DNA from: Actinomycetota bacterium
GTDB lineage: Bacteria > Actinomycetota > Acidimicrobiia > Acidimicrobiales > JAJPHE01
Reading direction: 5' to 3'
DNA: 64,000 bases
Assembly (NCBI GenBank): GCA_021325435.1
Contig: JAJPHE010000087.1
Location: 1-64,000 of the forward strand
In this document: positions 1 to 64,000 of the stretch, in pieces
Layout of the letters: the number at the start of each line of letters is the position of its first letter
Numbering within the stretch: the stretch's first letter is position 1
Translations under genes and position numbers: made by a program
Notes under the pieces: generated by a model
Database searches by the model: none
The model's input: the letters and a program-made list of their open reading frames with translations, nothing else
What the model was told of the DNA's origin: nothing

Positions 1-4
1 ATAG

Positions 5-78
<74 letters not shown>

Positions 79-117
79 GCGCACCGAAGACTTTAGCAGC
101 CCGCCGACGGGGCCCTC

Positions 118-3039
118 TCAGGCCGAGGGCGTGGTGGTGCTGGTCGTGGTGGTCGACCCGCCAGACCCCGAGGAGGAGCCCCCGCCGCTGGCCTGGCTGA
201 TCAGCTGTCCCATCCTGTTGACGTCGTTCTGGTAGGCGCCCAGGTCCCCCTTCTGGAGGTCGGCCTGGGCGGCCTGGTAGGCGGCGGCGGCCTGGGACAG
301 CAGGGCGCTGACAGCCGGCGAGACGCCCGGGCCGGTCGGGGTGGGGGGCGGCGCCTGGCCGGGCTTCTGCTCGAGGGTCGGCGGGGCCGACCCGAAGATG
401 TCGGCCAGCGCCTTCTGGAGGGTGTCCTCCATGACCGCCTGCTGGCCGGAGACCACGATCACCTTCTTGAGCTCGGGGAGCGGGTTGCGGTCGGACTGGA
501 TGTAGAGCGGGCGTACGTAGATCAGCGACTTCTGGATCGGGATGACCAGCACGTTGCCCAACTGGACCTCGGAGCCTTGCTGGTTGAGCAGGCTGATCTG
601 CGAGGTGATGGTGGGGTCAGCGGCGATGCGGGCGTCCACCAGCGAGGGCCCGTCGATCAGCTGGCCCGGGGGCATCTGGAACACCTGGAGCTGGCCGTAG
701 TCGCTGGGATCGCTCTTGGCCACCATGAAGGCAGACAGGTTCTGCTGCTTGTCCCCCTGCGAGCGCGGCACGTAGGCCTGGAGGATCAGGAAGCTCTCGT
801 TCTGGGACCCGGGCAGGCGCATCAGCAGGTACTGGGGGTCCATCCGCTTCTGACTGATCGACACCACGAAGCCCTGGGCGTTGGTGGTCTGGGTGCCGGT
901 GAGGGCGGCCGACGGCGACCCCTCCCCCGCGCTCTGGGAGACGTTCCAGGCGTTGGCCGCGTTGTAGAAGTCGTTGACCTTGCGGATGTGGTAGCGGCCG
1001 TACATGGTCGTCTGGATCCGGAACAGGTCCTCCGGGTAGCGCAGGTGCTGGCGGAGGGCCAGCGGCATGGTCGAGCCCTGGGTGAACAGCTTGGGGAACG
1101 CCTTCTCGTACGACTTCACGATGGGGTCGGACGGGTCCATCACGTAGAACTTCATGGAGCCGTCGTAGGCGTCGATGACGACCTTCACCGAATTGCGCAG
1201 GTAGTTGAAGCTGCCTCCGAGCCCGCTGGTCTGGGGGAGGCTGGACGTGTCCGCCAGCTGCGCGTACGGGTAGTGGTCGGTCGTCGTGTAGGCGTCCTGG
1301 ATCCACACGATGCGGCCGTTCACGATCGCGGAGTACGGATCGGCGTCCAGCTGCAGGAACGGCGCCGCCTTGTTGACCATCTGCTGGATGTCGCGGATGA
1401 AGATCACCCGTGACGACGAGCTCACCTGACCGGAGATGAGGGGGTTGATGTCCCCGAAGCGCAGGGCGAAGGCGGTCCGGCGGAAGAACGAGCCCAGCTT
1501 CACCCCGCCGGCTCCGGTGTAGGTGCTGGTGACGTTGGTGCCGTCGGGCTGCTGGTAGTCGATCTCCGGCTGGCGGCTGTCGGCGATGACGTAGCCCCCC
1601 ACCCCCAGCCCGAAATAGACCTGGGGCTGGCGGATGGAAGGCACGCCGGGGTCGGACTGGGGCGGGATGTTCTGGATGACGAACACCGGGTTGCCGTCCG
1701 GGTTGGCGGCGTTGGCCTCCGACAGCACCGCCCCGTAGCCGTGGGTGTACTGCAGGTGCAGGTTCACCCACGACTGGGCCGGGAGGTCGTCGGGGTTGAG
1801 CTGGCGCACCGCCATCAGCGTCTGGGTGAGGTTCCCGCCCAGCTGGTAGCGGTCGATGGAGAGGTCGTTGAACTGGTAGTAGGAGCGGATCTCCTGGAGC
1901 TTCTGGTAGGTCTGGGTGGCGAAGGCCGGATCCCACAGCCGCACGTTGCGCACGGTCAGCGAATCGTTCTCGAGAGTGGTGGCGGTCAGGTCGGGACTGA
2001 ACGGGAAGTCGGTCACCTGAACCTTGTCGATGCCGTAGGCGGCCCGGGTGGCCTCCATGTTGCGGGCCAGGTACGGCTTCTCGAGGGCGTTCTCCGCCGG
2101 CTGGACCCGGAACTTCTGCATCACCGCCGGGTAGACCGCCCCCACGATCACCGACACGAACGCCCACAACCCGACGGCGAGGATCGGCAGGACCCAGCCC
2201 TGCAGGCGGATGTTGTAAAGAAACAACACGAAGGCGACCAGCGAGATGAGGATCAGCAACGTCAGGGCCGGCAGCTGAGCCTTGACGTCGGTGTACAGCG
2301 CCCCGTTCACCACCCCTCGGGTGGAGAAGTCGAGGTTGAACCGCTGCAGGTAGTACCCGATCGCCTTGAGCAGGGCGAGGCAGCCCAGCAGCACGGAGAT
2401 GTGCGCCTTCACCTGCGGGGTGACTCGGTTCTGGGGTACCTGAAGGCGGATGCCGCCGTTCAGGTAGTGGGCGACGACCGTGACGATGGTGACGACGACG
2501 ATGGCGACGAAGGCCCAGCTGATGAGGTACGAGTAGAAGGGCAGCTTGAAGACGAAGAACCCGATGTCGCGGTGGAACTGCGGGTCGTTGCTACCGAATG
2601 GGACGGAGTTGCGGAACATCAGCCAGCGGTTCCACTGGCTGGACGCGCCAGTGCCGACCAGCAGGGCGAGGATGAGGGCGGCGATGGCCCGGACTTTGCC
2701 GGCGTGAGGGCCGACGGCGTCGCGGTAGCGCTGGACGAACTCGTCCTCGGGTCCGGCCATCCGATAGGCGGGGGCCAGCCGGTCGGCGATGCTGAGGCTC
2801 AGCCAGACGGCCACGAAGAAGATGGCGGTGAACACCACGGCCAGCTCGATCTTGGTGACCACCACCCCCTTCCACACCGAGGTGAACCCGACCGAGCCGA
2901 ACCACAGGTAGTCGGTGTAGAAGCCGGCGATCCCCCGTAGCGAGAAGATGACGATGATCAGCACCGCCAGCAGCGCCAGCAGTCCGATGCGGGTGCGCGA
3001 GGGCCTTCTCCGGCGGGGCCGGTCGCTGGTGGATCGCAT
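118..3039 (-). CDS. UPF0182 family integral membrane protein
   Basis: This 973-aa protein has about seven hydrophobic helices in its first ~330 residues (for example a GLLALLAVLIIVIFSL stretch). A long, mostly hydrophilic C-terminal part follows, probably outside the membrane. The tail is proline-rich and then Ser/Gly/Thr-rich low complexity. Length and architecture match the UPF0182 (COG1615) family, which is largely actinobacterial and has no established biochemical role. The ATG start sits 13 bases after the stop of the upstream DivIVA gene, so the two are probably cotranscribed. Family assignment is strong; function is unknown. Confidence 0.9.
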   Translation of the reverse strand: MRSTSDRPRRRRPSRTRIGLLALLAVLIIVIFSLRGIAGFYTDYLWFGSVGFTSVWKGVVVTKIELAVVFTAIFFVAVWLSLSIADRLAPAYRMAGPEDEFVQRYRDAVGPHAGKVRAIAALILALLVGTGASSQWNRWLMFRNSVPFGSNDPQFHRDIGFFVFKLPFYSYLISWAFVAIVVVTIVTVVAHYLNGGIRLQVPQNRVTPQVKAHISVLLGCLALLKAIGYYLQRFNLDFSTRGVVNGALYTDVKAQLPALTLLILISLVAFVLFLYNIRLQGWVLPILAVGLWAFVSVIVGAVYPAVMQKFRVQPAENALEKPYLARNMEATRAAYGIDKVQVTDFPFSPDLTATTLENDSLTVRNVRLWDPAFATQTYQKLQEIRSYYQFNDLSIDRYQLGGNLTQTLMAVRQLNPDDLPAQSWVNLHLQYTHGYGAVLSEANAANPDGNPVFVIQNIPPQSDPGVPSIRQPQVYFGLGVGGYVIADSRQPEIDYQQPDGTNVTSTYTGAGGVKLGSFFRRTAFALRFGDINPLISGQVSSSSRVIFIRDIQQMVNKAAPFLQLDADPYSAIVNGRIVWIQDAYTTTDHYPYAQLADTSSLPQTSGLGGSFNYLRNSVKVVIDAYDGSMKFYVMDPSDPIVKSYEKAFPKLFTQGSTMPLALRQHLRYPEDLFRIQTTMYGRYHIRKVNDFYNAANAWNVSQSAGEGSPSAALTGTQTTNAQGFVVSISQKRMDPQYLLMRLPGSQNESFLILQAYVPRSQGDKQQNLSAFMVAKSDPSDYGQLQVFQMPPGQLIDGPSLVDARIAADPTITSQISLLNQQGSEVQLGNVLVIPIQKSLIYVRPLYIQSDRNPLPELKKVIVVSGQQAVMEDTLQKALADIFGSAPPTLEQKPGQAPPPTPTGPGVSPAVSALLSQAAAAYQAAQADLQKGDLGAYQNDVNRMGQLISQASGGGSSSGSGGSTTTTSTTTPSA

Positions 3040-3052
3040 GTGAGGGGCGAGC

Positions 3053-5413
3053 CTAGGTGGTTAGCGGCGCCAGCAGGCAGCGACAGCCGGCGTGAGCCGG
3101 CGGGTGGGCCTGCCCGGTCGGGAAGCCTTCGCCGGCGGGAACGGGGCCGGCCAGGCCGTTGTCGTCGCAGTCGGGGCAGGGGCCGCCGTCGTCGTCGACC
3201 ACCCACCGCACGGTCGTGCCGCTCGGCAGCGAGGCGAGGACGCCCCGGCCGAAGGCGCCCACCGCGTGGTCCATGGCCAGGGACTCCAGCCGCTCACCTT
3301 TCCAGGAGCGGTAGGCGGCTCCTATGGCGTCGGCCGTGACGCCCTCGTCGCGCTGCTCCTCCGCCAGGAGGGTCGACAGCCGCTGGCGCAGCGGGCCGAC
3401 CACGGCGCCGGCGAGCTCGCGGGCGGCGTCGGAGACGTCTTTGGGCTCGGCGGGTGAGGCGTCGGCGAAGAGCTCGCCGGCGAACCCGGCCCCGGCCCGG
3501 AAGGCCTCAGTGACCAGGGGCGAGACCGATTCGGCGTAGCGACCGAGGTGCTCGTCCTCCTCGGGTAGGACCGGGCCCGGTCGCCCGCGGGTGCTACTGC
3601 GCAGACGGTCGAGGACGTCGTTCTGGTCGTCCTGGAGGGCCCGCTTCAGCTTGCGCGACAGGCGCTCGTGCAGCGGGGCCAGCAGCTGGTTGCGGCGGTT
3701 GAGGGCCTCGACTTCGGAGGCGTCCTCCTCGTCGGCTGGGGCTGGGGGCTCCTCGAAAGTGGTTTCCTCCTCGGCGGCGACCGTCTCTTCGGCCGGGCCG
3801 GCGCCCGGCTCGGCGACGGTCCCATCCGCGCTGGCTTCGGTTAGGGGAGCCCCGGCCGCATCGGTCTCGCCCTCGGCCGGGGCGTCGGAGGTCGCCAGCA
3901 CCTCTTCGGCCTTGCGCAGAGCGGCCTGGCGCTCGGCTCGGATGCGGGCGAACAGCTCGTCCACCGAAGGGGCAGCCGCCTTGGCCTCCGCCCCATCCTC
4001 GGCCGGCGAGTCAGCCGTCGCCTCGAGCGATCCCTCGGTCCCCTCCTCGAGCAATCCTTCGTCCCCGGCGGCCGGCTCCGCCTGAGCGGGTTCGCTCACC
4101 TCAGGCTCGGCCGGGCGGATGATGCGGACACCCTCCTCGACGGCGGGGTGCTCACCGGACGAGGCGCCGGGGTGGCGGCGACCACCCTCGGGCCGACCCC
4201 AGCGGAGGATGCGCAGGGAGGAGCCACGACGCTCCTCGCTGACCGGCCCCTCAGGGTCCGACGGGGGCGTCTCAGCCGGCGGCGGCACCAGCGACGGCCC
4301 CCGTCCGACCGGTGCTGGGGGCCGGGCGATGCGGCCCGGCCCGGTTGGCGGGCGCGACTGGGTCGCCGCCCCTCCTCCGAGCACGGTGATCTTGGGCGGC
4401 GCCGGCCGGGCGGGCTCCGCCGGGGTCTGGGCGGGCACCTCGGGCTCGGGCACCTCGGGCCCGGGCGCAGCTGGTTCGGCGTTGGGGGAGGGCGCCGGCG
4501 CAGAGGTCAGCAGCGGAGGCGCGGTCGCCGCAGGGGTGTCGACCGGGGCGGGCTCCTCGGTAGCAGACGGCGGAGCCTCGGGGATGGGAGGCGGTGCCGG
4601 CGCCGGGCCGGGAGCATCGGCGAGGGAGCTGAGCTCGGGCGGTATCGACTCCGGCTCCTCGAGGGCCCGCCGGAAGGCGGCGTCGGCCTCGGCCTTGGCT
4701 TCGGCCTCGACCCGGACCAGGGCGGCCTCGGCCTCCTCGATCATGCGGCGGACCCCGCTCACCGCCGTGAGCAGGCTCTCGCGGCCAGCGCCGAGCTGTT
4801 CGACCTGGGCGTGCATGACCCGCCGGCGGCGCATCAGCTCGCCGAGCAGCTTGGCCCGCAGCTCCCCGGCCTCCTGGCTGATGGCCTCGGCCTGGGTCCG
4901 GGTGGAGCTCATCAGATCGTCCGCCTCGCGGCGGGCGGCGGCGATGACGGCCCGGGCCTCGACCGTGGCCGCCTGGCGGATCTGGGAGGCGGCCTCCTCG
5001 GCCGCGGCCGTGCGTTCGTCGAGGACAGTCTCGGCCGCCCCGCGGATCCGCGCCGCCTCGTCGTGGGCGTCGCGCAGCACCTTGGCCACGTTCTCCTCCG
5101 CCTTGCGGCGGATGTCGGCGGCGGCGTCGTGGGCGGTGTGGAGCAGGCGGGCCGCCTCCTGGCCCAGGGCCTCGGTGAGGGTCTCTTCGTCCAGCTTGGG
5201 GAAGGCCGCCCGGTCGCGGGCCTCGCGGATCTGACGGAGCAGCTCCTCCTCGCGCCGGGCGAAGGACCGGATCTCCTGGGCCACCTGGTTGAGGAAAGCG
5301 CGCACCTCGGCCTGGTCGTAGCCCCGGAAGGCGGACGCGAACGTCCGCCTTGTGATCTCCTCGGCGGCCACCGATGCGGCCGACGCCAGCGGATGCACGC
5401 GGTCGTCCGGCAT
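3053..5413 (-). CDS. DivIVA-domain protein with phage gpF-like Cys/His C-terminus
   Basis: The protein is 786 aa. Residues ~20-60 (FASAFRGYDQAEVRAFLNQV) are a DivIVA-type membrane-curvature/polarity domain. An Ala/Glu/Arg-rich coiled coil follows to ~240, then ~300 residues of acidic Pro/Ala-rich, probably disordered linker. A helical C-terminal region ends in a Cys/His cluster (CPDC near 746-749, HPPAH, CRC at 777-779). That cluster resembles the end of Mu gpF/SPP1 gp7 head-morphogenesis-type domains, which is a family recollection rather than a search result. DivIVA proteins normally scaffold polar growth or division proteins. Neighbours are UPF0182 (13 bases downstream) and a sensor kinase (38 bases upstream). 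The role of the tail is unknown. Confidence 0.8.
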   Translation of the reverse strand: MPDDRVHPLASAASVAAEEITRRTFASAFRGYDQAEVRAFLNQVAQEIRSFARREEELLRQIREARDRAAFPKLDEETLTEALGQEAARLLHTAHDAAADIRRKAEENVAKVLRDAHDEAARIRGAAETVLDERTAAAEEAASQIRQAATVEARAVIAAARREADDLMSSTRTQAEAISQEAGELRAKLLGELMRRRRVMHAQVEQLGAGRESLLTAVSGVRRMIEEAEAALVRVEAEAKAEADAAFRRALEEPESIPPELSSLADAPGPAPAPPPIPEAPPSATEEPAPVDTPAATAPPLLTSAPAPSPNAEPAAPGPEVPEPEVPAQTPAEPARPAPPKITVLGGGAATQSRPPTGPGRIARPPAPVGRGPSLVPPPAETPPSDPEGPVSEERRGSSLRILRWGRPEGGRRHPGASSGEHPAVEEGVRIIRPAEPEVSEPAQAEPAAGDEGLLEEGTEGSLEATADSPAEDGAEAKAAAPSVDELFARIRAERQAALRKAEEVLATSDAPAEGETDAAGAPLTEASADGTVAEPGAGPAEETVAAEEETTFEEPPAPADEEDASEVEALNRRNQLLAPLHERLSRKLKRALQDDQNDVLDRLRSSTRGRPGPVLPEEDEHLGRYAESVSPLVTEAFRAGAGFAGELFADASPAEPKDVSDAARELAGAVVGPLRQRLSTLLAEEQRDEGVTADAIGAAYRSWKGERLESLAMDHAVGAFGRGVLASLPSGTTVRWVVDDDGGPCPDCDDNGLAGPVPAGEGFPTGQAHPPAHAGCRCLLAPLTT

Positions 5414-5451
5414 GGTGTTTCGAGATTACGACCTGGGGCGTCGCCGAACGG

Positions 5452-8064
5452 TCATCCTCCACGACCTGCGGCTCGGCGGCCCTCCCCCGGAGCGGCGGGC
5501 AGGACGAGGGCGACGGCGGACCCCTTGCCGACGACCGAGGTGCACTCGACCCGACCCCCGTGTCCCTCGGCCACCCGCATGACGAGGGGCAGCCCGAGGC
5601 CGAGTCCCCCGAAGCGGCGGGTGTCGGAGCTGTCACCTTGAACGAACTCGGCGAAGGCGGCCCTCTGCTCCTCCTCCGACATCCCCTTCCCCTCGTCGCG
5701 TACGGTCAGGCGGACGGTGGAGTCGTCGCCGGCGGCGGCCTCGAGGACGACCTTGCCGCCCTCGGGCGAGAACTTGACCGCATTGTCGATCAGCTCGTCG
5801 AGGGCGAGCCCGACCCAGCGGCGATCGCCGAGGACGGGTGGCGCGCCGCGGGGCGCCTTGCGCACCAGCGTGTGGGGTGGCGTCACCTTGGCCGCCCACC
5901 GGTCCATCGCCTCGTCGAGGATCACCCGGGCCGGCATGGGCTGGCGGTCGACCTCCAGCCGGTTGCCGCCGGATGAGGCGAAGAACTCGAGCATTTCGAC
6001 GGTGCGCATGAGCCGGCGCGACTGGTCGAGGATCTCGGCCTGCCAGAGGCGGGCCCGGGCCGGGTCGACGTCGCGGCGGCTGAGGATCTCGGTGAAGCCG
6101 ACGATGGCGGTGAGGGGTGTGCGCAGCTCGTGGCCGATACGCGAGAGGAACTCGGTCTTCATCCGCTCGAGCTCGAGCTCGGGCCGCAGGTCGCGCACGA
6201 GCAGCACGGCGCCTCCGGCCGTGCCGTCCGGCCCGGTGAGGGGGGCGGCCGACACCGCCACCGGAACGGGGGCGCCGTCGCTGGCGATCACCGTTCCGGC
6301 CCCGGTGAAAGGCAGACGGTCGCGCTCGGCCACGGCGGCGGCCACGGTGCGGCCATCCTCCAGCCGGGCGGCGAGCACCGTGTCAAGCGGGCGTCCGAGC
6401 GCCTTGGCCTGGGTGGCGCCGGACAGCAGCTCGGCGGCCCGGTTGAAGTCGGTGATCCGCCCGTCGGCGTCCACCGCCACCAGCGCCTCGGCCATGCCCC
6501 CCACGACCGACTGCAGCCGGCCACGGAGGCGGGCCTCCTCGGCGGCGGCCAGGCGGAGGGCGCCCTCCTTCTCCTCGATCGACTCGGCCATGGAGTCGAA
6601 GGCTTGGGCCAGGGAGCCGATCTCGTCCGGGGAGCTGATGCCGGTGCGGACCCTCGTCTCGCCGCCGCTGATGCGGCGGGCGGCGGCGGTGAGGCTCTCG
6701 AGGCCCCTGCTGATCCGGTCGCTGGCCAGCACGGAAAGGAGGAAGGCGAGGACGGAGCCGCCGAGGGCGATCAGGAACAGGGTGCGGAACAGAGAGTTGC
6801 GTGAGTTGTCGAACAGGGTGGTGGGCGACTCGGCCACCAGGGCCATGACGCCGGTGCCGCCGGCTCCGGCCACTGGTCGCACCGACACGAACTTGGCGCC
6901 GACGGTCTCGGCACCGGCACCCGGGGCACCGCCGCCGAGCGCGACGGCGGCCAGGCGGGCGATCGGCGCCGAGATGGAGCCGACCGGCGGGTAGGAGCTG
7001 AGCACCCGGTGCCCGTCAGTAAGGACCAGGGTGAGGGTCGGGTCGTCGCTCGCCTGGTTGCGCAGATAGGCGTGGTCGATCGCGGTGACGGCGACGGCCA
7101 CGCCGATCGGCGACAGCGAGCCGGCGGCGGTCTGCACCTCGGCCGGGTAGGCCCCCACTTCGACCGGCAGGCCGGCCACCACTCCCGCGGTGCCCTGGCC
7201 GTTGGCCGTCTGCAACGCCTTCGAGACGAGGACGGACCGGCCCAGGGCGGCGGCCACCCCGTTGCCCAGGGCGGCGTCGAAGCCCGGCGAGGTGGCCAGC
7301 ACGGCGCCGTCGGTTCCGACGAAGAGCAGGTGGACGTCGGAGAAGAACTGGCTGGACAACTGGCCGAGCCAGGCGCTGGCGGCGTCGGCCGTAGGAGGGC
7401 TGGGGTTGAAGGCGGCCTCGGCGGAGGCAGCGGCCACCTTGGCGTCGCGCAGGTCGGGCTGCCACGCGTCGCGAAGCGTCGTCGCCTCCACTGCGGCGCG
7501 CGAGTCGACCCGGCGCAGGGCGTCGTCGCGCACGGTCGTGGACAGCACCGTCGACAGGGCGGCGGACAGCACCACCACGATGAGCAGCAGCGTGCCCGCG
7601 GCGGTGGCGGCCAGCCGGGCCCCGATCATCCGGCGGCTGGCGTTGATGACGGCGCCACCGACGCCGATCGCCCCGGCGACGAGCAGAGACTCGGTGGCCA
7701 AGACGGAGTGGGTCGCCGCCACGCCGGCCGAGGCGGCGACGAGGGCCCCGCCGGCCCGCAGCAGCCCGGCCGGTATCCGTCCGCCGGCCCAGCCGAAGGC
7801 GGCCAGCGGGGCGAGGGCCAGGGCGAGGGCTCCGCCGGCCCGCAGGCCGATGACAGTGGGGGCGGCGACCTGGCCGGGCATCAGGGCGCCGTGCACGAAC
7901 GCCGAGGCGCCGAGGGCCGACAGCCCGAGCCCGAGCCAGAACGCCGAGGCCGGGCGGGTGGCCACCAGTTCGATGCGGAGGGCCAGCACCGCTAGTCCGG
8001 CCAGGGCGACCAGGAAGGTGACGATCTCGGCGGCGAACTGGAACTGGGCGGCCGAAGCTCCCAT
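5452..8064 (-). CDS. membrane sensor histidine kinase (HAMP-PAS-HisKA-HATPase)
   Basis: This is an 870-aa kinase. Residues 1-175 hold several hydrophobic helices, ~180-420 form a predicted extracytoplasmic sensor region, and a further helix lies at ~425-447. Next come HAMP (~450-500), PAS (~515-625), and a HisKA dimerisation domain with phospho-acceptor His645 in GHELRTPL. The ATPase domain follows, with N-box LIDNAVKFSPEGG (~758-770), G1 DEGKGMS and G2 GGLGLGLPL. All catalytic boxes look intact. No response-regulator gene is adjacent, so it is an orphan kinase here. It is 38 bases upstream of the DivIVA gene, suggesting cotranscription; the signal is unknown. Confidence 0.93.
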   Translation of the reverse strand: MGASAAQFQFAAEIVTFLVALAGLAVLALRIELVATRPASAFWLGLGLSALGASAFVHGALMPGQVAAPTVIGLRAGGALALALAPLAAFGWAGGRIPAGLLRAGGALVAASAGVAATHSVLATESLLVAGAIGVGGAVINASRRMIGARLAATAAGTLLLIVVVLSAALSTVLSTTVRDDALRRVDSRAAVEATTLRDAWQPDLRDAKVAAASAEAAFNPSPPTADAASAWLGQLSSQFFSDVHLLFVGTDGAVLATSPGFDAALGNGVAAALGRSVLVSKALQTANGQGTAGVVAGLPVEVGAYPAEVQTAAGSLSPIGVAVAVTAIDHAYLRNQASDDPTLTLVLTDGHRVLSSYPPVGSISAPIARLAAVALGGGAPGAGAETVGAKFVSVRPVAGAGGTGVMALVAESPTTLFDNSRNSLFRTLFLIALGGSVLAFLLSVLASDRISRGLESLTAAARRISGGETRVRTGISSPDEIGSLAQAFDSMAESIEEKEGALRLAAAEEARLRGRLQSVVGGMAEALVAVDADGRITDFNRAAELLSGATQAKALGRPLDTVLAARLEDGRTVAAAVAERDRLPFTGAGTVIASDGAPVPVAVSAAPLTGPDGTAGGAVLLVRDLRPELELERMKTEFLSRIGHELRTPLTAIVGFTEILSRRDVDPARARLWQAEILDQSRRLMRTVEMLEFFASSGGNRLEVDRQPMPARVILDEAMDRWAAKVTPPHTLVRKAPRGAPPVLGDRRWVGLALDELIDNAVKFSPEGGKVVLEAAAGDDSTVRLTVRDEGKGMSEEEQRAAFAEFVQGDSSDTRRFGGLGLGLPLVMRVAEGHGGRVECTSVVGKGSAVALVLPAAPGEGRRAAGRGG

Positions 8065-8111
8065 GGCCCCCTACGGTGGCGACACCGCCGGAAATCCGAC
8101 GGCGACCAATT

Positions 8112-9221
8112 CTACTGCCCGGCTGGTGGCGGGGGCGGAACGCCGGAAACGTCCCCACCGTTGGCCGCGATGGCCGCCAGGGCCTGGTCGAGGGTGGAGA
8201 CCTTCACCACCTTCAGGTGGGGTCCGGCGTGGGAGACGGCGTCGCGGTACTCGCCGGGCGGCACGAGGAACAGCACGGCGCCGGCGTTGGAGACCGACAC
8301 CGTCTTTTCGGCCACTCCCCCCACGTCGCCGACATTGCCGTCGGGGTCGATGGTGCCGGTGGCGGCGATGCGCTGGCCGCCGGTCAGCTTGCCGTTGACC
8401 AGGACGTCGATGATGCCGAGGGTGAAGGCCAGTCCGGCCGACGGCCCTCCGATGTCACCCGAGTTGATGGACACCTTGAACGGCAGGTCGAAGTGCTCGC
8501 CCCGGGTGCCGAGGGCGACGCCGAGGAAGGCGCGGTTCGGGTTGTCGGGTCGGCGGGTGAGGGTGACGGCGACGTTCTGGGTCCGGCCCTGGCGGTCGAG
8601 GGTGAGGGCGATGTTCTGGCCCGGGTGGTCGGCGACCAGGGCGGTGGTGACGTCGGTGTCGAGTTGCACCGGGCGGCCGTCGATGGCGGTGATGGTGTCG
8701 CCGACGTGCACGACCGGGGCCGCCGGGGTCTTGGGCACGACCTCCTCGACGAGGGCCCCGGTGCCGTGCTCAGGGACGCGGTAGCCGAGGCGGCGCAAGG
8801 CGGCGACCTGAGCGTCCTGCACCGAACCCTGCATCTCCTCGTTGTTGATCTGCTGTAGCTCCCCTGTCGGCAGGTTTCCGAGGATCGATTCGCGCGAAAC
8901 GATCTGCACGTCGTGGTTAAACCACGCGTAGACGAAGTCGATGGGGCGGGCCTGGCGCAACAGCACGGTGGTGAGCATCACCGCCCCGCTCACCGGGTGG
9001 CGCTGGTTGGCGGGCACCGTGATCATCGGCGCCACCGGGCTGGTCGTGCCCGGGCTGAGCTCGAAGTACGGCAGGTTGACGGTGATGCTCACCAGGTCGA
9101 TGACGACGATGACGGCGGCGATGACGCCGAGGATCCACGTGCGGGCGCGCCGGGGCTCCGGGGCGTCCTCGGCCGGGGGGGCGTCGGCCGGCGGGGCGTC
9201 GAAGGTCGCGATCGGTTCCAT
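8112..9221 (-). CDS. membrane-anchored PDZ/Lon-like (S16) serine protease
   Basis: The 369-aa protein has one N-terminal transmembrane helix (ILGVIAAVIVVIDLVSITV), a PDZ domain in the middle (~150-225) and a C-terminal Lon-type proteolytic domain. The catalytic serine lies in GDIGGPSAGLAF and the lysine of the Ser-Lys dyad is likely in GDVGGVAEKT. This architecture is that of the YlbL-type PDZ-Lon family found in Gram-positive bacteria, which degrade proteins at the outer face of the membrane. The PDZ domain would present the substrate. It lies between the tetR gene (33 bases) and the sensor kinase (47 bases), all on the minus strand. Confidence 0.9.
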   Translation of the reverse strand: MEPIATFDAPPADAPPAEDAPEPRRARTWILGVIAAVIVVIDLVSITVNLPYFELSPGTTSPVAPMITVPANQRHPVSGAVMLTTVLLRQARPIDFVYAWFNHDVQIVSRESILGNLPTGELQQINNEEMQGSVQDAQVAALRRLGYRVPEHGTGALVEEVVPKTPAAPVVHVGDTITAIDGRPVQLDTDVTTALVADHPGQNIALTLDRQGRTQNVAVTLTRRPDNPNRAFLGVALGTRGEHFDLPFKVSINSGDIGGPSAGLAFTLGIIDVLVNGKLTGGQRIAATGTIDPDGNVGDVGGVAEKTVSVSNAGAVLFLVPPGEYRDAVSHAGPHLKVVKVSTLDQALAAIAANGGDVSGVPPPPPAGQ

Positions 9222-9254
9222 CCAGTTAGGCGCGGCGGGGGCCCGAGACTAGGG

Positions 9255-9911
9255 CTAGCGGTCGAGCGCGGGGACCGCGGCCGGCGCGAGGGTGCCGGCG
9301 AAGGCGGCGTGGAGCCACACGTCGACCAGCCCGTCGACGACACGGTCCTGGGGGACCCGGTCCTCGCCGGGCTCGCCCAGGGCGTAGTGGGCGAAGGCGA
9401 ACCACTCGACCATCGAGCCGAGGGCGTGGGCGGCGACAGTGGTGTCGAGTTCGTCGCGGATGAGGGAGGCCTGCCGGTTGCGCTCGAGCAGGCGCTCGAT
9501 GCGCTCCACGAACGGACGGCGCAGCTCCATCCACATCTTCTCGATCTCGGCGTCCTGCAGGGCTCCTTCGATGAGGGCCCGCCACAGCCCCCGGTGGTCG
9601 GCGAAGACCTGGAGGAAGCCGGAGAGAGCGACGCGCAGGGCATCGCGGGGGTGGGCGGCCCACGGCGCCTGGGCCTCCTGGTACATGCGGGTGACGGCGT
9701 CCTCCATCACCTTGGCGAAGGCGTCCTGCTTGTTGCGGAAGTACAGATAGAAGGTGCCGTGGGCGGTGCTGGCCGCCTTGGTGATGGTGCCGACCGTGGC
9801 CGCCTGGTAGCCGCGGGTCTCGAAGACCGTCCGGGCCGCCTGCAGCAACTGCTCGGCCGTCGTCTCGGCCCGCCGCTGCCGTCTCCTCGGCTGCTGCGGC
9901 TCGTACGCCAT
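9255..9911 (-). CDS. TetR/AcrR family transcriptional regulator
   Basis: The protein is 218 aa. The N-terminal helix-turn-helix is typical of TetR: TAEQLLQAARTVFETRGYQ, then an AATVGTITKAA recognition segment and the GTFYLYFRNKQDAF signature. The remaining ~150 residues form the variable helical ligand-binding and dimerisation domain. Family members usually repress a divergent or adjacent gene, so the HEAT-repeat gene starting 42 bases away and its own operon are the obvious candidate targets. The ligand cannot be predicted. The ATG start is the first in frame and leaves the domain complete. Confidence 0.9.
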   Translation of the reverse strand: MAYEPQQPRRRQRRAETTAEQLLQAARTVFETRGYQAATVGTITKAASTAHGTFYLYFRNKQDAFAKVMEDAVTRMYQEAQAPWAAHPRDALRVALSGFLQVFADHRGLWRALIEGALQDAEIEKMWMELRRPFVERIERLLERNRQASLIRDELDTTVAAHALGSMVEWFAFAHYALGEPGEDRVPQDRVVDGLVDVWLHAAFAGTLAPAAVPALDR

Positions 9912-9953
9912 CGTGCCCCTTCCAGGCCCGCTGAAGTGCTAGAGCGGCCCTCG

Positions 9954-10547
9954 TTGACCGACGAGACCGTAGCCGATGTAGCCCGACGAACACGCTCAGT
10001 GGCCGCCGCCGGCCACCGGGGGGACGAGTCCGTAGCCCGCGCCCACCTCTCCGACCCCGAGCCCGCGGTGCGGGCCGCCGCCCTCGGGGCCCTGGACCGG
10101 ATGGGCCGGCTCACGCCGGCCGACCTCGCCGCGGGGCTGGCCGACCCCGACCCGGCCGTCCGCCTTCGTTCGTGCCAGCTGGCGGCCCGCTACCCCGCGC
10201 CCGACCTGGTGCCCCTGCTGGCCGACGAGCCGCTGGTGGCCGAGACGGCCGCCTGGGCCCTGGGCGAGCGCGGCGAGGCCGGCGCGGTGGCCGCCCTGGC
10301 CGCCATGGCCACCGGGCACGACGATCCGCTGTGCCGCGAGGCGGCCGTGGCCGCCCTGGGGGCTATCGGGGACCCCGCCGGGCTGCCCGCCATCCTGGCC
10401 GCCACTGGCGATCGGCCGGCGGTGCGGCGCCGGGCGGTCATCGCCCTGGCCCCCTTCGAGGGTCCGGAGGTGGACGAGGCCCTGCGCCGGGCCCTGGATG
10501 ACCGCGACTGGCAGGTCCGCCAGGCGGCCGAGGACCTGCTCGACTAG
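9954..10547 (+). CDS. HEAT-repeat (PBS lyase-like) protein
   Basis: The ~197-aa protein consists of consecutive ~30-residue helical repeats of the type DPEPAVRAAALGALDRMG and DRDWQVRQAAEDLLD, typical of PBS-lyase/HEAT repeats used for protein interaction. The ORF track extends it far upstream, but that part is antisense to tetR and has no matching character. I chose TTG at 9954, just beyond the tetR start; GTG at 9999 is an alternative. Neither has a strong ribosome-binding site. Its stop overlaps the convergent mreB stop in the shared tetranucleotide CTAG. Specific function unknown. Confidence 0.7.
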   Translation: MTDETVADVARRTRSVAAAGHRGDESVARAHLSDPEPAVRAAALGALDRMGRLTPADLAAGLADPDPAVRLRSCQLAARYPAPDLVPLLADEPLVAETAAWALGERGEAGAVAALAAMATGHDDPLCREAAVAALGAIGDPAGLPAILAATGDRPAVRRRAVIALAPFEGPEVDEALRRALDDRDWQVRQAAEDLLD

Positions 10548-11548
10548 CGCTCGGCCCCCATGAACATCACCTTCAGGGAGTCGAACGAGTCGAGGCACTT
10601 GCCGGCCCCGAGGACGACGCACTCGAGGGGGGCGTGGACCAGGTTGACGGGCAGGGCGGTCTCCTCCTCCAGTCGGCGGCCGAGGCCCTGCAGCAGACCG
10701 CCGCCGCCGGACAGGTGGATGCCCTGGGTTATGAGGTCCTGGGCCAGCTCGGGCGGGGCCTGGCCCAGGCATTCGACGACCGAGTCGACGATGGCGCCCA
10801 CCTGGTCCTCGATGGCGAAGCGGACCTCCTCGGGGGAGAGGATCACCGTCTTGGGCAGCCCGGTCATCAGGTCGCGGCCGCGCACCTCGGCCTTCACCGC
10901 GTCGTTCACCGGGTAGGCGGATCCGATCGCCATCTTGATCTCCTCGGCCGTGCGCTCGCCGATGGCGATGCCGTACTCGCGCCGCACGTAGGACTGGATG
11001 GAGGCGTCGATGTCGAAGCTGCCCACCCGGATGGCCTGCAGGGCGACGATGCCGCCGAGGGAGATGACCGCCGTCTCCGTCGTGCCCCCGCCCACGTCGA
11101 CGACCATGTTGCCGAGGGGCTCGTGGATGGGCAGGCCGGCGCCGATGGCGGCGGCCATGGGCTGTTCGATCAGGTAGGCGGCGGCCGCCCCCGCCCGGCG
11201 GGCCGCCTCCTCCACCGCTCGGCGCTCGACCTCGGTGATGGCCGACGGCACGCAGATCAACACCCGGGGCCGGTTGAATCGAGAGACGCCGGCCCGCTCC
11301 AACAAGAGCCGGATCATGCGCTGGGTGATGTCGAAGTCGGTGATCGCGCCTTGGCGCAGGGGGCGGACGGCAACGATGTAGCCGGGGGTGCGGCCGATCA
11401 TGTGCCACGCCTCCTGGCCCATGGCCAGCACGTCCTGGGTGCGCGAGTTCAGGGCGATGACCGTCGGCTCGTTGAGGACGATGCCCCGGCCCCGCGAGTA
11501 GACGAGCGTGTTGGCGGTGCCGAGGTCGATGGCCAGGTCCCTAGCCAG
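10544..11548 (-). CDS. mreB: rod shape-determining protein MreB (actin-like), CTG start
   Basis: This is a bacterial actin homologue that forms membrane-associated filaments guiding cell-wall synthesis. Phosphate-binding motifs AIDLGTANTLVY and VVDVGGGTTETAVISLGG and the C-terminal HLSGGGGLLQGL motif are present. The ORF track starts at a GTG (11431) that would delete the first ATP-binding motif. Reading upstream in frame restores LARDLAIDLGTANT, and the only plausible initiator is CTG at 11548, preceded by GGAGGG with a 9-base spacer. That gives 334 aa, the usual MreB length. The CTG overlaps the end of the small membrane protein gene by 8 bases. No mreC, mreD or rodA is nearby. Confidence 0.85.
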   Translation of the reverse strand: MARDLAIDLGTANTLVYSRGRGIVLNEPTVIALNSRTQDVLAMGQEAWHMIGRTPGYIVAVRPLRQGAITDFDITQRMIRLLLERAGVSRFNRPRVLICVPSAITEVERRAVEEAARRAGAAAAYLIEQPMAAAIGAGLPIHEPLGNMVVDVGGGTTETAVISLGGIVALQAIRVGSFDIDASIQSYVRREYGIAIGERTAEEIKMAIGSAYPVNDAVKAEVRGRDLMTGLPKTVILSPEEVRFAIEDQVGAIVDSVVECLGQAPPELAQDLITQGIHLSGGGGLLQGLGRRLEEETALPVNLVHAPLECVVLGAGKCLDSFDSLKVMFMGAER

Positions 11549-11735
11549 GCTTGCCGACCCTCCTGCGCCGGGGCCGGTGGTCGTCCACCGGTCCAGGGGC
11601 CAGGGCCCGCAGCTCGCGGGCGAACTCCTGGACTCCCGCCTCGAGGGACCGGGGACGCCGGTTGCGCACCAGCACGATCACCGAGGCGACGATGCCGGCG
11701 GCCACGGCGATGCCGAGGTAGAGGAGGTTGATCAC
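11541..11735 (-). CDS. small single-pass membrane protein between moaE and mreB
   Basis: The 64-aa protein has one N-terminal transmembrane helix (NLLYLGIAVAAGIVASVIVLV) followed by a basic tail containing an amphipathic EAGVQEFARELRAL segment. The ORF track start (11798) lies inside moaE. I prefer GTG at 11735 because it overlaps the moaE stop in GTGA and has GGAG a few bases upstream. The 3' end overlaps the mreB start by 8 bases, so the three genes look translationally coupled. I do not recognise a family. A membrane tether or partner for MreB is a guess from context only. Confidence 0.7.
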   Translation of the reverse strand: MINLLYLGIAVAAGIVASVIVLVRNRRPRSLEAGVQEFARELRALAPGPVDDHRPRRRRVGKPG

Positions 11736-12199
11736 GCCAGCTCCTCGACCTCCACGACCGGACGCGACCCGGTGGCCCAGTCGGCCCCCTCCGACCACTC
11801 TTCGCGCTTCCAGATCGGCACGGTGGCCTTGACCGCTTCGATGCAGTAGCGCCCGGCGTCGAACGCCTCACCCCGGTGGGCGGAGCTGACGACCACCGCC
11901 ACGGAGACGTCGGTCAGCTCGAGGCGGCCCACCCGGTGCAGGACCGCCACCCGGCCGAGCTTCCAGCGCGACCGGGCCTCGGCCACCAGGGCGTCGAAGC
12001 GGGGGATGACCTGTTCGGCGTAGGCCTCGTACTCGAGGCTGGTGACGCCGGTGCGGCCCTCGGCGTGGTCGCGCACCGTGCCAAGGAAGCTGACGAGCGC
12101 GCCGCAGTCGGGGCGCACCGCCCAGTTGATGACTGCGTCGACGGGGATCGGCTCGGTGACGAGCCCGGTCCAGTCGTCGGCGTCCGCCGGGGGTTCCAC
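11732..12199 (-). CDS. moaE: molybdopterin synthase catalytic subunit MoaE
   Basis: The protein is 155 aa. MoaE, with the thiocarboxylated small subunit MoaD, converts precursor Z (cPMP) to molybdopterin in the cytoplasm. Family signatures include GALVSFLGTVRDHAEGR, LEYEAYAEQ and the C-terminal region AVKATVPIWKREEW, which carries the conserved lysine pair region. The ORF track begins 49 codons earlier. GTG at 12199 (VEPPADADDW) fits the family N-terminus and clears the divergent gene. No moaD or moaA is in the window. It is the first gene of a coupled trio with the small membrane protein and mreB, an unusual pairing. Confidence 0.88.
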   Translation of the reverse strand: MEPPADADDWTGLVTEPIPVDAVINWAVRPDCGALVSFLGTVRDHAEGRTGVTSLEYEAYAEQVIPRFDALVAEARSRWKLGRVAVLHRVGRLELTDVSVAVVVSSAHRGEAFDAGRYCIEAVKATVPIWKREEWSEGADWATGSRPVVEVEELA

Positions 12200-12285
12200 C
12201 CGGCCAATGCTACGGCCCGCGGCGCCGGCCAGCCCCTGGTCGGGGCCGATGCCTGCGGCGGGACGCCCGTCGGTACTCTTCGGCC

Positions 12286-13506
12286 ATGACCTCGGAGGGC
12301 GACGCCCACGAGGATGACGAGGGACCGCCCGGACCTCTCCTCCCACCCGACGACCGCCTGTGGCGCCACCCCTCGGAGCTCGGCGCCGGTTGGTCGGGTC
12401 CTCCTGCCCGCCGCCTCGGCCGCCCGGCGGTCAGCGTGCTGACCGGCATCGTCATCGGCGCCGCCGCCACCACCGGGGCCCTGACCATCGGCAGCCGCCT
12501 GGCCTCGACGTCGAGTCACCCCACGGTGTCGTCGGGGGCCGCCGAGCCGGACCTGGTGACGGCCTCCACCGCCTTGGCGCCGGCCGGCCCCAGCCGTCCC
12601 CGCCCGGGGCCGGCGACCGTCGGGGCCACGCTCACTGGACCCGCCGACCGGGTGGCCGGCTCGCTGGTGCGCCTGGACGTGAGCCGCGACGCCGGGTCGG
12701 TGCGGGGCGCCGGGGTCGCCTTCCGAGCCGACGGCCTGGTGCTCACGACCGACGGGCTGGTGGCCGGGGCCAGGGCGGTGTGGGCGGTGGACCGGCAGGG
12801 CCGGCGCAGCATGGCGACCGTCGTCGGCGAGGACCCGGTCGCCGACATCGCCGTGGTGCGGTTGGCGGCGGACTCGGCGCCCCCGGCCGTCACCGGCACG
12901 GCCACCCCGACCTCCGGGGAGGTGGTCGCCGTGGTCGGCTGGGTGCTGCCGGCGGCGGCGAGCGGTGAGGGGCCGTGGCGGCCGGCGCTGTTCATGGGCA
13001 CGGTGTCAGGGTTGTTCCGGGGATGGCAGGAGCCGGGCGGAGCCCTCCTGCTCGACGCGGTGTCAGCCGACGCCCCGGCCGGCGACGAGGCCCAGGGCGC
13101 ACCCCTGGTCGATGTGCAGGGCCGGCTGCTCGGCCTGGTGGCCCGGCCGGGCGGGGCCGACTCCCCCACCATGGCCGTCGGCATCTCCGAGGCCGAGGCG
13201 GTGGCCGACGAGCTGGTCACGTCGGGCCGGGCGGCCCACGGGTGGATGGGGGCGGCGGCCGTCGCCCACGCCGGTGGCGGGGTGCAGCTGACGGCGGTGG
13301 TGCCGGAGGGGCCGGCGGCCGAGGCCGGCCTGGTGCCGGGGGATGTGATCCTGACGGTGGACGACGTCTCGGTCTCCTCGGTAGCCGAGCTGATGGCGTC
13401 GGCCCGGATGAAGAGGCCGGGCCAGGACGAGACGCTCTCCGTGGTGCGGGATGGCCTGCGCCGCACCGTCACTTTGACGCTCGCCGAGGCGCCGGCCCAA
13501 GCCTGA
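12286..13506 (+). CDS. HtrA/trypsin-like PDZ protein lacking catalytic residues (pseudoprotease)
   Basis: The protein is 406 aa: a ~50-residue cytoplasmic N-terminus, a membrane anchor (VSVLTGIVIGAAATTGALTIG), a chymotrypsin-fold domain (~130-310) and a C-terminal PDZ domain (~320-400). Aligned by eye with the intact HtrA at 15880-17163, the His position reads LTTDGLVAGA instead of LTNNHVIAGA. The Ser position reads EAQGAPLVD instead of GNSGGPLVN. Only the Asp in ADIAVV is kept. It should therefore be proteolytically inactive, perhaps a binding or regulatory protein outside the membrane. The DUF2342 gene follows after 36 bases, probably in the same operon. Confidence 0.85.
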   Translation: MTSEGDAHEDDEGPPGPLLPPDDRLWRHPSELGAGWSGPPARRLGRPAVSVLTGIVIGAAATTGALTIGSRLASTSSHPTVSSGAAEPDLVTASTALAPAGPSRPRPGPATVGATLTGPADRVAGSLVRLDVSRDAGSVRGAGVAFRADGLVLTTDGLVAGARAVWAVDRQGRRSMATVVGEDPVADIAVVRLAADSAPPAVTGTATPTSGEVVAVVGWVLPAAASGEGPWRPALFMGTVSGLFRGWQEPGGALLLDAVSADAPAGDEAQGAPLVDVQGRLLGLVARPGGADSPTMAVGISEAEAVADELVTSGRAAHGWMGAAAVAHAGGGVQLTAVVPEGPAAEAGLVPGDVILTVDDVSVSSVAELMASARMKRPGQDETLSVVRDGLRRTVTLTLAEAPAQA

Positions 13507-13542
13507 GGTCGGGGGCGGCGGCGGGCGCCCTACCATTCGCGG

Positions 13543-14739
13543 GTGAGCTCCCCTGCCTCCCCCGAGGGCGGCAACCTCTTCGAGAACCTCTTCGCCCAGC
13601 TGGGCCGGATGTTCGCCGCCTCCGGCCCGGTCAACTGGGAGCTGGCCCGCCAGTTCGCCCAGTGGGCGGCGGCCGAGGGGGGCCAGGAGGGCAATGTCGA
13701 CCCGATGGAGCGGATCCGCTTCGAGGAGCTGATCCGAGTAGCCGACCTGCACGTCTCGGACGTGACCGGGCTCGCCACGTCGACCACCGGGCGGGTGGTG
13801 ACGGTGCGGGCCGTCAACCGGGTCGACTGGGCCACTTCGACCCTCGACGCCTGGAGGCCGCTGCTCGGCTCGCTGGCCGAGGCGCTGCAGGCGCCACCCT
13901 CGGCCGCCGGCGATGACGAGGCCGAGGGCGACGAGGACGGGATGCCGGCCGGGCTCGGCAAGATGCTGGGCCAGATGATGCCCGGCCTGCAGGCGGCGTT
14001 CCTCGGGCTGCAGTGCGGCTCGATGGTCGGGTCGATGTCGCAGCGGGCCTTCGGCCAGTACGACCTGCCGATACCGCGGCCCGCCGGCGACGAGCTGCTG
14101 GTGGTGCCGGAGAACGTCTCCGGGTTCGCCACCGATTGGAGCCTGCCGCCCGACGACGTGCGGCTGTGGGTCTGCATATCCGAGCTGACCCATCACGCCG
14201 TCATCGGCCGGCCCCACGTGCGCGACGAGCTCACGTCGCTTCTGGGCGAGTACGTGTCGAGCTTCGACCCGGCGGCCGCCTCCCTCGAGGAGCACCTGGG
14301 CGAGGTCGACCCCACCGATCCGTCGTCGTTCGAGCGGGTGCTCGGCGACCCCGGCGCCCTGCTGGGCGAGATCCAGTCCGAGCGCCAGCGGGCCCTGCTG
14401 CCCCGCCTGGGCGGGCTCATCGCCGTCATCGAGGGCTACGTCGACCACGCCGTCGACCTGGTCGGTCGGCGGATCATCGCCTCCTACGGGCCGTTGACCG
14501 AGGCTCTGCGCCGCCGGCGGGTCGAGCGGGGCCAGGGCGAGCGGCTGGTGGAGCGGCTGCTCGGCGTGGAGCTGCGCCAGGAGCAGTACGACCGGGGCGC
14601 CGCCTTCATCCGAGGCGTCGTCGAGCGGGCGGGCGACGACGGCCTCACCGGCCTGTGGGAGTCGGCGCGTACTCTGCCGACACCAGCGGAGGTCGACGCC
14701 CCCGGGCTGTGGCTGGAGCGGATCCGCCTGCCCGAGTAG
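13543..14739 (+). CDS. DUF2342 / TIGR03624-type putative zinc hydrolase
   Basis: This 398-aa protein matches the actinobacterial family annotated as putative hydrolase, zinc-dependent metalloprotease or F420-associated (DUF2342). Typical segments are ERIRFEELIRVADLHV, GLQCGSMVGSMSQRAFGQYD and the C-terminal GAAFIRGVVERAG. The family's proposed HExxH site appears here as ISELTHHAVI, with serine replacing the first histidine, so metalloprotease activity is doubtful. The GTG start at 13543 lies 36 bases after the HtrA-like gene. It ends convergently with surE, with a GGCCGG hairpin between. Family confidence is good; activity is unknown. Confidence 0.82.
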   Translation: MSSPASPEGGNLFENLFAQLGRMFAASGPVNWELARQFAQWAAAEGGQEGNVDPMERIRFEELIRVADLHVSDVTGLATSTTGRVVTVRAVNRVDWATSTLDAWRPLLGSLAEALQAPPSAAGDDEAEGDEDGMPAGLGKMLGQMMPGLQAAFLGLQCGSMVGSMSQRAFGQYDLPIPRPAGDELLVVPENVSGFATDWSLPPDDVRLWVCISELTHHAVIGRPHVRDELTSLLGEYVSSFDPAAASLEEHLGEVDPTDPSSFERVLGDPGALLGEIQSERQRALLPRLGGLIAVIEGYVDHAVDLVGRRIIASYGPLTEALRRRRVERGQGERLVERLLGVELRQEQYDRGAAFIRGVVERAGDDGLTGLWESARTLPTPAEVDAPGLWLERIRLPE

Positions 14740-14744
14740 CCCCC

Positions 14745-14762
14745 GGCCGGCCGGCTCCGGCC
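14745..14762. terminator. possible bidirectional hairpin between convergent genes
   Basis: GGCCGG and CCGGCC arms flank a 6-base loop in the 23-base gap between the DUF2342 stop and the surE stop. Position favours a bidirectional terminator, but there is no T-tract and such GC-only inverted repeats arise easily at this base composition. Confidence 0.3.
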
Positions 14763-15551
14763 TCAGGCGCCGCCGAGGAGATCGGCTTGGAGGATCTCGG
14801 CCACGTCCGACTCGAGACCGGCGGTGCGGATGCCGACCAGCGGCGTGATCGCCACCATGCCGGCCAGCACCGTGGCCGTGTCGGTGTCGGGCTTGAGGGT
14901 GACGTTGGTGGCCCGCAGCTCGATCTGCAGCTTCCCTCCGCCTGACCCGGTGATGGCGGCCCGCACCGTGCCGAAGGCGGCCAGGCGGGCCAGGCGCACC
15001 CCGGCCACCTCGCCGGCGGGCAGGTTCGGCACGTTCACGTTGAGCACGGTGGTGGCGGGTGCGTCGACCAGCCAGCGGGCGGCCAGCACGGCGACGCGGG
15101 CGGCGGTGTCCCAGTGGATGGGGTCACCGACCCCGAGGCTCACCGCCATGCCGGAGGCGCCGAAGTTGGCGGCGGTGAGGGCGGCGCCCACGGTTCCGGA
15201 GTGCAAGGTGGAGCGTCCGGTGTTCGGCCCGGGGTTGATGCCCGAGGCGATCAGGTCGGGCGGGTCGCCGAAGCCGCCGAGTCGGGCGGCCATCACCGCC
15301 ACGGCCGGGGGGCCTTCGACGGCGTAGCACGGGATGTCGTCGAGCCCTGGGATCTCGACGTCCTCGTAGGCGATGGCGGCGTCGCTGTGCAGCGGGCCGA
15401 TGGCGGCTCCGCTGCCGCTCATGTCCTCGACGGGCGCGGCCAGCACCACATCGTGGCCGTCGTCGGCCAGAGCCCGGGCCAGAGCGGCCACCCCGGGGGA
15501 GCGCCAGCCGTCGTCGTTGGTGACGAGGACCCGGCGGCCGCTCGGAGCCAT
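14763..15551 (-). CDS. surE: 5'/3'-nucleotidase SurE
   Basis: The 262-aa protein is a metal-dependent nucleoside monophosphate phosphatase of the SurE family. The N-terminal metal-binding motif LVTNDDGWRSPGV, the GINPGPNTGRSTLHSGTVGAA active-site region and the NVNVPNLP strand are all present. The length is normal for the family. The ATG start shares one base with the stop of the upstream 94-aa gene (TGATG), implying translational coupling. SurE is linked to stationary-phase survival and nucleotide salvage in other bacteria. Confidence 0.94.
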   Translation of the reverse strand: MAPSGRRVLVTNDDGWRSPGVAALARALADDGHDVVLAAPVEDMSGSGAAIGPLHSDAAIAYEDVEIPGLDDIPCYAVEGPPAVAVMAARLGGFGDPPDLIASGINPGPNTGRSTLHSGTVGAALTAANFGASGMAVSLGVGDPIHWDTAARVAVLAARWLVDAPATTVLNVNVPNLPAGEVAGVRLARLAAFGTVRAAITGSGGGKLQIELRATNVTLKPDTDTATVLAGMVAITPLVGIRTAGLESDVAEILQADLLGGA

Positions 15552-15835
15552 CAGAGGACCCCGGCCTCCTCCTCAGGCATGCCGAGGTCCCACTCGAGGA
15601 GGAGGTTCTCGCGCTCGGCGTCGCGCACGACCCGCTCGCGGTTGCGCCGGAACTGCGGGTCGTGGGGCGGTAGCAGCACCAGACGGGCCAGGGCCCGCTG
15701 GCGGAACTCCTCGATCAGCGACCGGTCGCCGAAGTCGGACTGGACCTCCCAGTGAGGGGCCACCGGTCCGAGGTAGACGATGCGGGCGTGGCCGCGTGGG
15801 GGCTGCGGCTCACCGACTTCGTCCGTCTGCGACAT
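15551..15835 (-). CDS. hypothetical protein coupled to surE
   Basis: This 94-aa soluble, charged protein has no membrane segment, signal peptide or Cys motif. A notable segment is RIVYLGPVAPHWEVQSDFGD, followed by an Arg/Glu-rich helical half ending in EWDLGMPEEE. I do not recognise the family. Coding status is supported by the one-base stop/start overlap with surE and by sensible amino-acid composition. It is the first gene of that pair, 44 bases from the htrA stop. No function is proposed. Confidence 0.65.
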   Translation of the reverse strand: MSQTDEVGEPQPPRGHARIVYLGPVAPHWEVQSDFGDRSLIEEFRQRALARLVLLPPHDPQFRRNRERVVRDAERENLLLEWDLGMPEEEAGVL

Positions 15836-15879
15836 GGGTCCTCCTGCGAATGGCGACCGGCCAGCCTACCCGCCGGGGT

Positions 15880-17163
15880 TCACCCGGCCGCCGGGCGCGA
15901 GCCGAGGGTGACGTTGACGCTGAGCTTCTGGCTGCCCCGGTAGACGGTCAAGGTGACCTGCTGGCCGGGCTTGTGTTCGGCCAGGGCCGAAGTCAGGTCG
16001 GTCGCTGAGTTGATCGCCGTACCGTCGAAGGCGGTGATGACGTCGCCCACCTGGAGGCCGGCGTTCTCCGCCGGCGACCCGGCCGTCACCCCGGCCACCA
16101 CCGCCCCCTGGTCCGGGGTGAAGCCGTAGCTCTGCTTCAGGTCGGGGGTGAGATCGACCACGTCCACGCCGATGAAGGCATGACTGCCGGCCACGCTCTG
16201 GCCGGTGCGCAGCTTGGGCAGGATCGGCTTGATCTTGTCGGTCGGGATGGCGAAGCCGATGTTCTGCGCCGTCTCGCCGGTCGCTCCCGCCGATGAGGCG
16301 ACGGCGGTGTTCATGCCGATCACCTCGCCCTGGGCGTTGACCAAGGGGCCGCCGGAGTTGCCGGGGTTGATGGCGGCGTCGGTCTGGAGCATGTCGGTGA
16401 GCGTCTCCACCGTGCCGCCGGCGGAGTCGCTGCTCTGGATGGTTCGGCCCTCGGCCGAGATGATGCCCTGGGTCACCGTCGGGCTGCTGACCGACAGGTC
16501 GAGGGCGTTGCCGATCGCCACCACGCTGTCGCCCACGCGCTCGGCGGCCGAGTTGCCGAGGGTGACCGTCGGCAGGCCCGACACGCCCTGGATGTGGACG
16601 AGGGCGATGTCGTCGGCCGGGTCGGTACCGACCACGCTGGCCGGGTGGCTCTGGGTCTGGCCCGAGATGGTGGCGGTGATCTTGGTGGCCCCGGCGATGA
16701 CGTGATTGTTGGTGAGGACGTCACCGTCGGCCGTCACGATCATCCCGGATCCGGCGCCCTGGATCGGCCCGGCCGAGAAGAAGCTCCCCGGGTTGAACAT
16801 CTCGGTGCGGATCGACACCACCGCCGGCATCACCTTGGCCAGCACCGACTGGATGGTGAGGGGCTGCTCGTTCTTGAACGGCCCGCTTCCCGGCGAGGAC
16901 GACTCGACCACGGTCTTCTGGTTGGCCCGGTTCGATCCGATCACCCCGCCCACGACGCCGCCCACCACCGCGCCGATGACCGCGGCGACCAGGGCGATGG
17001 CCGGCCAGCGGCTGCGACCGGGGCCGCCGGCCGCCGGGGCGGCGGGGGGCGGGGGCCCCTGGGGCACGCCCCAGGCGGGAAGACCCAGCTCGCGGGTCGT
17101 GGACGAGCGCTCCTCTCCGACGGCGGTCAGGGCGTCGTGCGGATGGGTGGGGTCGTGGTCCAC
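15880..17163 (-). CDS. HtrA/DegP-family membrane-anchored serine protease
   Basis: The 427-aa protein has a cytoplasmic His/Asp- and Pro-rich N-terminus, one transmembrane helix (~53-76), an S1C protease domain and a C-terminal PDZ domain (~325-420). The triad is complete: His154 in LTNNHVIAG, Asp185 in ADDIALV and Ser270 in NPGNSGGPLV. Such proteins act in envelope protein quality control. The GTG start at 17163 has AAGGAG upstream with a 9-base spacer. Six 9-base tandem units lie just upstream. The gene is divergent from whiB. Envelope-stress regulation is likely but no operator is recognised. Confidence 0.93.
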   Translation of the reverse strand: MDHDPTHPHDALTAVGEERSSTTRELGLPAWGVPQGPPPPAAPAAGGPGRSRWPAIALVAAVIGAVVGGVVGGVIGSNRANQKTVVESSSPGSGPFKNEQPLTIQSVLAKVMPAVVSIRTEMFNPGSFFSAGPIQGAGSGMIVTADGDVLTNNHVIAGATKITATISGQTQSHPASVVGTDPADDIALVHIQGVSGLPTVTLGNSAAERVGDSVVAIGNALDLSVSSPTVTQGIISAEGRTIQSSDSAGGTVETLTDMLQTDAAINPGNSGGPLVNAQGEVIGMNTAVASSAGATGETAQNIGFAIPTDKIKPILPKLRTGQSVAGSHAFIGVDVVDLTPDLKQSYGFTPDQGAVVAGVTAGSPAENAGLQVGDVITAFDGTAINSATDLTSALAEHKPGQQVTLTVYRGSQKLSVNVTLGSRPAAG

Positions 17164-17178
17164 CGCGGTCTTCTCCTT

Positions 17179-17232
17179 GTCGTCGTGGTCGTCGTGGTCG
17201 TCGTGGTCGGCCTGGTCGGCCTGGTCGGCGTG
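17179..17232. repeat. six tandem 9-base units upstream of htrA
   Basis: Units read GTCGTCGTG (three times), GTCGGCCTG (twice) and GTCGGCGTG. They lie 15 bases upstream of the htrA GTG, across the ribosome-binding approach. On the minus strand they stay in frame with htrA and would spell Asp/His-rich repeats (HDD units). However, no ATG, GTG, TTG or CTG precedes them before a stop codon, so they are read here as untranslated. Confidence 0.7.
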
Positions 17233-17300
17233 GCGGTCGTGGTGACGGAAACCAAAACGGGCCGTCGGTCGTTATACGGACTGACCTGGGAGGACCCGTG

Positions 17301-17546
17301 ATGGACAACCAGTGGATGGCGAGAGGCAGGTGCCGGGACGTCCACCCCTCCGTGTTCTTCCCGAGCGACGGATTGGGGGTGGAAGCCGCCCAGCAGATCT
17401 GCGCCGACTGTCCGGTCAGATCTCCCTGCCTGGAGTATGCCCTCGAGAACAAGATCGATCACGGCGTGTGGGGCGGGGCATCGGAGCGTGAGCGGCGGCG
17501 CATTGCCCGGGCCCGCCGCCAGGGATCGCTGGCCCGCGAGGTCTGA
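17301..17546 (+). CDS. WhiB-family Fe-S transcriptional regulator
   Basis: The 81-aa protein is an actinobacterial Wbl protein binding a [4Fe-4S] cluster through four cysteines: one in ARGRCRDVHP and three in ICADCPVRSPC. The GVWGG turn and the following basic helix ERERRRIARARR, used for DNA or sigma-factor contact, are present. ATG at 17301 is preferred because GGGAGG lies 7 bases upstream; the ORF track GTG at 17298 differs by one codon. A TATACG -10-like element lies at about 17273. It is divergent from htrA and convergent with the anti-sigma gene. Subfamily cannot be fixed by eye. Confidence 0.93.
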   Translation: MDNQWMARGRCRDVHPSVFFPSDGLGVEAAQQICADCPVRSPCLEYALENKIDHGVWGGASERERRRIARARRQGSLAREV

Positions 17547-17551
17547 ACGGC

Positions 17552-18331
17552 TCACTGCGACCCGCTGAGGTCCTCGATCAGCTCGCGGCACACCCGCCGC
17601 AGCCGGCCGCCGAGGGTCTCGGACGGCCGGGGCGCCGGCAGGGCCGATGCGGCGGCGGCGACCGAAGTCGGATCGCCCACCAGGGTGAGGACGGCCGGCC
17701 CCGCCTGCCAGGTCAGGGCGTTCCCCCCGTCCCACCAGTAAGCGGCGGGGACCTGGGCGGCGGGCGTCTGGGCGGCAGAGGCCAAAGCGCCGGATGGGGC
17801 CCGGGCCGTCATGCCCGACGTGTCGAGCTCCCCCTTCTGCTCGTCGAGAGCGACCCGGTGGACGCCGTCGCTGTACCGGGCCAGCAGGACCCCGTTCATT
17901 TCGTACAACCCCGTCCTGCGCAGCGACCCCAGCCACGCCGGCGCCACGTAGCCGGCCGGCATGGCCCGGGGCGCGATCGGCGTCTCGGCCCGGTCGGGTT
18001 GGGTCTGGGAGATCAGGTCGACGCTGGGGGTGACCTCGCGGTTGGGGGCGGTCGCCCACATCATGCCGGCGGCGCCGGCGGCGACCCCGGCCGCCCCGCC
18101 GGCCACGATGGCCAGCACCCGCTTCAGCCGCCGGAGGAACCGGTCGGCGAGGTCGTGGGGGGGCTCGACGGGCAGCAGCGACCGCAGGGCGGCCCGGGCG
18201 TGGGAGATGGAGCTCAGCTCGGCCTGGCAGGTGGCGCAGCCGGCGAGGTGGTGGCGGACCGCCGATTCCTCGCCGGGGGGCAGCTCGCCGTCGAGCAGGG
18301 CGCTGAGCTCGTCGAGGGGGTGCTCGCTCAT
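17552..18331 (-). CDS. anti-sigma factor with N-terminal zinc-binding (ZAS) domain
   Basis: The 259-aa protein has an N-terminal anti-sigma domain with the HxxxCxxC signature (HHLAGCATCQAEL). A transmembrane helix (~90-110, LAIVAGGAAGVAAGAAGMM) follows, then a ~150-residue extracytoplasmic region. It would hold its sigma factor inactive at the membrane until a signal releases it. The start overlaps the sigma-factor stop by 4 bases (ATGA), the usual arrangement of a cognate pair. The outer domain is not one I recognise and is the likely sensor part. Confidence 0.9.
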   Translation of the reverse strand: MSEHPLDELSALLDGELPPGEESAVRHHLAGCATCQAELSSISHARAALRSLLPVEPPHDLADRFLRRLKRVLAIVAGGAAGVAAGAAGMMWATAPNREVTPSVDLISQTQPDRAETPIAPRAMPAGYVAPAWLGSLRRTGLYEMNGVLLARYSDGVHRVALDEQKGELDTSGMTARAPSGALASAAQTPAAQVPAAYWWDGGNALTWQAGPAVLTLVGDPTSVAAAASALPAPRPSETLGGRLRRVCRELIEDLSGSQ

Positions 18332-18906
18332 CGCCCGGCACCTCCGCCGAGGGAGCGCCGCAGCTGGGCCCGGCCCCGGTGGATGCGGCTGCGCACCGTG
18401 CCGACGGGGATGTCGAGGGCGGCGGCGATCTCCTCGTAGGAGAGGCCGACCACATCGCAGAGGACCACGGCCACGCGGAACTCGTCGGGCAGGGCGGTCA
18501 GGGCCGCCTGGATGTCGGCGCCGATCGACTCGCCGATGTGCACGTCCTCCGCCGGCGGGGTCTGGGGCAGCACGTCCACGGCCCGGTCGTCGAGGGGGGT
18601 CTCGGGGCGCCGGCGGCGCCGGCGGGCCCGGTCGAGGAAGGCGTTGGTGGCGATCCGGGTCAACCAGCCCTCCATCGAGCCCGGCCGGTAGGTGCGCAAC
18701 CCCCGCCGCACCCGCAGCAGCGTCTCCTGCACCAGGTCCTCGGCGTCCTCGCGGTCGCCGGTGAGGCGGTAGGCCACGGTGTACAGGAACCTCCCGTAGT
18801 CACGGGCCACCTCCTCCCAAGTCGGAACGCCGGGTCGTCCGGTCCCTTCACCTGGAACGCCGGCGCCGTCGGCGGCGGTTCCCGACCGGGCCCGCCACGG
18901 CCTCAC
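18328..18906 (-). CDS. ECF RNA polymerase sigma factor (SigE/RpoE-like)
   Basis: The ~192-aa protein has sigma region 2 (RFLYTVAYRLTGDREDAEDLVQE, WLTRIATNAFLDRARR) and region 4 (LPDEFRVAVVLCDVVGLSYEEIAAAL, GTVRSRIHRGRAQL). The ORF track start at 18981 lies inside the upstream LLM gene. I prefer GTG at 18906, which overlaps that gene's stop in GTGA, although the first ~35 residues are low complexity and the true start could be later. It is followed by its anti-sigma partner. ECF pairs of this type usually control envelope or oxidative stress responses and often themselves. Confidence 0.9.
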   Translation of the reverse strand: MRPWRARSGTAADGAGVPGEGTGRPGVPTWEEVARDYGRFLYTVAYRLTGDREDAEDLVQETLLRVRRGLRTYRPGSMEGWLTRIATNAFLDRARRRRRRPETPLDDRAVDVLPQTPPAEDVHIGESIGADIQAALTALPDEFRVAVVLCDVVGLSYEEIAAALDIPVGTVRSRIHRGRAQLRRSLGGGAGR

Positions 18907-19610
18907 CGGCCGGGGGCGACCAGCACCAGGGAGACTCCGGATTCCGCCCAGCGCTCGGTCTCGGCCGTCAGTCGGTCCCACGGGGCCGGGGTCAGCACGC
19001 CCCGGCGGACGTCGGCCGGGTCGCGCCCGGCCCGGCCGCAGGCGGCGTCAAAGTGTCGGGTGAGCACGGCGAGACGGTCGGAGTCGCCGTAGTCGCCGGC
19101 GGCCAGCCAACCGTCGGCCCGGGCGGCCGCCAGCTCGACCAGGGCCTGGCTGGAGCCGGCGATCCAGAGCGGAGGGTGGGGCCGTTGCGTCGAGGGGGGC
19201 AGGCACCGGGCCCCCCGGGCCGAGGCCAGCCGGCCCGAGTAGTCAAAGGGTCCGCCGGCCATCAGGCCGCCCAGCACGTCGAGGACCTCGGCCACGTCAG
19301 CCGGATCGGCGCTGCTCCCCGGGCCGCCGCCGACCGCCACCTCGAGGCGCCCGTGGGAGATGACGTCCAGACCGGCCAGCTCCTTGGCCAGCACCGTCAG
19401 CGGGCGCCGGCCGACAGCCACCCCGGCCATACCCAGCCTGACGTCGACCAACTGCGACAGGGCGGCCAAAACGGGCACCGGGTCGCCGGCCTCGGGCAGC
19501 CACACCGAGGCGGCCCCGGCGTCGACCGCCCGCTCGGCCTGCTCCCTGACCCGCCGCCAGGCGCCCGGGCTGGAGCCGGGGTCGAGCACCACTCCCAGCT
19601 CGGGGGCCAT
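18903..19610 (-). CDS. LLM-class flavin-dependent oxidoreductase (short form)
   Basis: The 235-aa protein resembles luciferase-like monooxygenases of the F420/FMN-dependent class. Matching segments are DVRLGMAGVAVGRRPLTVLAKELAGLDVISHGRLEVAVGGG and HPPLWIAGSSQALVELAAARADGW. At 235 residues it is shorter than the usual ~280-340, lacking parts of the insertion regions. The substrate and cofactor cannot be told. It is the first gene of the sigma/anti-sigma unit through a 4-base overlap, so it may be cotranscribed with them. It is divergent from the formiminotransferase-like gene by 35 bases. Confidence 0.82.
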   Translation of the reverse strand: MAPELGVVLDPGSSPGAWRRVREQAERAVDAGAASVWLPEAGDPVPVLAALSQLVDVRLGMAGVAVGRRPLTVLAKELAGLDVISHGRLEVAVGGGPGSSADPADVAEVLDVLGGLMAGGPFDYSGRLASARGARCLPPSTQRPHPPLWIAGSSQALVELAAARADGWLAAGDYGDSDRLAVLTRHFDAACGRAGRDPADVRRGVLTPAPWDRLTAETERWAESGVSLVLVAPGR

Positions 19611-19645
19611 GACGCCGAGAGTAGGGCTGCGCGACGCTCGGGCCG

Positions 19646-20452
19646 GTGCTGGAGTGCGTGGTGAACCTGAGCGAGGGCGGCCGGCGCCAGCTCGTCGACG
19701 AGCTGGCCGCCGCCGCCGGCCGCTCGCTGCTCGACGTTCACTCCGACCGCGATCACAACCGCTCGGTGCTGACCCTGGCCGGCCCGTCGGTGGAGGAGTC
19801 GGCCCGGGCTTTGACCGCCGCCGCCGTCACCCGCCTCGACCTGCGCTCCCACACCGGCGCCCATCCCCGTCTGGGGGTGGTGGACGTGGTGCCGTTCGTC
19901 CCCCTCGAGGGGTCGACCTTGGCCGACGCGGTGGGAGCCCGCGACTCCTTCGCGGCCTGGGCCGCCGAGGAGCTCGGCCTGCCCTGCTTCCTGTACGGCC
20001 CCGAGCGTTCGCTGCCCGACGTCCGCCGCCTGGCGTTCAGCGGGCTGGCTCCGGACCGGGGGCCGGGCCGCCCCCACCCCACCGCCGGGGCGGTGGCGGT
20101 CGGGGCCCGGCCGCCGCTGGTCGCCTACAACCTGTGGCTGGTCGACTCGGGCGAAGCGGCCGAACGGGAGGCCAGGCGGCTGGCTCGGGAGCTCAGGGGG
20201 CCGGCGGTCCGGGCCCTGGCCTTCCGTCTCGGAGGCTCGCTGCAGCTGTCATTCAACCTGATCGACCCGCTGGCCGTGGGCCCGGCCGAGGTCTACGACT
20301 CGGTGAGCCGCTCAGCCGCCGTCGCCCGGGCCGAGCTGGTCGGCCTGGTGCCCCGGGCTGTGCTGGGGCGGATCGACCCCGCCCGCTGGGCCGCGCTCGA
20401 CCTGTCGGAGGAGAGGACGATCGAGGCCCGGGTGGAGGCGTTGGGGGGCTGA
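19646..20452 (+). CDS. glutamate formiminotransferase-like protein
   Basis: The 268-aa protein matches the N-terminal formiminotransferase domain of FTCD. It has MLECVVNLSEGG at the start, the SDRDHNRSVLTL catalytic-histidine region and SHTGAHPRLGVVDVVPFVPL. The enzyme family transfers a formimino group from N-formimino-glutamate to tetrahydrofolate in histidine degradation. No other hut gene is here, so the physiological role may differ. The GTG start at 19646 fits the family N-terminus exactly. The cyclodeaminase domain is absent. The gene ends convergently with whiB at a hairpin. Confidence 0.88.
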   Translation: MLECVVNLSEGGRRQLVDELAAAAGRSLLDVHSDRDHNRSVLTLAGPSVEESARALTAAAVTRLDLRSHTGAHPRLGVVDVVPFVPLEGSTLADAVGARDSFAAWAAEELGLPCFLYGPERSLPDVRRLAFSGLAPDRGPGRPHPTAGAVAVGARPPLVAYNLWLVDSGEAAEREARRLARELRGPAVRALAFRLGGSLQLSFNLIDPLAVGPAEVYDSVSRSAAVARAELVGLVPRAVLGRIDPARWAALDLSEERTIEARVEALGG

Positions 20453-20454
20453 GA

Positions 20455-20473
20455 GCGGGCTGGTTCAGCCCGC
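20455..20473. terminator. hairpin between convergent genes
   Basis: GCGGGCT and AGCCCGC form a perfect 7-bp stem with a GGTTC loop, placed just after the formiminotransferase stop and across the whiB stop codon. Position fits a bidirectional terminator; no T-tract follows. Confidence 0.5.
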
Positions 20474-20746
20474 GGTGGCCTGGCGGCGGGCCATGGCCCG
20501 GGCCCGGCGGATGCGCCGGCGCTCGCGCTCGGACAGCCCGCCCCAGATACCGAACTTCTCGCCGTTGGCGAGGGCGTATTCAAGGCAGTCCTCACGCACC
20601 ACGCAGCCGCGGCACACCTCCTTGGCCTCGCGCGTCGACGCCCCTCTCTCCGGAAAGAAGAGGTCGGGGTCAACTCCGAGGCAGTTGGCCTGGTCCTGCC
20701 AATTGCGGGCCTGGCGGCTGGTAGCAGCCGGGGACATTGCTTGCAT
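20465..20746 (-). CDS. WhiB-family Fe-S transcriptional regulator (second copy)
   Basis: The 93-aa protein has the four cluster cysteines: one in QDQANCLGVDPDLFFPE and three in VCRGCVVREDC. The GIWGG turn and the basic C-terminal helix ERERRRIRRARAMARR are also present. The longer N-terminus and WQDQANCLGVDPDLFFP recall the WhiB2/WhiB1 side of the family, but assignment by eye is uncertain. It is distinct from the copy at 17301. A perfect 14-base palindrome and a second inverted repeat lie within 70 bases upstream of the ATG and are candidate operators. Confidence 0.93.
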   Translation of the reverse strand: MQAMSPAATSRQARNWQDQANCLGVDPDLFFPERGASTREAKEVCRGCVVREDCLEYALANGEKFGIWGGLSERERRRIRRARAMARRQATAG

Positions 20747-20770
20747 CGGTGGCCTCCCTCGTCTCGCACC

Positions 20771-20784
20771 GATGTAATTACATC
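20771..20784. promoter_or_regulatory. perfect AT-rich palindrome upstream of whiB
   Basis: GATGTAATTACATC is a perfect 14-base palindrome, starting 24 bases before the whiB ATG in an otherwise GC-rich region. Shape and position suggest a homodimeric regulator site overlapping the promoter or 5' leader. The regulator is unknown. Confidence 0.45.
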
Positions 20785-20789
20785 CGTGT

Positions 20790-20816
20790 CATCTTCACCC
20801 GGCCTACCCGAAGATG
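20790..20816. promoter_or_regulatory. second inverted repeat upstream of whiB
   Basis: CATCTTC and GAAGATG are perfect 7-base arms separated by 13 bases, immediately beyond the 14-base palindrome on the promoter side of whiB. On the minus strand TTGCAT precedes it at promoter-like distance. It is a candidate regulatory site or RNA hairpin. Confidence 0.35.
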
Positions 20817-20900
20817 CAAGAGGTGAATCGAAATTCAACGAGGAAATTCCAGGAAGGTCCGAATAGCCCGCAAAAGCGACAAAGCCCGCGGCGGGTGCCG

Positions 20901-22916
20901 TCAGGCGCTGCGGCCGTGGGAGCGCAGGGCGCGGCGCTGCTCGATGAAGTCGACCAGCACGTAGTCGCCGAGCGTCTCCGGGGTCGTGAAGAAGGCCCGG
21001 CCCTGATTGAGGCGGGTGAGCTTCTCCACGAAGTCCTTCAGGTAGCCGGTGGCGTCGAGCATGAAGGTGTTGATCCGGATCCCCTCGCGGGTGCAGCGGG
21101 CCACCTCGGTGAGGGTGGCCTCCACCGTCTCGTGCACGGGCGGGTAGTGGAAGAACACCTCGCCGTCGGCCATCACGTGGGCGGTGGGCTCGCCGTCGGT
21201 GATCATGATGATCTGCTTGGTGCCGGTCTGGCGGGCCAGCATGCGGCGCGACAGCAGGAAGGCGTGCTGCATGTTGGTGCCGTAGACGAAGTCCCACGAC
21301 ACCTCGGGCAGCTGCTCGGGCTTCAGCTCGCGGGCCACCTCGGAGAACCCGACGATGCCCAGGTAGTCGCGGGGGAACTGGGTGGAGATGAGCGAGTGCA
21401 GCGCCATGGCCACCTTCTTGGCGGCGAGGAAGTTGTCGCGCATCGGCATCGAAAGCGACAGGTCGACCATGAGCACGGTGGCGGCGCGCGTCACCGTCTC
21501 GGTCCGCTCCACCTCGAAGTCCTCCGGCGAGAGCTGCACCGGTATGCCCCCGCCGGTGCGTTGCAGGGCGTTGCGCACGGTGCGCTCGATGCTGAGGTTG
21601 AACGGGTCGCCGAAGGCGTAGGGCTTGGTCTCGTAGGCCCGCTCGTGGCCCACGCCGACCCGGTCGGCCTCGTGCCGCCCCAGCCGGTCGCGGGCGAGGC
21701 GCGAGAACAGATCGGACAGGGCGTTCTGGCCGATGCGGCGCATGCCCCGCGGGGTCAGCTCGAAGCGGCCCTCGCGCTGCTCGATGAGGCCGGCCTCCTC
21801 CAGCATCTTGGCCAGCTCCGACAACCGCTCCAACGACCGGGCGGCGTCGTCACCCAGCAGCTGGCGGGCCCGGTCCACGTCGACGTCGGCCAGGGCGCCG
21901 GGGCTGGACGCCGACCGCATCAGGTTCTCCAGCTGGTCCATGTCGCCCAGCTGGTCCATCAGGGCGGCGGCCTCGGCGAAGCCGAGCGGATCCTGGCCGG
22001 AGAAGTTGTAGCGGCGGTCCCACCCGGCCTGCGGGAAGGCGTTGCGCAGGTTGGCCGAAAGGCGGTCGACCTGCCAGCGCAGGTCCATGTCCTCCAGCAG
22101 CTGGTTGGCCAGGCCCTGCAGCTGGGCCCGCTGCTCGGGTGTCATCGAGTTGAGCAGCGACTGCATGGCGGCCATCTGCTCGGCCAGCTGCTCGAGCAGC
22201 TCGTCGAGGCTCTGGGGATTGCCGGGGAAGAACTCGCCGAACTGCTCCATGAACTGCTCGAAGGTGGGGTCGAGAGGCTCGCCCGCCTCGCGCTGCTCGA
22301 GCATGCGGTTCAGGGCGTTGAACATGTCCTTCATGGCCTGCATCTGCTCGGGCGTGGTGTTCTGCATCGCCCCGGCCATCTGGTTGAAGTAGCTCTGCAT
22401 CAGCTGCTGGCGCAGCTGGTCCATCAGCTCCTCGAAGCGCTCGCGGGCCTCGGAGGAGGTGAACTCGTACTCCTGCAGGGCCCGCACCTGGCCGGCCAGG
22501 TCCGGGGGCACCATGTCCAGCTGCAGCCGGCGCTCCTGGGCGACCGACTCGGTCACCTCCTGACGCCGCTGGTCACCCGACTGGCGGGCCTCCTCGACCA
22601 GCTGGTCGATGGCCTGGCGCTCCATGTCCATGACCTCGCGCAGGTCCTGGGCGATGTCGTCGTAGACGCCGCCGAGGTCGTAGCGCTCGAGCTCCTCGCG
22701 CCGGCGCTTGCGCAGCTGCTCGAGGATCTGGCGCATGCCCTGGACCCGCTCCCCGTTTCGGTCGCGGAACCCCGACTGCATGAGCCGGCGCAGGGCGGCG
22801 TTCAGGTCGCCGTGGTAGAGCAGGTCGTCGGTGATCTCCGACAGGACGTCGTCAGCGTCGAGCTCGAAACCGACCTGGGTGCCGTCCCAGCGCGAGTAGC
22901 TGAACCGGGGGCTCAA
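20901..22916 (-). CDS. VWA-domain protein paired with BchI-like ATPase
   Basis: The 671-aa protein has a long helical Gln/Glu-rich N-terminal two-thirds (~1-460). A von Willebrand A domain follows with an intact MIDAS: VDLSLSMPMRDNF, a later threonine in FVYGTNMQ, and MITDGEPTAHV. It resembles the ChlD/CobT-like partner of MoxR/BchI ATPases. From memory it matches mycobacterial Rv0959 in length and pairing. Such pairs act as AAA+ chaperone and adaptor for metal insertion or complex remodelling; the substrate is unknown. The TTG start lies 4 bases after the ATPase stop, so the two are coupled. Confidence 0.85.
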   Translation of the reverse strand: MSPRFSYSRWDGTQVGFELDADDVLSEITDDLLYHGDLNAALRRLMQSGFRDRNGERVQGMRQILEQLRKRRREELERYDLGGVYDDIAQDLREVMDMERQAIDQLVEEARQSGDQRRQEVTESVAQERRLQLDMVPPDLAGQVRALQEYEFTSSEARERFEELMDQLRQQLMQSYFNQMAGAMQNTTPEQMQAMKDMFNALNRMLEQREAGEPLDPTFEQFMEQFGEFFPGNPQSLDELLEQLAEQMAAMQSLLNSMTPEQRAQLQGLANQLLEDMDLRWQVDRLSANLRNAFPQAGWDRRYNFSGQDPLGFAEAAALMDQLGDMDQLENLMRSASSPGALADVDVDRARQLLGDDAARSLERLSELAKMLEEAGLIEQREGRFELTPRGMRRIGQNALSDLFSRLARDRLGRHEADRVGVGHERAYETKPYAFGDPFNLSIERTVRNALQRTGGGIPVQLSPEDFEVERTETVTRAATVLMVDLSLSMPMRDNFLAAKKVAMALHSLISTQFPRDYLGIVGFSEVARELKPEQLPEVSWDFVYGTNMQHAFLLSRRMLARQTGTKQIIMITDGEPTAHVMADGEVFFHYPPVHETVEATLTEVARCTREGIRINTFMLDATGYLKDFVEKLTRLNQGRAFFTTPETLGDYVLVDFIEQRRALRSHGRSA

Positions 22917-22920
22917 CGGG

Positions 22921-24324
22921 TCAGCCCCGCCCCCGGTAGGTGGCCTTGCCGGCGGCGGCTTCCTTGTTCAGCCGCTTGGACAGGTGCAGCCCCTCGAGCA
23001 CGAACTCCATGGCGCTGGCCACGGCGGCGGGCGTCTCGCTGCCGGCCAGGTCCATAACCGGCGCCTTGAGCACCGGCATCGACGCCAGGGCGTCGACGTA
23101 GGCCTTGGAGGCCACGTCGTCGCCGGCGTGGACGACCGTGCCGTCGTCGAAGGCCAGCACCACGTCGCGGAAGCGCTCCATCGGGCAGTGCTCCTTGAAC
23201 ACCGTGAGCACGGCCTGCTTGAGCAGCTGCTCGATGACCCGCTCGTCGCGGCCCTCCTCCAGCGTCTCGATCTCGACCTTGCCGGCGGTGGAGGAGACCA
23301 GCGCCTCCAGGTCGCTCACCCGGGGCACCACGTCGGGCTCGCCCGCCCGCAGGGCCCGGCGGGCGGCGTTGGCGACCAGCGTCTCGTAGTTGGCGATCGA
23401 GAGTCGCACCGACACGCCCGAGCGCTGGTTGATCTTCGAGCTGGACCGGGCCAGGTGGGAGAGGGTGGCGATGACCTCGGCCATGAAGTCGGGGACCTGG
23501 ACCCGGAGGCCGGAGCCCTGCAGGGGCAGGGCCTCCTGGCGGACGACACCGAGCTCGGTCTCCACGTCCAGGGGGTAGTGGGTGCGGATCTGGGCGCCGA
23601 AGCGGTCCTTCAGCGGCGTGATGATCCGGCCCCGGTTGGTGTAGTCCTCCGGGTTGGCCGAGGCGACCAGCATCACGTCGAGGGGCAGGCGGATCTTGTA
23701 GCCCCGGATCTGTACGTCGCGCTCTTCGAGCACGTTCAGCAGGCCGACCTGGATCCGCTCGGCCAGATCCGGCAACTCGTTGATGGCGAAGATGCCCCGG
23801 TTGGTGCGGGGCACCAACCCGTAGTGAATGGTGAGCTCGTCGGAGAGGTAGCGGCCCTCGGCGACCCGGATGGGGTCCACCTCCCCGATGAGGTCGGCGA
23901 TGGACGTGTCGGGGGTGGCCAGCTTCTCGCCGAAGCGGTGGTCGCGGTGCACCCATTCGACGGGGGTGTCGTCACCCTTCTCGGCGATCAGGTCTCGGGC
24001 GTGGCGGCTGACCGGATGGTAGGGGTCGTCGTTGATCTCCGAGCCGGCCACCACCGGCAGCCACTCGTCGAGCAGGCCCACCAACGAGCGGATCATGCGG
24101 GTTTTGGCCTGGCCCCGCTCCCCCAGGAAGATCACGTCGTGGCCGGCGAGGAGGGCGTTCTCCAGCTGGGGCAGGACGGTGTCCTCGTAGCCGACCACCC
24201 CTTCGACCAGCGGCAGGCCCCGGCGGATCCTGTCCACCGCGTTGCGGCGGACCTCCTCCTTCACAGGCACCGATTGCCATCCGCTCTCGCGGAGCTGGCC
24301 GAGGGTCGCAGGTCGAGAGCTCAT
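22921..24324 (-). CDS. BchI/ChlI-like (MoxR-type) AAA+ ATPase
   Basis: The 467-aa protein has Walker A GERGQAKTR (~80), a Walker B region FAINELPDL with Asn in place of the usual first Asp, sensor region ASANPEDYTNRGR and arginine segment LKDRFGAQIRTHYP. The ORF track starts 108 codons earlier in unrelated sequence. ATG at 24324 (MSSRPATLGQL) gives the family length. It works with the downstream VWA protein, as ChlI does with ChlD, and resembles mycobacterial Rv0958. I believe the Asn-Glu Walker B is typical of this subfamily. No tetrapyrrole genes are near, so a magnesium chelatase role is unlikely. Confidence 0.87.
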   Translation of the reverse strand: MSSRPATLGQLRESGWQSVPVKEEVRRNAVDRIRRGLPLVEGVVGYEDTVLPQLENALLAGHDVIFLGERGQAKTRMIRSLVGLLDEWLPVVAGSEINDDPYHPVSRHARDLIAEKGDDTPVEWVHRDHRFGEKLATPDTSIADLIGEVDPIRVAEGRYLSDELTIHYGLVPRTNRGIFAINELPDLAERIQVGLLNVLEERDVQIRGYKIRLPLDVMLVASANPEDYTNRGRIITPLKDRFGAQIRTHYPLDVETELGVVRQEALPLQGSGLRVQVPDFMAEVIATLSHLARSSSKINQRSGVSVRLSIANYETLVANAARRALRAGEPDVVPRVSDLEALVSSTAGKVEIETLEEGRDERVIEQLLKQAVLTVFKEHCPMERFRDVVLAFDDGTVVHAGDDVASKAYVDALASMPVLKAPVMDLAGSETPAAVASAMEFVLEGLHLSKRLNKEAAAGKATYRGRG

Positions 24325-24349
24325 ATGGCCCGAGCCTACGCTCCCGATC

Positions 24350-25147
24350 GTGGCCCGGCCTCCCGCCCCCCCCGAGCTGCGGGCCCTCCTCGGGCTTCTC
24401 GCCGCCTCCGTGCTGGTGGCCGACGTCGCCGGCGTGGTGGTGCTGGGCCATGCCGGACCGGGCGCCACCGTGAGGGTGGGCGGCGCGGTCACCTCCACGA
24501 CCGTGCGCACCGGTGCGCCCCTCGGACCCGGGCAGTCGGTCGTCGACGGCACGATCACCGGCCTGGACGCCGACGGCGCCACCGGACCCCCGCTCGCCAC
24601 CCCCTTCGTCGTCACCGTGCCGGTCCGGGGGCGGGGCCAGGCGATCATCTACCACGCCCGGGTCGGCACCAGCGACGACGACATCTTCTGGAACGCAGGC
24701 GTGCCGCTGTCGGTGACCGGCCAGGGGGCGCTGGTGCCCGGTCGCGACCAGGTCCACGTCGACCCGACCGGCGCCACCTGGTTCCTCGACGGGGCCGAGC
24801 GGCTCCTCGCCCCCGGCAGCTACCACATCTCCGCCACCGTCGGCGTGGGCCCCGGGGGGCTGCTGACCCCGATGGACGGCGTCGACTTCACCGCCGGGCC
24901 CGACACGGTGATGGTGTCCCAGGGGGCGGCCTCCACCCACCGCGACCCGGCCGTCCTCCAGCTGGTCGGGCCGGGCACCATCGCCATGACCGGCGCCCTG
25001 AAGGTGCGCACGGCCGCCGGTCTGTCGCCCACCACCGCCCTCACCTTCGGGCCGGGGCCGTTCACCGTCACCATCACCCCCGGCCCCGGCGGCCTCACCG
25101 TGCACGCCCTCCTCAGCGGCCACCTGGCCCCCGCCCCACCGCCATAG
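24350..25147 (+). CDS. hypothetical secreted or membrane-anchored protein
   Basis: The 265-aa protein has an N-terminal hydrophobic helix (LRALLGLLAASVLVADVAGVVVLG) that could be a signal peptide or anchor, then a Gly/Thr/Pro-rich extracytoplasmic part with predicted beta character. No cysteines, repeats or catalytic motif are seen. I do not recognise the family. The ORF track start is inside the opposite ATPase gene; GTG at 24350 (VARPPAPPELRALLG) is preferred. Only 25 bases separate it from the divergent ATPase start, so any promoter must reach into one of the two coding regions. Confidence 0.6.
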   Translation: MARPPAPPELRALLGLLAASVLVADVAGVVVLGHAGPGATVRVGGAVTSTTVRTGAPLGPGQSVVDGTITGLDADGATGPPLATPFVVTVPVRGRGQAIIYHARVGTSDDDIFWNAGVPLSVTGQGALVPGRDQVHVDPTGATWFLDGAERLLAPGSYHISATVGVGPGGLLTPMDGVDFTAGPDTVMVSQGAASTHRDPAVLQLVGPGTIAMTGALKVRTAAGLSPTTALTFGPGPFTVTITPGPGGLTVHALLSGHLAPAPPP

Positions 25148-25289
25148 CCGGCGACTATCGATCCGAGCGGAGACCGATCTTGGACTTCTGGCGGCGGCCC
25201 GTCATAGCTTGAAGACCACGTTGCAGTGGCCGGCCGCGCCCCGTGAGAATCCGCCCCTTCCCACGCGGGTCCCGGCCCAAGGAGGACGC

Positions 25290-25310
25290 ATGATCGAGGA
25301 GAACCGGTAG
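25290..25310 (+). promoter_or_regulatory. six-codon leader ORF (MIEENR) coupled to sdhC
   Basis: ATG at 25290 has a near-ideal AAGGAGG site a few bases upstream and encodes six residues before TAG. The stop shares its last base with the sdhC GTG (TAGTG). The leader carries GAGGAG, which would serve as the sdhC ribosome-binding site. Whether it is translated is not known. Confidence 0.4.
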
Positions 25311-26104
25311 TGGCGGTCGGCACGCTCGAAGCCGAACGGCGCGGTACCCGGCCGGCCAACCTGCGAGTGGACTGGTGGTGGCTCCAGCCCGCCATCACCT
25401 TCGTCGTGCTGCTGGGCTTCGTCGTGTACTCGACGTGGACCGTGTTCACCCCGCACGACTTCTACGCCGGCCCCTCCGTCGGGCGGCACTACCTGTCGCC
25501 CTACTACTCCCCCTGCATCACCAACCGATGCAAGGGGGGCACCACCTGGAACCTGGTGAGCTGGTGGCCCTTCTCGGCCGGCATCCTGATGATGCCGTTC
25601 CCGATCCTGTTCCGGGCCACCTGCTACTACTACCGCAAGGCCTACTACCGCTCGTTCTGGCTGTCGCCCCCGGCCTGCGCCGTCCCCGACGCCCACGGCA
25701 GCTACACCGGCGAGAGCCGGTTCCCCCTCATCCTGCAGAACCTGCACCGCTTCGCCTTCTACCTGATCATCCCGTTCCCGATCATCCTGTTGTGGGAGGC
25801 GATCAAGGGCCTCGAGTTCGGGTCCGGCCACTGGGGTCTCGGGCTCGGCAGCATCATCCTGTTCGTCAACGCCTTCCTGCTCGGCTTCTACACCCTCGGC
25901 TGCCACGCCGGCCGCCACATCTGCGGGGGCCACCTCAACGCCTTCTCCAAGGGCCCGGTCCGCTACTGGGTCTGGAAGCAGATGACCCGCTTCAACCTCC
26001 ATCACATGGGCTGGGCCTGGACGAGCCTGGTCTTCGTGGCCTGGACCGACATCTACATCCGCCTGGTCGCCAGCGGCGTCATCCACGACCCGAGGCTGTT
26101 CTGA
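25310..26104 (+). CDS. sdhC: succinate dehydrogenase membrane anchor subunit
   Basis: The 264-aa integral membrane protein has about five helices, for example ITFVVLLGFVVYSTW, FAFYLIIPFPIILLW and LGSIILFVNAFLLGFY. It resembles the fused, single-subunit anchor of the mycobacterial Sdh1-type enzyme (Rv0249c type) rather than paired SdhC/SdhD. Histidines in LHRFAFYL, CHAGRHICGGH and FNLHHMGW are candidate haem or quinone-site ligands. GTG at 25310 follows a six-codon leader ORF. The stop shares one base with the sdhA ATG (TGATG). The enzyme feeds electrons from succinate to the quinone pool. Confidence 0.87.
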   Translation: MAVGTLEAERRGTRPANLRVDWWWLQPAITFVVLLGFVVYSTWTVFTPHDFYAGPSVGRHYLSPYYSPCITNRCKGGTTWNLVSWWPFSAGILMMPFPILFRATCYYYRKAYYRSFWLSPPACAVPDAHGSYTGESRFPLILQNLHRFAFYLIIPFPIILLWEAIKGLEFGSGHWGLGLGSIILFVNAFLLGFYTLGCHAGRHICGGHLNAFSKGPVRYWVWKQMTRFNLHHMGWAWTSLVFVAWTDIYIRLVASGVIHDPRLF

Positions 26105-27903
26105 TGGCCGACATCGAGCGTCACGGCTACGACGTGGTCGTGGTCGGCGCCGGCGGCGCCGGCCTGCGGGCGGCCATCGAGGCCCACGCCTCCGGGGCCC
26201 GGACGGCGATCGTGTGCAAGTCGTTGCTGGGCAAGGCTCACACCGTGATGGCCGAGGGCGGCATCGCCGCCGCCATGGGCAACGTGTGGTCCGAGGACAA
26301 CTGGAAGGTCCACTTCCGGGACACCATGCGCGGTGGCAAGATGCTGAACAACTGGCGCATGGCCCAGCTCCACGCCCAGGAGGCGCCGGCCCGGGTGCTC
26401 GAGCTGGAGGAGTGGGGCGCCCTGTTCGACCGGACCAAGGAAGGTCTGATCAGCCAGCGCGACTTCGGCGGCCACCGCTACGCCCGCCTGGCCCACGTCG
26501 GGGACCGCACCGGCCTCGAGATGATCCGGACCCTCCAGCAGCGGGCCGTCTCCCTCGGCATCGACGTGTTCATGGAGTGCCAGGTCCACCGGCTCATCCG
26601 CGACGAGGACCGGGTCGCCGGCGCCCTCGCCTACTGGCGGGAGAGCGGCCGCTTCGTGCTGTTCCGCACCAAGGCGGTCATCCTCGCCACCGGCGGCATC
26701 GGCAAGGCGTTCCAGGTGACGTCGAACTCCTGGGAGTACACCGGCGACGGACACTCCCTCGCCCTGTGGAGCGGTGCCGACCTCATCGACATGGAGTTCG
26801 TCCAGTTCCACCCGACGGGCATGGTCTGGCCCCCGTCGGTGCGGGGCATCCTCGTGACCGAGAGCGTCCGGGGCGACGGCGGCGTGCTGCGCAACAGCGA
26901 GGGGCGCCGCTTCATGTTCGACTACATCCCCGAGGTGTTCGCCTCGGAGACGGCCGACACCGAGGCCGAGGCCGACCGCTGGTACGACGACCACATCAAC
27001 AACCGCCGCCCCCCTGAGCTGCTGCCCCGCGACGAGGTGGCCCGGGCCATCAACTCCGAGGTCAAGGCCGGACGGGGCACCGAGCACGGCGGCGTCTTCC
27101 TCGACATCGCCTCGCGCCGCTCGGCCGACTACATCCGCCGGCGGCTGCCGTCCATGTACCACCAGTTCAAGGAGCTGGCCGACGTGGACATCACCGCCGC
27201 CCCCTTCGAGATCGGCCCCACCTGCCACTACGTCATGGGAGGGGTGAAGGTCGACGCCGACACCGCGGCGTCAACCATCCCCGGCCTGTACGCCGCCGGC
27301 GAGGTGGCCGGGGGCATGCACGGCTCCAACCGCCTGGGCGGGAACTCCCTCGGGGACCTGCTGGTGTTCGGGCGCCGGGCCGGCATGGCCGCCGCCGAGT
27401 ACGCCGCCGGCCTGGGCGCCGAACCCAACGTGGAGGAGGCCGAGGTCGACCAGCTGATCCGCCGGGCCCTCGAGCCGTTCGAGCGGTCCGGAGGCGAGAA
27501 CCCCTACTCGCTGCAGTACGAGCTGCAGGACACCATGCACAACCTGGTGGGCATCATCCGCACCCGGTCCGAGCTGGAGCAGGCCATCGAGGCCGTCGGC
27601 AAGCTGCGCGAGCGGGCCAGGAACGTCACCGTCGAGGGCCACCGGCAGTTCAACCCCGGCTGGCACCTCGCCCTCGACCTCGAGTCGCTCCTCACCGTGT
27701 CGGAGGCGGTGGCCCGCTGCGCCCTGCTGCGGGAAGAGTCCCGCGGCGGCCACACCAGAGACGACTTCCCGAAGACCGACCCCGAGTGGGCCAAGGTCAA
27801 CAACACCGTCCGCAAGAAGGGTGACGAGGTGAACATCGAGCAGGTGCCCCTGCCGGAGATGCCCGACGAGCTGAAGACGCTGTTCGAGGAGCCGGCCAAG
27901 TGA
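26104..27903 (+). CDS. sdhA: succinate dehydrogenase flavoprotein subunit
   Basis: The 599-aa protein is the catalytic subunit oxidising succinate to fumarate. The FAD-binding GAGGAGLRAAIEA motif is at ~15-27, and the covalent-flavin histidine is probably His46 in KAHTVMAEGGIAAAMGN. Substrate-site segments FVQFHPTGM and HGSNRLGGNSLGDLLVFG are present. The ORF track begins earlier, inside sdhC in another frame; ATG at 26104 overlaps the sdhC stop by one base. It lies between sdhC and sdhB in the order C-A-B, as in Sdh1-type operons. Confidence 0.96.
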   Translation: MADIERHGYDVVVVGAGGAGLRAAIEAHASGARTAIVCKSLLGKAHTVMAEGGIAAAMGNVWSEDNWKVHFRDTMRGGKMLNNWRMAQLHAQEAPARVLELEEWGALFDRTKEGLISQRDFGGHRYARLAHVGDRTGLEMIRTLQQRAVSLGIDVFMECQVHRLIRDEDRVAGALAYWRESGRFVLFRTKAVILATGGIGKAFQVTSNSWEYTGDGHSLALWSGADLIDMEFVQFHPTGMVWPPSVRGILVTESVRGDGGVLRNSEGRRFMFDYIPEVFASETADTEAEADRWYDDHINNRRPPELLPRDEVARAINSEVKAGRGTEHGGVFLDIASRRSADYIRRRLPSMYHQFKELADVDITAAPFEIGPTCHYVMGGVKVDADTAASTIPGLYAAGEVAGGMHGSNRLGGNSLGDLLVFGRRAGMAAAEYAAGLGAEPNVEEAEVDQLIRRALEPFERSGGENPYSLQYELQDTMHNLVGIIRTRSELEQAIEAVGKLRERARNVTVEGHRQFNPGWHLALDLESLLTVSEAVARCALLREESRGGHTRDDFPKTDPEWAKVNNTVRKKGDEVNIEQVPLPEMPDELKTLFEEPAK

Positions 27904-28649
27904 GCGACCAGGTCACCATGAAGGTCTGGCGGGGCGACACCGACGGCGGCGGCTTCCACGAGTTCGCCGTCGAGGCCCGCGAGGGCGAGGTCGTCCTCGA
28001 CGTCATCCACCGCATCCAGGCCACCCAGGCCAACGACCTGGCCGTGCGCTGGAACTGCAAGGCCGGCAAGTGCGGCTCGTGCAGCGCCGAGATCAACGGG
28101 CTCCCCCGCCTCATGTGCATGACCCGCATGAGCACCTTCGAGCCGGGCCAGCCCATCACCGTGGCGCCCATGAAGACCTTCCCGGTGATGAAGGACCTGG
28201 TAACCGACGTCTCGTTCAACTTCGAGATGGCCAAGCGGATCCCGGCGTTCTCCCCCCGCCCGCCCGACGCCGACGGCAAGCGGCGCATGGCCCAGCGCGA
28301 CGTGGAACGTTCCCAGGAGTTCCGCAAGTGCATCGAGTGCTTCCTCTGCCAGAACGTCTGCCACGTCATCCGCGACCACGAGGAGAACAAGCAGCACTTC
28401 GCCGGCCCCCGCTTCCTCATGCGCATCACCGAGCTGGAGATGCACCCCCTCGACACCGGGGACCGCATCCCGTTGGCCCGCGAGGAGCTCGGCATCCCCT
28501 ACTGCAACATCACCAAGTGCTGCACCGAGGTGTGTCCCGAGCACATCCACATCACCGACAACGCCCTGATCCCGCTCAAGGAGCGGGTCGTCGACCACTA
28601 CTTCGACCCCATCGTGTGGCTGGGTCGCAAGATCCGCCGCAAGGGCTGA
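27900..28649 (+). CDS. sdhB: succinate dehydrogenase iron-sulfur subunit
   Basis: The 249-aa protein passes electrons from SdhA to quinone. The N-terminal [2Fe-2S] ferredoxin domain has CKAGKCGSCSAEI plus a downstream LMC. The C-terminal domain has CIECFLCQNVC and CNITKCCTEVCPEH, supplying ligands for the [4Fe-4S] and third clusters. The GTG start overlaps the sdhA stop by 4 bases (GTGA). All cluster cysteines appear to be in place. Confidence 0.95.
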   Translation: MSDQVTMKVWRGDTDGGGFHEFAVEAREGEVVLDVIHRIQATQANDLAVRWNCKAGKCGSCSAEINGLPRLMCMTRMSTFEPGQPITVAPMKTFPVMKDLVTDVSFNFEMAKRIPAFSPRPPDADGKRRMAQRDVERSQEFRKCIECFLCQNVCHVIRDHEENKQHFAGPRFLMRITELEMHPLDTGDRIPLAREELGIPYCNITKCCTEVCPEHIHITDNALIPLKERVVDHYFDPIVWLGRKIRRKG

Positions 28650-28659
28650 GCCGGCCGGC

Positions 28660-29772
28660 GTGCAGGCGGCTCCGGTCGGGCCGGCCGATGACTACCCGGT
28701 GCACCAGTCGTCGGCGCCGCTGCGCGACCCCGGCCACGAGCGCAACCTCTACGACCGCTTCTTCCTGAACGGCTACCTGGCCGACGGGTCCCTCTTCTTC
28801 GCCCTGGCCCTCGGCCACTACCCCGGACGCAACGTGGCCGACGCCGCCTTCTCGGTGGTCGTCGACGGGACCCAGCACAACCTGCGGGCCTCCCGCGCCC
28901 TCGGCGCAGACCGCCTCGACACCTCGGTAGGCCCCATCCGGCTCACCATCGAGGAGCCGCTGCGCCGGGTGCGGCTCGAGATCGACGACTCCGGGCCGAC
29001 CGGGGCCGGATCGGGGATGTCGGCGTCGCTCACCTTCGAGGCCCGGGGCCCGGTGTTCCAGGAGCCGCCGTTCCTGCGCCGCTCCGGTCCCTTGGTCACG
29101 ATGGACTACACCCGGATGACCCAGAACGGGGCCTGGTCGGGCACGGTGACCGCCGCCGGCCACACCGTCGCAGTGGAGCCGGCCACCTGCTGGGGGACCA
29201 AGGACCGCTCGTGGGGCTTCCGCCCGGTGGGCGAGCGCCAGGCCGGCGGCCAGCCCGAGCTGCCCGCCTTCTACTGGCTGTGGGCGCCCATGAACTTCGC
29301 CGACGCCTGCGGCCACTTCGACGTCAACGAGGAGCCCGACGGCACCCGCTGGCACGAGAACGCCATGTGGTCGGCCGCCGACCCCGCCGCCCCCGTCGAG
29401 GTCGGCACCGCCTCCTACGGCATCGACTGGCGGTCGGGGACCCGCCACGCCGCCGGGGCGGAGATAGCCCTGGACCTGGCGGGCGGCCGCCGGCAGGTGC
29501 GGCTCACGCCGCTGTTCAACTTCTACATGCAGGGCATCGGCTACACCCATCCCACCTGGGGTCACGGCATGTGGGTCGGCCCAGACGCCCGGGCCTACGA
29601 CTCGCTGGTGACGGCCGAGGCCGACGCCGCCTCCCCCCTCCATCTGCACGTCCAGGCCCTGTGCCGGCTGGAGCGCGACGACGGCGTCTCCGGAGTCGGC
29701 ATCCTCGAGCAGCTGATCGTCGGGCCCCACCACCCGTCCGGGTTCAAGGACCTGCTCGACATGCACGCCTGA
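28660..29772 (+). CDS. conserved hypothetical, CrtC/AttH-like beta-barrel candidate
   Basis: The 370-aa soluble protein is rich in Trp, Tyr and His, with motifs such as ERNLYDRFFLNGYL, CWGTKDRSWGFRPVG and HENAMWSA. The WGxKDRSWGxR signature recalls a lipocalin-like hydratase/cyclase superfamily (hydroxyneurosporene synthase or AttH-like) common in steroid- and lipid-degrading actinobacteria. This is recollection and tentative. It starts 10 bases after sdhB and is followed within 7 bases by an SCP2-like gene, so the two may act on a hydrophobic substrate. The GTG start has a weak ribosome-binding site; a later GTG near 28698 is possible. Confidence 0.65.
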   Translation: MQAAPVGPADDYPVHQSSAPLRDPGHERNLYDRFFLNGYLADGSLFFALALGHYPGRNVADAAFSVVVDGTQHNLRASRALGADRLDTSVGPIRLTIEEPLRRVRLEIDDSGPTGAGSGMSASLTFEARGPVFQEPPFLRRSGPLVTMDYTRMTQNGAWSGTVTAAGHTVAVEPATCWGTKDRSWGFRPVGERQAGGQPELPAFYWLWAPMNFADACGHFDVNEEPDGTRWHENAMWSAADPAAPVEVGTASYGIDWRSGTRHAAGAEIALDLAGGRRQVRLTPLFNFYMQGIGYTHPTWGHGMWVGPDARAYDSLVTAEADAASPLHLHVQALCRLERDDGVSGVGILEQLIVGPHHPSGFKDLLDMHA

Positions 29773-29779
29773 GGCTGGT

Positions 29780-30178
29780 GTGGCCGAGTTCCTGAGCCCG
29801 GAGTGGATCACCGAGATGGAGCGGGCGGCGGCGGCGACCCTGGACGGCGAGGCGGCCACGGTGTCGCTGGCCATCCGCCAGGTGGTCACCGGCCCGGACG
29901 GGGCCGCGCTCGGCGACTACGTCATCCGCCTCGAAGGGGGGCGGCTGGCGGTGACGGCCGGTCCGGGGGCGGGATCCGACGTGACCTTCACCGCCGACCT
30001 CGACACGGCCGTGGCCCTGGCCCGGGGGGAGCTCGACCCCCAAACCGCCTTCATGTCCGGGCGGGTCCGGGTCGGCGGCGAGGTCGGGCGGCTCCTCGCC
30101 GCCCGGGAGGCGCTGGCCGCCCTCGGGGACCTCTTCGCCTCGGTCCGGGCCGCGACGTCCTACCAAACCCTGACGTGA
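29780..30178 (+). CDS. SCP2 sterol-carrier-like domain protein
   Basis: This 132-aa protein has a single SCP2-type fold: an alternating strand core with YVIRLEGGRLAVTAGPGAGSDVTFTADLDTAVALARGELDPQTAFMSGRVRVGG, which is the family's characteristic layout. SCP2 domains bind sterols, acyl-CoAs or other lipids and often accompany a catalytic partner. It is 7 bases downstream of the CrtC/AttH-like gene, a likely partner. The ligand is unknown. The GTG start at 29780 gives a complete domain. A CCGGCC/GGCCGG hairpin follows at about 30192-30206. Confidence 0.85.
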   Translation: MAEFLSPEWITEMERAAAATLDGEAATVSLAIRQVVTGPDGAALGDYVIRLEGGRLAVTAGPGAGSDVTFTADLDTAVALARGELDPQTAFMSGRVRVGGEVGRLLAAREALAALGDLFASVRAATSYQTLT

Positions 30179-30191
30179 CCTTGGGCCCGAG

Positions 30192-30206
30192 CCGGCCGGA
30201 GGCCGG
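30192..30206 (+). terminator. possible hairpin after SCP2-like gene
   Basis: CCGGCC and GGCCGG arms flank a 3-base GGA loop 13 bases after the SCP2 gene stop, followed by GGGG. It could end the sdhCAB transcript, but there is no T-tract and such repeats are common at this GC content. Confidence 0.3.
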
Positions 30207-30252
30207 GGGGCTACATTCGCGGCATCACCCGTTCGACAGAAGGGGGCACAGC

Positions 30253-30468
30253 GTGGCCTTGACCGAGGTGATCGACGACCACGTCCTCAAGCGCTACCGC
30301 GAGCTACTGGACGCCGAGGACACCGCCTTTGACGAGCTCGAGCACGCCTACGAGGACGGCGACCGAGCCCATTTCGAGGCGGACCTGGCTTCGTGGCAGT
30401 CCGCGGTCCGGCGCAAGCTGGCCTACCTGAAGCGCCTCGGTCTGCTCGTTCCCGACGGCGAGGACTGA
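30253..30468 (+). CDS. small hypothetical helical protein
   Basis: The 71-aa acidic, predicted all-helical protein has segments EVIDDHVLKRYRELLDAEDTAFDELEHAYEDGD and VRRKLAYLKRLGLLV. No cysteine or membrane segment is seen and I do not recognise the family. The ORF track runs further upstream in a frame antiparallel to nothing meaningful. GTG at 30253 with AAGGGGG upstream gives a coherent protein. It ends 5 bases from the convergent mdh stop, with a short CTGAG/CTCAG repeat spanning both stops. Function unknown. Confidence 0.6.
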   Translation: MALTEVIDDHVLKRYRELLDAEDTAFDELEHAYEDGDRAHFEADLASWQSAVRRKLAYLKRLGLLVPDGED

Positions 30469-30473
30469 GGGGC

Positions 30474-31466
30474 TCAGCCGATCAGGTCCTTCACCTCGGA
30501 CCGCTCGGCCTCGAGCTCCTCGGTGGTGATGCGGATCCGCTCGCGGGCGAAGTCGTCCAGGTCCAGCCCCTCGACCACCTGCCACGACTTGCCGTCGGAG
30601 CGGACGGGGAAGCCGAACTGCAGCCCCTCGGGGATCCCGTACTCACCCCGGCTGGTGACGGCGAGCGACACCCAGTCGCCCTCGGGGGTGGGCTGGGCGA
30701 TGCTGCGGATCGAGTCGATGGCGGCGTTGGCGGCGGAGGCGGCCGAGGACTGACCCCGGGCGTCGATGATGGCCGCACCCCGCTTCTGCACGGTGGTGAG
30801 GAACTCCCCCTCGAGCCAGGCCCGGTCGCCGATCACCTCGGTGGCCGGCCGCCCCGAGATCTTGGCGTGGGTGAAGTCCGGGAACTGGGTGGCGGAGTGG
30901 TTGCCCCAGACGCCGACGTTGGTCACCTCGGCCACGGGCACCCCGGCCTTGCGGGCCAGCTGGGCCACGGCCCGGTTCTGGTCGAGGCGGGTCATGGCGA
31001 ACCAGCGGTCGTCGGGGACCTCCGGGGCGTTGGCCCGGGCGATCAGGCAGTTGGTGTTGCACGGGTTGCCGACCACCAGCACCCGCACGTCGTCGGCGGC
31101 GTGGGCGGCGATGGCCTGGCCCTGGGGCTTGAAGATGCCGCCGTTGACGTTGAGCAGGTCGCCCCGCTCCATGCCGGCCTTGCGGGGCATGGCCCCGACC
31201 AGCATGGCCCACGACGTGCCGTCGAAGGCGGTGGCCAGGTCGGAGGTGGCCACCACGTCGGCCAGCAATGGGAAGGCGCAGTCGTCGAGCTCCATCACCA
31301 CGCCGTCGAGGGCCTTCATGGCCGGCTCGATCTCGAGCAGGCGCAACACGACCGGCTGCTCGGGCCCAAGCATCTCCCCGGCGGCGATGCGGAACAGCAG
31401 CGAGTAGCCGATCTGCCCGGCGGCGCCGGTGACAGTGACATGGGCTGGCTTCTGGGTGGCGGCCAT
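30474..31466 (-). CDS. mdh: malate dehydrogenase
   Basis: The 330-aa enzyme interconverts malate and oxaloacetate with NAD in the TCA cycle. The NAD-binding start is [23 protein letters not shown], and substrate-site motifs include [18 protein letters not shown] and the catalytic histidine in [14 protein letters not shown]. This is the group-2, cytosolic-type (~330 aa) family. The ORF track starts far upstream inside icd; ATG at 31466 ([14 protein letters not shown]) is the family start. It follows icd by 11 bases, so icd-mdh form an operon. Confidence 0.96.
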
Positions 31467-31477
31467 GGCCGGGGACA

Positions 31478-32692
31478 CTACGCCATCGCCTTCTGGAGAT
31501 TGGAGTCCAGCGCGTCGAGGAACTCCTCGGTGGTGAGCCAGGGCTGGTCCGGCCCCACCAGGAGTGCGAGGTCCTTGGTCATCTGGCCCGACTCGACGGT
31601 GTCCACGCACACCCGCTCGAGGGTCTCGGCGAAGCCGATCACGTCCGGGGTGTCGTCGAGCTTGCCCCGGAAGGCCAGGCCACGAGTCCAGGCGAAGATC
31701 GACGCGATCGGGTTGGTGGAGGTCTTCTCCCCCCGCTGGTGGGCCCGGTAGTGGCGGGTGACGGTGCCGTGGGCCGCCTCCGCCTCGCACGTTCTGCCGT
31801 CGGGTGTCATAAGCACCGACGTCATCAGCCCGAGCGACCCGAAGCCCTGGGCCACGGTGTCGCTCTGCACGTCGCCGTCGTAGTTCTTGCACGCCCACAC
31901 GTAGCCGCCCTCCCACTTGAGGGCCTGGGCGACCATGTCGTCGATGAGGCGGTGCTCGTAGGTGAGGCCGGCCGCCTCGAACTCGGCTTTGAACTCGGTC
32001 TCGAACACCTCCTGGAACAGGTCCTTGAAGCGCCCGTCGTAGGCCTTGAGGATGGTGTTCTTGGTCGACAGGTAGACCGGGTAGCCCCGGTCGAGGCCGT
32101 AGCGGAAGGCGGCCCGGGCGAAGTCGCGGATCGAGTCGTCGTAGTTGTACATGCCCATGGCCACGCCGCCGCCCGGGTAATGGGCCACCTCGAACTGCAT
32201 CGGCGAGCCGCCGTCGTCGGGCACGTAGCTGATGGTCACCGTGCCGGGGCCGGGGACCACGAAGTCGGTCGCCTTGTACTGGTCGGCGTGGGCGTGACGG
32301 CCGATGACGATGGGCTTGGTCCAGTTGGGCACCAGCCGGGGGATGTTGCGGCAGATGATCGGCTCGCGGAACACGACCCCGCCGAGGATGTTGCGGATGG
32401 TGCCGTTGGGCGACTTCCACATCTGCTTGAGCCCGAACTCGGCGACCCGGGCCTCGTCGGGGGTGATGGTGGCGCACTTGACGCCGACGCCGTGGGCCTT
32501 GATGGCCTCGGCCGCGTCCACGGTCACCTGGTCGTCGGTGGCGTCGCGGTGCTCGATGCCGAGGTCGAAATAGAGGAGCTCGACGCCGAGGTAGGGCAGG
32601 ATCAGCTTCTCTTTGATGAACTGCCAGATGATGCGGGTCATCTCGTCGCCGTCGAGCTCGACGACGGGGTTACGGACTTCGATCTTGGGCAC
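31478..32692 (-). CDS. icd: NADP-dependent isocitrate dehydrogenase
   Basis: The 404-aa protein converts isocitrate to 2-oxoglutarate. It is the homodimeric type related to eukaryotic NADP enzymes: [23 protein letters not shown] at the N-terminus, [21 protein letters not shown] for substrate binding and [15 protein letters not shown] near the cofactor site. The length is typical of that subgroup (~400-410). ATG at 32692 starts exactly at the family N-terminus [10 protein letters not shown]. mdh follows after 11 bases; metF lies 41 bases upstream on the same strand. Confidence 0.96.
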
Positions 32693-32733
32693 CGCGTCAG
32701 CCTAGCCAGGGGGCCCGTGGGCCCTTCCCGGGG

Positions 32734-33600
32734 CTAGCCGCGGGCGCTGAGGCCCAGGTTGGCGTAGATCTCGCGGGTCGCGGTCGAGGTGTTGAGGGTG
32801 TAGAAGTGCATCCCCGGCACCCCTTCCCCGAGCAGCCGGTCGCACAGTTCCGACGCCAGCTCGATGCCCGCCCGGCGGACCGCCTCGGCGTCGGGGGCGG
32901 CGGCCTCGAGGCGCTCCACCCACTCGGGCGGCACGGCGGCGCCCATCGTCGCCATACGGGGCACCGACGACAGCGAAGTCACCGGCATGATGCCGGGGAT
33001 CACCGGCTTGTCGACCCCCAGGCGGCGCAGGTCCTCGACCAGGCCGAAGTACTCCTCGGCCCGGAAGAAGAACTGGGTGATGGCGAAGTCGGCGGCGAGG
33101 AGCTTCTCGGCCAGGTGGCGGCGATCGGTGGCCAGATCGGGTGAGCGGGGATGGCCGACGGGGTGGGCCGCCACCCCCAGGGAGAACCCGCCGATGGCCC
33201 GGGCCAGGTCGACCAGCTCGAGGGCGTGGGCCAGCTCGCCTTCGGCCGCGTTCGGGTCCTTGGGCGGGTCGCCGCCCAGGGCCAGCAGGTTCTCGATGCC
33301 GGCCTTGCGGTAGTCGACGAGTATCTCGGCCAGCTCGAGGCGGGTGTGGGCCACGCAGATGAGGTGGGCCATCGGGTTCAGCGTCGTGGTGCGCAGCATG
33401 CCCGTGACGAGGTCGTAGGTGCGCTGGCGCGACTCGCGCCCGCCCCGGTAGGTGACCGACACGAACGAGGGGGCCAGCGGCTCCAGCTCGCGCAGGGTGC
33501 GAACGAGGGTCGCCTGCTCCTGGTCGTTCTTCGGGGGGAAGAACTCGAACGAGAAGGTCCGCCCTGCCCCGAGCAGGTCGGCGATCCGGGCCATGGCCAC
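32734..33600 (-). CDS. metF: methylenetetrahydrofolate reductase
   Basis: The 288-aa flavoprotein reduces 5,10-methylene-THF to 5-methyl-THF for methionine synthesis. The N-terminal SFEFFPPKNDQEQ motif is a family hallmark, with AHLICVAHTRLELAEILVDYRKAGIENLLALGGDPP and ITQFFFRAEEYFG following. The length is that of bacterial MetF, without the eukaryotic regulatory domain. ATG at 33600 or 33594 (MARIADLL) are both possible. It is 36 bases downstream of folD, whose product is its substrate supplier, a sensible one-carbon pair. Confidence 0.95.
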   Translation of the reverse strand: MAMARIADLLGAGRTFSFEFFPPKNDQEQATLVRTLRELEPLAPSFVSVTYRGGRESRQRTYDLVTGMLRTTTLNPMAHLICVAHTRLELAEILVDYRKAGIENLLALGGDPPKDPNAAEGELAHALELVDLARAIGGFSLGVAAHPVGHPRSPDLATDRRHLAEKLLAADFAITQFFFRAEEYFGLVEDLRRLGVDKPVIPGIMPVTSLSSVPRMATMGAAVPPEWVERLEAAAPDAEAVRRAGIELASELCDRLLGEGVPGMHFYTLNTSTATREIYANLGLSARG

Positions 33601-33636
33601 GAAGGGTAGTGGCCGGCGGGGACGGCCCCTTTCGGA

Positions 33637-34497
33637 TTAGCCGGCCGCCGCCCGGCGCTCGGCGGCCTCCACCGTGTTGCGCATCAGCATGGCGACGGTC
33701 GTCGGCCCGACGCCGCCCACCCGGGGGGTGATCCACCCGGCGACCTCCTCGACCGACTCGTCGACGTCGGGCAGCAGGGTCTTGCCCTGGTAGCGGACGC
33801 CGGCGCCCACCACGACCGAGCCGGGGCGGACGTGTTCGGGCTGGATGACGCCGGGCACGCCGGCCGCCGCCACCAGGATGTCGGCCCGGCGGGTGTGCTC
33901 GGCCCAGTCGGGCACGCCGGTGTGGACCACGGTGACGGCGGCGTTGGCCGTGGGTCGCTTCTGGGACAGCAGCAGGGAGAGGGGCCGGCCGAGGGTGACG
34001 CCCCGGCCCAGGATGACTACGTGGCGGCCGGAGACGGGCACGTCGTAGTAGGCCAGCAGCGTCTCGATGCCGGCGGGCGTGCACGGCACCGGTCCGGGCA
34101 GCGACATGGCCAGCCGGCCCATGTTGTAGGGGTGGAGCCCGTCGACGTCCTTGTCCGGGTCCATGAGGGCGAGGGCCCGGTCGAAGTCGATCTGGGGCGG
34201 CGGCGGGTGCTGAAAGAGGATCCCGTCGACGGCCGGGTCGTCGCTCAGCCGACGGACGGCGTCGTCCACCTCCTGCTGGGTGGTGTCGGCCGGCAGGTGC
34301 ACGTGGGGGGAGAGGATGCCGAGAGTGGCCGCCTTCTCCTGCTTCATGCGGATGTAGCGGGCGCTGGGGGCGTCGTCGCCGACCAGGATGGTGGCCAACC
34401 CGACCGTCTTGCCGGCCGAGCTGAGCTTCTCCACCCGGCGGGCGACGTCTTCGAAGACCGCCTCAGCGACCGGGCCACCCGGCATGAGGACGGCCAT
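33637..34497 (-). CDS. folD: methylenetetrahydrofolate dehydrogenase/cyclohydrolase
   Basis: The 286-aa bifunctional enzyme interconverts methylene-, methenyl- and formyl-THF. The catalytic Tyr/Lys lie in ARYIRMKQEKAATLGI. The PVDGILFQHPPPP region, the DKDVDGLHPYNMGRL segment and the Rossmann motif ILGRGVTLGRPLSLLL are present. The last normally reads GRSxxVG, so the Ser is Gly here. The ORF track start lies inside purH; ATG at 34497 shares one base with the purH stop (TGATG). Its product feeds purH and purN upstream and metF downstream. Confidence 0.94.
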   Translation of the reverse strand: MAVLMPGGPVAEAVFEDVARRVEKLSSAGKTVGLATILVGDDAPSARYIRMKQEKAATLGILSPHVHLPADTTQQEVDDAVRRLSDDPAVDGILFQHPPPPQIDFDRALALMDPDKDVDGLHPYNMGRLAMSLPGPVPCTPAGIETLLAYYDVPVSGRHVVILGRGVTLGRPLSLLLSQKRPTANAAVTVVHTGVPDWAEHTRRADILVAAAGVPGVIQPEHVRPGSVVVGAGVRYQGKTLLPDVDESVEEVAGWITPRVGGVGPTTVAMLMRNTVEAAERRAAAG

Positions 34498-36002
34498 CAG
34501 TGACGGAAGTGGCGCTCGCCGGTGAGGACCATGGCGATGCCGAGCTCGTCGGCGGCGGCGATGACCTCGTCGTCGCGCATCGACCCGCCGGGCTGGATGA
34601 CGGCGGTGACCCCGGAGGCGGCCACCGCCTCCAGCCCGTCGGCGAAGGGGAAGAAGGCGTCGGATGCGGCCGCGCCACCCTTGGCCCGGTCGCCCGCCTT
34701 GCGGGCGGCGATCTCGCCGGAGTCGAGCCGGCTGGGCTGGCCGGCGCCGATGCCGACCGCCTGGCCGTCGCGCACGACGCAGATGGCGTTCGACTTCACA
34801 TAGGCGCAGATCCGCCAGGCCAGGTCGAGGTCGCGCCACTGGGAGTCGGTCGGCGCCACCTTGGTGACCACCCGCCAGCTGTCGCGCCCGGCTTCGAAGC
34901 GGTCGACCTCCTGGACGAGGAAGCCGGCGTCGAGGCGGCGGTAGTCGAGGCGGTCGCGCCCCGGCGGCCGGCCCTCGAGGACCCGCATGTTCTTGCGCTT
35001 GGCAGCGAAGCGGTCGAGCACCCCGTCGTCGAAACCCGGGGCGATGAGCACGTCGGCCTTGGGATTGGAGACGATGTCCTCGGCCAGGGCCGACGAGACG
35101 GGCCGGTTGAGAGCGACGATGCCGCCGAAGGCCGACACCGGGTCGCATTCGAAGGCTCTTTCGTAGGCGGCGGCGATGTCGTCGGCCACCGCCACGCCAC
35201 AGGGGTTGGCGTGCTTGATGATGGCCACCGCCGGCTCGTCGGTGCCGAGGTCGTGCACCAGCTGCCAGGCCGCCTCGGCGTCGAACAGGTTGAGGTAGGA
35301 CAGCTCCATGCCGCCGTGCTGGCGCACCGAGTCCCACCAGCCGGTGCGGCCGATCTGGCGGTAGCGGGCGCCGACCTGGTGGGGGTTCTCTCCGTAGCGC
35401 AGGTCCTGGGCCCGCTCCAGGGCGACGTGAAGGGTGGCGGGCAGCGCCTCGCCGTCCTCGGCGTCGAACCAGGTGACGATGTCGGCGTCGTAGGCGGCGG
35501 TGTGGGCGAAGGCGGAGCGGGCGAGGCGCCGGCGGGTGGCGTCCGACAGGGCCCCCTCGCGGCGGATCTCGTCGAGCACCGAGCCGTAGTCCGCCGGGTC
35601 GACGACCACGCCCACGTGAGCGTGGTTCTTGGCCGCGGCCCGCACCATGGTGGGTCCGCCGATGTCGATCAGCTCGATCGACGGGTCGGAGCGGAACGGG
35701 TACAGGTTCACCACCACCAGGTCGATGGGGGCGACGCCGAGGCGGTCCAGGTCGTCCAGGTGGGACTGCTTGGAGCGGTCGGCGAGAATGCCGGCGTGCA
35801 CCGCCGGGTGCAAGGTGACGACCCGGTGGTCGAGGATCTCGGCGAAGCCGGTGAGGTCGGCCAGGTCGCGGTGGGCGATGTTGGCCTCGGCCAGGGCCCG
35901 GCCCGTTCCGCCGCTGGAGACCAGCTCCCAGCCGGCGTCGACCAGCCCCTGGGCCAGAGCGACGATGCCGGTCTTGTCGTAGACGGAGAGCAGAGCTCTC
36001 AC
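34497..36002 (-). CDS. purH: bifunctional AICAR transformylase/IMP cyclohydrolase
   Basis: The 501-aa enzyme performs the last two steps of IMP synthesis. The N-terminal cyclohydrolase has RALLSVYDKTGIVALAQGL and SSGGTGRALAE; the C-terminal transformylase has DLRYGENPHQVGARY, IIKHANPCGVA and SDAFFPFADGLEAVAASGVTAVIQPGGSMRDDEVI. The ORF track starts inside purN; GTG at 36002 overlaps the purN stop by 4 bases (GTGA). Length and motifs are complete. The order purN-purH-folD groups enzymes around 10-formyl-THF. Confidence 0.96.
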   Translation of the reverse strand: MRALLSVYDKTGIVALAQGLVDAGWELVSSGGTGRALAEANIAHRDLADLTGFAEILDHRVVTLHPAVHAGILADRSKQSHLDDLDRLGVAPIDLVVVNLYPFRSDPSIELIDIGGPTMVRAAAKNHAHVGVVVDPADYGSVLDEIRREGALSDATRRRLARSAFAHTAAYDADIVTWFDAEDGEALPATLHVALERAQDLRYGENPHQVGARYRQIGRTGWWDSVRQHGGMELSYLNLFDAEAAWQLVHDLGTDEPAVAIIKHANPCGVAVADDIAAAYERAFECDPVSAFGGIVALNRPVSSALAEDIVSNPKADVLIAPGFDDGVLDRFAAKRKNMRVLEGRPPGRDRLDYRRLDAGFLVQEVDRFEAGRDSWRVVTKVAPTDSQWRDLDLAWRICAYVKSNAICVVRDGQAVGIGAGQPSRLDSGEIAARKAGDRAKGGAAASDAFFPFADGLEAVAASGVTAVIQPGGSMRDDEVIAAADELGIAMVLTGERHFRH

Positions 36003-36556
36003 GGGATCACCCCTTCGATGAACTGGCGGATGGTGGCCGGATAGAGCCGGCGCTCCACGCTCTTGATGCGCTCGTGGAGGGATTCGACGGTGTCCCCCGG
36101 CAGGACGGGCACCGCCTCCTGGGCGAGGATCGGCCCGGCGTCGACGTCGAGGGTGGCGACGTGCACGGTGCAGCCGGTGAGCTTCACCCCGGCGGCGAGG
36201 GCCTCTTCGACCGAGTGCCATCCGGGGAAGGCGGGCAGCAGGGCCGGGTGGGTGTTGAGGATCCGCCCCGGGTAGGCGTCGTGGATCGGCTTGTCGAGCA
36301 CGGTGCCGAAGCCGGCCATGACGACCAGGGCCACGTCGTGGGCGGCGAGGGCGTCGACCACCTGGTGGGTGTAGGCCAGCCGGTCGAAGTCGCGCCCGAA
36401 GGTGCGGGGCAGCTCGACCACGGGGACACCGGCCCGGCGGGCGACGTCGGTGGCCCGGCACACCCGGTCGACGACCACCACGGCGACGTCGAGGCCTTCG
36501 TCGAGGATGGAGGAAAGGTTCGTGCCGCTACCCGACGCCAGAACCCCGATCCTCAC
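35999..36556 (-). CDS. purN: phosphoribosylglycinamide formyltransferase
   Basis: The 185-aa enzyme transfers formyl from 10-formyl-THF to GAR in purine synthesis. The N-terminal VLASGSGTNLSSILDEG binds phosphate. The catalytic region has ILNTHPALLPAFPGWHSVEEALAAGVKLTGCTVHVATLDVDAGPI, which includes the His and Asp of the active site. It is complete and slightly shorter than some homologues. ATG at 36556 starts at the family N-terminus. It overlaps purH by 4 bases; sucD lies 55 bases upstream. Confidence 0.95.
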   Translation of the reverse strand: MRIGVLASGSGTNLSSILDEGLDVAVVVVDRVCRATDVARRAGVPVVELPRTFGRDFDRLAYTHQVVDALAAHDVALVVMAGFGTVLDKPIHDAYPGRILNTHPALLPAFPGWHSVEEALAAGVKLTGCTVHVATLDVDAGPILAQEAVPVLPGDTVESLHERIKSVERRLYPATIRQFIEGVIP

Positions 36557-36611
36557 GGAAGAACGCTACCAGCGGGTTCGCGACCCCACGCGGGTCATCG
36601 GCCGATGACAG

Positions 36612-37496
36612 TCAGAGCCCGGCGACCACCTCGACCATCATCTCGGCGGCCTGGGTCGGGTTGAGGGCCACCCGGGCGCCGGCGCCCTCGAGCGCCTCCA
36701 TCTTGGCCTTGGCCGTGCCCTTGGAGCCGGAGATGATCGCCCCGGCGTGGCCCATCTTCCGCCCCGGGGGGGCGGTGACGCCGGCGATGTAGGCCACCAC
36801 CGGCTTGGACATCTCCTTGGCGATGAAGTCGGCGGCCTTCTCCTCCTCGGAGCCGCCGATCTCGCCGATGAGGATCACCGCTTTGGTCTCGGGGTCGGAC
36901 TCGAAGGCGGCGAGGCAGTCGATGAAGTTGGTGCCCGGCACCGGGTCGCCGCCGATGCCGACGCAGGTGGTCTGGCCCACGCCCTTCTGGGTGAGGTCGT
37001 AGAGGGCCTGGTAGGTGAGGGTGCCGGACCGGCTGACGATGCCGACCGGGCCGCCGGGCATGGCGATGTCGCCGGAGGTGATGCCGATGTTGCACTTCCC
37101 GGGGCTGATGATGCCGGGGCAGTTCGGGCCGAGCAGCCTGGTCTCGGGGTACTGGCGGCGCAGCTCGTTGTAGACCCTCGCCTCGTCCTGGGCGGGGATG
37201 CCCTCGGTGATGCACACCACGAAGGAGATGCCGGCGGCGGCGGCCTCGAGGATGGCGGCCGGCGCCCCCTTCGGAGGCACGGAGATGAACGAGGCGTCGG
37301 CGCCGGTGGCGGCCACGGCGTCGGCGACACTGTCGTAGACGGGGATGCCGTCGACGTCCTGGCCGCCCTTGCCGGGGGTGACGCCGGCGACGATCTTGGT
37401 GCCGTAGTCGCGGTTGCGCAGCCCGTGGAAGCGGCCCTGGCCCCCGGTGAGGCCCTGCACGATGACCTTGGTGTTCTCGTCGACGAAGACGCTCAT
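36612..37496 (-). CDS. sucD: succinyl-CoA ligase alpha subunit
   Basis: The 294-aa subunit binds CoA and carries the phosphohistidine. CoA-binding motif [31 protein letters not shown], the [16 protein letters not shown] segment, and the active-site histidine in [21 protein letters not shown] are all visible. With SucC it makes ATP or GTP from succinyl-CoA in the TCA cycle. The start overlaps the sucC stop by 4 bases (ATGA), implying coupled synthesis of the two subunits. Confidence 0.96.
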
Positions 37497-38644
37497 CGGG
37501 TCTTACCTCCCGCCAGCTCGGTCGCCCGGCGGGCGGCATCGATCATTGTCGGCAGTGACATCAGCCGGTCGGACTCGTGCTCGGCGAGGATCTTGCGGCC
37601 CTCGTCGGCGTTGGTGCCGTCGAGGCGGATGACGATCGGCGAGCGGATCTCCACCCGGCCGAGGGCGGCCACGATGCCGTTGGCCACCTCCTCGCCCCGG
37701 GTGATGCCGCCGAAGATGTTGATGAAGATGGCCTTCACCTTCTCGTCGGTGTTGATCACCTCGAGGGCGTTGGCCATGACCTCAGCCGAGGCGCCCCCGC
37801 CGATGTCGAGGAAGTTGGCCGGCTTGCCCCCGACCTGCTCGACGACGTCGCAGGTGCTCATGGCCAGGCCCGCCCCGTTGGCGATGATGCCGACGAAGCC
37901 GTCGAGGCCCACGTACTGCAGCCCCTTCTGGCGAGCCAGGGCTTCGCGGGGGTCAAGCACCTCGAGGCCGCGGAACTCGTCCCACTCCGGATGGCGGAAG
38001 GCGGCGTTGTCGTCCAGGGTGACCTTGGCGTCGAGGGCGTGCACCCGGCCGTCGGGCGTCAGGATGAGCGGGTTGATCTCGACCAGATCGGCGTCACCCT
38101 CGACGAAGCAGCGGTACAGCTTGACCAGGATATCGACGGCGCCGTCGGCCGCCTCGGGGTCGAGGTTCGCCTCCTCCACCAGCCCCCGGGCGGCGGCCTC
38201 GTCGAGGCCTTGCGTCGGGTCGATGTGCAGGCGGGCGATGGCGCCGGGGTCCTCCTCGGCCACCTGCTCGATGTCGACCCCACCCTTGGCCGACACCATG
38301 CCGAGGTGCAGCTTGGCCGCCCGGTCGAGGGTGAAGCTGGCGTAGTACTCCTTGGCGATGTCGGACGCGTGCTCGATCCACAGCCGCTTCACCACGTGGC
38401 CGCGGATGTCCATGCCGAGGATGTTGCCGGCGTGGGTGCGCACCTCGTCGGCGCTGTCGGCCAGCTTGATGCCTCCGGCCTTGCCCCGCCCGCCCACCTG
38501 GACCTGGGCCTTGACGACGACCGGATACCCGACCTTCTCGGCCGTGGCTACGGCCTCGTCGACGGTGTCGGCCACGCCGCCGGGCGACACCGGTATGCCG
38601 AAGCGGGAGAAGTACTGCTTTCCCTGGTACTCGAACAGATCCAC
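37493..38644 (-). CDS. sucC: succinyl-CoA ligase beta subunit
   Basis: The 383-aa subunit carries the nucleotide-binding ATP-grasp domain ([24 protein letters not shown]) and the C-terminal ligase domain ([33 protein letters not shown]). N-terminal [22 protein letters not shown] is typical. The GTG start at 38644 has GAGGAG upstream. sucD follows with a 4-base overlap. The pair sits with icd and mdh in the same stretch, so four TCA functions are grouped, although purine genes lie between. Confidence 0.96.
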
Positions 38645-38701
38645 TAAAGACTCTCCTCGCTGGTTCCGGCTGGTGTCGGGCTATCTCGGCTCGGTCGGGA
38701 G

Positions 38702-39124
38702 CTACTCGGCTCCGGCCGTCTGGCGGGCCCGGCGGTCGAGCGCCTCGCGCAGCCACTGGGCGATGGCCGGCAGGGGGGCGCCGGGTCCGAAGACCTCGGC
38801 CACACCGACGTCCTTCAGCTTCGGGATGTCGGCGTCGGGGATGATGCCGCCGCACACCACGATCACGTCGTCGACCCCCTCGGTGGAGAGCAGCTCGGTG
38901 ATGCGGGGCACCAGGGTCATGTGCGCCCCGGACAGGAGCGACAATCCGAGGGCGTCGGCGTCCTCCTGGATGACCGCCTGCACCACCTGCTCGGGCGTCT
39001 GGTGCAGCCCGGTGTAGATGACCTCGAACCCGGCGTCCCGGAGAGCCCGGGCGATCACCTTGGCGCCCCGGTCGTGTCCGTCGAGGCCGGGCTTGGCCAC
39101 CACCACGCGGTACGGCTCGCTCAC
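38702..39124 (-). CDS. stand-alone B12-binding domain protein
   Basis: The 140-aa protein has a complete cobalamin-binding Rossmann domain: [33 protein letters not shown] carries the DxHxxG lower-ligand histidine, followed by LSLLSGAHM and VVCGGIIPD. It corresponds to the C-terminal domain of methylmalonyl-CoA mutase. The catalytic subunit is not in the window and may be encoded elsewhere, as in split acyl-CoA mutases. GTG at 39124 is the start. It lies between an acyl-CoA ligase gene (36 bases upstream) and sucC (57 bases downstream), which fits a route from acyl-CoA to succinyl-CoA. Confidence 0.9.
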
Positions 39125-39160
39125 GGGTGCCGATACTAGGGGCGGCCCGGAAACCGGGGC

Positions 39161-40693
39161 CTAATCGTCACCCTCGAGCAGCAGGGCCCGGACCTCCTCG
39201 CGGCGGACCTTGCTGGTGCCGGTGTGGGGGAGGTCCTCCACGAAGCGGATCCTCGCCGGCACCTTGAACGCCGCCAGCCGTTCGGCCGCCCACGCCGTCA
39301 GCTCGTCCTCGGTGAGGCTCGCCCCCCGGCTCAGGCGCACGGCGGCAACCGGGATTTCGCCCAGCCGCTCGTCGGGCAGTCCGACCACGGCCGCCTCGAC
39401 CACGTCCGGGTGCTCCTCGAGGGCCCCTTCCACCTCGACGGCGTACACCGAGTAGCCGCCCCGCTTGATGACGTCCTTCGAGCGGCCGGCGAAATGGATC
39501 AGGCCGAACGGGCCCCGCCGGGCCAGGTCGCCGGTGCGCAGCCACCCGTCGGCCGTCCGCACCGCCTCGGTTCCCTCGGGGTCGCCGTGGTAGCCCTCGA
39601 GCAGGCCGGGGCCCTTGACCCACAGCTCGCCCACCTCTCCCCCGGCCACGTCGTTGCCCTCCTCGTCCACGACCCGCATCCGGTTGGGGGGCACGGGGAA
39701 CCCGACGGAGTCGCCCGGCATCAGCGGCACCAGGGGTGGGCTGAGCTTGATGGCCACCCCGCCGGCGGCCTCCACCATGCCGTAGCCCTCGACGAAGGCG
39801 GCCTGCCCGACGTTGGTGCCGAGCACCGGCAGGGTGGCGATGGCCCCCATGGCCTGGAACCGGCGGGCCAGCTCCGCCGGCATGGCGTCGGCACCCGATG
39901 CCCACACCCGCACCGAGTGCAGGTCGCGCTGCTCGGCCCCCGCCTCGAGCATGAGCCGGTACATCGCCGGCACCCCGATGAACAGGGTGGCCCGCCGCCC
40001 CTCGATGGCGTCGAGCACGGCGTCGGGGCGGAAGCGGGGCAGGAAGTACACCGGCACCCCGGACACGGCGAGGGCCAGGGTGGCGACGAAGCCCATGATG
40101 TGGGAGAGGGGCAGGGCGATGACCGCCTCGTCGCGGCGCAGGCCGGCGGGCCACAGCACCCCCGCCGACACCTGGCCCAGCAACGAGCGGTGGGTGAGGC
40201 GGGCGCCCTTGGGCCGCCCGGTCGTGCCCGACGTGTAGAACACCGCCGCCACCTGGCCGGGGTCTCCCTCCACGGCCGGTGGGGCGGGAGTGCCGCCCAG
40301 CTCCTCGGCCGAGCGGACGACCATGGCGGCGCCGGCGTCGTGGGCGACCAGGTCGACCTCCGCCGCCGTCAGCTCGGCGTTGACCGGCACGGCGATGGCG
40401 CCGGCCCGGCAGGCGGCCAGGCTGGCCAGCAGCAGGTCGTAGGAGTTGGGCAGGGCGAGCACCACCCGGTCCCCGGGTTCGCTGCGGGCGCCGATGGCCC
40501 CGGACATGGCCGCCACCCGGGCGGCGGCCTGCCGGTAGGTGAGGGTCGAGCCGGCGGCGGCGTCCGGGCCCCCCGCCCCGCCGGCCTCTTCGACCAGCCG
40601 GCGGTCGCCGTGGATGTCGGCCAGCCGGTCCATCAGGACCCCGAGGGTTAGCCCGCGACCGGCGAGGAGGCTAGCCCGTTTGGTCCAGTTCAT
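39161..40693 (-). CDS. AMP-binding acyl-CoA synthetase/ligase
   Basis: The 510-aa protein is an ANL-superfamily enzyme that activates a carboxylic acid as acyl-AMP and then CoA thioester. Core motifs are VFYTSGTTGRPKGARLTHRSL (P-loop), EGYGMVEAAGG, GWLRTGDLARRGPFGLIHFAGRSKDVIKRGGYSVYAVEVE and the C-terminal lysine in HTGTSKVRREEV. The ORF track starts at 40783, overlapping the divergent hydrolase gene. ATG at 40693 (MNWTKRASLLAGRG) with GGATGG upstream is preferred; 40702 is close. The acyl substrate is unknown. Confidence 0.9.
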   Translation of the reverse strand: MNWTKRASLLAGRGLTLGVLMDRLADIHGDRRLVEEAGGAGGPDAAAGSTLTYRQAAARVAAMSGAIGARSEPGDRVVLALPNSYDLLLASLAACRAGAIAVPVNAELTAAEVDLVAHDAGAAMVVRSAEELGGTPAPPAVEGDPGQVAAVFYTSGTTGRPKGARLTHRSLLGQVSAGVLWPAGLRRDEAVIALPLSHIMGFVATLALAVSGVPVYFLPRFRPDAVLDAIEGRRATLFIGVPAMYRLMLEAGAEQRDLHSVRVWASGADAMPAELARRFQAMGAIATLPVLGTNVGQAAFVEGYGMVEAAGGVAIKLSPPLVPLMPGDSVGFPVPPNRMRVVDEEGNDVAGGEVGELWVKGPGLLEGYHGDPEGTEAVRTADGWLRTGDLARRGPFGLIHFAGRSKDVIKRGGYSVYAVEVEGALEEHPDVVEAAVVGLPDERLGEIPVAAVRLSRGASLTEDELTAWAAERLAAFKVPARIRFVEDLPHTGTSKVRREEVRALLLEGDD

Positions 40694-40745
40694 CCCGACC
40701 ATCCACAAATTGACGCGCCATTCGCTGTACAAGATGGAGGTGATC

Positions 40746-41603
40746 GTGTCGACAGATATAGCAGTGCTCGAGGCGATCGTCACCGCCGCTCGCAGGCCCC
40801 AGACGTACCTCAGCCACGCCCGCGAGGCGGTGTCGGTCGCCCGCTGCGCCCTGCGCTACCCGCTGGGGCTGGCCGACACGGACATCCGCGGCCCGGGTTC
40901 GGGCGGGGACGCCGGCCACCACACGCCGGTGATCCTGCTGCACGGCTACGCCCACAACCGCTCCGGCTGGTACGTGCTCGAACGCCACCTGGCCAAAGCC
41001 GGCTTCTCGAGCGTCCACACGATCAACTACTCCCCCTTCCGCCACGACGTGCCCGAACTGGCCGCCCGGCTGGCCGACACGGTCGAGGCCCTGCAACGGG
41101 TGACCGGCATCGACCGGGTCCACCTCGTCGGCCACAGCCTCGGCGGCATCATCGCCCGCTGGTACGTCCAGGAGCTCGGCGGCGACCGCCACGTGGCCAC
41201 CGCCGTCGCCATCGGCTCGCCCCACGAAGGGACGGTCGCAGCCTACGCGGGGCCGGGTCGGACCGCCTCCCAGCTGCGTCCCGGTTCGGCGGTCATCCGC
41301 CGGCTGGCCGAGGGCGCCTGCCCGTCGCCGGTGCGCTGGGTCGCCTACTACTCCAACACCGACCTGCTGGTTCAGCCCTCGCCATCGGGGATGCTGCGCC
41401 ACCCCGCCCTCGGAGCGGTGAACATCCTGGCCAAGGACCACGGGCACCTGTCGCTGATGCTGTCGCCCAAGGTGGCCCGCTCGGTGGTCGACCAGCTCGA
41501 GGCGGCCGAGGGCGTCCCCGGAGTCGCCCCGCTGGCCGGCTTGGAGAAGCCGGCGCGGCCGGTGGCGGCGAGGCCCCGCCGGGCCGTCAGCGCGCCTTCT
41601 TGA
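40746..41603 (+). CDS. alpha/beta-hydrolase, lipase/esterase-like
   Basis: The 285-aa protein has the oxyanion region VILLHGYAHNRSGWYVLERHL, the nucleophile elbow VHLVGHSLGGIIARWYV and a likely catalytic histidine in KDHGHLSLM. It resembles class-2 triacylglycerol lipases or esterases. No signal peptide is obvious, so location is uncertain. GTG at 40746 is chosen over the upstream track start because the extended site GGAGGTGATC lies directly before it, matching the 16S 3' end. It is divergent from the acyl-CoA ligase and may supply its acid. Its 3' end overlaps uvrD by 17 bases. Confidence 0.85.
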   Translation: MSTDIAVLEAIVTAARRPQTYLSHAREAVSVARCALRYPLGLADTDIRGPGSGGDAGHHTPVILLHGYAHNRSGWYVLERHLAKAGFSSVHTINYSPFRHDVPELAARLADTVEALQRVTGIDRVHLVGHSLGGIIARWYVQELGGDRHVATAVAIGSPHEGTVAAYAGPGRTASQLRPGSAVIRRLAEGACPSPVRWVAYYSNTDLLVQPSPSGMLRHPALGAVNILAKDHGHLSLMLSPKVARSVVDQLEAAEGVPGVAPLAGLEKPARPVAARPRRAVSAPS

Positions 41604-44600
41604 GCGGAGCCCAGGCCAGGAGCAGCCGCTTCTCCCCCAACCCGGGGAACACCACCACCGCCTCGGCCTTGTCGCCGGAACCGACCACCTCGGTGACCAC
41701 TCCCTCGCCCCATTTGGCGTGGACCACGTCGTCGCCGGCCCGCAGCCCCAGCGCCTCGGCGCCGCTGGTCCGGGCCGGCGTGGCCTTCATGGCCGACTCC
41801 ACGATCCGGTCTCGTCCGGCCCGCACGCCGCCGCCTCGCAGCGACCCGGGCGGCCCGCCGCCGGAGATGGCCCGGGTGAGGGCCTCGGGTATCTCGGCGA
41901 TGAACCGGCTGGGCGGGTTGTAGGAGGCGCCGCCCCAGAGCGTGCGGCAGAAGGCGTGCGACAGGTACAGGCGTTGGCGGGCCCGGGTGATGCCGACGTA
42001 GCAGAGCCGGCGTTCCTCCTCCATCTCGTCGGGCTCGCCGATCGAGCGCATGTGGGGGAACACGCCCTCCTCCATGCCGACGAGGAACACCACGGGGAAC
42101 TCGAGCCCCTTGGCGGTGTGCAGGGTCATGAGGCTGACCGAGGTCTCGTCGTCGGACAGCTCGTCGGTGTCGGCGACGAGGCTCACCGCCTCGAGGAAGC
42201 CGTCGAGGTCGTCGTGCTCGTCGGCCACCGCCACCAGCTCGGCGATGTTCTCCAGCCGGCCGGCCGCCTCGACGGTGTGCTCGGCCTCGAGCTCGGCGGC
42301 GTAGCCGGTCTCTTCGAGCACCCGGCGCAGCACCGGGCCGGGGCCGTCGGGCGCCACCCGGCGCAGCGATTCGAGCAGCACGGCCAGGGCCCGGGCGCCG
42401 GTCAGGGCCCGCCCCGACACGCCGGCGTCCTCGGCCCGGGCCAGGGCGTCACCGAAGCCGAGGCCGTGCTGGCGGGCGAACACGTCGATGCGCCCGACGC
42501 TGGTGTCGCCCACACCCCGACGGGGGACGTTGACGATGCGCTTGAGCGACACCTCGTCGGCCGGGTTGGACACGGCCCGCAGGTAGGCGAGGAGGTCCTT
42601 GATCTCGCGCCGGTCGTAGAAACGGGTGCCACCGACGACCCGGTAGGGGATGTTGCGCCGGACCAGTTCCTCCTCCAGCACCCGGCTCTGGGCGTTGGTG
42701 CGGTAGAAGACGGCCATATCGCCGTAGCGGAAGTCGGCCCCGTCGTGCAGGCTGCCGATCTCCTGGGCCACCCACGCCGCCTCGTCGTGCTCGTCGGACG
42801 CCTCATAGCGCACGATCGGCTCGCCGCCCACCTGGTCGGTCCACAACGCCTTGGGCTTGCGCTGCATGTTGTTGGCGATGACGGCGTTGGCCGCGTCGAG
42901 GATGGTCTGGGTGGAGCGGTAGTTCTGCTCGAGGACGATGACAGTGGCGTCGGGGAAGGCCCGTTCGAACTCGAGGATGTTGCGGATGTCGGCCGAGCGG
43001 AACCGGTAGATGCTGTTGTGCACCAGGATTCCGCCGGCCCCGTAGGTGTGGGTCGGCGTGACCTCGAGGTCGTAGACGGGCCCGTCATAGAAGTCGCTCT
43101 CCGCCGAATCCACCGTCGCCTCGACGAAGTGCCCCCCCTCCTCGACGAGGACGGTCATGCCCGGATGGAGGTGGGCCAGGGGCATGAAGTCGTAGATCTG
43201 GCCCCCGATCGCCGCTCGGCGGTGGATCTCCATGCCGCCCGCGTCGGCGACGGCGCGGGCCAGCTCCACCGCCTCGGGGTAGCTCTCGCGGGCCGTCTCA
43301 AAGCGGGAGGACTGCACCCGGTGGTCGCCGACGTCCCCGTAGCGGAGGTGGCCAAACATGGTGAGGTTGATCGACTGCCGGCGGCGACCGTTCTGGGGGC
43401 GGAGGTGGGGGAAGGCCGGGTGGAGGTCGAGGTCGAGCATGAGAGCTTTGGCCGCCGTTCGGGTGTCCAACTCGTCGAACAACCGGGCCAGCCATCTCTC
43501 GTCCATGGCCAGATCGCGGCCCTGACCGTGGAAGCAGGCGGTGGGCAGGCCGTAGGTGGCGGAGAACCAGGCTTCCCAGTAGCTGGCCTCGGCCCGGTCG
43601 GCACAGGACCGGAGGATCCACATCTTGTCGGCGTGCTCCTGGTTGGCCCGGACTCGCAAACCCGAGTCGGGCCTGCCCTGGCCGTCCTGTCGCACTGATT
43701 TCGCCTGCCCCACCCGGTAGCCGCGGTCGGCCCGGTACATGAGGTACACGAGGTGGCCGCCCGGCGGCAGGTCGGGCTTGGCCAACAGGATGTGGTGCGG
43801 CGTTCCTCGCAGGGTGCGGCCACCCGCCCGCACCGTGTACATGCGACCCTGCCAGTGGCCCCGCTTCACGTGGGTGATCTCGCCGGCAACGGCAACGCCG
43901 CGGCCACCGGTGCCCGTGACCCGGTCGCCCTCCGTCAGCTCCTCGATCGGCTTCGGGCCAGCCGGTGTCGACACCAGGGTGCCGGGCGGCAGGCACTGGT
44001 CGCTGTCACCCACCACGCAGAGGTTCCGGTGCGCCTCGGCCAGGGTGATGACCAGCTCGTTCTGGGCCCGGTTGGTGTCCTGGTACTCGTCGACCAACAG
44101 GTGCTCGAAGCGGTGGCGGTAGCGCTCCAGCACGTCGGGGAACGCCTGCATGAGGTTGACCGTCACCATGAGCAGGTCGTCGAAGTCCATGGCCGAGGCG
44201 GCGAGGAGCCGCTTCTGGTACTCGGCATAGACGTCGGCCACCTTGCGGTCGAAGATGGTGCGGGCCTGCTCGCGGTAGTGCTCGAAGTCGACCAGCTCGT
44301 TCTTGGCCTGGCTGATGACGCCGTGGACCGACCGGGGCGGGAACCGCTTCGAGTCGATGTTGAGATCGCGGATGACGTAGCCGGTGAGGCGGACGGCGTC
44401 GGCCTGGTCGTAGATGGTGAACGACGACTTGTAGCCGAGGCGTGACGCCTCGCGGCGCAGGATGCGCACGCACGCCGAGTGGAAGGTGGACACCCACATG
44501 CGCTCGGCGACGGGCCCGACCAGCCCGGCGACCCGCCGGCGCATCTCGTCGGCCGCCTTGTTGGTGAAGGTGATGGCGAGGATCGAGAACGGGGAGGCGC

Positions 44601-44823
44601 CGCGCTCGGCGATGAGGTGGGCGATGCGGTGGGTGAGGACGCGGGTCTTGCCCGAGCCGGCGCCGGCCAGGATCAGCAGGGGACCGGTGTCGTGCAGGAC
44701 GGCCTCGCGCTGGGCCGGGTTGAGCCCGGCGAGCAGGTCGCGCCGGGGCGGCCCGGCGAAGTCGGCGCCGGCGGGATCGTCCTCCAACCCGACCGGCAGG
44801 GACGGAAGGGGCGGCCCGCTCAC
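41587..44823 (-). CDS. UvrD/PcrA superfamily 1A DNA helicase, intein-containing
   Basis: The precursor is 1078 aa: N-extein 276, intein 327, C-extein 475, so the spliced helicase is 751 aa, the usual PcrA/UvrD length. Motifs seen are Walker A AGAGSGKT (~53-60), [16 protein letters not shown] (~244-250), GDSDQ/SIYRFR (split by the intein), [24 protein letters not shown] and [13 protein letters not shown]. The C-terminal tail [14 protein letters not shown] is PcrA-like. It unwinds DNA during repair and replication restart. GTG at 44823 overlaps the guaA stop by 4 bases; the track start lies inside guaA. Activity requires intein splicing. Confidence 0.93.
43015..43995 (-). mobile_element. intein in helicase motif III of uvrD/pcrA
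   Basis: The 327-aa intein is inserted between GDSDQ and SIYRFR of the helicase. Splicing blocks are complete: Cys1 in [24 protein letters not shown] (block A), TxxH in [12 protein letters not shown] (block B), [21 protein letters not shown] (blocks F and G, penultimate His and terminal Asn) and Ser as the +1 residue. The ~170-residue central part has no clean LAGLIDADG pair. It contains [20 protein letters not shown] and [15 protein letters not shown], reminiscent of a GIY-YIG nuclease. [10 protein letters not shown] could alternatively be a decayed LAGLIDADG helix. Base composition matches the host gene. Confidence 0.95.
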
Positions 44824-46367
44824 TCCCACTCGATGGTGCCCGGGGGCTTCGACGTGATGTCGAGCGCCACCCGGTTGACCCCCGGCACCTCGTTGATGAT
44901 CCGCGACGACAGCCGCTCCAGCAGGTCGTAGGGGAGACGGGCCCAGTCGGCCGTCATGGCGTCCTCGCTGGTGACGGCGCGGATGACGATCGGGTAGGCG
45001 TAGGTGCGCTCGTCGCCCATGACCCCGACGGTGCGCACGGCCGGCAGCACAGCGAAGCTCTGCCAGATGTCGCGGTAGAGGCCGGCCCGCTTGATCTCCT
45101 CGACGACGATGGCGTCGGCCGCCTGCAGGATGGCCACCCGTTCCGGGGTGATGGTTCCGATGATGCGCACGGCCAGGCCGGGCCCGGGGAAGGGCTGACG
45201 CCACACGATGTCCTCGGGGAGGCCGAGCTCCTCACCGACGGCGCGCACCTCGTCCTTGAACAGGTTGCGCAGCGGCTCCACCAGCTCGAAGTTCATGTCG
45301 TCGGGCAGGCCGCCCACGTTGTGGTGCGACTTGATCTTGGCCGCGTCGCTGGTGCCCGACTCGATGATGTCGGGGTACAGCGTGCCCTGCACGAGGAAGC
45401 GGGCGTCCTCGAAGTCGGCGGCCACCTCCTCGAACACCCGGATGAACGTCTCGCCGATGATCTTGCGCTTGCGCTCGGGGTCGATGACGTCGTTGAGCGA
45501 CTCGAGGAACCGGTCGCCCGCCTTGACGTGCACCAGGTCGACGTTGAACTGGCGCCGGAAGGTCGTCTCCACCTGCTCGGCCTCGCCGGCGCGCATCAGG
45601 CCGGTGTCGACGAACACGCAGGTGAGCTGGTCGCCGACCGCCTTGTGCACCAGGGCGGCGGCCACGGCCGAGTCGACCCCTCCGGAGAGGCCGCAGATGA
45701 CCTTCTCCCCCCCGACCTGGTCGCGCACCGCCTCGACCGACGACTCGATGATCGAGGTCATGGTCCAGTTGGGACGGCAGCCGCACACGTCGTACAGGAA
45801 GTGCTTGAGGATCTCCTGTCCCCGGGGGGTGTGGGCCACCTCGGGGTGGAACTGCACGCCGTAGATGGCGTGCTCGGCGTCCTCGAGGGCGGCCACGGGG
45901 GCGTCGGGCGACATCGCCGTCACCGTGAACCCCGGCGGGGGGGCCACGATGGCGTCGAAGTGGCTCATCCACACGTCCTGCTCGTTGGGCAGGCCGGCCA
46001 TGAGCGCCGAGGCCGAGACCACCTGCATCGGCGTGCGCCCGTACTCGCCCCGCCCGGTGCGGGCCACCTGGCCGCCGAGCTGCTGGGCCAGCAGCTGGGC
46101 GCCGTAGCAGATACCGAGCACGGGGACGCCGGCCTTGTACACGCCGGCGTCGACGGTCGGCGCCCCGGCCACGTGGACCGACTTGGGGCCGCCGGAGAAG
46201 ATGATGCCCCGGGGCCGGCGGGCGAGCATGTCCGCCACCGGCATGTCGTGGGGGACGATCTCGGAGTAGACGTGGGCCTCGCGGACACGCCGGGCGATCA
46301 GCTGGGCGTACTGCGCCCCGAAGTCGACGACGAGGACGGTGTCGAAGCCCTCGCTGAGATCAGTCAC
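44820..46367 (-). CDS. guaA: GMP synthase (glutamine-hydrolysing)
   Basis: The 515-aa enzyme aminates XMP to GMP. The N-terminal class-I glutaminase has catalytic Cys in [15 protein letters not shown] and a later His/Glu in FHPEVAHTP. The ATP-pyrophosphatase domain has the PP-loop [15 protein letters not shown], and the C-terminal dimerisation domain ends [13 protein letters not shown], the family terminus. It is complete. guaB3 ends 22 bases upstream and uvrD starts on its stop codon, so guaB3-guaA-uvrD look cotranscribed. Confidence 0.97.
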
Positions 46368-46389
46368 GGCACAAGCGGCCCGGGGGCCG

Positions 46390-47553
46390 TCAGTGTCCCA
46401 TCCCGACGCCCTGCGACCGCTGCAGGGCCTTGCCCTCGGTCTGCAGGGCGGGGGCGACCATCACCTCGGCCTTCTGGAACTCCTTGACGCTCTCGTACCC
46501 GCAGGTCGCCATGCTGGTGCGCAGGGCGCCGAACAGGTTGAGCCGGCCGTCGTTCTCGTGGGCCGGGCCGAGGAGGACCTCCTTCAGGGTGCCGAGCCGG
46601 CCGGTGCGGACCCGGGCGCCGCGGGGCAGCGACGGGTGGAAGGTGGCCATGCCCCAGTGGAACCCCTTGCCCGGCGCCTCGTGGGCGGCGGCCAGCGGCG
46701 AGCCGATCATGACGGCGTCGGCGCCACAGGCGATGGCCTTGGCGATGTCGCCCCCCTTGGACATGCCGCCGTCCGCGATCACCTGCACGTACACGCCGGT
46801 CTCGTCGAGGTGACGCATGCGGGCGCCGGCGGCGTCGGCGATGGCCGTCGCCTGGGGGACGCCGATGCCGAGCACGCCCCGGGTGGTGCAGGCGTTGCCG
46901 GGGCCGACCCCGACGAGAATGCCGACGGCGCCGGTGCGCATCAGGTGCAGGGCGGCCTGGTAGGAGGCGCACCCGCCGACGATCACCGGGATCTCGAACT
47001 CGCGGATGAAGCGCTTCAGGTTGAGCGGCTCCACCGTCTTGGACACGTGCTCGGCCGACACGACCGTGCCCTGGATGACGAGCAGGTCGAGCTCGGCCTC
47101 CAGCACCGCCTTGGCGAACTGCTCGGTGCGCTGCGGGGTCACCGAGGCGCAGGAGACGACGCCGGCGTCTTTGATCTCGCGGATCCGCTGGGTGACCAGC
47201 TCCGGCTTCACCGGCTCGGAGTAGATCTGCTGCATCCGGGCGGTCGCCTTCTCCGAGTCGAGCTTGGAGATCTCGTCGAAGAGCGGCTCGGGATCCTCGT
47301 AGCGGGTCCACAGCCCCTCGAGGTTCAGCACGCCAACCCCGCCGAGGCGGCCGATCTCGATGGCGGTGGCCGGGCTGATGACCCCGTCCATGGCCGCCCC
47401 CATGAGCGGCAGCTCGAAGCGGAAGGCGTCGATCTCCCAGGAGATGTCAACGTCCTCCGGGTCCCTCGTCCTCCGGCTGGGGACGATGGCGATGTCGTCG
47501 AAGCCGTACGCCCTCCTGCCCGACTTGCCGATGCCGATCTCGAGCTCAGCCAC
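46390..47553 (-). CDS. guaB3: GuaB3-family IMP dehydrogenase-related protein
   Basis: The 387-aa protein is of the actinobacterial GuaB3 group, a (beta/alpha)8 IMPDH/GMP reductase relative without CBS domains. The start is [35 protein letters not shown]. The catalytic loop [18 protein letters not shown] and flavin/IMP-site [30 protein letters not shown] are present. The track start lies well upstream; GTG at 47553 fits the family. It stands directly before guaA, supporting a guanine-nucleotide role, though the exact reaction in this group is less certain than for GuaB. Confidence 0.93.
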
Positions 47554-47648
47554 AAAGCACCCCTTGGATCCCTGCCCGCTTTTCACGAGGATACTTCGGG
47601 GCTGTGACGGCCCCCGGCCACCCCGGCGGCCCCCAAAGGGGGGCGTGG

Positions 47649-48032
47649 TCAGGGGCGCAGGCTGCGCAGGATCTGGCGGGCCACGGCGCTGTTCATCTCG
47701 TACAGGACCGAGTTGCGGGCCCGCTCGATCCGCTTGAGGATGCCGCCCTCGGTGTCGGACAGGGCGTCGAGGCCGGCGATCACCGCCCGGCGGGTCGAGT
47801 CGGTCGCCTCGTAGCCCATCCGGGTCAGGCCCTTCACGATCTCGCTGCGGGCCACCGGACCGGGGGCGGCCTGGGCCACGATGGTGAGGGCGTCCTTGGT
47901 CAGCTCCGACGCCCGGTCGACCGCCTCGGCGGCCGAGATGGTGTCCTCCTCGCCGTCGATGGAGGCCAGCCAGCGGCGGACCTTGCGCACGATCTCGTCG
48001 TGGGTCTCCCCCTCGAAGCTGAGCGTGGGCAT
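47649..48032 (-). CDS. hypothetical protein, winged-helix-like
   Basis: The 127-aa soluble protein begins MPTLSFEGETHDEIVRKVRRWL. The middle part DALTIVAQAAPGPVARSEIVKGLTRMGYEATDSTRRAVIAGLDALSDTEGG looks like a small winged-helix or helix-turn-helix fold, and the C-terminus is basic and helical. I do not recognise the family, so DNA binding is only a structural guess. It lies 95 bases upstream of guaB3 and 35 bases downstream of the Nudix gene, on the same strand. Confidence 0.65.
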   Translation of the reverse strand: MPTLSFEGETHDEIVRKVRRWLASIDGEEDTISAAEAVDRASELTKDALTIVAQAAPGPVARSEIVKGLTRMGYEATDSTRRAVIAGLDALSDTEGGILKRIERARNSVLYEMNSAVARQILRSLRP

Positions 48033-48067
48033 CGCCGCCGAGTCTAAGACCGGGCCGCCAGCCGATC

Positions 48068-48787
48068 TCAGATGCCCTCGGCCATCCTCCCCAGCGGGCC
48101 GCCGGCGACCACATCGAGCAGGTGGCGCAGGATGCGGGCGGTGGCGCCCCAGACGGTGTCGCCGTCGAGGTGGAAGAAGTGGACGGACCGCTCGCCCATG
48201 CCGGGCACCGGCCAGCGCTCCTCGTGGTAGACGCCGGGGGAGGCCAGCTCGGCCAGGGTGACGTCGAAGATCCGCTCGACCTCGGCCGGGTTGGGGCGCA
48301 GGTCGGGCCGGCCGGGCAGGGCGGCCACGAACGGGGAGATCGACGAGCGCGACGACAGGGTCGACAGCGGCGGCAGCTCGCCCAGCACGTCGGCCGAGGC
48401 CGGGTCGAGCCCGACCTCCTCGCTGGCCTCGCGCAGGGCCCCGGCGAGGGGGTCCTCGGCCGGCTCCAGCCGCCCCCCCGGAAAGGCCACCTCGCCAGTG
48501 TGGGACCGCAGGTTCGACGAACGCCGGGTGAGGATGACCCGGGCCTCGCCGCCCTCCTCGAACAGGGCGACCAGCACGGCGGCGGGCAGGCCGGGCGGGG
48601 CGCCCCCCTCCGGTACCGCCGGGTCCGGTGGGCCGGGAGGCCCGGCCGCAGCGAAGGCGGCCCGCACCCGCTCGAGGCCGACGGGGACGGCCAGATCCCA
48701 GGGCACCCCCTCGACCGAGCGGGCCCCGTGGGGGCGCGGGATGACCTGACGGCCCGGCCGTCGGCCGGCCGGGCCCGTCGGGGTCAC
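48068..48787 (-). CDS. Nudix hydrolase, CoA pyrophosphatase-like
   Basis: The 239-aa protein has a complete Nudix box, [24 protein letters not shown]. The preceding [18 protein letters not shown] is the LLTxRSxxLRxHxGxxxFPGG-type signature typical of CoA diphosphatases (NudL/YeaB). The substrate is predicted, not shown. The first ~40 residues are low complexity and the GTG start at 48787 is uncertain. It follows the 58-aa gene by 4 bases. Confidence 0.87.
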
Positions 48788-48791
48788 GACC

Positions 48792-48968
48792 TCAGGTGGC
48801 GGGGTTCGAGGCCTGGCCGGCGTCGGCCGCGGCCAGGCCCTCGAGCAGCTCCCGCAGCCCGCTGGTCTTGAGGTTGGCGATGACCCGACCAGGAGGCGTC
48901 TCGCCCCGTTCCCACTCCATCCACTGGGCGAGCAGCTTGGCCGGGTCGGGCGGCGGACGCTGGTCCAT
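48792..48968 (-). CDS. small hypothetical protein between groEL and Nudix gene
   Basis: The 58-aa acidic protein starts [38 protein letters not shown] and ends with a short helix and an Ala/Gly tail. The longer track ORF overlaps groEL in another frame; ATG at 48968 lies 8 bases after the groEL stop. The composition and tight spacing between groEL and the Nudix gene suggest it is real. Family and function are unknown to me. Confidence 0.55.
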
Positions 48969-48976
48969 GGCCAGGG

Positions 48977-50928
<1,952 letters not shown>

Positions 50929-50961
50929 GGGGGGAGCCCTCCTAGTTGCTCGCTGATGGCC

Positions 50962-50990
50962 GTTAGCACTCAGACCTGACGAGTGCTAAC
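50962..50990. promoter_or_regulatory. CIRCE operator (HrcA-binding inverted repeat)
   Basis: TTAGCACTC and GAGTGCTAA are perfect CIRCE arms separated by exactly 9 bases, extended by one more G-C pair. It lies 34 bases upstream of groES and touches the -10 element. CIRCE is the known HrcA repressor site, so heat-inducible repression of groESL by HrcA is expected. hrcA is not in the window. Confidence 0.96.
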
Positions 50991-51017
50991 GATAGCCACG
51001 GCGCCGGCGGCTAGCAA
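50989..51017 (-). promoter_or_regulatory. groESL promoter (-35 TTGCTA, -10 TATCGT)
   Basis: On the minus strand TTGCTA and TATCGT are separated by exactly 17 bases, with the -10 abutting the CIRCE repeat, which suits repression by HrcA. The -35 lies in the 3' arm of the hairpin after tsaD. Assigned by eye from consensus and position. Confidence 0.6.
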
Positions 51018-51039
51018 CCGCCCCCGGCGACTGCTAACC
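51009..51039 (-). terminator. long hairpin at the end of tsaD, before groESL
   Basis: The minus-strand RNA forms two 14-base arms, 5' GGUUAGCAGUCGCC and 3' GGCGGUUGCUAGCC, fully paired with three G-U wobbles and a GGG loop. It includes the tsaD stop codon. It probably ends the tsaD transcript or stabilises its 3' end. No U-tract follows, and the 3' arm doubles as the groESL -35 region. Confidence 0.55.
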
Positions 51040-52059
51040 GATCAGCGGCAGGTGGAGGTTGGGGTCGGCGGCCAGGTCGAGGGGGCTGGGCCCGTCGGCG
51101 TTGAGCCGCCACCAGGCGGCGGCGCCGATCATGGCCGCGTTGTCGGTGCACATGGGACGGCTGGGGACGAAGGCCCGCAACCCCTCGGCGATGCACACGT
51201 CGAGGGCCCGCTCGCGCAGCAGCGAGTTGGCCGCCACCCCACCGGCGAGGACCAGGCCCCGGGCCCCGACGTCGGCCGCCGCCCGCCGGGCCTTGGTGAC
51301 GAGCACGTCGACCACCGCCTCCTGGAAGGAGGCGGCCACGTCGGCCACGGGCACGTCGGGGTTCTTGCGCACGTAGCTGATGACCGACGTCTTGATGCCG
51401 CTGAAGGAGAAGTCGTAGCCGGCCTCGAGCATGGCCCGGGGGAACTCGATGGACTTGGGGTCCCCGTCCATGGCGATGCGGTCGATCACCGGTCCGCCGG
51501 GGTAGCCGAGCCCGAGGAAGCGGGCCACCTTGTCGAAGGCCTCGCCGGCGGCGTCGTCGATGGTCTGGCCGAGGAGCCGGTAGCGCCCCGGGCCTTCCAT
51601 CGAGATCAGGAGGGTGTGGCCGCCCGAGACCAGCAGAACCACGAGGGGGAACTCGAGGTCCGGCTCCTCGATGAAGGCGGCGGCCAGGTGGCCCTCGAGG
51701 TGGTTGACTCCCACGAAGGGAATGCCCCACACCAGGGCCATGGCCTTGGCGGCGGAGACCCCGACGAGGAGGGAGCCGATGAGGCCCGGGCCCACGGTGG
51801 CGGCCACCGCGGCCAGGTCGGGGCGGCCCCCCTCGGGGTACTCCACGCCGGCCTCGAGGAGGGCCTCGGCCACCACCGGGGTGATCAGCTCGACGTGGGC
51901 CCGTCCGGCCAGCTCGGGCACGACCCCTCCGAAGCGGGCGTGCAGGTCCACCTGGCTGGACACGACCGAGGAGCGGACCCGGTGCTCCTCGTCGACCACG
52001 GCGGCGGCCGTCTCGTCGCAGGAGGTCTCCACCGCCAGCACGGCCCGGAGGCGGGTCAT
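51034..52059 (-). CDS. tsaD: tRNA t6A threonylcarbamoyltransferase TsaD
   Basis: The 341-aa protein transfers the threonylcarbamoyl group to A37 of ANN-decoding tRNAs, with TsaB and TsaE. The N-terminal VLAVETSCDETAAAVVD, the metal-binding histidine pair in VNHLEGHLAAAF, and the LLVSGGHTLL nucleotide motif are present. The track begins 32 codons too early; ATG at 52059 overlaps the rimI stop by 4 bases. tsaE and tsaB lie just upstream in the same chain. The stop codon lies inside the long hairpin before groES. Confidence 0.95.
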   Translation of the reverse strand: MTRLRAVLAVETSCDETAAAVVDEEHRVRSSVVSSQVDLHARFGGVVPELAGRAHVELITPVVAEALLEAGVEYPEGGRPDLAAVAATVGPGLIGSLLVGVSAAKAMALVWGIPFVGVNHLEGHLAAAFIEEPDLEFPLVVLLVSGGHTLLISMEGPGRYRLLGQTIDDAAGEAFDKVARFLGLGYPGGPVIDRIAMDGDPKSIEFPRAMLEAGYDFSFSGIKTSVISYVRKNPDVPVADVAASFQEAVVDVLVTKARRAAADVGARGLVLAGGVAANSLLRERALDVCIAEGLRAFVPSRPMCTDNAAMIGAAAWWRLNADGPSPLDLAADPNLHLPLIG

Positions 52060-52622
52060 CCCTGCCTCCGCCAGCGCGAGGCGTCGGCCGCCAGCTCCGC
52101 CTCGATGGCGGCCAGCCGGGCCGTGTACCCCGGGCTGTCGATGTCGCTGGCCCACATCACCAGGGCGTCCTCGTTGGTCTCCGAGTAGTAGTTCTTGCGG
52201 ATGCCGGCGGGGCTGAAGCCGAACCGATGGTAGAGGGCCTGGGCCCCGGTGTTCCCCACCCGCACCTCGAGGGTGAGGTTGCGGGCTCCCCGCTCTAGGG
52301 CGACCCGGGCCAGGTTGAGCATGAGGCGGGTGCCGATCTTGCGCCGGTGGTGCTCGGGATCCACGGCGATGGTCGTCACGTGGGCGTCCTCGGTGCCGAC
52401 CATGACCCCGGCGTAGCCGACGACGTCCCCGCCGATCTTGGCCACGTGATAGGCGCGGGTGCCCCGTAGGGACAGTTCGCTCATGAACAGCGACAGCGAC
52501 CAGGGCCGGGGGTAGACCTCGGACTCGATGCGCAGGACCGAGCGCAGGTGCCGGCGGCGCATGGGGACCAGGACGACGTCGGCGGGGGCCTGGCGCCCCG
52601 GGCGCAGCCGCGAGGCGGTCAT
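52056..52622 (-). CDS. rimI: GNAT N-acetyltransferase, RimI-type
   Basis: The 188-aa GNAT-fold enzyme has the acetyl-CoA motif VDPEHHRRKIGTRLMLNLA and the C-terminal NTGAQALYHRFGFSPAGIRKNYY typical of RimI, which acetylates the N-terminus of ribosomal protein S18 in E. coli. It carries N- and C-terminal extensions of ~20-25 residues. The location between tsaB and tsaD is a widespread arrangement. The track ORF is much longer; ATG at 52622 overlaps the tsaB stop by 4 bases. Confidence 0.9.
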   Translation of the reverse strand: MTASRLRPGRQAPADVVLVPMRRRHLRSVLRIESEVYPRPWSLSLFMSELSLRGTRAYHVAKIGGDVVGYAGVMVGTEDAHVTTIAVDPEHHRRKIGTRLMLNLARVALERGARNLTLEVRVGNTGAQALYHRFGFSPAGIRKNYYSETNEDALVMWASDIDSPGYTARLAAIEAELAADASRWRRQG

Positions 52623-53335
52623 CCGGCCTCGGCCCCGGGGCGCTGGTGGCGGGCCTCCCAGTTGATCTCGGCGTCGGAGCGGCGCAGGTAGAGCACCTCG
52701 AGCTCGGAGGGCTGCACGAACTCCTCGCGCACCGCCCGGGGGTGGGCCAGCTCGACCAGCGCCCCGGCCGTCGGGTAGGCGGTGCCGACGGTGCCGAGCT
52801 CGACCCGGACGTCGGTGGTGAGGACCTCGCCGTAGCGGAGGGCGCCGTCGCCGATGACGAGGGACTCCTCGCTGGCCGCCATCAGCTCGGAGGCGAGCTC
52901 GCGGGGGCTGGCCAGCCGGTAGTCCGACAGCCGCTGCAGCCCGCCGGGGACCTGGCGGTACTTGGCGTAGTACACCTCGCTGCGGCGGGCGTCGATCACC
53001 GGCACCACCACCCGGTCGGAGTACCGCACCGGAAAGGCCAGCAGGTCGAGGCTCGACAGCCCGATCATCGGCACCCGCAGGGCCTGGGCGATGGCCTTGG
53101 CCGTGGACACCCCCACCCGCAGGCCGGTGAACAGCCCCGGACCCACGTCGACGGCGACGGCGCTGATCTCGGTCATGGCCACCCGGGCCTGGGCGCAAAT
53201 GAACTCGATGGCCGGGGTGAGGGTCTCGGCGTGGCGCCGGCCCCGGGTGGTGTGGAACTCGGCGAGGACGCCCTCGTAGCCGCCGAGGGCGGCGCCCACC
53301 CGCATGGTAGAGGTCTCGATGCCGAGGATGATCAC
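52619..53335 (-). CDS. tsaB: t6A biosynthesis protein TsaB
   Basis: The 238-aa inactive TsaD paralogue forms the TsaB-TsaD platform of the t6A complex. The N-terminal ILGIETSTMRVGAALGG and the DVGPGLFTGLRVGVSTAKAIAQAL motif are typical; the TsaD metal-binding histidines are absent, as expected. The track start is upstream; GTG at 53335 overlaps the tsaE stop in GTGA. The C-terminal part is variable in this family. Context with tsaE, rimI and tsaD makes the assignment firm. Confidence 0.93.
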   Translation of the reverse strand: MIILGIETSTMRVGAALGGYEGVLAEFHTTRGRRHAETLTPAIEFICAQARVAMTEISAVAVDVGPGLFTGLRVGVSTAKAIAQALRVPMIGLSSLDLLAFPVRYSDRVVVPVIDARRSEVYYAKYRQVPGGLQRLSDYRLASPRELASELMAASEESLVIGDGALRYGEVLTTDVRVELGTVGTAYPTAGALVELAHPRAVREEFVQPSELEVLYLRRSDAEINWEARHQRPGAEAG

Positions 53336-53829
53336 GGGGCGGCCTCGGTGCCCGACCACTTGGCCAGGGCGTGGTGGAGGGCCTTGACCCGGGCCGACCA
53401 GCTGGGCCCGACCGGGCGGAACGTGAGCCGGCGGCACTCCTCGCCGGCGGCCTCGTCGAGGTCGATGCGGACCCACAGGTAGTCGGGGCTGAACGCCTGG
53501 GCGGCGCTGTCGCCCCACTCCACCAGGGCCACGCCGCCTTCGTCGAGCAGCTCGGGCAGGGCCAGATCGATGGCCTCCTGCAGCTGGTCGAGGCGGTAGA
53601 CGTCGGCGTGGTGGAACGGCACCCGCCCCCGGTAGCTGTGCACCAGGGTGAAGGTCGGGCTGGTGATGGTTTCCTCGACCCCGAGGGCCCGGCCGAAGCC
53701 CTGGGCGAAGACGGTCTTGCCCGAGCCGAGCTCGCCGGCGAGCAGGACCACGTCACCGGAGCGGACCACCCCCGCCACGTCGGCGGCTAGGAGGCGGGTC
53801 TCCTCCGCCGAGCGGGTCCTTACGATCAC
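53332..53829 (-). CDS. tsaE: t6A biosynthesis ATPase TsaE
   Basis: The 165-aa small P-loop ATPase drives turnover of the TsaB-TsaD complex. Walker A GELGSGKTVFAQGFGRALG, TSPTFTLVHSYRG and the conserved HHADVYRLDQ and LVEWGD motifs are present. GTG at 53829 ([15 protein letters not shown]) overlaps the udg stop by 4 bases; the track start is earlier and lies in udg. It is complete. Confidence 0.93.
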   Translation of the reverse strand: MIVRTRSAEETRLLAADVAGVVRSGDVVLLAGELGSGKTVFAQGFGRALGVEETITSPTFTLVHSYRGRVPFHHADVYRLDQLQEAIDLALPELLDEGGVALVEWGDSAAQAFSPDYLWVRIDLDEAAGEECRRLTFRPVGPSWSARVKALHHALAKWSGTEAAP

Positions 53830-54386
53830 GCCGCGACCGCCAGAGCCTGCTTGGCCCGAATGAGGTCGGCCCGCATCTCGGCGACGACCTCCCCGCCGCT
53901 GCGCAGGGCGGCGGACGGGTGGTAGGTGGGCACCACGACCACTCCGTCGCGGTACGGGTACACCTGGCCCCGCAGCTTGCGGATGCCTTCGCTGGTGTCG
54001 AGCAGGAGCCGGGTGGCGAAGTTGCCGAGGGTGACGATGACCCGGGGCTGGATCAGGTCGATCTGAGTCTCTAGGTAGGGCCGGCACGTCTCGATCTCAG
54101 CCGGCTGCGGGTCGCGGTTGCCGGGCGGCCGGCACTTGAGGACGTTGGCGATGTAGCAGCCGCCCCGGTCGATGCCGAGCTCCTCGGCGATGAGCTTGTC
54201 GAGCAGCTTTCCGGAGCGGCCGACGAACGGCTCGCCCTGCCGGTCCTCGTCGCGCCCGGGGGCCTCGCCGATGAACATGAGGCCGGCGTCGGGGTTGCCG
54301 ACACCGAATACCGCCTGGGTCCTCCCGGCCGAGAGCGGGCAGCGGACACAGGCGCTCACCTGCCGCTCTAGCTCGGCGAGGGTCAC
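53826..54386 (-). CDS. udg: uracil-DNA glycosylase, Fe-S type (family 4/5-like)
   Basis: The 186-aa protein removes uracil from DNA. Motifs are [25 protein letters not shown] near the N-terminus and [10 protein letters not shown], with the catalytic-site histidine, near the C-terminus. Four cysteines ([18 protein letters not shown] and CRPYL region) fit the [4Fe-4S] cluster of family-4 enzymes. GTG at 54386 ([16 protein letters not shown]) overlaps the P1 peptidase stop by 4 bases. The track start lies far upstream. This gene and tsaE are coupled in the same way. Confidence 0.93.
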
Positions 54387-55276
54387 CCGGAAATGGTAAC
54401 GGCCTGGCGCACGGCCGAGGCCACGGCACGGGCGGCCATGGCCCGCACCGCGTCGAGCGGCGCCGGCTCCGCCCCGGTGGCGACGGCGACGATGGCGTCG
54501 CCGTCTCGGGTGGTGTGCACCGGCTCGAGCGCCCGGGCCAGCCCGTCGTGGGCCGACTGGGCGACCAGCAGGCAGCCCCGCTTGTCGAGGGCGGCGTTGG
54601 TGGCGACCACCCCGATCGTCGTCTGCTGGCGGGCCTGCTCGAAGGCGGCCGGGGCCCCGGCCTCCATCCGCTCGACGAGGGCGTCGAGGCCGACGACCGA
54701 CTCGGGCTCGACTCCGGCCGGCACCACGTCGCCGTAGGCGTTCACCGCCATCAGCGCCGACACGATCACCTCCCCGTGACGGACCGTCGCCGTGCCGATG
54801 CCGCCGGGCCCCGCCAGTTCGGGGCCCCGCCACGAGCCGACGGTGGCGCCGGCACCGGCGCCGATCGGGCCCGTCTCGATCCGCCCGCCGATGGCCGCCT
54901 CGCAGGCTGCCCGGCCCTCGGCCGGCCCGGGACGGACCGAGGGGTCGCCTACCCCGAGGTCGAACAGCACGACACCGACGACGATCGGCACCGGCCCGGC
55001 CCGGGTGGGGAAACCCACTCCCTGTTCGGCCAGGGCGGCGACCACCCCGTCGCAGGCCGCCAACCCGAAAGCGGAGCCGCCGGTGAGCACCACGGCGTCG
55101 ACCCGCTGCACGAGACGTTCCGGGGAGAGGAGGTCCCACTCGCGGGTTCCCGGCGCCCCGCCCCTGACCTCCCCGGAGGCGACGGCGCCCTCGGGCAGCA
55201 GCACGACCGTGCACCCGGTGCGGGCCCGGGCGTCGGTCCAGTGGCCGACCCGGACGCCGGGGACGTCAGTCAGCAC
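54383..55276 (-). CDS. P1/S58 (DmpA-like) family peptidase
   Basis: The 297-aa N-terminal-nucleophile hydrolase starts [27 protein letters not shown] and contains [26 protein letters not shown]. The self-cleavage region is probably at [16 protein letters not shown], where the second part would start with the nucleophilic Thr. Relatives are aminopeptidases or beta-peptidyl hydrolases; the substrate is unknown. The start overlaps alr by 11 bases and the end overlaps udg by 4. Sitting next to alanine racemase suggests, but does not show, a D-amino-acid or peptidoglycan link. Confidence 0.88.
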
Positions 55277-56429
55277 CGGAGCCGGCGCCGGTGGGGCCCC
55301 CGGTGTAGCGGCGGGCCACCCGGGCGCTCAGCGCCGAGACCACCTCGTAGCTGATGGTTCCGAGGAGCCCGGCCCAGTCCTCCGCCGTCACCGCTTCGTC
55401 GCCCTGCCGGCCGATGAGCACGACCTCGTCGCCGACGGACACGTCGGCGCCCGGGCCGCAGTCGACCATGAGCTGGTCCATGGTGACCACGCCAGCGATC
55501 GGCCGCCGCCGGCCGCCCACGAGGACGGTGCCGCCGGTCTCGTACAGCCGGCGGGGCACGCCGTCGGCGTAGCCCAGGGGGACGGTGGCCACCACCGACT
55601 CCTCGGGCAGGGAGTAGCGCCGGCCGTAGGAGATGCGCTCGCCGGCGGCCAGCCGGCGCACGTGGGTCACCCGGGCCTTCAGCTGCAGGGCGGGACGCAG
55701 GCCGACCAGCTCGGGCCGGGCACCGTGTTCGGGCGCCGGCGGGTAGCCGTAGAGGGCGATGCCGGTGCGGACCAGGTCGTAGCGGCTGGCCGGGCGCAGG
55801 ATGGCCCCGGCGGAGTTGGCGGCGTGCACCATCTCGGGCACGACGCCCCGCTCGGCCAGGGCCGCCCGCACCCGCTCGAAGCGCTCGAGCTGCTCGGCCG
55901 TGTAGGCGGGGTCGGCGTCGGCCACCGCCATGTGGGTCCACAGCCCCTCGAGGCGCAGGTCGGGTGAGGCCCCCACCTTCTCGGCCACGGCCACGGCGTC
56001 GTCGAGGTCGGCTCCGACCCGGTGCATGCCGGTGTCCACCTTGACGTGCACCGACACCGGCGGGCGGCCCGGCCGGCGGGCGGCGGCGGCGGCGGCCACG
56101 CCGTCGAGGGTGTACACGGTGGGCGTGAGGCCGAGCAGGACCGCCTCCTCCATCGCCGCCCCGAACGGCTCCGACAGGATGAGCACGGGCGCGTCGACGC
56201 CGGCCTGGCGCAGCTCCTCGCCCTCCTCGGTCAGGGCCACCGCCAGCCACGAGGCCCCGCCGGCCAGGGCGGCCCTGGCCGCCGCCACCGACCCGTGCCC
56301 GTAGGCGTTGGCCTTCACGACCGCGCACAGCCGGGCCGGACGGACCAGCCGGGCCAGCAGCGAGGCGTTGCCGGCGATGGCGTCGAGGTCGACCTCGGCC
56401 CACGCCGGCCGCAGGCGGGCCGGGTTCAC
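55266..56429 (-). CDS. alr: alanine racemase
   Basis: The 387-aa PLP enzyme makes D-alanine for peptidoglycan. The PLP lysine lies in CAVVKANAYGHGSV and the opposing catalytic tyrosine in RISYGRRYSLPEES. DTGMHRVG and the TMDQLMVDCGPG region are typical. GTG at 56429 overlaps the nnr stop by 4 bases. The pairing with nnr and acpS is common in actinobacterial genomes. Confidence 0.95.
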   Translation of the reverse strand: MNPARLRPAWAEVDLDAIAGNASLLARLVRPARLCAVVKANAYGHGSVAAARAALAGGASWLAVALTEEGEELRQAGVDAPVLILSEPFGAAMEEAVLLGLTPTVYTLDGVAAAAAARRPGRPPVSVHVKVDTGMHRVGADLDDAVAVAEKVGASPDLRLEGLWTHMAVADADPAYTAEQLERFERVRAALAERGVVPEMVHAANSAGAILRPASRYDLVRTGIALYGYPPAPEHGARPELVGLRPALQLKARVTHVRRLAAGERISYGRRYSLPEESVVATVPLGYADGVPRRLYETGGTVLVGGRRRPIAGVVTMDQLMVDCGPGADVSVGDEVVLIGRQGDEAVTAEDWAGLLGTISYEVVSALSARVARRYTGGPTGAGSGAD

Positions 56430-57814
56430 CCCGCCCCGCTCGCCGGTCGGCCCGCCGTCAGCCCGCCCAGGGTGCGGCCGACCAGGTCGGGGAGGTCACC
56501 GGCGATCAGGCCCTGGTCTCTCCCCCGCCTCGAGGCCGCCCCGTGGATGTGGGCGCCCAGTCCGGCGGACTCGAGGGCGTCGACGCCCCGGGCCAGCAGG
56601 GCGCCGATCACCCCGGACAGGACGTCGCCGGTGCCGGCGGTGGCCAGCCACGGGCCGCCGGAGGCGGAGAGCAGCACCGGCCCCTCCGGCTCGGCCACCA
56701 CCGTGGTGGAGCCCTTGAGCAGGACAACGGCGCCGACCCGTTCGGCCAGGTCGCGCACCGACCGGAGCCGGTCGGCGTTGGGGGGTCCGCCGGCCAGTCC
56801 GGAGAACTCCCCGGCGTGGGGGGTGAGCACAGTGGGGGCGGACCGCCCCTTCAGCCCATTGGCTGCCGACCCGCCCAGGGCGAAGAGGCCGTCGGCGTCC
56901 ACCACCAGCGGAACCGGGGCCCGGGCGATCAGCTGGCGGGCGGCGGCCACGGTGGCGTCGTCGCGGCCGAGACCCGGGCCCACCACGACCGCCTTGCACC
57001 GCTCGGTCCACTCGAGGGCTTCGGCGGCCCAGTCCTGGGCCGGCAGCCCCCGGCTCACCGTCTCCCCGACGGGAAGGTCGGCCGGCCCGGCCCCGGGTAC
57101 GCCGAGGCGGACCATGCCGGCCCCCGACCGCATGGCGGCCCGGCTGCACAGCTGGGCGGCGCCGAGCATGCCGGGGGACCCGGCGATCACCCCCACGCCC
57201 GTCTGCCACTTGTGCGCCTCACGGGGCCGGGGCGGCACCAGGGCGGCCACGTCGGAGTCGTCCACCAGCCAGGCCGACGCCGACGAGGTGTCGAGGCCGA
57301 TGTCGACCACCTCGACCCGGCCGGCCCGGTCGGGCCCCTCCCCCAGCAGCAGGCCCGGCTTGTAGGCGGCGAAGGTGACGGTGGCGTCGGCCCGCACCGC
57401 CTCTTCGCCCGCCTCGCCGGTGTCGCCGTCCAGCCCCGAAGGGATGTCCACGGCCAGGACCGGCACGGCGTCGGGGGCCATCGGCGCCCGGTATTCGCCG
57501 CGAAAGCCGGTGCCGTAGGCGGCGTCGATCACCAGGTCGCAAGGGGGCAGCCGGTCGGGGGCGCCGGCGGCGTCGACGACCGACACCCGCACACCCCGCT
57601 CCGCCAGCCGGCGGGCGGCCACTCGTCCGTCGTCGCCGTTGTGGCCCTTGCCCGCCACCACGACCACCCGGCGCCCGTAGGCGCCACCGATCATCTGCAG
57701 GGCCCGGCGGGCCACCTGCCGGCCGGCCCGTTCGATGAGCGCCTCCACCGGAACCTGCTTCTGGGCGGCGGCGTCGATGTCACGCATCTCCTCCACCGTC
57801 GTCACCGCCCTCAA
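56426..57814 (-). CDS. nnr: bifunctional NAD(P)H-hydrate epimerase/dehydratase
   Basis: The 462-aa metabolite-repair enzyme restores damaged NAD(P)HX. The N-terminal epimerase (~1-210) has VVVVAGKGHNGDDGRVAARRL and VDIPSGLDGDTGEAG. The C-terminal ribokinase-like dehydratase has GVIAGSPGMLGAAQLCSRAAMRSGAGMV, VLTPHAGEFSGLAG and the SGGPWLATAGTGDVLSGVIGALLARG motif. Both domains look intact. The TTG start at 57814 overlaps the acpS stop (TTGA); a GTG three codons later is the alternative. Confidence 0.94.
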   Translation of the reverse strand: MRAVTTVEEMRDIDAAAQKQVPVEALIERAGRQVARRALQMIGGAYGRRVVVVAGKGHNGDDGRVAARRLAERGVRVSVVDAAGAPDRLPPCDLVIDAAYGTGFRGEYRAPMAPDAVPVLAVDIPSGLDGDTGEAGEEAVRADATVTFAAYKPGLLLGEGPDRAGRVEVVDIGLDTSSASAWLVDDSDVAALVPPRPREAHKWQTGVGVIAGSPGMLGAAQLCSRAAMRSGAGMVRLGVPGAGPADLPVGETVSRGLPAQDWAAEALEWTERCKAVVVGPGLGRDDATVAAARQLIARAPVPLVVDADGLFALGGSAANGLKGRSAPTVLTPHAGEFSGLAGGPPNADRLRSVRDLAERVGAVVLLKGSTTVVAEPEGPVLLSASGGPWLATAGTGDVLSGVIGALLARGVDALESAGLGAHIHGAASRRGRDQGLIAGDLPDLVGRTLGGLTAGRPASGAG

Positions 57815-58212
57815 GCGGGGACCTCCGGCTCCTCGGCGAGGGCGACGACGACGGCGGCGGCCATCAGGTCGGTGTGGGTGAGGGTGACGCGGAAGGCCCG
57901 CACCCCGCGGCGGGCGGCCAGCTCGGCGGCCCGGCCGGTGAGGGCCAGGCTGGGCGCGCCGCTGCGGGCCTTCACCACCTCGACCTCGCGGAAGGAGAAG
58001 CCCCCGAGGCCCACGCCGAGCGCCTTCATCGTCGCCTCCTTGGCGGCGAAGCGGGCGGCCAGGCGCTGGGCCGGGTCGCGGGCCCGCATGCCGTAGGCCT
58101 TCTCCGCCTCGGTGAACACCCGGTCGGCGAGGCGGGGTCGGCGAGCGAGCACCCGGCGGAAGCGGGGCACCTCGACCACGTCCATGCCGAGGGCGAGCAG
58201 GCCCGAGCTCAC
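57811..58212 (-). CDS. acpS: holo-[acyl-carrier-protein] synthase
   Basis: The 133-aa enzyme transfers phosphopantetheine from CoA to acyl-carrier protein. The N-terminal LALGMDVVEVPRF supplies a metal-binding Asp, FAAKEATMKALGVGLGGFSFREVEV the second acidic site, and LTHTDLMAAAVVVA the C-terminal motif. The track start is far upstream inside glmS; GTG at 58212 overlaps the glmS stop by 4 bases. Length and motifs are complete. Confidence 0.94.
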   Translation of the reverse strand: MSSGLLALGMDVVEVPRFRRVLARRPRLADRVFTEAEKAYGMRARDPAQRLAARFAAKEATMKALGVGLGGFSFREVEVVKARSGAPSLALTGRAAELAARRGVRAFRVTLTHTDLMAAAVVVALAEEPEVPA

Positions 58213-60041
58213 TCGACGGTGACGGTCTTGGCCAGGTTGCGGGGCTTGTCGACGTCGTTGCCGCGCGCCTTGGCCAGGAAGTAGGCGAGCAGCTGCAGGG
58301 GGACGACGTCGACCACCGGTGAGAACAGCTCGTGGGTCTGGGGCACCCACAGCACGTGGTCGGCGAGGGCGGCGGTGCTCTCGTCGCCGTCGTCGACGAC
58401 CAGCACCACGGTCGCGCCCCGGGCCCGCACCTCGCTGACGTTCGACAGGACCTTGTCGAGCAGATGCCCTCCGGTGGCGATGCCCACCACGACCGTGCCC
58501 GGTTCGATGAGGGCGATGGGGCCGTGCTTGAGCTCGCCGGCCGGGTAGCCCTCGGCCCGGATGTAGGCGATCTCCTTGAGCTTCAGCGCCCCCTCGAGGG
58601 CGACGGGGTAGCCCACGTGGCGGCCGATGTAGAAGAAGTCGCGCACCTGGTGACAGGCGAGAGCCACCTCGGAGACGTGACCGTCGCGACCGAGGGCCTC
58701 CTCCACCTTGGCCGGCAGCTCGTGAAGCACCCGCACCATGGTGCGCACCTCGTCGGGATACATCGTTCCCCGCAGCCGGGCGAGGTGGAGGGCGAGCAGC
58801 TGCAGCATCACCAGCTGCGACACGTGCGTCTTGGTGGCGGCCACACCGATCTCCGGCCCGGCCCGGGTGTAGAGCACGGCGTCGGCCTCGCGGGCCATGG
58901 ACGAGTCGACCACGTTGCAGATGACGAGGACCTTGGCCCCCCACCGCTTGGCCTCGCGCATGGCCTGGAGGGTGTCGATCGTCTCGCCCGACTGCGAAAC
59001 GCCGATCACCAGCGTGCGCGAGTCGACGACCGGGTCGCGGTAGCGGAACTCCGAGGCGATGTCGATCTCCACCGGCAGGCGGGTCCAGTGCTCGATGGCG
59101 TAGCGGGCGGCCAGGCCGGCGTAGTAGCTGGTGCCGCAGCCGACGACGAAGACCTTGTCGACGTCACGCAGCTCGTCGTCGTCGAGGCGCACCTCGTCGA
59201 GCCGGAGGGTGCCGTCGGGCTGCAGCCGACCGAGCAGGGTGTCGGTCAGCGCCTTGGGCTGCTCGTGGATCTCCTTCAGCATGAAGTCCTCGTAGCCGCC
59301 CTTCTCGGCCGCCTCGAGATCCCAGTCCACTTTCAGGCGCGAGGGGGTCACCTCGTTGCCGTCGAGGTCGGTCACCACCATCGACCCGGGACGCACCTCG
59401 GCGATCTGGTCGTCCTCCAGGGCGAAGCACTCGCTGATGTGGCCCAGCAGCGCCGGGATGTCAGAAGCCACCAGCCCCACACCCTCAGCCGCCCCCACGA
59501 TCAGCGGCGACACCCTCCGGGCCGCCACGATCAGGTCGGGCTCCGAGGAGTGCACGACGGCGATGGCGAAGGCGCCCTTGACCGCCTTCAGGCAGTGACG
59601 CACGGCGTCGGCCAGCCCGTCACCCTCGGCCATGCGGGCCTCGATGAGGTGGGCCAGCACCTCGGAGTCGGTGTCGGAGGCGAAGTGGTGGCCGGCGCCG
59701 GCCAGCTCGTCGGACAGCGGGAGGTAGTTCTCGATGATCCCGTTGTGCACCAGGGCGAGGGCGCCGCTGCAGTCGGCGTGGGGGTGGGCGTTGCGGTCGT
59801 CGGGGCGGCCGTGGGTGGCCCACCGGGTGTGGCCGATGCCGCACGACGTCCGGGCCGGGGCGTCACCGACGGCGGCGACCAGCTCGGCCAGCTTCCCCGC
59901 CCGCTTGCGGGTCCACAGCTGCGTACCGGCGGCCAGGGCCACCCCGGCCGAGTCGTAGCCGCGGTACTCCAGCCGCGAGAGTCCTTCCATCAGGACAGGC
60001 AGGGCGTCGCCCGATCCGGTGACGCCGATGATGCCGCACAT
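58209..60041 (-). CDS. glmS: glucosamine-6-phosphate synthase (isomerising)
   Basis: The 610-aa enzyme makes glucosamine-6-phosphate from fructose-6-phosphate and glutamine, the first step toward UDP-GlcNAc. The N-terminal glutaminase begins with catalytic Cys2 (MCGIIGVTGSGD) and has GIGHTRWATHGRP. Two SIS isomerase domains follow (VGCGTSYYAGLAARY, VIGVSQSGETIDTLQAM), ending with the family terminus RNLAKTVTVE. It starts 9 bases after glmM, which performs the next step. The first 30 bases of its leader show no obvious riboswitch. Confidence 0.97.
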   Translation of the reverse strand: MCGIIGVTGSGDALPVLMEGLSRLEYRGYDSAGVALAAGTQLWTRKRAGKLAELVAAVGDAPARTSCGIGHTRWATHGRPDDRNAHPHADCSGALALVHNGIIENYLPLSDELAGAGHHFASDTDSEVLAHLIEARMAEGDGLADAVRHCLKAVKGAFAIAVVHSSEPDLIVAARRVSPLIVGAAEGVGLVASDIPALLGHISECFALEDDQIAEVRPGSMVVTDLDGNEVTPSRLKVDWDLEAAEKGGYEDFMLKEIHEQPKALTDTLLGRLQPDGTLRLDEVRLDDDELRDVDKVFVVGCGTSYYAGLAARYAIEHWTRLPVEIDIASEFRYRDPVVDSRTLVIGVSQSGETIDTLQAMREAKRWGAKVLVICNVVDSSMAREADAVLYTRAGPEIGVAATKTHVSQLVMLQLLALHLARLRGTMYPDEVRTMVRVLHELPAKVEEALGRDGHVSEVALACHQVRDFFYIGRHVGYPVALEGALKLKEIAYIRAEGYPAGELKHGPIALIEPGTVVVGIATGGHLLDKVLSNVSEVRARGATVVLVVDDGDESTAALADHVLWVPQTHELFSPVVDVVPLQLLAYFLAKARGNDVDKPRNLAKTVTVE

Positions 60042-60050
60042 GAGCCCAGG

Positions 60051-61394
60051 CTACGGCCGGCCCAGGGCCTCCTCCACCACCCCACACAGCCGGTCCACCG
60101 CCGCCCGGGCGGCGCCGGCGTCGTCGGCCTCGACCATGACCCGCACGACCGGCTCGGTGCCCGACGGGCGCAGCACCACCCGGCCCCGCCCGTGGAGCTG
60201 GCGTTCCACCTCGGACACCTCCATCCAGACCTCGTCGGCGTCGTTGAGGCCGCCGGGGTCGGCCACCCGCACGCTGCGCAGCTCCTGGGGCATCCGGGTC
60301 ATGGCCTCGGCGGCGAGGTCGGCCAGGCGCCGGCCGCTCCGTCTCACCAGGTCGAGGAGCTGGACGCCGGTGAGGATCCCGTCGCCGGTGGTGGCCAGGT
60401 GGCGGAAGATGATGTGCCCCGACTGCTCGCCCCCGAGCACCCAGCCGTGCTGCTCGAGCGCCATGAGCACGTTGCGGTCCCCTACGGGCGTCTCGTGCAC
60501 CCGGATGCCGGCCTGGCGCATGGCCAGGCGGAACCCGAGGTTCGTCATCACCGTCACCACCACCGTGTCGCCGGCCAGCAGCCCCCGGCTGCGCAGGTCG
60601 GTGGCGCACATGGCCATCAGGTGGTCGCCGTCGACCAGGCCGCCGGCGTCGTCGACGGCCAGGACCCGGTCGGCGTCGCCGTCGAGGGCCAGGCCCACCT
60701 GGGCGCCGGCGGCGGCCACCGCCGCCCGCACCGCCTCGGGATGGGTCGACCCCACCCCGTCGTTGATGTTCGTCCCGTCCGGGTCGGTGCCGACGCAGGA
60801 GAGCTCGGCCCCCAGGTCGGCGAATATCCGGGGGGCCAGGTGGCTGGCGGCGCCGTGGGCGCAGTCGAGGACCACCCGCAGGCCGGACAGGTCACGGCCC
60901 TCGAGCGAGGCCATGACGGCCTTGGCGTAGCGCTCGCCGGCGCCAGGGTCGGCGCTGATCCGCCCGACCCGCTCGGCGGTGGGAGCGGCGTGGCTGCCAC
61001 CGGCCAGGGTGGCGACCAGCTCGTCCTCCACCCGGCGCTCGACGTCGTTGTCGAGCTTGGTGCCGCCGGCGGCGAACAGCTTCACCCCGTTGTCGGCGAA
61101 CGGGTTGTGCGACGCCGACACCACCGCGCCGGGGACGCCCCGTTCGGCCGCCGCCCAGGCGATGGTCGGGGTGGGCACCACGCCGAGGTCGACCACGTCG
61201 GCCCCCTCCGACGCCAGCCCGGCGGACAGCGCCGCCTGCAGCAGCGGCCCGGAGACCCGGGTGTCCCGTCCCACCACGAACGCCGACCCGCCGAGGACCC
61301 GGGCCGCGGCCCGGCCGAGGGCCAGGGCGATCTCGGGGGTGAGCTCGGTGTTGGCTAGGCCGCGGACACCGTCAGTGCCGAAGGTGAGGCGCAA
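60051..61394 (-). CDS. glmM: phosphoglucosamine mutase
   Basis: The 447-aa enzyme converts glucosamine-6-phosphate to glucosamine-1-phosphate. N-terminal LTFGTDGVRGLANTELTPE, the phosphoserine loop VVSASHNPFADNG, the metal loop LALDGDADRVLAVD, the sugar loop GGEQSGHII and the phosphate loop RPSGTEPVVRVMVEA are all present, so all five active-site elements are complete. It starts 4 bases after rpsI and precedes glmS, a typical rplM-rpsI-glmM arrangement. Confidence 0.97.
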   Translation of the reverse strand: MRLTFGTDGVRGLANTELTPEIALALGRAAARVLGGSAFVVGRDTRVSGPLLQAALSAGLASEGADVVDLGVVPTPTIAWAAAERGVPGAVVSASHNPFADNGVKLFAAGGTKLDNDVERRVEDELVATLAGGSHAAPTAERVGRISADPGAGERYAKAVMASLEGRDLSGLRVVLDCAHGAASHLAPRIFADLGAELSCVGTDPDGTNINDGVGSTHPEAVRAAVAAAGAQVGLALDGDADRVLAVDDAGGLVDGDHLMAMCATDLRSRGLLAGDTVVVTVMTNLGFRLAMRQAGIRVHETPVGDRNVLMALEQHGWVLGGEQSGHIIFRHLATTGDGILTGVQLLDLVRRSGRRLADLAAEAMTRMPQELRSVRVADPGGLNDADEVWMEVSEVERQLHGRGRVVLRPSGTEPVVRVMVEADDAGAARAAVDRLCGVVEEALGRP

Positions 61395-61398
61395 GCGG

Positions 61399-61791
61399 TC
61401 AGCGCTTGGAGTACTGCGGCGCCTTGCGGGCCTTCTTCAGCCCGTACTTCTTCGACTCCTTCTCGCGGGCGTCGCGGGTCAGAAGCCCGGCCCGCTTCAG
61501 CGGGATGCGCAGCTCCGGCTCCAGCTCGGCCAGCGATCGGGCGATGGCGAGGCGCAGGGCGCCGGCCTGGCCCGACACGCCCCCTCCGACGATGGTGGCG
61601 TCGATGGAGTAGCGCTCAAGAGTCTCGGTGAGGCGCAGCGGCTCGGTGATCACCATGCGGTGGGTGGCCGACGGGAAGTAGGCCTCGATGGCGCGGCCGT
61701 TGACGGTGATGACCGGGTCGCCGTTGCGCAGCCGGACGCGGGCCACCGCCTCCTTGCGCCGGCCGGTGGACTGGGTGAGGGGCTTGGGCAT
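61399..61791 (-). CDS. rpsI: 30S ribosomal protein S9
   Basis: The 130-aa protein of the small subunit head ends in the conserved basic tail [12 protein letters not shown], which reaches the P-site tRNA. The [24 protein letters not shown] start, the [19 protein letters not shown] segment and [19 protein letters not shown] are diagnostic. ATG at 61791 shares one base with the rplM stop (TGATG). The pair rplM-rpsI is nearly universal. Confidence 0.97.
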
Positions 61792-62246
61792 CAAACCTCC
61801 CGGACGCGCCGGGCGTGCTCGATCGCCAGCGGCTGGGGCTGTTGGGCGGCATGGGGGTGGTCGGCGCCGGCGTACACCTTCAGCTTGCGCAGGGTCCGGG
61901 CGCCGAGGGGGCCCTTGGGGAGCATCCCCTTGACCACCCGGCGAACGACCTCCTCGGGGCGGGTCGCCAGCAGGTCGGCGTAGGTCTTCGACCGCAGCCC
62001 CCCGGGGTAGCCGCTGTGGCGGACGGCCACCTTCTTCTCGGCCTTGTCCGAGGTCATCACCACCCGGGCGGCGTTGACCACGATGACGTGGTCGCCGGTG
62101 TCGACATGGGGGGCGAAGATCGGCTTGCGCTTCCCCCGCAGGATGCTGGCCACCTCGGTGGCCAGCCGGCCGAGCACCATGCCGTCGGCGTCCACGACAT
62201 ACCAGCTGCGCTGGATGTCGGTCGGCTTGGGCGAGAACGTGCGCAC
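61791..62246 (-). CDS. rplM: 50S ribosomal protein L13
   Basis: The 151-aa protein starts [42 protein letters not shown] and has [26 protein letters not shown] and [24 protein letters not shown], all family hallmarks. The track starts 47 codons too early; GTG at 62246 has GGAAGGA upstream. It is the first gene of the long minus-strand operon running through rpsI, glmM and glmS toward tsaD. Confidence 0.96.
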
Positions 62247-62573
62247 TCCGGGATCCTTCCGGGTCGGTCGGCGGGCCGAAACGGCTTCGGACGGCCGGGG
62301 CACGGGGGCCCGGCGGCCGGCTGACCAGGATACACGGGTCGCCTCGGCGTCCGGCAAGCGACGCCCCCGTCCCCGGCCATGCTTCACGACAGCGTTTCAC
62401 GACCGGACCCCGGCGGTGGCGTCGATTTTTCAGTCAGCACCGGTAGCCGAACGTGTCGCCCATCCTCCCACTTTTGCCAACAAATGTGGACATTGTTTTC
62501 CAAGGGGCTCGGGATGCTCCCGTTCATCCCGGTTGACAACGGGCGGGAGGACCGACCGGTACCCTGCCGGAGC
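62247..62573. promoter_or_regulatory. divergent rplM/ilvA intergenic region with candidate promoters
   Basis: This 327-base gap holds both promoters. For rplM (minus), TTGCCG (62352-62357) and TATCCT (62327-62332) are 19 bases apart, leaving a ~75-base leader. For ilvA (plus), TTGACA (62533-62538) is followed by TACCCT (62560-62565) with a long 21-base spacer; TACCCT ends 8 bases before the ilvA GTG, so the mRNA may be leaderless. TTCACGAC occurs twice, 13 bases apart (62383, 62396). An AT-richer patch lies at about 62424-62505. No riboswitch is recognised. Confidence 0.45.
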
Positions 62574-63791
62574 GTGCTGATCGGGCTGCAGGACGTGGAG
62601 CGGGCTGCCTCTCGCCTGGTCGGCGTCATCCGGCCGACCCCCACCGTCGCCTCGGACTCCATCTCGCGCCTGGCCGGGCGGCCGGTGCTGTTCAAGCCCG
62701 AGCACCTGCAGCGGACCGGCTCGTTCAAGCTGCGGGGCGCCTACAACCGGGTCGCCAGCGTGGCCGAGAGCCAGCCGGGCGTCGAGGTGGTGGCGGCGTC
62801 GGCCGGCAACCACGCCCAGGGGGTGGCGCTGGCCTCCACCCTGTGCGGGCTGGCGTCGCTGATCTTCATGCCGGCCAACGCGCCGCTGCCCAAGGTGGAG
62901 GCCACCCGTCAGTACGGCGCCCGGGTGGAGCTGACCGGCGACACGGTCGACGACTGCATCGACGCCGCCCGGGCCTACGCCGCCGAGCGCGGGGCGGTGC
63001 ACGTTCCCCCCTTCGACGACCCCGAGGTGATCGCCGGTCAGGGCACCGTCGGGCTCGAGCTGGCGGCGGAGGCGCCCGAGGCCGAGGTGGTGGTGGTGCC
63101 GGTCGGCGGGGGCGGGCTCATCTCGGGGATCGCCACCGCCCTGGCCCATCGCTCGCCGGCCACCCGGGTGGTGGGGGTGGAGGCGGCGGGGGCGCCGAGC
63201 ATGCGGGCGGCTCTGGACGCCGGGGCGCCGGTGAGGCTCGACCGGCTCCACACCATGGCCGACGGCATCGCCCTGCGGTCGGTGTCGGAGCTGACCCTCG
63301 CCCACGTCCGGGCCTACGTGGACGACGTGGTCGTGGTGGACGAAGAGGAGATCAGCCGGGCCCTGCTGCTGCTGCTCGAGCGCTCGAAGTGGGTGGTGGA
63401 GCCGGCCGGGGCGGTGGGGCTGGCCGCCGTGCTCGCCGGCCGGGTGGCGGGCCGGGGGCCGGCGGCGGTGGTCCTGTCGGGGGGGAACGTGGACCCGGTC
63501 CTTCTGACCAGGTTGATCGACCACGGCCTGTCCGCCGCCGGCCGCTACCTGATCCTGCGGGTGGTGCTCGACGACCGGCCCGGTTCCCTGGCCGCCCTGA
63601 CCGCCGAGGTGGCCGCCCTCGGCCTCAACGTGCTGGCCGTCGAGCACCACCGCTCGGGGGCGCGGGTGGCCGTCGACGAGGTGGAGGTGCTGCTCACCCT
63701 CGAGACCCGCGACCCCGCCCACCGCCAGGACGTGGTGGCCCGGCTGCGGGCGGCCGGCTACCGGGCGGAGCCCAGCACCTCGGGGGGGTAG
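62574..63791 (+). CDS. ilvA: threonine ammonia-lyase (IlvA-type, ACT domain)
   Basis: The 405-aa PLP enzyme deaminates threonine to 2-oxobutyrate. The PLP lysine is in TGSFKLRGAYNRV. ASAGNHAQGVALAS, FDDPEVIAGQGTVGLEL and the phosphate-binding VPVGGGGLISGIATAL are present. A C-terminal ACT domain (~330-400, YLILRVVLDDRPGSLAALTAEVA) suggests amino-acid feedback; this short form is often the catabolic or mixed type. GTG at 62574 (VLIGLQDVERAA) is chosen over the track's ORF start. It overlaps the end of truA by 34 bases, tail to tail. Confidence 0.92.
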   Translation: MLIGLQDVERAASRLVGVIRPTPTVASDSISRLAGRPVLFKPEHLQRTGSFKLRGAYNRVASVAESQPGVEVVAASAGNHAQGVALASTLCGLASLIFMPANAPLPKVEATRQYGARVELTGDTVDDCIDAARAYAAERGAVHVPPFDDPEVIAGQGTVGLELAAEAPEAEVVVVPVGGGGLISGIATALAHRSPATRVVGVEAAGAPSMRAALDAGAPVRLDRLHTMADGIALRSVSELTLAHVRAYVDDVVVVDEEEISRALLLLLERSKWVVEPAGAVGLAAVLAGRVAGRGPAAVVLSGGNVDPVLLTRLIDHGLSAAGRYLILRVVLDDRPGSLAALTAEVAALGLNVLAVEHHRSGARVAVDEVEVLLTLETRDPAHRQDVVARLRAAGYRAEPSTSGG

Positions 63792-64000
63792 CCCACCTCC
63801 ATCAGGCACAGCCCGTGGGGCGGGGCCGGCGGGCCGGCGAGGGAGCGATCGGCGGCCCGGAGGATCCAGGCCATCTCCCCCGCCCGCAGCCGGCCCTTGC
63901 CCATGTCCACCATGGTCCCGACGAGGGAGCGGACCATCTGATGGCAGAACGAGGTGGCGGTGATCTCGAAGGCGAGGACGTCGGGGCCGATGTGCGGCTG
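63758..64000 (-). CDS. truA: tRNA pseudouridine synthase A, C-terminal part (cut by window)
   Basis: Only the last ~80 codons are present, with the start beyond the right edge. Read on the minus strand, FEITATSFCHQMVRSLVGTMVDMGKGRL matches the C-terminal domain of TruA, which forms pseudouridine at positions 38-40 of the tRNA anticodon arm. The protein ends PPHGLCLMEVGYPPEVLGSAR followed by TAG, so the C-terminus is complete. The final 34 bases overlap the convergent ilvA gene. The ORF track does not list this fragment because it lacks a start. Confidence 0.88.
   Translation of the reverse strand, partial: QPHIGPDVLAFEITATSFCHQMVRSLVGTMVDMGKGRLRAGEMAWILRAADRSLAGPPAPPHGLCLMEVGYPPEVLGSAR

Follow-up and report, generated by a model that had tools for sequence, protein, structure and literature searches.

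Near the start of the window, by which we mean the whole 64,000-nucleotide stretch of DNA that was analysed, lies a gene on the minus strand (3053..5413, ATG start) that encodes a protein of 786 aa, in which a DivIVA domain is joined to a tail related to phage head proteins of the MuF type. A gene for a UPF0182 membrane protein (118..3039; PF03699, 910 bits) is found 13 bp downstream of this fusion gene, and a PAS/HAMP histidine kinase gene (5452..8064) lies 38 bp upstream, followed by the gene for a PDZ-Lon protease-like protein (8112..9221) and, further upstream, by an intact mreB (10544-11548), all of them on the same strand as the fusion gene. Portal or terminase genes were not found beside the fusion gene, whose neighbours are those just named. 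None of the start codons ATG, GTG and TTG occurs where the N-terminus of MreB is expected, and the protein seems to begin with a CTG (11546-11548), such that plain ORF calling truncates MreB. A literature search on Rv3193c/Rv3194c gave no result.

The N-terminal part of the fusion protein (residues 17-131; 5021..5365, minus strand, as are all features below) meets the requirements for a DivIVA domain, with 62.2 bits for PF05103 (Pfam; cut-off 28, E 6.4e-17) and 40.8 bits for TIGR03544, which is above the cut-off of 22. Judging from the sequence, it is extended by a coiled coil (residues ~132-250; 4664..5020), and residues 76-250 are conserved across the homologues with 37% mean identity and 93% occupancy. 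Next comes a Pro/Ala/Glu-rich linker of low complexity and ~320 residues in length (residues ~251-571; 3701..4663). It is poorly conserved (20-23% identity, low occupancy) outside a short element, VDELFARIRAERQAAL (residues 481-510; 3884..3973), which has 36% mean identity and 89% occupancy and may be a separate binding motif. A similar stretch, EVIAALFARIRADSE, is retained near the protein end in a lineage in which the whole tail has been lost (L292).

The protein ends in a folded tail of ~215 residues, which we delimit as a MuF-like domain (residues ~562-786; 3056..3730) on the basis of an AlphaFold2 (AF2) model, Foldseek and the profile phrog_2662. It contains a helix-1 motif, LSRKLKRALQDDQNDVLDRLR (residues 585-605; 3599..3661), recognized by its conservation and aligned with a helix of a prophage MuF, and a putative metal site made up of C746, C749, H774, C777 and C779 (3077..3178), which is inferred from residue conservation. 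The terminus reads C746-PD-C749 ... FPTGQAHPPAH774-AG-C777-R-C779-LL, and 7 residues separate the CRC motif from the end of the protein. The preliminary description of this gene, according to which a DivIVA N-terminus is connected to a Cys/His tail by a linker of ~300 residues, thus proved accurate, including its coordinates. The Cys/His residues that it had taken as the module are indeed present, but the module is larger than that, since the ~215 residues include a long helical part, which in some lineages survives alone, without the Cys part.

With respect to the origin of this tail, profile evidence comes from phrog_2662, a phage family annotated as portal protein, which matches the window tail with an E-value of 8.3e-13 and is also matched by 60 of the 64 homologous tails. 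The match spans positions 460-706 of the 717 profile positions, i.e., the C-terminal MuF part, and the portal core lies outside of it. Shuffled tails (n=3) and a reversed tail (n=1) gave no match to a phage head protein, and chance or composition was rejected on these grounds as the source of the phage match. PF04233 is matched by 37 of 64 tails at E<=1, with an E-value of 5.6e-6 for the best member. However, the window tail itself reaches only 12.6-13 bits with this model (curated cut-off 29.6), and the window protein only 12.3 bits with TIGR01641 (cut-off 39.65). Because these cut-offs are not reached, we call the tail MuF-like and not a member of PF04233 or TIGR01641. A search of phage genomes with the tail (tblastn) yielded a single weak match, to the portal of a Brevundimonas phage (E 5e-3), so that direct sequence similarity alone is insufficient to settle the case. 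Furthermore, the prophage portal loci of the same class gave no match to the tail HMM.

The predicted structure supports the kinship. An AF2 model of the tail, built with 69 homologues, has a mean pLDDT of 93.7 and a pTM of 0.90, and shows five helices together with a small subdomain of strands and loops, in which the Cys/His residues are located. Foldseek found 59 matches to this model at E<=0.001 among predicted viral proteins (BFVD). Among the 50 matches listed, those with a name are almost all head-morphogenesis, minor-capsid, capsid maturation protease or portal proteins, and the phage matches listed reach a TM-score on the query of up to 0.81. Against the PDB, there were no matches at E<=0.001; weak matches to ZorA and to ribosomal uS19 were limited to helical stretches and were discarded as chance.

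A phage counterpart was found in another genome of the class, in which a prophage MuF gene lies directly after a portal ORF (L260:774-1850, minus strand). Between its product and the tail profile, hhalign gives an alignment of 209 columns (probability 93.7), which runs along the whole tail, covering the helix-1 motif as well as the W...CRC region, which makes this protein a good partner for structural comparison. Two proteins from virus contigs, one ending in FPSGHDRPPAHPGCRCLL and one in CPDCDDNESNGP...PAHPNCRC, have termini nearly identical to that of the tail and give hhalign probabilities of 97.7 and 97.0, respectively. Each hhalign E-value refers to one pair of profiles or sequences and not to a database. 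Taken in the broad sense, membership in the MuF superfamily is met by profile, fold and the alignment with the prophage MuF, and also by the C-terminal CRC with Cys and His upstream. The similarity to Mu gpF/SPP1 gp7-type domains that had been claimed initially therefore stands, and the outcome that would have refuted it, namely that profile searches place the tail in an unrelated family, did not occur.

One could still argue that the domain in the tail belonged to cells from ancient times and was borrowed by phages later, or that it is an unrelated zinc knuckle that merely resembles MuF, and the failure of the curated MuF models to reach their cut-offs with the fusion protein is in line with this. 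However, it is the entire 215-residue fold and not only the knuckle that matches phage proteins, and one prophage MuF sequence aligns along the length of the tail. Furthermore, MuF is widespread among phages (PMC5576092), whereas the cellular form was seen in a single phylum, the full-profile search not having extended to others. We therefore regard this explanation as unlikely, though it retains a small chance.

The conservation of the protein was determined on an alignment of 64 tails, from the window and 63 related genomes. Both C777 and C779 are present in all 64 tails, H774 is found in 58, and C746 and C749 in 55 each. The segment carrying the Cys residues is the best-conserved stretch of the whole protein (59% mean identity to the window), followed by the DivIVA head and coil (up to 37%) and the helical tail (35%), which together span a range of 35-37%, whereas the linkers show only 20-23%. 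The CxxC, the His and the CRC are thus genuinely conserved and not a chance arrangement, and the possibility that close homologues might lack them, which would have spoken against the initial claim, has not materialized. The knuckle is probably zinc-binding, a prediction that rests only on the conservation of the ligands, as there are no zinc data.

Helix 1 has a conserved feature of its own, in that K590, R591 and R605 are nearly invariant. These basic residues invite the idea that the tail tethers DNA and so anchors the chromosome at the pole, all the more so because the title of Stiege 2003, a reference in PMC5576092, describes SPP1 gp7 as a protein that binds DNA. However, basic and acidic residues alternate in helix 1, and the window tail is net acidic, with 24 K/R against 32 D/E. 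The net charge is likewise negative in 20 of 20 tails checked, ranging from -5 to -21. The acidity of the tail does not favour a gp7-like role in DNA binding, and a DNA tether is in our view improbable.

The search for the same fusion in other Acidimicrobiia, which the preliminary description had suggested, showed that most of the class has it, as do neighbouring lineages of actinobacteria. Among the carriers are the cultured relatives Aquihabitans sp. G128 (L183) and Aciditerrimonas ferrireducens (L140). The tail occurs as a single copy in its own genome and nearly always as one copy per carrying genome. It was found in 77 of 99 near relatives and, class-wide, in 216 of 296 genomes (174 of the 210 good-quality ones), as well as in other families and lineages of the phylum beyond the class. 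Outside the class, fusion and synteny persist, and the ending is altered, e.g., to CPxxxCRxN...FPSGH..PPAHGGCTCT. A custom HMM detected the DivIVA head in 92 of 104 tail-bearing ORFs examined; of the remaining 12, several are short fragments or run off the end of a contig, and one retains the DivIVA coil only. A profile search for related records, for which a 17-row tail alignment was used, returned records whose labels, among the best 80 named ones with the tail, are nearly all Acidimicrobiia or unclassified actinobacteria, and it is from these labels that we infer the class to be Acidimicrobiia. A record labelled Acidobacteria (isolate ATN2; L191) has a typical family member and is probably a mislabelled acidimicrobial bin.

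The fusion has also been lost to different degrees. The Cys part is lost and the helical part kept in L236, L237, L238, L291 and L301, which means that the helical part can be retained without the Cys part; one lineage (L292) no longer has any of the tail; and the whole gene is absent in L293, L299 and L289, where PDZ-Lon stands directly before UPF0182, with a gap of ~18 bp between the two in L293 and L299. The gene is thus widely kept yet not indispensable, and these losses show that the function of the fusion is dispensable in places. The graded losses in L293, L299, L289, L292, L291 and L301 can be used as a natural deletion series.

The genomic surroundings are equally stable. The order PDZ-Lon, DivIVA-MuF, UPF0182 is common to the lineages: almost every locus long enough to show it has UPF0182 after the fusion gene, and in most loci PDZ-Lon lies before it, while the histidine kinase is present in only part of the loci. 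Distances between tails correlate with distances between the UPF0182 proteins (Mantel r 0.547, 51 genomes), and none of 2000 permutations gave a value as high. That the divergence of the tail tracks UPF0182 fits with vertical descent, and together with the class-wide synteny it led us to reject a recent prophage insertion.

The same observations bear on the possibility that the fusion is an anti-phage device, in which the tail acts as a decoy on the scaffold that binds new portal rings and so halts head assembly. Tight binding of the portal by MuF/gp7 (PMC6316719) would suit such a device, and bacteria do defend themselves by interfering with the assembly of virions (PMC10884400). However, defence genes are patchy, whereas this gene is a single copy that descends vertically in a fixed housekeeping synteny across the class, with a tail whose divergence follows that of the neighbouring gene, and we consider a portal decoy very unlikely. 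The idea that the Cys/His end is an enzymatic or toxin-like remnant is scarcely tenable, since, even though the annotation of some phage proteins with this fold is capsid maturation protease and toxins are part of some MuF proteins (PMC5576092), the fusion protein had zero matches to protease or toxin families and ends with the MuF domain, whereas MuF toxins sit C-terminal to it (PMC5576092).

The DivIVA family is established as a membrane-curvature scaffold at the cell pole or septum. The fusion protein is the second DivIVA of its genome, the other one being short and without the tail. This other gene (L287:498-1070, minus strand; G000:C13; 190 aa from ATG) lies beside a glycosyltransferase-like gene, and no ftsZ cluster was evident near it within the 6 kb read. 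We consider it reasonably likely, if by no means settled, that the fusion protein is a second polar or septal scaffold of the DivIVA type, whose C-terminal phage MuF (gp7-like) module was captured long ago and has been kept vertically since. That the transfer went from phage to host is inferred without a rooted tree, but we hold it with considerable confidence, because MuF is widespread in phages and the cellular fusion is confined to one phylum as far as searched. In addition, the cellular fusion is nearly always in the same genomic place. Because the fusion is inherited across most of the class, the phage part now seems to belong permanently to a protein that organises the bacterial cell.

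Building on the architecture, the kinship of the tail with phage MuF, the conservation and the synteny, all of which are observed, a mechanism for the fusion protein overall can be proposed with moderate confidence. The DivIVA head and coil would oligomerise and attach to the curved polar or septal membrane, and the long flexible linker would allow the end domain to reach outward. The five-helix MuF domain, closed by the small Cys/His knuckle, may then serve as a protein-docking head. The best-studied MuF protein, SPP1 gp7, is a strong portal binder (PMC6316719, PMC5576092), of which few copies are carried and without which assembly proceeds, although virions lacking gp7 are only ~25% infectious (PMC6316719). 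In the fusion, such portal binding would have been replaced by binding of a host partner, perhaps the envelope or shape machinery encoded alongside, i.e., the UPF0182 or the PDZ-Lon protein. A polar or septal localisation is likely given the DivIVA domain, from which it is inferred in the absence of a localisation experiment. For a docking rather than an enzymatic role of the tail, which is likewise an inference, the balance is even, and that the docking partner is among the neighbouring genes is a doubtful guess from synteny only. More tentatively still than the docking role itself, one may picture a phage head module that was domesticated before the radiation of the Acidimicrobiia and became the part of a polarity scaffold that binds cargo. 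The class would thereby have gained an organising system built on DivIVA, with UPF0182 and PDZ-Lon as its partners, that most other Actinomycetota lack.

A literature search found no papers that link DivIVA with MuF or head-morphogenesis domains, most subscription journals not being covered. What appears to be new is the fusion, together with its age and spread; both of its halves were already known. The phage parts that cells are known to have adopted are for the most part machines derived from tails or capsids, which serve as weapons or compartments. A head-assembly adaptor in a cell-polarity protein, retained by most of a class, would represent reuse of another kind. The fusion also offers a handle on the function of the MuF domain and on the roles of the UPF0182 and PDZ-Lon neighbours, which are old unknowns.

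Compared with DivIVA/Wag31 (PF05103, TIGR03544), the fusion protein shares the N-terminal DivIVA domain and the coiled coil, above the curated cut-offs, but adds the ~320-residue linker and the 215-residue folded C-terminal domain, and stands beside a short tail-less DivIVA in the same genome. With the MuF superfamily (Mu gpF, SPP1 gp7, Phage_Mu_F PF04233, TIGR01641) it has in common the fold, the helical region and the W...CxxC...F-P...H-x2-CRC ending; however, here the domain is carried by a scaffold of the cell and encoded among cellular genes, with no portal or terminase gene adjacent. The portals of phrog_2662 carry a C-terminal MuF extension to which the tail aligns, but the fusion has no portal core and has the DivIVA part in its stead. 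Finally, the MuF polymorphic toxins of temperate phages (PMC5576092) likewise use the MuF domain as a fusion module, yet in these the MuF domain is N-terminal and followed by a toxin, whereas in the fusion protein it is terminal and without one.
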